Source of the DNA: a virus
Direction: 5' to 3' (one strand)
Virus record (IMG/VR): IMGVR_UViG_3300030116_000960
Span: 1 to 23,209 of that record
DNA length: 23,209 nt
The notes below the pieces were generated by a model. It had not been told where the DNA came from, made no database searches, and worked only from the letters and a program-made list of their open reading frames with translations. Both the position numbers and the translations under genes were made by a program. Shown here piece by piece: positions 1 through 23,209 of this stretch; position 1 is the stretch's first letter, and each line of letters opens with the position of its first letter.

Positions 1-1
1 A

Positions 2-361
2 TCAAAAGCAGAAAAAGCAAGATTAAAAAGGGTGGGACTTACAAGGTTAAATACACCAAAAAGAACACCCAACCACAAAACTAAGAAAGCAGTCGTTGCA
101 GTAAGAGTTGGTGGTAAAATAAAAATAATTAGATTCGGGGCGCAAGGCATGGGTCATAATTATAGTCCAGAAGCTAGAAGAAGTTTCAAAGCAAGACACG
201 CTAAGAATATTGCTAAAGGAAAGTCTTCAGCAGCTTGGTGGGCAAACAAAGTTTTTTGGGCAGGAAAAGGTGGAAGTAAAAAACGACCACCAAAGTCACA
301 AAAAAGAACATTTGGTATAAGAAGAAAAACAACTCGAAGAAGAAGAAGGAGCAGAGGATAA
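2..361 (+). CDS. Small basic marine-phage-type protein, 5' end cut by window edge
   Basis: I do not know its function. The protein is very basic, with an arginine-rich C-terminus (RRKTTRRRRRSRG), and contains a conserved-looking core with FGAQG, SFKARHAKNI and SAAWWANKV. I recall this type of core from hypothetical proteins of uncultured marine phages. The reading frame stays open to the first bases of the window: codons from base 2 read SKAEKARLKRVGLTRLN, so the GTG at 32 is probably an internal valine and the true start lies upstream. The stop shares a base with the next start (TAATG). The charge suggests nucleic-acid binding, which is inference only. Confidence 0.7.
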   Translation, partial: SKAEKARLKRVGLTRLNTPKRTPNHKTKKAVVAVRVGGKIKIIRFGAQGMGHNYSPEARRSFKARHAKNIAKGKSSAAWWANKVFWAGKGGSKKRPPKSQKRTFGIRRKTTRRRRRSRG

Positions 362-582
362 TGGAAGTAAGCGGACAAAAACTATGGCTTGATGAAGCCA
401 TGACACACTCAACAGGATTTCTAAAAACTTTAGTAAATAAAGAAAGTAATAGAGATTTAACTAACGCAGAAAAGAACATGAAACACATTGTTGCTTCATA
501 TTGTTACTTATACCACAAGGCACAAGAACTAGGCTTTCTTGATGAAGATTCTGATTTATTTTTTACTGAGAAAATCCATTGA
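361..582 (+). CDS. Hypothetical 73-aa protein in the small-terminase position
   Basis: No recognised domain. The product is short, acidic toward the end (DEDSD) and looks largely helical; residues 37-55 form a likely amphipathic helix. It starts inside the preceding stop (TAATG) and overlaps the large terminase frame by 4 nt if that uses the TTG at 579. Small terminase subunits usually sit directly upstream of the large subunit, so a reduced small terminase is possible. However, 73 aa is short for one and no DNA-binding helix-turn-helix is evident. The operon position is seen; the function is unknown. Confidence 0.6.
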   Translation: MEVSGQKLWLDEAMTHSTGFLKTLVNKESNRDLTNAEKNMKHIVASYCYLYHKAQELGFLDEDSDLFFTEKIH

Positions 583-1880
583 TAGAAGTTAGTAGAAAAG
601 ATATAATTCATGAGAATCTGATGTCTTATCAGGAGACGGCTAGATTTATAAAATTACCAATAGATGGCTATATGGATTTATTGGGAATCACACCAAACTC
701 ATCACAAAATGCAATTATCAATGCAATCAATAACCCTAAATATCGTTTCGTATGTGCCGCTGTTTCTAGAAGGCAGGGCAAAACTTACATAGCAAATATT
801 ATAGGTCAGTTAGTCACTTTAGTACCAAATTGTAATGTTCTACTAATGTCACCTAACTACTCACTATCTCAAATATCATTTGATTTACAAAGACAACTAA
901 TTAAACATTTTGAACTAGAAGTAATAAGAGATAATGCAAAAGATAAAGTTATTGAACTAAGTAATCATTCTACTATTCGTATGGGGTCAATCAATCAAGT
1001 AGACTCTGTTGTTGGTAGAAGTTATGATTTAATTATATTTGATGAGGCAGCGCTAGTTGATGGTCGAGATGCATTTAATGTCGCACTTCGTCCTACACTA
1101 GATAAAGAAAATTCAAAGGCATTATTTATTTCTACTCCTCGTGGTAGAAACAACTGGTTTGCAGAGTTTTGGAATAGAGGTTTCTCAGGAGAATATCCAG
1201 AGTGGTGTTCTGTTAGAGCAACTTATCATGAAAATCCTCGTATATCAGAAGTAGATATCCAAGAGGCTAGAAAAACAATGTCTGAAGCAGAATTTAACCA
1301 AGAGTATATGGCTGACTTCAATGTATTTGAAGGACAAGTCTGGGCATTTAATCATCAGGAATGTGTAGCAGATTTATCAGAACTAGAAACACATAGAATG
1401 GACATATTTGCAGGAATGGACGTAGGTTATAAAGACCCTACCGCTTTCTGTGTTATAGGATATGACTGGGAAAGAGAACGATTCTATTTACTAGATGAAT
1501 ATTTAAATAGCGAAAGAACAACTGAGCAACACGCAATGGAAATAAGAAAACTTATAGATAAATGGAATATAGATTACATTTACATTGACTCTGCAGCTCA
1601 ACAAACAAGATTCGATTTTGCACAAAATTATGATATTACTACTATTAATGCAAAGAAATCTGTACTAGATGGCATTGGTCATGTAGCTGGTATTGTAGAT
1701 AATGATAAGTTAATTGTTCATCAATCCTGTAATGAGTCCATATCAAGTTTAGACCAATATCAATGGGATCCAAACCCTAATTTAATGAAAGAAAAACCTA
1801 AACACAACTATGCATCTCACATGGCAGATGCGATTCGATATGCACTCTACTCGTTTGAAACAAATGCCACTACCTTTTGA
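579..1880 (+). CDS. terL: Terminase large subunit (packaging ATPase and nuclease)
   Basis: This is the motor that pumps DNA through the portal and cuts the concatemer. The N-terminal ATPase has a terminase-type Walker A, SRRQGKT (residues 63-69), Walker B DLIIFDEA (150-157) and a coupling motif STPRGR (185-190). The C-terminal RNase H-like nuclease shows three expected acidic positions: D281 in GMDVGYKDPTAF, D337 in YIDSAAQQTR and D417 in HMADAIRYAL. At 433 aa it is of normal, slightly compact size. The start is uncertain: TTG at 579 overlaps the upstream stop, while ATG at 621 (residue 15, MSYQETARF) also fits; neither has a clear ribosome binding site. The family call is strong; the headful or cos mode cannot be read from it. 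Confidence 0.95.
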   Translation: MIEVSRKDIIHENLMSYQETARFIKLPIDGYMDLLGITPNSSQNAIINAINNPKYRFVCAAVSRRQGKTYIANIIGQLVTLVPNCNVLLMSPNYSLSQISFDLQRQLIKHFELEVIRDNAKDKVIELSNHSTIRMGSINQVDSVVGRSYDLIIFDEAALVDGRDAFNVALRPTLDKENSKALFISTPRGRNNWFAEFWNRGFSGEYPEWCSVRATYHENPRISEVDIQEARKTMSEAEFNQEYMADFNVFEGQVWAFNHQECVADLSELETHRMDIFAGMDVGYKDPTAFCVIGYDWERERFYLLDEYLNSERTTEQHAMEIRKLIDKWNIDYIYIDSAAQQTRFDFAQNYDITTINAKKSVLDGIGHVAGIVDNDKLIVHQSCNESISSLDQYQWDPNPNLMKEKPKHNYASHMADAIRYALYSFETNATTF

Positions 1881-1902
1881 TTACTCCTTGAAAAAATAGT
1901 TC

Positions 1903-1931
1903 TTGACATGAGCTATAAAATTTGTTAAAAT
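1903..1931 (+). promoter_or_regulatory. Strong sigma70-type promoter with extended -10
   Basis: TTGACA (1903-1908) is followed by exactly 17 nt and TAAAAT (1926-1931). A TG at 1923-1924 one base upstream of the -10 makes it an extended -10 element. Five of six -10 bases and all six -35 bases match consensus. It lies in the longest intergenic gap (1881-1951), so transcription would start near 1938, leaving a leader of about 14 nt before the HNH gene. It would drive the HNH protein, portal and following head genes. Confidence 0.75.
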
Positions 1932-1951
1932 TCTAATATACAAGTAGGTTT

Positions 1952-2323
1952 ATGACTTTAAAAAGAGATTTAGTTAAGTATGTTCGTGACAAGGCCAAGT
2001 CGAAATATAAGAAAGACACGCATTGTTACATCTGTGGAAGTACGGAGAATCTGGACTTTCATCACTTTTACGGATTAACTGAGTTATTAGAATCGTGGTT
2101 TAAAGAAAACGACATCACGATAAAAACTGAAGATGAAATATTAGAACTTCGTGAAACATTTATAGAAGAAAACGAAGAAAAAGTTTATAAACAAGCTGTT
2201 ACATTATGTCATATGCATCACCGAAAACTGCATAACATATACGGAAAAAGACCCAAGTTAATAACAGCGCAAAAACAACAAAACTGGGTCGAGATACAAA
2301 GGAAGAAATATGGCATGGTATGA
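1952..2323 (+). CDS. HNH endonuclease between terminase and portal
   Basis: A 123-aa zinc-stabilised beta-beta-alpha-metal nuclease. The visible motif is CYIC (C25, C28), then LDFHHFYG with the catalytic HH pair (H37, H38), and later LCHMHHRKLH carrying C86, H89/H90 and H94. The N-terminus is basic. A helical, Glu-rich stretch (about 45-80) separates the two halves. HNH proteins next to terminase genes are known to cooperate with the large terminase in cos cleavage in HK97-like phages. The 14-nt overlap with the portal start shows it is built into the head operon, though a free-standing homing nuclease origin cannot be excluded. It is the first gene after the promoter at 1903-1931. Confidence 0.85.
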   Translation: MTLKRDLVKYVRDKAKSKYKKDTHCYICGSTENLDFHHFYGLTELLESWFKENDITIKTEDEILELRETFIEENEEKVYKQAVTLCHMHHRKLHNIYGKRPKLITAQKQQNWVEIQRKKYGMV

Positions 2324-3515
2324 TTTTTTATTAGGCAGGACAGAAAAAGAAAATCCCGCCCAATATGTGATAGCGAGAGAAGAAGGGCTCACGATAGATA
2401 GTCGTGAGAATGTTCTCAACTATAGAAATGCATACGAAACATTAGAAATAGTAAACAGAGCAGTCAATATGATAGTAGATGACGCTTCTGAGATACCATT
2501 TGATGTAGGTGAAAAAATACAAGGTATTACACCAATTAAAAAAGAACTACGAAGAACAAGGGTAGATTTATTACTAAATAAAGAACCTAATCCTTTTCAA
2601 GATGTAAGCACATTTAAAAGAAATCTTTTAATAGACTTAATGATTGATGGGAATATCTTTGTTTATTTTGATGGTGCACATCTGTACCATCTTCCAGCAG
2701 ACCATATGACTATCTACAGTGATGATAATACTTATGTAGAGAAGTACACATATGACCACTCAATAGATTACAAACCGTCAGAAATTATTCACATAAAAGA
2801 AAACAGTTTTAACTCCATTTATAGAGGAGTACCAAGACTGAAACCAGCTCTAAGAACTATGCAGTTACTGTCTAGTATGAGAAAGTTTCAGGATAACTTC
2901 TTTAAAAATGGGGCAATACCAGGATTGGTATTGAAATCACCAAACACTCTTTCAGAGAAAATTAAAGAAAGAATGTTACAGGCATGGGTTGCTAGGTACA
3001 ACCCTCAGTCTGGAGGTAGAAGACCATTATTTTTAGATGGTGGTCTAGAGGTTGAAGACTTAACAGAAATTAACTTTAAGGAATTAGACTTTCAAGAAGG
3101 CATCGCCTCAAATGAAAAGATAATACTTAAAGCTTTAGGTGTTCCACCAATTTTGATGGATAGCGGTAACAACGCAAACTTGAGACCAAACCATCGATTA
3201 TATTACTTAGAAACCATACTACCTATTATAAATAAAATAGCGTATGCTTTCGAGAGATACTTCGGTTTCAAACTTGATGAAGATGTAACAGGTATTCCTG
3301 CTTTACAACCAGAGTTAAGAGACCAAGCAAGTTACTATGCTACTCTTGTAAATACAGGAATTATGACACCGAATGAAGCGAGGGAGGCATTAAGACTTGA
3401 ACAAATTGAAGGGTTTGATACACCAAGAGTTCCTGCAAATATCGCAGGTTCAGCCTCAAATCCAGAGGAAGGCGGTAGACCACAAGAGTCATCGCCAAGC
3501 GAGGAAGAAGAATGA
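2310..3515 (+). CDS. HK97-family portal protein
   Basis: Forms the dodecameric ring at one capsid vertex through which DNA enters and leaves and to which the neck attaches. The 401-aa protein has typical HK97-type portal features in order: an N-terminal stretch MAWYDFLLGR, the central NFFKNGAIPGLVLKSP segment (about 196-211), the KALGVPPILM motif, the YYLETILPII helix and a late TGIMTPNEAREALRLE segment. The C-terminus is a disordered Ser/Glu-rich tail. AGGA at 2300-2303 lies 6 nt before the ATG, supporting this start inside the HNH gene. The stop overlaps the next ATG (ATGA). Confidence 0.93.
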   Translation: MAWYDFLLGRTEKENPAQYVIAREEGLTIDSRENVLNYRNAYETLEIVNRAVNMIVDDASEIPFDVGEKIQGITPIKKELRRTRVDLLLNKEPNPFQDVSTFKRNLLIDLMIDGNIFVYFDGAHLYHLPADHMTIYSDDNTYVEKYTYDHSIDYKPSEIIHIKENSFNSIYRGVPRLKPALRTMQLLSSMRKFQDNFFKNGAIPGLVLKSPNTLSEKIKERMLQAWVARYNPQSGGRRPLFLDGGLEVEDLTEINFKELDFQEGIASNEKIILKALGVPPILMDSGNNANLRPNHRLYYLETILPIINKIAYAFERYFGFKLDEDVTGIPALQPELRDQASYYATLVNTGIMTPNEAREALRLEQIEGFDTPRVPANIAGSASNPEEGGRPQESSPSEEEE

Positions 3516-3769
3516 CAAAAGATATGATGATAAAGGCTTTATCCGAGTTCATTGCCAGCAAAGGCGTTGAAACTATGGATTTAAAGACTTACAAAAGTTT
3601 TGGCAACGAAGTACCTGTTAAGGACTATCTTTTAAAAAGATACTGGGGTTCCTGGAATAGAGTACTAGGAGTTGTTAGAAAAAGATATCCTGTCTCGGTA
3701 GCACCTGCTCCTGCACCTAAAGTGGAGAAGAAGGTTGTTAAGAAAGAGGTAAAAGATGTCAAAGAGTAA
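3512..3769 (+). CDS. Small head-operon protein with a homing-endonuclease-repeat-like segment
   Basis: An 85-aa protein of unknown role. Residues about 7-55 end in a KRYWGSWNRVL motif that resembles the end of the homing endonuclease associated repeat (rFGSWn.AL), a small DNA-binding unit usually found beside nuclease domains. Then comes an Ala/Pro hinge (APAPAPK) and a Lys/Val/Glu-rich tail. No nuclease domain is present. GAGGA at 3501-3505 sits 6 nt upstream of the ATG; the start overlaps the portal stop and the end overlaps the protease-capsid start by 14 nt. DNA binding is inference; a minor head protein is the alternative. Confidence 0.72.
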   Translation: MTKDMMIKALSEFIASKGVETMDLKTYKSFGNEVPVKDYLLKRYWGSWNRVLGVVRKRYPVSVAPAPAPKVEKKVVKKEVKDVKE

Positions 3770-5813
3770 CGAAAAGATATATCACTGGACGAGTACTTTT
3801 AAATCTTTAGGCGAAACTGATGATGGTGGCGTAAACATCAAAGGTTCTGCAAGTACAAATGCACTAGATAGAGCTGGAGATATAATTAATCCAGAGGCAT
3901 GGACAAAGGGCGGATTGGAAAACTATAAAGGTAATCCAATTATTCTCTTTAACCATGACTATAATAAGCCTATCGGTAGAGCAACAGATTTAGCGGTTAC
4001 TGATAAAGGTTTGGACATATCTGCAAAGATATCAAAAGCCGCAGGTGATATAACCCAATTAGTTAAAGATGGAGTCCTTGGAGCATTTTCCGTAGGTTTT
4101 AGATGCAAGGATTCTGAATATATGACTGAAACCGACGGATATAAAATAAAGGACGCGGAACTATTTGAAGTTTCCGTAGTATCAGTGCCTTGTAACCAGA
4201 ACGCAACTTTTGGTTTAGCAAAGTCATTTGATAGTATGGACGACTACAGAAAGTACCAAAGTGAATTTTTAAAGGCTAACTCAGTTGAATCAGCAGACGC
4301 TGTTAAAATTGAGCAGCCAAGCGAGGAGAAATCCTCATCAACGGAGACTGATATGTCAGAAGAAAAAAATTCTCCTGAAACTTCATTCGACCTTGAAGCA
4401 TTTGCAAAAGATGTAGCAGAAAAAACTGCAACAACTATCGCTATGAAGCAAGCCGAACAGAAAGCAGCAGACCAAAAAGCAGAAGCTGAAGCCGCTGAGA
4501 AAGCAGCAGAAGTTGAAGCTCAAGAGAAGGCTGTTCAAGAAGCAAAACAGGACGAACAAAAAGCAGTTATCGAAGCAGGACTATCAGGCGCTGAGAGATT
4601 GATGAATGATGTAGAAACTCGAGTCAATGAAAAGCATGAAGACTTAAAACAAGTTGTTGATTCATTAGAGAAACAACTTGCTGAGAAATCAGAAGAAATC
4701 ATGAATATCAGAGAGTCAAAAAGAGTTTTTGCAGACAGACAAGGTCAAGGCGACTGGAAGAAAGCTTTCGAAAACGATATCATTGATGCCAAATTTGCTG
4801 GTTTAGCTACCGGTAAAGGCTGGAACAGTGATTATGCAAAAGGTCTAATGGAAAAAGTTAATGCCCATTCAGGTGTTGGCGTTTCTTCAGCAGACTTTGA
4901 GCAGATTGTTTCAACAAACATCGAAAGAGATATTCAGAACGAATTAGTATTAGCACCTCTATTTAGAGAAATACCAATGACTTCTGCTAACATGATTATC
5001 CCAATATTACCAGATAGTGGTTATGCCGAATTTACAGGTAACCAAACTGCTACAGGTTCATCTCCTCATGGTAACTTAGCCGAGAGAGGTGACACTTATG
5101 GTTCTCCATATGGTGGTGTTGATTTAACTGAAAGAACTCTTTCAACCAAAAAACTCATTTCACAATCATACTTAGGTAATGAAACTGAAGAAGATGCAAT
5201 TATGCCAATCTTGCCTCTCATCAGAGAGTCAATGGTAAGATCTCACGCTAGAGCAATTGAAAATGCGATTCTAGCAGGTGATGACGCTGACGGTGCTTTC
5301 GGTACTGGCGGTGCAGCTTTTGAAGGTCTTTTACACTTAGCTAGAAATGACAGTGATTATACACAGTCATCAACAGCTTTTGCATCAGATACAGTTACAG
5401 CAGCTGAGTTACTTTCAATGAGAAAGAATATGGGTAAATATGGTGTTAATCCATCAGAAGTGGTTTACATCGTATCTCAAAGAACATACTTTGAGTTGCT
5501 AGAAGACGCTGAGTTCCAAGATGCTAACCTAGTTGGCGACATGGCTACTAAGCTAAATGGTGAAATCGGACAGGTATTCGGTTCAAGAGTACTATTATGT
5601 GACGAGTTCGCTACTCCAGCAGTAAGTAAGTTTGCAGCTATCGCTGTTTACCCAAGAAACTATGTAATTCCAAGATTAAGAGGAGTTACAATCGAGTCAG
5701 ACTACGAAGTAGCTAATCAAAGAAGAGTCCTAGTGGCTTCTCAAAGATTAGGATTCATCGACTTAATTGACGGTGCAACTTCTAAGTGGGGACACATGTA
5801 CAAAGCTTCCTAA
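3756..5813 (+). CDS. Prohead protease - scaffold (delta) - major capsid protein fusion
   Basis: One 685-aa frame holds three functions usually encoded separately. Residues about 1-160 are an HK97-type prohead protease (peptidase U35/S78 group) with H67 in LFNHDYNKPIG, S112 in GAFSVGF and the LFEVSVVSVP strand (E138). Residues 160-200 are a Ser/Glu-rich linker. Residues about 205-320 are an Ala/Glu/Lys/Gln-rich coiled coil, matching the scaffold-like delta domain that is removed in maturation. Residues about 325-685 are the HK97-fold shell protein, ending with FIDLIDGATSKWGHMYK. GAGG at 3746-3749 lies 6 nt before the ATG. An in-frame ATG at codon 200 also has a good ribosome binding site. A hairpin follows the stop. 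Confidence 0.93.
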   Translation: MSKSNEKIYHWTSTFKSLGETDDGGVNIKGSASTNALDRAGDIINPEAWTKGGLENYKGNPIILFNHDYNKPIGRATDLAVTDKGLDISAKISKAAGDITQLVKDGVLGAFSVGFRCKDSEYMTETDGYKIKDAELFEVSVVSVPCNQNATFGLAKSFDSMDDYRKYQSEFLKANSVESADAVKIEQPSEEKSSSTETDMSEEKNSPETSFDLEAFAKDVAEKTATTIAMKQAEQKAADQKAEAEAAEKAAEVEAQEKAVQEAKQDEQKAVIEAGLSGAERLMNDVETRVNEKHEDLKQVVDSLEKQLAEKSEEIMNIRESKRVFADRQGQGDWKKAFENDIIDAKFAGLATGKGWNSDYAKGLMEKVNAHSGVGVSSADFEQIVSTNIERDIQNELVLAPLFREIPMTSANMIIPILPDSGYAEFTGNQTATGSSPHGNLAERGDTYGSPYGGVDLTERTLSTKKLISQSYLGNETEEDAIMPILPLIRESMVRSHARAIENAILAGDDADGAFGTGGAAFEGLLHLARNDSDYTQSSTAFASDTVTAAELLSMRKNMGKYGVNPSEVVYIVSQRTYFELLEDAEFQDANLVGDMATKLNGEIGQVFGSRVLLCDEFATPAVSKFAAIAVYPRNYVIPRLRGVTIESDYEVANQRRVLVASQRLGFIDLIDGATSKWGHMYKAS
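4343..4355 (+). promoter_or_regulatory. Internal ribosome binding site and ATG inside the protease-capsid fusion
   Basis: GGAG (4343-4346), a 6-nt spacer and ATG (4353-4355) lie in the frame of the fusion gene, at codon 200, exactly in the linker between the protease and the delta coiled coil. Motif and spacing equal those of the clear annotated starts here (2310, 3512, 3756, 8450, 9768). Initiation here would give a 486-aa delta plus capsid product (4353-5813) without protease, close to a free-standing HK97 capsid precursor in layout. Use of this start is inferred. Confidence 0.6.
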
Positions 5814-5829
5814 TAGCTTTACAGGTTTT

Positions 5830-5858
5830 TGGTGGTTTACCTATAAACCACCACTTTT
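5830..5858 (+). terminator. Hairpin terminator or attenuator after the capsid gene
   Basis: A perfect 10-bp stem (5830-5839 pairing with 5844-5853, arm TGGTGGTTTA) encloses a 4-nt loop (CCTA), followed by C and four T. It occupies most of the 51-nt gap after the capsid stop. The T-run is short, so partial termination or 3'-end protection of the capsid message is more likely than full termination. Confidence 0.65.
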
Positions 5859-5864
5859 AAGATT

Positions 5865-6461
5865 ATGGCAGATTTAATAACAGTAGTACAATATAAAGAC
5901 GCAGAGGGTCTCCGTGGTGAGAAGGACGACGACCGTCTTAATGTAATAGTACCACAAGTCTCTGACTTAGTAAAAAAATACTGTGGCATATCTTTTGTAG
6001 ACTTTTATAGTACAGATAAAGTTGAAACTTTTTCAGTCGATGATAACTATACTACCACCATAATAGTGAGTGAAAGTCCGTTAGTCGAAGTGAGTAAAGT
6101 AGAAGAAAGGGCAAGTTACTCTGGAAGTTATGTAGAATTAACTACAGGTAACTATGAATACTATGTAGACTTAGAGTCTGATGCTATTATAAGAACAAAT
6201 TCACAGGGTAAACCGATTGCATATAAGCAAGGAGTTGGAGCTGTAAAAATAACATATAAGGCAGGATATTCTGAAACACCAGATGATTTAAAATTAGCAC
6301 TTTTTGATTTAGTTAATTATTATATAAAAGATGAACATAAAGAAAGAAGAACACTTGGTGGAGCAACTATAAATAACCAAGGAACTGCAGGATTAAGACA
6401 GTCCACAGACTTTCCAGACCACATCAAAAGGGTACTGGATTTATATAGAGTTGTTATATAA
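5865..6461 (+). CDS. Head-tail connector (gp6-like adaptor)
   Basis: Expected to form the ring bound below the portal. The 198-aa protein has the connector pattern: an N-terminal helical part (about 1-42), a central beta-rich region with SESPLVEVSKVE (about 70-81), a strand KITYKAGYSETPDDLK (about 128-143) and a C-terminal amphipathic helix LALFDLVNYYIKDEHKER. The phrase of YKAGY followed by P-DLK and a helix ending in basic residues is characteristic of the HK97 gp6-like and related adaptor families. No strong ribosome binding site is seen. The position just after the capsid gene supports the call. The stop shares a base with the next ATG. Confidence 0.8.
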   Translation: MADLITVVQYKDAEGLRGEKDDDRLNVIVPQVSDLVKKYCGISFVDFYSTDKVETFSVDDNYTTTIIVSESPLVEVSKVEERASYSGSYVELTTGNYEYYVDLESDAIIRTNSQGKPIAYKQGVGAVKITYKAGYSETPDDLKLALFDLVNYYIKDEHKERRTLGGATINNQGTAGLRQSTDFPDHIKRVLDLYRVVI

Positions 6462-7975
6462 TGGCAATAAAAAATTTAAAAGACGAAATAAAAGAAATTT
6501 TAACAGCAGCTGCTCGAAAGGGTAGAAAAGAACTATCAAAGAAGAAGTTTGAAACTCTTATATTTGAAGAAAGATTTATAAAGGAGTGGTGTGTATATTG
6601 TCAAGAGTATATAGGTTTAACACCAAATAGAGATGTTACCCGAAAAATGACAGCACGATTTTTTAAAGCAATAAGAACTAACTTTAGAAGGTCAGGAAAC
6701 TTATATGCAATACACCCTACCAAGACGCGTCGTGGTATAGAACTTACTAAGTTAGATAAAAATACAAAAGGATTTGAATTTAAAAGAAAGGCATTAAATC
6801 AAACACTTATAAAATGTAAACAAGAAGCTTTAGATGTTTTAGGTGATACAGTAAAGCGCGGTACAACAGCGGCTACAGCATTGAAAGGTGAATTACAAGG
6901 ACATCATGGCGGACCTGAAGAAGATGATTTAAAAACAACTATGGGTATGATAGGTATAGCCGATAATATATCACATATGAATAAAGGCGATGTAGCCTCT
7001 ATAGATGTTATGCTTGATGAATTAGACCAAAGAAGTCCAGAAACACTTTTAAGAGAAGTAGTACAGCAACAATTCTCAGACTATATAGAACTAAAGATGG
7101 GATATACAAGAGATCCTAAAAATGTAAAAGTTATAAAAGGTAAAGGAAGTGCTAGAAAAGTTGAAACATATGAAGTTTCAAATGACATACAAATAAAATT
7201 TGCATTAGGTGGAAAGGTTGGAAAAGGTGGACAGTATACTAATGCTATGACAGACTGGGATACTCCAGGTGGAAGACTGCCAGAGGGAGTAAATGCCAAA
7301 CTACCACCAGCAATAGATAAGCTATTAGAAGATGTTGAAAAGAATACTTTAAAGTTTATAGAGAAGCATAACTTAGCTCACGCTTATGATATGCTGAAAC
7401 TAAAAGGAAGTCCAAGTGCTATAGACCATGCGGTGGCAGAGTCACCAAAAATCATAGTAGGTAATATGTTTCCACACAGAACTAGACCTGACATGAGATT
7501 AAAAGTTAATAAAGCATTATTTGCTGTAGGTAAACAACCTAAGAAAACAGCTACTAAGTTAATAGGTGCAAAGACAGCAAAAGGAAGGCATAGAAGAAAG
7601 ATAGGCAGAAAAGGATTACCGCCTGTAGCTTCAAAATCAAAAGTAGATGGTAAAGCAGGACAAAATCCAATAGCATTAAGAAATTTACTTAATGAAGTTT
7701 TACCAAAAGCAATAGCAATGCAAATGATTTCACCAAAGTTACAGTATAGAACAGGGAGATTTGCAAACTCAGTAAGAGTAGAAAATATATCATCAGGGCC
7801 AAGAGGTGGTAATACAATGATAGAAACAACTTATAGAAAAGACCCTTATGAAACTTTTGCTAAAGGGGGTAAAAAATATACATTTAATAGAGACCCAGAA
7901 AGGCTAATAAAAAGCACAGTAAGAGGCATAGCTACAGGTATTATAGGTGGAAGATTTGGCGTAGGAGTTAACTAA
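6461..7975 (+). CDS. Large neck / head-tail joining protein with gp10-like C-terminus
   Basis: A 504-aa basic protein lying between connector and tail terminator, the usual place of an HK97 gp10-like neck protein. Only the C-terminal part (about 405-504) looks like that: a helix LRNLLNEVLPKAIAMQM, then YRTGRFANSVRV (R430-T431-G432-R433), a DPYETFAKGG strand and a RDPERLIKSTVRGIA helix. The first 400 residues are not recognised; they include helical Lys/Glu-rich stretches, a Gly-rich basic segment (about 222-275) and a positively charged linker (350-400). A typical gp10-like protein is far shorter, so this is an enlarged or fused form. An alternative is a virion protein found in other marine phages with the same C-terminal pattern. 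Confidence 0.65.
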   Translation: MAIKNLKDEIKEILTAAARKGRKELSKKKFETLIFEERFIKEWCVYCQEYIGLTPNRDVTRKMTARFFKAIRTNFRRSGNLYAIHPTKTRRGIELTKLDKNTKGFEFKRKALNQTLIKCKQEALDVLGDTVKRGTTAATALKGELQGHHGGPEEDDLKTTMGMIGIADNISHMNKGDVASIDVMLDELDQRSPETLLREVVQQQFSDYIELKMGYTRDPKNVKVIKGKGSARKVETYEVSNDIQIKFALGGKVGKGGQYTNAMTDWDTPGGRLPEGVNAKLPPAIDKLLEDVEKNTLKFIEKHNLAHAYDMLKLKGSPSAIDHAVAESPKIIVGNMFPHRTRPDMRLKVNKALFAVGKQPKKTATKLIGAKTAKGRHRRKIGRKGLPPVASKSKVDGKAGQNPIALRNLLNEVLPKAIAMQMISPKLQYRTGRFANSVRVENISSGPRGGNTMIETTYRKDPYETFAKGGKKYTFNRDPERLIKSTVRGIATGIIGGRFGVGVN

Positions 7976-8436
7976 TGGATACGACAATAGCAAGGAGACA
8001 TACCACGCGTCGTCGTGCCATAATTGAAGCACTATGCACAAAACTTGAACAAATAAATGGTAGTGCACCTTTTAGAACTTCAGTCGCAAGAGTAGAAAGA
8101 CGACTAAAGTTTTGGGACGAAGTTACTGAGTTTCCTACAATTCATGTAGGAGCAGGGGCAGAAACCCGAGAATATGAAGGCGCGGGATTTAGATTTAGAT
8201 TTTTACGAATAACAATTCGATGCTATGTGTCTGATGATGACGATGTCATCTTAGCACTAGAGGAGTTGTTAGAAGATGTTGAAAGTGTACTAGAGGATAA
8301 TGACCCACTAGGTTACACAGATTCAACAGGAGCATCTCAATCAACAGTACAAACAACAATTGCTACTGTAGATACAGATGAAGGAGTTCTCGAACCTCTA
8401 GGCGTTGGCGAAATCGTCTGTGAGATTCGATATTAA
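7975..8436 (+). CDS. Probable tail terminator protein
   Basis: A 153-aa protein placed directly before the tail tube gene, where tail terminators (lambda gpU, HK97 gp10-following gene) are found. The visible pattern is an N-terminal helix (RRAIIEALCTKLEQI), a strand FPTIHVGAGAETREYEG (about 53-69), a strand pair FRFLRITIRCYV, an acidic turn DDDD and a helix ALEELLEDVESVL, ending in a strand EIVCEIRY. This alpha/beta order fits the terminator fold that caps the last tube ring and docks the tail to the head. The start overlaps the previous stop (TAATG). The call rests on order and fold pattern rather than a sharp motif. Confidence 0.68.
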   Translation: MDTTIARRHTTRRRAIIEALCTKLEQINGSAPFRTSVARVERRLKFWDEVTEFPTIHVGAGAETREYEGAGFRFRFLRITIRCYVSDDDDVILALEELLEDVESVLEDNDPLGYTDSTGASQSTVQTTIATVDTDEGVLEPLGVGEIVCEIRY

Positions 8437-8449
8437 TTAGGAGAATAAA

Positions 8450-9715
8450 ATGGCATTTTTCTTTAGTAGAGATACCAAAGTGTTTATGAAATGGGCTTAT
8501 GATTCCAACAATACAGCTTTATACGAGCTACCAGTATTAGACGGATACTCATTTTCTCAAGCAACAAACACATCTGAGGTTACTTTAAGTGAAGCAGCTA
8601 ACTCTTCTGGATATAGTAAAAGAGGTAGAGCAATGTTTACTGACTCTTTTGCACCAGCAGAATGGAGTTTTAGTACTTACATAAGACCTACAACATCTGA
8701 CTCAGGTAATGCAGCAGCGTCAAATCAACATGCTGGAGCCAGTAAGAAGTTTGCAGTAGAAGGCCCACTATGGGCAGCTATGTCAGCAAATACTTATGAT
8801 AACGCTATTGCAGGTTCAGGTGGAGGTAAAGTCTTTGATAGTGCCGCAGCAACTTATGAGCCAAATGTATTTGATTTTCAAAACTCAAATCAGGTGGCAC
8901 TCGGAGTTTTTGATTTATTCTTCGTGTTAGGAGCAGCAAAAGATTCAACTACAGGTTTATATGAAACAGGACAAGATGGAGTAACCGTCTACAAACTAGC
9001 AAACTGCTCAGTTGGTTCTGCTTCAATAGATTTTGATATTGAAGGTATTGCTCAAGTAGCATGGAGTGGTCAAGGACAAACAATTGAAGAAGCAGCAGCA
9101 TTAAACACTGGTACTTCAGCAACTAATGACTCAAACTCTCAATCAGTAGCGGCAGAAACAACCGACGGATTGATTAACGAAGGAATTAGTTCAACCTCTA
9201 ACTATGTTAGAAATAAATTAACAGACCTAGCAATTGTGTATGACCACGCAAATACGTCTGGTACTAAAGGACTATTAGGTTCTAGTAATACTACTTACTC
9301 TGTTACATTAACAGGTGGTAACATTACAATAGAAAATAATCTTACTTACTTGACACCAGAAACACTAGGTTCAGTAAACCTTCCATTAGGTCATGTAATG
9401 GGAACAAGGTCAGTATCAGGTAACTTTACCTGCTATTTAAATGACACAAGTGAAGGCTCACTTCAATTATTTGAAGACCTTCAAGAATCAAGAGGTGTTA
9501 TCACTAATGCATTTGATTTAACATTTGGAATTGGCGGTAGCGCATCTACTCCAAGATTAAATGTTGAAGTAGCAAAAGCTCACCTCGAGTTGCCTAGCCA
9601 CAGTATTGAAGATGTAATATCTGTAGATGTAGCCTTCCATGGCTTACCAAAAGATTTATCTTCAGGTACAAAAGCAGACGCAACAAACGAAATAAAATTA
9701 ACTTATACATCATAA
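8450..9715 (+). CDS. Major tail tube protein
   Basis: The 421-aa subunit that stacks into the tail tube. It is beta-rich and rich in Ser, Thr, Ala and Gly, with the stretch GRAMFTDSFAPAEWSFSTYI (about 59-78), which is typical of tube proteins in this kind of phage, and a late TFGIGGSASTPRLNVEVAKA region. AGGAG (8439-8443) six nt before ATG is among the best ribosome binding sites here, as expected for a highly expressed protein. It has its own spacing from the upstream gene (13 nt) and is followed by a GC-rich hairpin. At 421 aa it is longer than the lambda tube protein, so extra surface domains are likely. Confidence 0.8.
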   Translation: MAFFFSRDTKVFMKWAYDSNNTALYELPVLDGYSFSQATNTSEVTLSEAANSSGYSKRGRAMFTDSFAPAEWSFSTYIRPTTSDSGNAAASNQHAGASKKFAVEGPLWAAMSANTYDNAIAGSGGGKVFDSAAATYEPNVFDFQNSNQVALGVFDLFFVLGAAKDSTTGLYETGQDGVTVYKLANCSVGSASIDFDIEGIAQVAWSGQGQTIEEAAALNTGTSATNDSNSQSVAAETTDGLINEGISSTSNYVRNKLTDLAIVYDHANTSGTKGLLGSSNTTYSVTLTGGNITIENNLTYLTPETLGSVNLPLGHVMGTRSVSGNFTCYLNDTSEGSLQLFEDLQESRGVITNAFDLTFGIGGSASTPRLNVEVAKAHLELPSHSIEDVISVDVAFHGLPKDLSSGTKADATNEIKLTYTS

Positions 9716-9728
9716 GTTTATTAAACTC

Positions 9729-9755
9729 GGGAGGGTGTAATAACCCTCCCACTTT
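9729..9755 (+). terminator. GC-rich hairpin after the tail tube gene
   Basis: A perfect 8-bp stem (GGGAGGGT at 9729-9736 with ACCCTCCC at 9743-9750), loop GTAATA, then ACTTT. It is the most GC-rich noncoding element of the window. The weak T-run suggests an attenuator or mRNA-stabilising end rather than full termination, letting the tube protein exceed the chaperones made downstream. Confidence 0.65.
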
Positions 9756-9767
9756 ATAGGAAAAGAA

Positions 9768-10202
9768 ATGACAGAAGAAGTAAAAAAACAACCAGTATCG
9801 CTTAAGAGTCTTTTGACTCCAAGCAAAACAGTATCAATAGATTATCCTGGGTATGATGGCTTTGTTGTTGACTTAACATATTTAAGTAGAGAAGAATTAC
9901 TTAAACTTAGAAATAGATGTGTTAAACAAGTTTTAAATAAAAAGACTCGTGCTTTTGAAGATAAACTTGACGAAGATTTATTTATGGTAGAATATGTAGC
10001 AGCAATTCTAAAGGGGTGGAAAGGCTTAAAATTCAAATACTTAGAAGAGTTTCTATTGGTAGATGTAAGTGGACAAAACCCTGAAGACGAATTAGCTTTT
10101 AACTCTGAAAACGCAGAGTTGCTAATGAGAAATTCAGCAGATTTTGACCAATGGGTAACAGATACTGTAGGAGACCTGGAAAATTTTACACAGAGCAAGT
10201 AG
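9768..10202 (+). CDS. Tail assembly chaperone, short form (lambda G-like)
   Basis: A 144-aa protein between tube and tape measure, the fixed place of the tail assembly chaperones that hold the tape measure for tube polymerisation. It is acidic and mostly helical: an N-terminal segment with SLKSLLTPSKTVSIDY, then LTYLSREELLKLRNRC (helix about 37-52), and a VEYVAAILKGWKGLKF helix. AGGA at 9758-9761, 6 nt before ATG, supports the start. The last codons overlap the next frame, and a slippery heptamer at 10181-10187 joins the two, giving a predicted 271-aa long form (140 residues of this frame plus 131 of the next). It is not itself part of the mature virion in lambda. Confidence 0.85.
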   Translation: MTEEVKKQPVSLKSLLTPSKTVSIDYPGYDGFVVDLTYLSREELLKLRNRCVKQVLNKKTRAFEDKLDEDLFMVEYVAAILKGWKGLKFKYLEEFLLVDVSGQNPEDELAFNSENAELLMRNSADFDQWVTDTVGDLENFTQSK

Positions 10203-10582
10203 AACAAATACTTGCGCTGATTAAAAGGAATTTCAAAGATACAGGCATAGATATTAACAAGTATCTAGCTCTATGTGAACAACTCGGTGAAGAACCAGAC
10301 CCAGAAAAGATGCCCGTAGAAAGGGCTACTTTTCCATTAGAGGTACAAGAAGCATATGTGCTTCATGATTTTTTAGCTGAGAGATGGGACGGAGCTAGTG
10401 GTTATTACCTCGGTAAAGATTACTCTGCTTTAGACACTTACATAAAACATTTAGAAATAACAGACGCAAAAACAAGTCTATGGTTTTTAAAGCATATTGA
10501 ATATCACAATATGCAAATGATTAACGAAAAAGTTAAAAGACAGAGAGAAGCGGAAAAACGCAAGGTAAAAATTAAGAAGTAA
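10151..10582 (+). CDS. Tail assembly chaperone, frameshift extension (lambda T-like)
   Basis: This frame is -1 relative to the preceding gene and is open from 10148, after a TGA at 10145-10147. An ATG at 10151 exists, but its first residues (MGNRYCRRPG) are out-of-frame copies of the upstream gene's coding sequence. Translation is therefore expected to enter by -1 slippage at 10181-10187, so the real T part begins with Y at 10187 (YTEQVEQILALIKRNF). It contributes 131 residues. The T part is helical and ends in a basic tail KRQREAEKRKVKIKK. In lambda the T domain of GT binds the tape measure and recruits tube subunits; the following gene here is the tape measure, overlapping by TAATG. Confidence 0.8.
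   Translation: MGNRYCRRPGKFYTEQVEQILALIKRNFKDTGIDINKYLALCEQLGEEPDPEKMPVERATFPLEVQEAYVLHDFLAERWDGASGYYLGKDYSALDTYIKHLEITDAKTSLWFLKHIEYHNMQMINEKVKRQREAEKRKVKIKK
10181..10215 (+). promoter_or_regulatory. Programmed -1 ribosomal frameshift site
   Basis: The heptamer A AAT TTT (10181-10187) sits in the correct phase of the upstream frame (gaA AAT TTT aca), fitting X XXY YYZ. After a 7-nt spacer (10188-10194) a perfect 7-bp stem follows: GCAAGTA (10195-10201) with TACTTGC (10209-10215) around a 7-nt loop. The stop of the zero frame (TAG, 10200-10202) lies 12 nt after the heptamer. The shift direction (-1) matches the frame relation of the two genes. No pseudoknot partner was found for the loop. 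Confidence 0.85.
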
Positions 10583-13500
10583 TGACAAAAAAAGTTAAAG
10601 GTGCAATAATTAGTTTTCAGGTAACAGATGATGGTACCTTAAAAGCTATTGGAGCACAAGCAGGAGCAACAGGAAAAGCACTCGGTGGAGTTGGTAAATC
10701 TACTCGAGATGTTAACCGTAACATGCAGGCTATGTCCGGTCGTGTCGAATCAGGCACGAAAGGATTTGCTCGTATGCAACAAGGAACTGGTGGTCTTGTT
10801 CAAGCATATGCTATCTTAGCTTCTACTCTATTCGCCGTTGGAGCCGCTTTCAGAGCCTTAGAACAGGCACAAAACATTCAAGCCCAGATTCGTGGGTTTA
10901 AAGAATTAACAGCAATAACAGGTACCTCCATGCTATCTATCACAAATAGTGTTAGAGCAGCCACTGGAGGTCTACTTGACTTTCAAACTGCAGCACAGCA
11001 AACTGCTATCGCAACCGCAGCAGGATTTTCACAAAACCAAATTGTAGCACTAGCCGAAGGAGCAAGAAATGCTTCTGTTGCATTAGGTCGTGATTTGACA
11101 GACTCGTTCAACAGATTGATTCGTGGTGTGACAAAAGCCGAACCAGAACTACTCGATGAACTTGGTGTCATTTTGAGACTAGATATTGCTACAAGAAAAT
11201 TTGCAGCCGCAAATGGATTATCAGCAGAAAAGTTAAGTATTGCACAAAGAAGAACAGCTGTATTTAATGAAGTAGCAGAACAGTTAGCAAATAACTTTGG
11301 TGCAATTAATAATGAAGCCATGAGTTTATTAAATCCATTTACTAGATTTGCCACACAATTAAGTGATATTGCAATAGGTGTTGGTGGTTTCTTTACAAGA
11401 ACACTTATACCTTTAATAGAGTTTTTAGATAGAAACTCTTACATATTAGCAGGTTTATTAGCATTAATAACAAAAGCAATTGTGGGACAAATGATACCTG
11501 CGGTTGGTAACTTAAGTGAAGCATTTACTAATATGGGAGTGAACAGTCAAAACCAATTAAAGAAACTTACTAATGATAACAAAGCTTCACAAAAAGCTAT
11601 AGATAAATTAGGTAAAAAGTTTCAAATAGGAGAAGTAAGAAAAAGTAAATTTGTATTAGATGGATTGAAGAAAAGAAATATATCTGAAAAGAAATTTAAT
11701 GCTATGACTGGTAAGCAACAATTAAAACTTACTAGAGTAATGATTGCAGAAGAAAAGAAAAGACTTTCAAATACAAAATATACTACTTCAGCCAGATTAA
11801 AAGCGTATCTAGCTGCTGAAAAAAGAATACAATTAGCAGTTAATAAAACTTCCATTAACATAGGAACAAGAATTACTATGGGAGCTAGGGTCGCAGAAAA
11901 AGGTCTAATTAGATTAGGACTTGTGGGTCAGTCAGCACTTACAGCTATAGGAACTAGAGCAGCCGCTCTTGCACCAATTATTTCAGCACTTGGAGTAGCG
12001 TTTAATGCAGCACTTGGTATTTTCTTTGCACTTATGACAGTAACTTTCTTTTTAGAAATGATACCTGCAGTAAGACAAGCAAAAGAAGCCCAAGAAGCAT
12101 TAAATGAGGAAGTAAAACAAAGCGAAGAAAACTTTACACTTGCAGGAATAGCTTTCGATGCTTTTGCTGGAAGACATATGCCGAAAGTCGTAGAAGAATT
12201 AGAAAATATAGGTAGGGCAGGTCAAGACGCAGCTAATGCAGTAAACTTCTTAGCAAACGCTATGCAAAATGTTGGATTAATGGAAGATGGACAACTTATA
12301 GGGGCAGATTTGATTACTCAACAAATAAATGAACCTTTTGTACAATCAGGTGCAAATGCAAATTTACATAAAGGTTCCCGAACAAGAGCGTACCTTGGGG
12401 CATTTGGTACTGATTTCCGTAAGCAATCAAACGCTGCAAAAGATGCAGGTAGAATTTATATAAGTGAATTTATGAAAGAGATTGTTGCAGCAATGCAAAC
12501 CGACCCAGAAAAAGTTCAAGAAACATTAGCAGAGCTACTTACACCACCAAAAAGACGAAAATATGCGACAAACTATCAAGGTCATCTCTCAAATCAGCAG
12601 CAATTAGTAAGTGGCAATTTTGATACTTTTGTTCCAACAGAAGCACAAACAACAGTACAAGCAGTAGAAATCGGAATTCAAAGAGCTGAAGAGATATTAA
12701 CTATGTTAGCAGATGCCAGTGATGAAGCTACTGCAGAAGCTAGACAATTAAAGATGAAAGCAGTTCTTCAAACAATTGAAGATTATGGTTTAGATTATAG
12801 AAGATTTTTAACTGAAGTTACAATTGGTAACCAAAGAGTTTTTCAATTAACTGATACAGCAAGAGATTACTTTAATGTTATTGCACAAACTAATGCAGAA
12901 ACCAAAACACAAATTGAAGGAGTAAAAAATGTAGATACAGCACTAAAGAATCTAAATGATACTCTAGATTTACAAATGGGAAAACCAACTGCAATCGGTA
13001 AACAATTTGGTGGTCTATTAGAAGTATTTAATGAAATAGATAAAATAACTGAAGATAATATTTTAGAGATAGCAGACTTAACAGGAGACGATATAAACAA
13101 ATTAACAGCAGGGGGAAAAACAGCAATAAGTTTATATGAAGTTGCTATTTTCAAAATAATGAAAGCCAATAGTTTAACAGAAGAACAAGCACAACTTCTA
13201 TTTGATAATAAAGAAACATTATTAGAAACTTTAGAAATTACAGATGAAATATTACAAGCTCAGAAAGCACATGATTTAGTTTTAAAAGCAGAACTTTCAT
13301 TAATGAATCAATTAAAAGATTCACATACTAAAAGATTAGTCCTTACTAAAAAACAAGAAAGCTTAGAAGATAAGATAAAGATAAAAACAGCAGAATTATC
13401 TATAGCAAGAACAACAATTAGAACAGAAAATGAAACACAAAGAAAGATAGACCAAGAAAGAATAAATCTTTTAGCAGCCCAGAAATTTGAACTAGAAGCT

Positions 13501-14466
13501 CAGATGGAAATTATTACCAATCAATTAGATGCCTTCTTTCAATTTAGAAAAGCTATGGTTGAAGCTTTTGATAGTTCAATGCAGACTGGTTTACAAGAAG
13601 CGATTCTTGGCAATTTAGATGGAGGAGAATTAGTAAATAAACTTGCAGAAGATATGCAAAAAGCAGGAGCAAAAGCAATATCTGAAAGAATAACAGCTAG
13701 TTTAACTGGAGGTGTTAAGAGTTTATTCGGTATGGGAGACAAAGTAGCACAACTAACTCCTGAAGCACAGGCAATAAAAACAGCTCATGAATATCACATA
13801 GGAGAATTAGAAAGAGTACTAGAGGCTCACGCTACAGCTTTTGGACTTGATTATAAAAAAATAGGTGGTGTTTCAGACTTAGAAGAAATTGGTTTAAATC
13901 CAGATGGCACTCCTAAATTTGGATTAAAAGAAAAAATAGCTGGTCTTGGCGGAGATACACCACCAGGAACAGGTACAGGTGGAGCAGATGCCGCAATGGA
14001 AGAATTAAAAGAAGCAATAAAAGAACCTTTTAAAGGATTAACAGATTTCTTTGGTGGAATTTTTGGCAATATTAGTTCTGCTTTTGGTGGCATTGGCGGA
14101 GGTGGAGGAATCGGTGGGTTCTTCTCAACACTATTCGGATTAGAAAGAGGTGGAGTTATAGGATTAGCAAAAGGTGGTATGGCAAGATATGCACATGGTG
14201 GTATCGCAAAACAACCAACATACTTAGTGGGAGAAGGAAAGAAAAATGAAGCAGTAGTCCCACTACCAGACAATAAGAGTATTCCTGTTGATTTAGGAAA
14301 CTCAGGTGGAAATACAAATAATACAAATATTACAGTTAACATGGCTGACGGAAGTTCAACTACAGACACAGATAGTGGAGCACAACTTGCAAAAGCAATT
14401 GATGCAGCAGTACAAGCTACAATAGAAAAAGAACTTAGACCAGGCGGAGTATTAGCAGGAGGATAA
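10582..14466 (+). CDS. Tape measure protein
   Basis: At 1294 aa this is the tail-length ruler, packed inside the tube and probably reaching the host membrane on injection. The N-terminal part includes LLDELGVILRLD (about 190-201), common in siphovirus tape measures. Hydrophobic segments at about 72-91, 287-306 and 461-494 can span or perturb membranes. Residues about 315-425 are Lys-rich and helical; 870-985 are coiled-coil-like. The C-terminal part is Gly-rich with repeated GGV/GGM/GGI-AxGG motifs and YLVGEGKKNEAVVPLP, typical of tape measure ends. Using about 0.15 nm per residue, the tail would be near 190 nm (estimate). No lysozyme or peptidase motif was recognised. It starts in the stop of the chaperone gene. 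Confidence 0.93.
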   Translation: MTKKVKGAIISFQVTDDGTLKAIGAQAGATGKALGGVGKSTRDVNRNMQAMSGRVESGTKGFARMQQGTGGLVQAYAILASTLFAVGAAFRALEQAQNIQAQIRGFKELTAITGTSMLSITNSVRAATGGLLDFQTAAQQTAIATAAGFSQNQIVALAEGARNASVALGRDLTDSFNRLIRGVTKAEPELLDELGVILRLDIATRKFAAANGLSAEKLSIAQRRTAVFNEVAEQLANNFGAINNEAMSLLNPFTRFATQLSDIAIGVGGFFTRTLIPLIEFLDRNSYILAGLLALITKAIVGQMIPAVGNLSEAFTNMGVNSQNQLKKLTNDNKASQKAIDKLGKKFQIGEVRKSKFVLDGLKKRNISEKKFNAMTGKQQLKLTRVMIAEEKKRLSNTKYTTSARLKAYLAAEKRIQLAVNKTSINIGTRITMGARVAEKGLIRLGLVGQSALTAIGTRAAALAPIISALGVAFNAALGIFFALMTVTFFLEMIPAVRQAKEAQEALNEEVKQSEENFTLAGIAFDAFAGRHMPKVVEELENIGRAGQDAANAVNFLANAMQNVGLMEDGQLIGADLITQQINEPFVQSGANANLHKGSRTRAYLGAFGTDFRKQSNAAKDAGRIYISEFMKEIVAAMQTDPEKVQETLAELLTPPKRRKYATNYQGHLSNQQQLVSGNFDTFVPTEAQTTVQAVEIGIQRAEEILTMLADASDEATAEARQLKMKAVLQTIEDYGLDYRRFLTEVTIGNQRVFQLTDTARDYFNVIAQTNAETKTQIEGVKNVDTALKNLNDTLDLQMGKPTAIGKQFGGLLEVFNEIDKITEDNILEIADLTGDDINKLTAGGKTAISLYEVAIFKIMKANSLTEEQAQLLFDNKETLLETLEITDEILQAQKAHDLVLKAELSLMNQLKDSHTKRLVLTKKQESLEDKIKIKTAELSIARTTIRTENETQRKIDQERINLLAAQKFELEAQMEIITNQLDAFFQFRKAMVEAFDSSMQTGLQEAILGNLDGGELVNKLAEDMQKAGAKAISERITASLTGGVKSLFGMGDKVAQLTPEAQAIKTAHEYHIGELERVLEAHATAFGLDYKKIGGVSDLEEIGLNPDGTPKFGLKEKIAGLGGDTPPGTGTGGADAAMEELKEAIKEPFKGLTDFFGGIFGNISSAFGGIGGGGGIGGFFSTLFGLERGGVIGLAKGGMARYAHGGIAKQPTYLVGEGKKNEAVVPLPDNKSIPVDLGNSGGNTNNTNITVNMADGSSTTDTDSGAQLAKAIDAAVQATIEKELRPGGVLAGG

Positions 14467-14467
14467 G

Positions 14468-14851
14468 ATGGCATTAGGATTTAGTACAGGATCGTCATTT
14501 GGAAGTAGAACAATTATACCAGATAAAGGTATGAGTAGAAGTAACGAACCTGTAATTTTTAAAGCTGAGTTCGGAGATGGCTATCAACAAAGAATAGCTA
14601 ATGGTATAAATAATTTAAAACAACAGTTTTCAGTATCGTTTGCAACTAGAGAAAAAGCAGAAATAGATGATATTGTAGGATTTTTTGAAAGTACAAATGG
14701 TGTAACAGCATTTGATTTTACATTTGCAGATACAAATGCAAGTGGCAACGAAGAAACAGTAAAAGTCTATGTATCAGAATTTACTCAAAACTGGGATTAT
14801 GATGACTTTTATACTTTATCAGCAACTTTTGTAAGGGTTTATGAAGCATAA
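14468..14851 (+). CDS. Minor tail protein, lambda M-like
   Basis: A 127-aa tail-tip protein of the lambda gpM family. Visible family marks are FGDGYQQRIANGINN (about 35-49), a VSFATREKAEIDDIVGFFES helix region, NGVTAFDFTF and the closing strand YTLSATFVRVY. In lambda the M protein binds the distal end of the tape measure and the tube. AGGAGGA (14457-14463) just before the ATG is the strongest ribosome binding site in the window, and the gene opens the tail-tip series. One base separates the tape measure stop from the ATG. Confidence 0.85.
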   Translation: MALGFSTGSSFGSRTIIPDKGMSRSNEPVIFKAEFGDGYQQRIANGINNLKQQFSVSFATREKAEIDDIVGFFESTNGVTAFDFTFADTNASGNEETVKVYVSEFTQNWDYDDFYTLSATFVRVYEA

Positions 14852-16077
14852 TGGCAGAAAATATAGCAGTAAAAGATTTACAAAAACTTGACCCAGGCTC
14901 AGAACTGGTTTGTTTGTATGAATTAGAATATGTAAAAGGAAGTTTTATTTATTTTATGTCAGGTCTTGATACTGATTTAACTACTGTTCAAATGAGAGAT
15001 TATAATGATAATTCTCAAATTAACACTTACATAGCTATACCTGCAAAAATACAAGGACTAGAATATAAGAATGATGGAGCAATAGCAAGGCCATTAGTAA
15101 ATATTGCAAATGCAACTAATGTTTTTTCAAATGCAATCGGAACAATTGATTTTGATTCTTTCTTAGGACTAAAGTTTATTAAAAGAACTACATTAAAAAA
15201 ATACTTACATGGAGAAGGCTCAGCAACTAATCCTCCTACTGAATTTCCAAGAGATGTTTATCTCATGGATAGAATCAAAGGAAAAACTAAAACTGCTGTT
15301 CAAATAGAGTGTGTTGCTCCTTTTGATTTACAAGGAGTAAAAATACCTGCTAGAAATATTTTACCAGATAGATGCCCTTTCATTTATCAAGGAGCAGGAG
15401 ACCACCAAGATAATTGGAAAAAAGCACAAAGTGGGTGTACTTGGCATGTAGAAGGAAAAATAAAGTCTTCTGTATCTGCCTTATCAGATGGAACAGAATA
15501 TACTGTCTATGTAAATATTGATGATGAGTATGTTATTCCAGACAGTACAAGTTTTACACTTTATTCAAGTGGAGCAGTAACAGCAGATGCTTATTATAGA
15601 ACAACAAAAACAATTACAAGATATAATGCAAATGGCACTACAAGCAGTGTAACAGCAAATAATTATTGGCAAGCAATAGCAAATAATAATGCACCAGGCA
15701 CTCCTTCAGATAGCAACTCTGCATTTAAAAGAGTAAGAGTATTTTCAGCATATTCTCATGGAACAGAATATTTTACTTTTAGTGACGATAGAGATAACAG
15801 TTATGTAACTTTTACAGATAATACTGCAAGTTCTTCTACAAATGGAAAAGTCTTACTATGGAAAGCTTCAGTTCCTAGTCAAAATACTCACCCTATACCA
15901 GGTGGAGGAGTTTGGGAAAGAGGAGATGGCTGTAGTAAACGAACAGAGGGCTGCAAAATGAGATTTGGATTTGCCCCTAAAGCTGTAGGAACAGCAACTT
16001 CAACAGGTAAAGCTAAAACAAACACAGATGCTACATTACCTTTCGGAGGTTATCCTGCATCGAAGGCGTTCTCATGA
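14851..16077 (+). CDS. Minor tail protein, lambda L-like iron-sulfur protein with large insertion
   Basis: A 408-aa tail-tip protein of the gpL family, which binds an iron-sulfur cluster through four cysteines. The candidate ligands are C175 (LPDRCPFIYQG), C196 (SGCTW), C361 and C368 (GCSKRTEGC), followed by FG and a final FGGYP. The N-terminal half (1-170) carries the usual beta domain with a long loop around YEYKND-like text and RIKGKTKTAVQIECVAPFDL. Between C196 and C361 lies an inserted beta-rich domain of about 160 residues rich in Ser, Thr, Tyr and Asn, absent from the short lambda protein. Start and stop both overlap neighbours (TAATG at 14851, ATGATG at 16074). Confidence 0.83.
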   Translation: MAENIAVKDLQKLDPGSELVCLYELEYVKGSFIYFMSGLDTDLTTVQMRDYNDNSQINTYIAIPAKIQGLEYKNDGAIARPLVNIANATNVFSNAIGTIDFDSFLGLKFIKRTTLKKYLHGEGSATNPPTEFPRDVYLMDRIKGKTKTAVQIECVAPFDLQGVKIPARNILPDRCPFIYQGAGDHQDNWKKAQSGCTWHVEGKIKSSVSALSDGTEYTVYVNIDDEYVIPDSTSFTLYSSGAVTADAYYRTTKTITRYNANGTTSSVTANNYWQAIANNNAPGTPSDSNSAFKRVRVFSAYSHGTEYFTFSDDRDNSYVTFTDNTASSSTNGKVLLWKASVPSQNTHPIPGGGVWERGDGCSKRTEGCKMRFGFAPKAVGTATSTGKAKTNTDATLPFGGYPASKAFS

Positions 16078-16385
16078 TGGAAGAAATTTATGCACACGCT
16101 GGTAGAGAAGCACCACGAGAATGTTGTGGACTTGTTATACAAGATGGTGATAATGAAAAATATATTCCACTTGAAAATATTGCCGAAAATGAAAAAGACT
16201 TTAAAATGGACGGAAAAACTTTCCTTACATATTTACTAAATTCAAAAATAAAATATGTAGTCCATAGTCACTATTGTCAAAATTCTGCCCCAAGCGAAGT
16301 TGACAAGATACAATGTCGAGAGGTGGGAATCCCCTATTTAATCGTTTCCTATCCTGAAAAAGAATACACAATTTTACAACCATGA
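16074..16385 (+). CDS. Lambda K-like tail-tip protein reduced to the JAMM metallopeptidase domain
   Basis: A 103-aa protein with a complete JAMM/MPN+ zinc motif: HSHYCQNSAPSEVD matches HxHx7SxxD (H64, H66, S74, D77), with E16 in PRECCGL as the upstream glutamate. This is the N-terminal domain of lambda-type gpK. The C-terminal NlpC/P60 peptidoglycan hydrolase domain of gpK is absent; the frame stops right after the JAMM fold and the I-like gene begins in the stop (ATGA). Two tandem ATGs are possible starts; AAGG at 16063-16066 favours the first. It probably acts in tail-tip assembly or processing. Confidence 0.85.
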   Translation: MMEEIYAHAGREAPRECCGLVIQDGDNEKYIPLENIAENEKDFKMDGKTFLTYLLNSKIKYVVHSHYCQNSAPSEVDKIQCREVGIPYLIVSYPEKEYTILQP

Positions 16386-17077
16386 CTAGAAACATTTATT
16401 TAAAAGGAAGAATGGGTAAACTATTCGGAGAACATCATAGATTAAACTGCAAGACAGTTCAAGAAGCTATGCATGCAATAGATGTAATGAAAGGCGGTCT
16501 TCGACAATATCTCATAGATTGCACTGAAAATGGAGTAGGATTTACAGTTCAAAAAGGAGAAGAATTTTTAACCAATCAAACAGCAGGAATTGAACTAGGC
16601 AAAGATGATATAATTATTACTCCAATCCCACAAGGGTCAGGTTTAAGTGATATTGGAAAAATAATTTTAGGAGTAATATTAATTGTTGTTGGTTTAACAG
16701 TAGACCCTACTGGAAAAACAGCAGAAGCAGGATTACAACTATTAGTAACTATAGGTACACAATTAGCTCTTGCTGGTATTATAGGACTTACCTCAGACGA
16801 CCCCGAAGAATTAGAGGAAGAACAATCAACTTTATTTAATGGGCCAACCAATACTACAAAGTCAGGTATACCAGTACCTCTTTGTTATGGAAAAATGGAA
16901 GTTGGTGGGGCTGTTGTAAATTTTGGTTTTACAGATTACAGAATAACAGGAAATCAAGGCTATACTTTTGTAAGTAAAGGAACTCGTAGCGGTTCAGGTT
17001 CTGGAGGCGGCGGAGGCGGTGGCGGAAGCGCTGGTGGCGGTGATTCAGATTGGATGCAGGAGATAATGCAAGAATAA
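16382..17077 (+). CDS. Tail assembly protein, lambda I-like
   Basis: A 231-aa protein of the lambda gpI family. The N-terminal ubiquitin-like part has IYLKGRMGKLFGEHHRLNC and a TVQEAMHAIDVM helix, and closes with DDIIITPIPQGSG (about 75-87). A hydrophobic region with two candidate membrane segments follows (about 91-107 and 120-136). Then comes an acidic stretch and TTKSGIPVPLCYGKMEVGG, which is a typical I-family motif. Near the C-terminus a Gly/Ser run (about 202-223) is encoded by an unusually GC-rich stretch (about 16989-17041) and ends in DSDWMQEIMQE. It is needed for tail-tip assembly in lambda, with K and J on either side. Confidence 0.85.
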   Translation: MTRNIYLKGRMGKLFGEHHRLNCKTVQEAMHAIDVMKGGLRQYLIDCTENGVGFTVQKGEEFLTNQTAGIELGKDDIIITPIPQGSGLSDIGKIILGVILIVVGLTVDPTGKTAEAGLQLLVTIGTQLALAGIIGLTSDDPEELEEEQSTLFNGPTNTTKSGIPVPLCYGKMEVGGAVVNFGFTDYRITGNQGYTFVSKGTRSGSGSGGGGGGGGSAGGGDSDWMQEIMQE

Positions 17078-20000
17078 TGAGTACAGCACAAGGAAACAAT
17101 AGAGGTAGCGCACCGTTAGATTCGCAAGGAGTAAAAGCAGTCTCAAAAGTTCGTGCGCAAACTGCTGTTATTTATGATTTACTATCCGAAGGTCCGATTG
17201 AAGGATTAGTTGATGGTGTTGCAAGTATTAGACTTAATGATAATCCTGTTGCAAATGGTACAAATGCAGCTATTCTTTCTCCTCAAAGGTCATTCGATGC
17301 CAACTATGTACACAGTACAGGTGTAATTACTGATAATTCAACAGGTAATATATTTAGTGGAGCTTCAACAGCAGATGGCACAAGAGAGATAATAGTTCAA
17401 GGAGCAAGTAAAAGAACTACATCAACTATAACTACTGTTGCAGGTAATAATATAGTTGTATCAAGTAATACAAGTTTCTTTGCTTCAACAGATGTATGGG
17501 ACGGAAGTGGTATTCAACCAATGATTCGTATTGATGGTGCTGGAGACAATGGTGGACAGCTCGTAGCAGGAATCACTGAACACATAAACAATGCCGCAGT
17601 AAGAGTAGACCTTACTCCTATGACAAGTATATCAGGAACAAATGCTTATTTAGATTTAAAAGATACTATCGACAGTTTTAGCGGAAATACTGCAACAATA
17701 TCAGCCGCTGGAGTTACTGTTGCAAATACTGGAATACAAATGAGTAGTCCATTTAGGGCTTCAAATGCCGCTCCTCTATATAATTATGAAAATTTTGGAT
17801 TTGCATTTAGAACAGGTACTCGTGAACAAGCATATTTACCAACACCTTCAGGTATAGGTAGCGCATCAGTTGCTCACCAAGTTAGTGGAGGTAATATAAG
17901 CACTTCATCTAGTTCAGGATATCCTTCGGCAAGTGCTTTTGGTTTTGAAGAAACATCTTCTTATACAGGAAGCGCACTACAAGTAACATCAGCTTCTATG
18001 GGAGTAGGTAATGCTTCAGAAATAGACGCAGTAAAAATAACTTTACAATTTAATAGTATGATTTCCCAAAAAGAAACAGGGAAATTAGGAAATGGTTTTG
18101 CAGAATATAGAATTAAATTTGGATATTCTAGAGATGGCGGAAGTACTTATCAAGATGTAACAAAAGTAGGTAGACCAACAATCGCTACTAGTACATCAAG
18201 TTATCATAAAAATGGAAGAACAAAAGATTCACAAAGTGGTATTATAACAGGCAAAACTCGACAACCTTTCAATCATGTTTATACTTTTGATATAAGTAAG
18301 TATCAACCTTTTGATGCTTATAGAATTAGTGTTGAAAGAATATCTGCAGAAAATCAAAAAGAAAATAAATGGCAACAGACTAATACGGGTACTGTAAAAC
18401 AAATTGAAAACATTATTACTGATAAATTAACTTATCCTTATTCTGCCTATGCTGGTGTAGTAGTAGACGCAAAAGATTTTAATGCAATTCCAAAAAGAAG
18501 TTATGAAATTCGTGGACTAAAAGTAAAAGTTCCCACAAACTATTTCCCACTTGATGAAGCAAATACAGCAACAGGAGTTAGACGAAGTACAGCAGCATAT
18601 ACTAGAAATGTAACTTCAGGAGCAGAAGAAGCCTCAGTACAAGACTGGGACGGTAATTTTAGAGGCGACCAAAAAACATTTACAAGCCCTACTCATGCAA
18701 ATTATGAACCTGTATACACAAATAATCCTATTTGGATATTCTATGACTTACTGACTAATCAAAGATACGGATTAGGTAAATACCTCGATGAAGATTTTGA
18801 TTTTTCACAAATAGATAAATATACATTATTTCAATTAGCAAAATATTGTGATGAATTAGTCCCTGATGGAAAAGGTGGAACAGAGCCTAGATTTACTACT
18901 AATTTATACATACCTAAAGACCAAGACGCACTAAAAATACTAAAGAACTTAGCTTCACAATTAAGAGCAATGGTAATATGGTTTAATGGTCAAGTTACTC
19001 TTGGAATGAATCAACAAAAGGGTGCAATATATACTTTCTCCAAATCAAATGTAATAGGAGGAGAGTTTGCTTATGCAGGTAGTGCAGGAAGATTTAGAAA
19101 CAATCAAATAGCAGTATCTTGGAACGACCCAGATAACGGATATAAACAAGCAGTAGAAGTTGTAGAAGACCACGACAATATTGCAAGAACAGGTAAAGTT
19201 AGAAGAAAAAATATTACTGCATATGGTTGTACTTCACAGGGTCAAGCAATAAGACATGGTAAATATCAATTACTATCCGAACAGCTTGAAAAAGAAGTAG
19301 TAAATTTTAAAACAGGATTAAACGCACTAGGATTAAAACCAGGTGATGTAATAAAAGTTCAAGACGGTGATTTACAAGATATTGTTACAAGTGGTCGTGT
19401 TACTACTTCAGCTTCTTCTACAACTACAATTATACGAACTGATAGAGATTTAACTTCTTTCCTAAATAATGACGATAACTTTAAATTACATTTAATATAT
19501 CCAAGTGGTGGAGCTTATCTAGCACAACCTATTGCTACTATTAACTCAGTAACATATAATTCTGGAGATTTAATACTTCTTGATGAAGATGGAGCAGCTA
19601 TTGATACCCAAGCAAAAGCTTCTAACTTAAAAGATGATAGTGGAGCAGTTGTTCAAACTTTTTGGTCAGATGACCTTAGAATTGAAACTAAAGCAATAAG
19701 CTCTTTTAATGCTACATCTGTAACAGTATCAAGTGCATTTAGTTCAGCTCCGAATGGAGAAGTAATATATACTATTTCTGGAGAGACTGATGACAATGTT
19801 ATAAAACCAGGAACATTCAAAGAATATATAATTACAAGTATAAAACACGAAGACGATATGACTGTGGGTGTTAGTGCAGCAGCTTATGAAAGAGCAAAGT
19901 TTGACGCAGTAGATAGAGGGTGGAAAGTACCTGCATATCCAGATACTTTATATAAACCACCAGCAAGAGGAGATGAAGTACCAGCACCAATAGGACTAAC

Positions 20001-22947
20001 AGCACAATTAGTACCAGGAAACTCTGCAGGTGGACATAATGTAGGAGAGGGAGATAATGAAAATGATTATTCTATCGTTTTAAATTGGACACACCCTACT
20101 ACTCAAAGAACAGATTCAGATGGTAACTCTCTAACTGATGTTTATGAACATCTACTTGGTTATAATATACAACATAATATAGAAGGAATAAATGATGATA
20201 GGGACGCTAACAGAGAGTTTACAACTGTATTTTTAGATTCGAATAATAAATCAAATTATGTATTTAATAATATTGTACCATCTTCATACAAATTTAGAGT
20301 TCAAACCGTAGCAACAAACGGTAAGACTTCAGGTTGGGTACAAAGAACTTTAGAATTTCCTGACAGTGCTTATGCAATATTTGGTCAAGGGTCTATACCA
20401 GCAGGTATGAATCATTATATACAAAAAGGTGGTATATTAACAACTGTTGTTGATGTCAATTCTACTGATGGTACTTGTACTTTTGCTAATAATACTTATG
20501 TATTTACTCCACCTAATAGTGTCTCTCCTATAACAGTTTCAAATGGTAACACAGCACAAACTGTTCAAGGAGACTTTGAAGAACTAGCAAATGGAAGCAA
20601 AGGATTTTTACTATATGACTATAGTAATACAGCTAACCCTCTAAAAGCAATATCTCTAGTTACAGATACAGCTGCAGTAGATGCTGCTACAAATGGAAAA
20701 TTAAACTATCAATTTATGGCAAGAATTGGAGAGTCTAATAATGATTTGATTCAAGCTACCGGAACAGTATCAGTAACAGCAGGATTACCAGAAGTAACAG
20801 GTAGTAGTACAACTTTTACTAGTGACTTTACAGAAGGCGACATAATAGCAATCGATACTGCAGGAGCTACTAGATTTATGGGGAGAGTTATTGAAGTTGC
20901 AAATAATACTCATCTTGTTATGGATAGTAGTCCAACAAGAGCTTACAGTGGTAAAACTGTTCACAAACAAGGATTAATTTTTGACCATTTAAAAGATAGT
21001 ATTATTGGAGAAGTAGCAAACAACGCAGGAACATTTACATATACTGCATTTACAAATAAACTAAAAATTGATAACTCTGGTGAGATAGCAGACAATACTG
21101 TTAATGCATCAATTATAGCAAACAATGCAATAGGAGCTATACACATATCAGCTAATTCAATCGGAGCAGCAGCTATTGTAGCAGATTCTATAGACAATTC
21201 TCACATAGCAGCAAACTCAATAAATGCGGCATCTATAATAGGTGGAAGTATAACAAATGCAGAAATAGCAGGAAATACTATTACAACAGCTAATATACAA
21301 GCAAACGCTATTACTTCATCACAACTTTCAGCAAGTGCAGTAGGTTCAGTAAGTATAAGTGCAAATCAGATTACATCAGTAGAGATTGCAGCAAACAGTA
21401 TAGGTAGTTCAGAAATAGCCGCAAACTCTGTTAATGGTACAATTATAACAGGTAATGCTGTAGGCAGTAGTGAGATATCTGCAAACTCTGTAAATGGTAT
21501 TATCATAGCAGGTGGAGCAGTAGATACTAGTCAAATAGCAGGTAGCGCTATATCAGCAGCTAAACTAGCGGCTGAAGCTGTAACAGAAGAAAAAATTCAA
21601 GATGATGCAGTTTCTAATCCAAAAATAGCAGCGAATGCAGTTGAAACTGTTCAATTAAAATCAAACTCTGTAACAGCAGCAATAATTGTAGCTAATGCTA
21701 TTGGTAGTAGTGAGATAGCAGCGAACGCTATTAATTCAGTTATAGTAGCAGCAAATTCTATAGGCTCAAATCAAATATCAGCAAACTCTATTAATGCAGC
21801 AGCAATATTAGCAGGAACAATTACTAATACACAGATTGCTGGTAATACAATTAATAGTGCAGTTATACAAGCAGGAGCAGTAGATACTAATCAAATAGCA
21901 GGTAATGCAATTACCTCGGCTAAGATAGCAGCAAACGCAGTAGATGTCGCAGAGATAAAAGCAAATGCAATTACCTCGGCTAAGATAGCTGCCAACGCTG
22001 TAGATTCTGCAGAAATTAAATCAGGGTCTATTGATACAGTTCATATTGGAGCAAATCAGATTACATCTGCAAAGATAGCAGCAGGTAATATTGATACAGC
22101 AGAGATAGCAGCAAACGCTATTGAAAATGCTAAAATATCTTCAACAGATTCAATGACTTTGACTGTTGGAGGAGGAAGTGCAGGAGGTTGGGCACTTACA
22201 TCTTCTACATTTGCAAGTACTAATGCGAGTGGAGGAGCAAATGCATCATTTGCTTCAGCAGGTATTACTTTAGGTAGTGGTGGATTTATTTCAGCACCAC
22301 AGTTTTATATTGACACAGATGGAAATGCTAAATTCAAAGGAACACTTGAAGGTAATGATGTAACGGTAAATGGAAATCTTACAATACCAAGCTCAGGGGG
22401 AAGTTCAACAGTATCATTTACTGTAAATGATTTAAATACTAGATTTATATGTTCAGTAGGTTCTGGAGCAGGATTCTATTCAGGATTTATAAAACTTTCA
22501 GGTGGTACAAGTCATGTTAAAACTATGGGATTCTTTTTTATTGAATCTTCAGCAACTTCTGGCACTAGTTCTTCTTTTGATATAGACTTAAGATCAGGTA
22601 GCTCTTTTAATGATACTAAATTACCTCTAGCATCGTCTAGTAGCACTGTTAGAAACCATGCTATATATCCTTCTCCAGAAGCTGTTCCAACTACTAATAA
22701 TGATACCGGAAGTGTTCATGATAGGGACTATGGATTAAGACCTGACCATTTTGACCCACTTGCAGGAGAAGGCGGAGGAGTTGATAGTCAAAATAGATTA
22801 TATTCAGGTCACCAAAGTGCAAATATGCCTTTCATGTTTACATACACAGGAACAGATGATGTAAACTTATTTATGAGGGCACAAGGAGATAGTGGAACAG
22901 ACACTTGCACAGTTGAAGCAAGATTTATAAAATTTGGAGTAAGTTAA
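17077..22947 (+). CDS. Tail tip / host specificity protein, lambda J-like, with decapeptide repeat stalk
   Basis: The central tail-tip protein (1956 aa) that recognises the host. The N-terminus has KVRAQTAVIYDLLSEGPIEG, the hallmark of the gpJ family; further marks are RGLKVKVPTNYFP (about 482-494) and IFYDLLTNQRYGLGKYL (about 552-568). A fibronectin type III domain spans about 968-1095 and a small beta domain about 1237-1300. Residues 1335-1684 are 35 decapeptide repeats. After them come GGWALTSSTFAS and YIDTDGNAKFKGT, usual for fibre-type tails, then a C-terminal domain likely to bind the receptor. I chose the ATG at 17077 because it sits in the I-gene stop (TAATG); the frame also allows TTG at 17050, which would add nine residues and seems less likely. 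Confidence 0.9.
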   Translation: MSTAQGNNRGSAPLDSQGVKAVSKVRAQTAVIYDLLSEGPIEGLVDGVASIRLNDNPVANGTNAAILSPQRSFDANYVHSTGVITDNSTGNIFSGASTADGTREIIVQGASKRTTSTITTVAGNNIVVSSNTSFFASTDVWDGSGIQPMIRIDGAGDNGGQLVAGITEHINNAAVRVDLTPMTSISGTNAYLDLKDTIDSFSGNTATISAAGVTVANTGIQMSSPFRASNAAPLYNYENFGFAFRTGTREQAYLPTPSGIGSASVAHQVSGGNISTSSSSGYPSASAFGFEETSSYTGSALQVTSASMGVGNASEIDAVKITLQFNSMISQKETGKLGNGFAEYRIKFGYSRDGGSTYQDVTKVGRPTIATSTSSYHKNGRTKDSQSGIITGKTRQPFNHVYTFDISKYQPFDAYRISVERISAENQKENKWQQTNTGTVKQIENIITDKLTYPYSAYAGVVVDAKDFNAIPKRSYEIRGLKVKVPTNYFPLDEANTATGVRRSTAAYTRNVTSGAEEASVQDWDGNFRGDQKTFTSPTHANYEPVYTNNPIWIFYDLLTNQRYGLGKYLDEDFDFSQIDKYTLFQLAKYCDELVPDGKGGTEPRFTTNLYIPKDQDALKILKNLASQLRAMVIWFNGQVTLGMNQQKGAIYTFSKSNVIGGEFAYAGSAGRFRNNQIAVSWNDPDNGYKQAVEVVEDHDNIARTGKVRRKNITAYGCTSQGQAIRHGKYQLLSEQLEKEVVNFKTGLNALGLKPGDVIKVQDGDLQDIVTSGRVTTSASSTTTIIRTDRDLTSFLNNDDNFKLHLIYPSGGAYLAQPIATINSVTYNSGDLILLDEDGAAIDTQAKASNLKDDSGAVVQTFWSDDLRIETKAISSFNATSVTVSSAFSSAPNGEVIYTISGETDDNVIKPGTFKEYIITSIKHEDDMTVGVSAAAYERAKFDAVDRGWKVPAYPDTLYKPPARGDEVPAPIGLTAQLVPGNSAGGHNVGEGDNENDYSIVLNWTHPTTQRTDSDGNSLTDVYEHLLGYNIQHNIEGINDDRDANREFTTVFLDSNNKSNYVFNNIVPSSYKFRVQTVATNGKTSGWVQRTLEFPDSAYAIFGQGSIPAGMNHYIQKGGILTTVVDVNSTDGTCTFANNTYVFTPPNSVSPITVSNGNTAQTVQGDFEELANGSKGFLLYDYSNTANPLKAISLVTDTAAVDAATNGKLNYQFMARIGESNNDLIQATGTVSVTAGLPEVTGSSTTFTSDFTEGDIIAIDTAGATRFMGRVIEVANNTHLVMDSSPTRAYSGKTVHKQGLIFDHLKDSIIGEVANNAGTFTYTAFTNKLKIDNSGEIADNTVNASIIANNAIGAIHISANSIGAAAIVADSIDNSHIAANSINAASIIGGSITNAEIAGNTITTANIQANAITSSQLSASAVGSVSISANQITSVEIAANSIGSSEIAANSVNGTIITGNAVGSSEISANSVNGIIIAGGAVDTSQIAGSAISAAKLAAEAVTEEKIQDDAVSNPKIAANAVETVQLKSNSVTAAIIVANAIGSSEIAANAINSVIVAANSIGSNQISANSINAAAILAGTITNTQIAGNTINSAVIQAGAVDTNQIAGNAITSAKIAANAVDVAEIKANAITSAKIAANAVDSAEIKSGSIDTVHIGANQITSAKIAAGNIDTAEIAANAIENAKISSTDSMTLTVGGGSAGGWALTSSTFASTNASGGANASFASAGITLGSGGFISAPQFYIDTDGNAKFKGTLEGNDVTVNGNLTIPSSGGSSTVSFTVNDLNTRFICSVGSGAGFYSGFIKLSGGTSHVKTMGFFFIESSATSGTSSSFDIDLRSGSSFNDTKLPLASSSSTVRNHAIYPSPEAVPTTNNDTGSVHDRDYGLRPDHFDPLAGEGGGVDSQNRLYSGHQSANMPFMFTYTGTDDVNLFMRAQGDSGTDTCTVEARFIKFGVS
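21079..22128 (+). repeat. 35 tandem 30-bp coding repeats (decapeptide stalk of J)
   Basis: The frame reads as 35 consecutive 10-residue units with no insertion or deletion. The consensus is about x-[EKQ]-I-A-A-N-[AS]-[IV]-x-S. Positions 3 and 8 of all units are I, L or V, giving an aliphatic residue every fifth position for 350 residues (J residues 1335-1684). The polarity suggests a beta-solenoid or trimeric fibre stalk. DNA identity between units is partial, so it is an old array with recent local duplications. Confidence 0.9.
21904..21989 (+). repeat. 60-bp offset near-identical duplication inside the J repeats
   Basis: The 26 nt at 21904-21929 recur identically at 21964-21989, exactly two decapeptide units later, and the surrounding protein reads NAITSAKIAANAVD twice. 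Sharing of the same rare codon choices (acctcggc) marks a recent two-unit duplication. Confidence 0.7.
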
Positions 22948-23209
22948 TGGCAATAGCAAATAAAGTATTTTCACCAACAAGTTATGAGTATGGAGAGTAT
23001 ACTCGAAATAATATTACAAAAAAGATAGTTACTACACTATATTGGAATATAGCGTATACAGATGATAGTAGTCCTGCAGTGACAGTTAATGTTACAGGCT
23101 CTACATCTTTTGAGCCTTATCATCTAATAACAGGGACGGCAAATCCAAGAACAGGGTCAGTAAATAATTCAGTAGTAGAATGGGAAAATTTAAACGATAC
23201 TATTTTAGC
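22947..23209 (+). CDS. Unknown tail-region protein, 3' end cut by window edge
   Basis: An open frame begins with ATG sharing a base with the J stop (TAATG) and stays open for 87 codons to the edge. It starts MAIANKVFSPTSYEYGEYT and continues with a beta-rich, Asn/Thr/Ser-rich sequence (AVTVNVTGSTSFEPYHLI). I do not recognise the family. Genes right after J commonly encode small fibre or tip-associated virion proteins, and the composition agrees with that, but the function is not established. Confidence 0.65.
   Translation, partial: MAIANKVFSPTSYEYGEYTRNNITKKIVTTLYWNIAYTDDSSPAVTVNVTGSTSFEPYHLITGTANPRTGSVNNSVVEWENLNDTIL

Follow-up and report, generated by a model that had tools for sequence, protein, structure and literature searches.

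A probable nested capsid start behind covarying coding hairpins in the fused protease–capsid genes of marine phages

In phage HK97 the prohead protease (gp4) and the major capsid protein (MCP, gp5) are encoded by separate genes, and the delta domain of gp5 acts as a built-in scaffold. Nested in-frame protease/scaffold genes are found in lambda (C/Nu3), Mu (I/Z) and the herpesviruses (UL26/UL26.5), and nested in-frame starts as such are already known. Fused protease–capsid genes have been reported as unusual, and how a one-to-one fusion avoids placing a protease on each shell subunit has been left unexplained. Such protease–MCP fusions are described in phages of Arthrobacter, Gordonia and Rhodococcus (PMC5513430), the part of that source drawn on here presenting them as fusions only, with no mention of an internal start.

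The window analysed here is the whole 23,209-nucleotide stretch of IMG/VR record IMGVR_UViG_3300030116_000960. Its closest terminase relatives belong to T5-like phages (49%), and its fused protease–MCP protein is likewise closest to T5-like phages, the protease and major head protein pb8 of the Demerecviridae being homologous (37% identity over the match) and identically ordered. In those relatives, however, the two are separate genes with a stop codon and a short, RBS-bearing gap between them, whereas the marine family has one frame. The locus also shares with HK97 an S78 protease and an MCP with a delta domain, but again the HK97 genes are separate. A query with the T5-like MCP found no relative in IMG/VR.

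The fused gene and its inner start site

The features of the coding region are as follows.

3756..5813, plus strand: fused open reading frame of 685 aa, comprising S78 prohead protease, delta region and HK97/T5-type MCP (PHROG 80/617/10, PF04586, PF05065)
3746..3749, plus strand: GAGG, ribosome-binding site (RBS) 6 nt ahead of the ATG at 3756, where the full-length product starts
4343..4346, plus strand: internal Shine-Dalgarno sequence GGAG, with an RBS in 228/228 and 69/69 distinct homologues
4353..4355, plus strand: internal start codon ATG (Met200), invariant in 228/228 and 69/69 and aligned with Met1 of the T5-like MCP
4353..5813, plus strand: predicted nested product of 486 aa (685-199), an MCP precursor with the delta region and without the protease

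PHROG comparison matched the 3756-5813 frame to families of head-maturation proteases and major head proteins. Peptidase_S78 (PF04586) covers residues 34-161 with 61.9 bits against a curated cut-off of 21, and Phage_capsid (PF05065, HK97-fold MCP) covers residues 407-667 with 39.8 bits against a cut-off of 24.2. Separate cistrons of the HK97/T5 type were found neither in the window nor in any marine locus, all of which keep a single uninterrupted frame across the linker. A preliminary description had located a GGAG-6 nt-ATG unit in frame at codon 200, in the linker between protease and delta region, and both the coordinates and the domain positions bear this out: (4353-3756)/3 is 199, the spacer ACTGAT (4347-4352) is 6 nt long, and the site falls between Peptidase_S78 and the delta/Phage_capsid part. 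The same description gave a 6-nt spacing to all well-formed starts, which is slightly overstated, because this spacing is found for the portal, orf3512, protease, 8450 and 9768 starts, whereas others have 5, 7 or 9 nt or no clear RBS. The anti-Shine-Dalgarno energy of the internal site, -6.6 kcal/mol, is on a par with that of ordinary genes of the window, the real starts of the protease and of the gene at 8450 having -7.2 and -7.3 kcal/mol. No sigma-70 promoter was found on the plus strand before the internal start, where promoter-like matches were fewer than in shuffled sequences.

Several neighbouring features were also observed. A small basic protein of 85 aa (3512-3769), lacking a PHROG match, occupies the interval between portal and protease, its 3' end overlapping the protease start, and an HNH-nuclease-like frame (1952-2323; CxxC and HH motifs seen by eye) is inserted between large terminase and portal. 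Downstream of the capsid gene, and before the following gene, which starts at 5865 and has no recognisable RBS, lies a hairpin at 5827-5856 (GGTGGTTTA-CC-TATAAACCACC) with a T-rich stretch after it, resembling a terminator, processing or coupling element. Upstream of the tape measure gene, the tail assembly chaperone frame 9768-10202 (PHROG 313) overlaps 10151-10582 in a different frame, and the two are probably a programmed frameshift pair. Finally, a tail protein of 1965 aa (17050-22947) has an extended tract of degenerate repeats, with NSIGSSEIAANSI / AITSAKIAANAVD as the type.

Conservation of the start site and the open frame

Homologues were collected through successive scans of viral contigs, seeded with ever more distant members, together with one scan of genome contigs, which returned one locus only. 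The resulting 338 fused loci represent 228 distinct marine ORFs with 60-100% identity. A single reading frame runs across the linker in all 228 (three contain one stop, elsewhere than in the linker), and in every one the Met200 column is ATG, with Ser as the next residue and an RBS preceding the ATG by 6-9 nt. Two further scans, kept as an out-of-sample set, added 69 distinct ORFs (70 with the window), and the ATG together with an RBS at 6-8 nt was present in 69/69. A fusion lacking the ATG or the RBS at the linker, the finding that would have spoken against an internal start, was thus encountered in neither set. In one otherwise intact relative a frame shift lies in the protease part rather than the linker (L473:1237-1240) and is probably an assembly error.

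The RBS is kept while its sequence and the surrounding linker codons drift, as the preliminary description had anticipated. GGAG, AGGAG, AAGGAG and AAGGA forms occur, the 6-9 nt spacing persisting throughout. The codon preceding the RBS glutamate is ATG, ACG, AAG, GAG or CAG, or AGG in two AAGGA forms, so that M, T, K, E, Q or R may be encoded while the final base is always G. NNG-GAG or an equivalent stands at this position in every sequence; gene-wide, GAG accounts for 25.5% of Glu codons and ACG for 3.5% of Thr codons in the homologues. With six different residues before the RBS codon, amino-acid constraint can be rejected as the source of the RBS conservation. Parsimony on a tree built with the element left out assigned about 19 changes to the pre-RBS residue and none to the ATG.

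Among the 17 conserved in-frame Met columns of the homologues, codon 200 is the sole one with 100% Met and 100% RBS, and this RBS-ATG combination is more than chance. The other RBS-like Met column, codon 123 (4122-4124, in the protease domain), has 84% Met with AGGA 10 nt upstream and probably reflects amino-acid constraint (KDSEYM). Since all loci keep the frame open through the linker, where indels come in multiples of three, the fused frame is under selection too.

Coding hairpins and synonymous constraint upstream of the inner start

The preliminary reading of an internal start is supported by these results, and two parts that it had missed were found just upstream: covarying hairpins and a bounded region of synonymous constraint.

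4323..4336, plus strand: RNA hairpin P2, GAGGA-GAAA-TCCTC, separated from the downstream RBS by 6 nt, with compensatory changes; found in 50/50 elements of the test set
4274..4318, plus strand: RNA hairpin P1, pairing GGCU/AGCC (4274-4277/4315-4318), CUCAGUU/AAUUGAG (4280-4286/4307-4313) and CAGC/GCUG (4291-4294/4299-4302)
4372..4375, plus strand: CTCC, tentative 3' arm of a candidate stem P3, whose pairing with GGAG would partly mask the RBS
4263..4376, plus strand: suppressed synonymous change, codons 170-207, from the pairwise profile

P2 is present in every homologue examined, including all 50 distinct elements of the out-of-sample set, its stem ending 13-21 nt before the ATG. An unanchored stem search picked the upstream stem first; the search was then anchored to the ATG distance (range 13-20 nt), and the L063-type element, in which stem and ATG are 21 nt apart, lies just beyond that range. 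The sequence of P2 is highly variable. Linkers of relatives contain, as perfect hairpins, GGGA-GAAA-TCCC, GGGA-GGAA-TCCC, GGC-GAAA-GCC and GGGC-AATA-GCCC, further versions being GAGGAG-AAAAAAG-CTCCTC, ACAGTC-AAACA-GACTGT, GCAGAC-GAAA-GTCTGC and ACAGAC-GTCA-GTCTGT, and the out-of-sample stems include GTGG/CCAC, GAGG/CCTC, ACGG/CCGT and GTGGG-TTCG-CCCAC. The last of these, at the P2 position of one relative (L357, ORF 1001-3043), forms a UUCG loop closed by G-C. In one group of 54 distinct sequences the pair that closes the loop is never broken, being A-U in 32 and C-G in 22, another pair is G-C in 34 and A-U in 7, and the covariation was reached by 0/500 shuffles. In a distant group of ten sequences 60/60 cells are paired, with two compensated pairs, a result reached by 1/500 shuffles. 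Slid registers score far below the P2 alignment. On the element-free tree the stem sequence changes about 24 times and the loop-closing pair about 14 times, with pairing kept; these changes alter the encoded amino acids and are therefore not codon-usage effects. P-values for individual elements from synonymous shuffles are modest singly (mostly 0.005-0.18), and the strength of the P2 evidence resides in the joint test and the covariation rather than in single elements.

Synonymous variation was profiled over the whole ORF with pairwise normalisation in place of per-column synonymous heterozygosity, which is biased by clade sampling. The observed/expected ratio is 0.27-0.56 at codons 170-207, against a gene mean of 1.0 (sd 0.22); this 2-4-fold suppression is limited to these codons, and the 20 lowest 9-codon windows all start at codons 169-199. 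The valley is wider than P2, which led to P1. Most P1-stem codons (174-175, 179-180, 182, 186-188) are almost synonymously fixed while the loop codons are freer, and codons 206-207, in the region of the P3 arm, are fixed as well. An overlapping ORF can be rejected as the source of the constraint, since no alternative frame is open across the homologues.

A compensatory pair in P1 is G-C in 43 sequences and A-U in 5, a covariation reached by 0/500 shuffles, and in the distant group P1 is replaced by other stems (GAGACU/AGUCUC, GAGGCU/AGCCUC, CUGGU..ACCAG). The GGAG/CTCC cells of P3 are paired in 95.7% of cases without covariation, and the distant group has a counterpart in which UCAAGG faces a CCUUGA-type sequence; the P3 stem is plausible but unproven. 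The element in the window (4270-4385) folds with -33.5 kcal/mol (MFE z -4.0). A covariance model built from one group, with the distant group excluded, detected one strong copy per sequence, at the linker, including in a 105-kb contig, and weak matches at the correct site in most of the distant group. Rfam 15 gave no match at gathering score over 3500-6100, the sole sub-threshold hit being ROSE_3 at 4654-4706, outside the element.

The position and the mode of conservation of the element bear on what it may do. Shine-Dalgarno-like sequences and hairpins can stimulate frameshifting, and the structure might in principle promote frameshifting or pausing at the linker instead of initiation. We consider this extremely improbable, given that the hairpins lie upstream and not downstream, alternative frames are not conserved as open and the conserved distance is that from RBS to ATG; a slippery A-run after the ATG was rejected as a frameshift site because it is not conserved. 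It is also very improbable that only the full-length fusion is made and that Met200 and its RBS are relics of an ancestral gene boundary or products of amino-acid constraint. The T5-like relatives do split their genes at this same boundary, with T5 MCP Met1 falling on Met200 in a MAFFT alignment, but a relic would be expected to decay, and instead the ATG, RBS and hairpins have been retained among homologues of 60-100% identity despite many compensatory changes, with the constraint falling on synonymous sites.

Two further explanations accept that the hairpins act on expression. A translational operator, in which binding of a phage protein (the MCP, the protease or another) to P1/P2/P3 would repress internal initiation or set its timing, could account for three stems, including a candidate RBS-masking one, and for synonymous constraint that spans all of them. 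This is nonetheless unlikely, as the free replacement of the P2 loop and stem (GAAA, GGAA, AATA, ATTA, TTCG and loops of 5 to 7 nt) argues against a sequence-specific binder and P3 does not covary. Alternatively, the hairpins could serve primarily mRNA processing or stability: an RNase cut at or above P1/P2 would yield a monocistronic MCP mRNA with a protective 5' hairpin, the inner start being used and cleavage setting the protease:MCP ratio. The T7 gene 10 leader, with its protective 5' hairpin after an RNase cut, offers a parallel. P1 is a long interrupted stem, P2 lies just 5' of the RBS, and the stems keep their structure and position while changing in sequence, as befits a structural rather than sequence-specific signal. 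Conversely, P1, at about 15 pairs, is short for a classical RNase III target and its make-up differs greatly among clades, making a primary processing role decidedly unlikely.

Proposed mechanism and comparison with known nested genes

In combination, the comparisons show the ATG, the RBS, P1/P2 and the fused frame all to be under selection. Two starts on one frame is the most economical reading, and it is highly probable that the linker contains a dedicated internal initiation site that yields an abundant 486-aa MCP next to a minority of full-length protease-MCP; the production of both proteins, their ratio and the function of the hairpins are what we infer. Ribosomes starting at 3756 would make the 685-aa protease-delta-MCP polyprotein, while those loading at the GGAG at 4343 would start at Met200 and make a protease-free delta-MCP of 486 aa, which corresponds to the separate T5 MCP. 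Through the delta and capsid parts common to both products, some full-length chains could co-assemble and carry the protease inside the prohead, most subunits being without it. A need for full-length chains is suggested by the frame never being broken at the linker and by the indels in multiples of three, and a need for the inner start by the retention of its ATG, RBS and upstream structure. P1/P2 are most likely structural insulators, which would prevent base pairing between the RBS and the protease-coding RNA and hold the RBS at a constant distance behind a stem, making the rate of MCP initiation independent of upstream reading. Such a mechanical role is favoured over sequence-specific binding because the P2 loop and stem vary freely while the presence of the hairpin and its distance to the RBS do not. 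P3 might tune or couple MCP initiation; the strength of the RBS is uncertain, as it is partly paired (P3) in the minimum-energy fold. That the three stems form a coding-embedded cis-regulatory RNA, widespread in marine phages with T5-like heads, which actively controls internal MCP initiation and couples protease dosage to capsid assembly, for example by P3 masking and unmasking the RBS or by responding to an assembly protein of the phage, is a rather doubtful extension.

With this arrangement the phage can probably produce plain capsid proteins in large number, alongside a limited number with a protease attached. An internal start that frees the capsid protein would give a concrete, testable answer to the problem of one protease per subunit, in hundreds of marine phage genomes and, it appears, independently in some actinophages. 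It also illustrates that annotated phage ORFs can conceal a second major protein, and it adds a conserved RNA element without an Rfam match. The searchable literature yielded no account of an internal capsid start for protease-MCP fusions, and to our knowledge a nested capsid start in such a fusion, guarded by a pair of covarying coding hairpins, is undescribed.

ES18 and SIO-2 were considered as further carriers of protease-MCP fusions; ES18 has no fused gene in its annotation, and the part of the SIO-2 genome examined did not reveal a fusion. The actinophage fusions are unrelated to the marine family and share no hairpin element with it, bar an isolated hairpin in RRH1. In seven of them (RRH1, GMA5, Rahul, Coeur, McGonagall, GRU3 and Schiebs) an in-frame ATG at the junction is preceded, at 7-9 nt, by AGGAG or AAGGA, which for most is the sole such site mid-gene, and BlueFeather has a weaker junction RBS-ATG. 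No obvious RBS-ATG was seen at the junction in Emperor, SallySpecial, EricDab or Whytu; not every fusion, then, requires an internal start. The actinophage cases are supporting rather than decisive, since in some of these GC-rich phages such sites are fairly likely to arise from codon bias. In gp7 of Rhodococcus phage RRH1 (L344:4439-6424), which matched no Pfam model, a ten-pair hairpin (CGGGTCGAGG-CTTC-CCTCGACCCG) lies just upstream of the internal AAGGA-9 nt-ATG. This hairpin is missing from the Gordonia relatives examined.

We know of no covarying hairpin element described 5' of the inner start in lambda C/Nu3, Mu I/Z or UL26/UL26.5. The preliminary description had likened the locus to lambda C/Nu3 with the shell protein itself as the nested product, and this likeness holds for the gene layout. 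As in lambda, one frame carries two start sites, the inner one in frame and with its own RBS, the C terminus would be common to both products, and a long protease form together with an abundant short form would set the stoichiometry. In lambda, however, the short form is a scaffold and the capsid protein is separate, whereas the predicted short product of the marine fusion contains the Phage_capsid domain and would itself be the capsid protein, delta region included.
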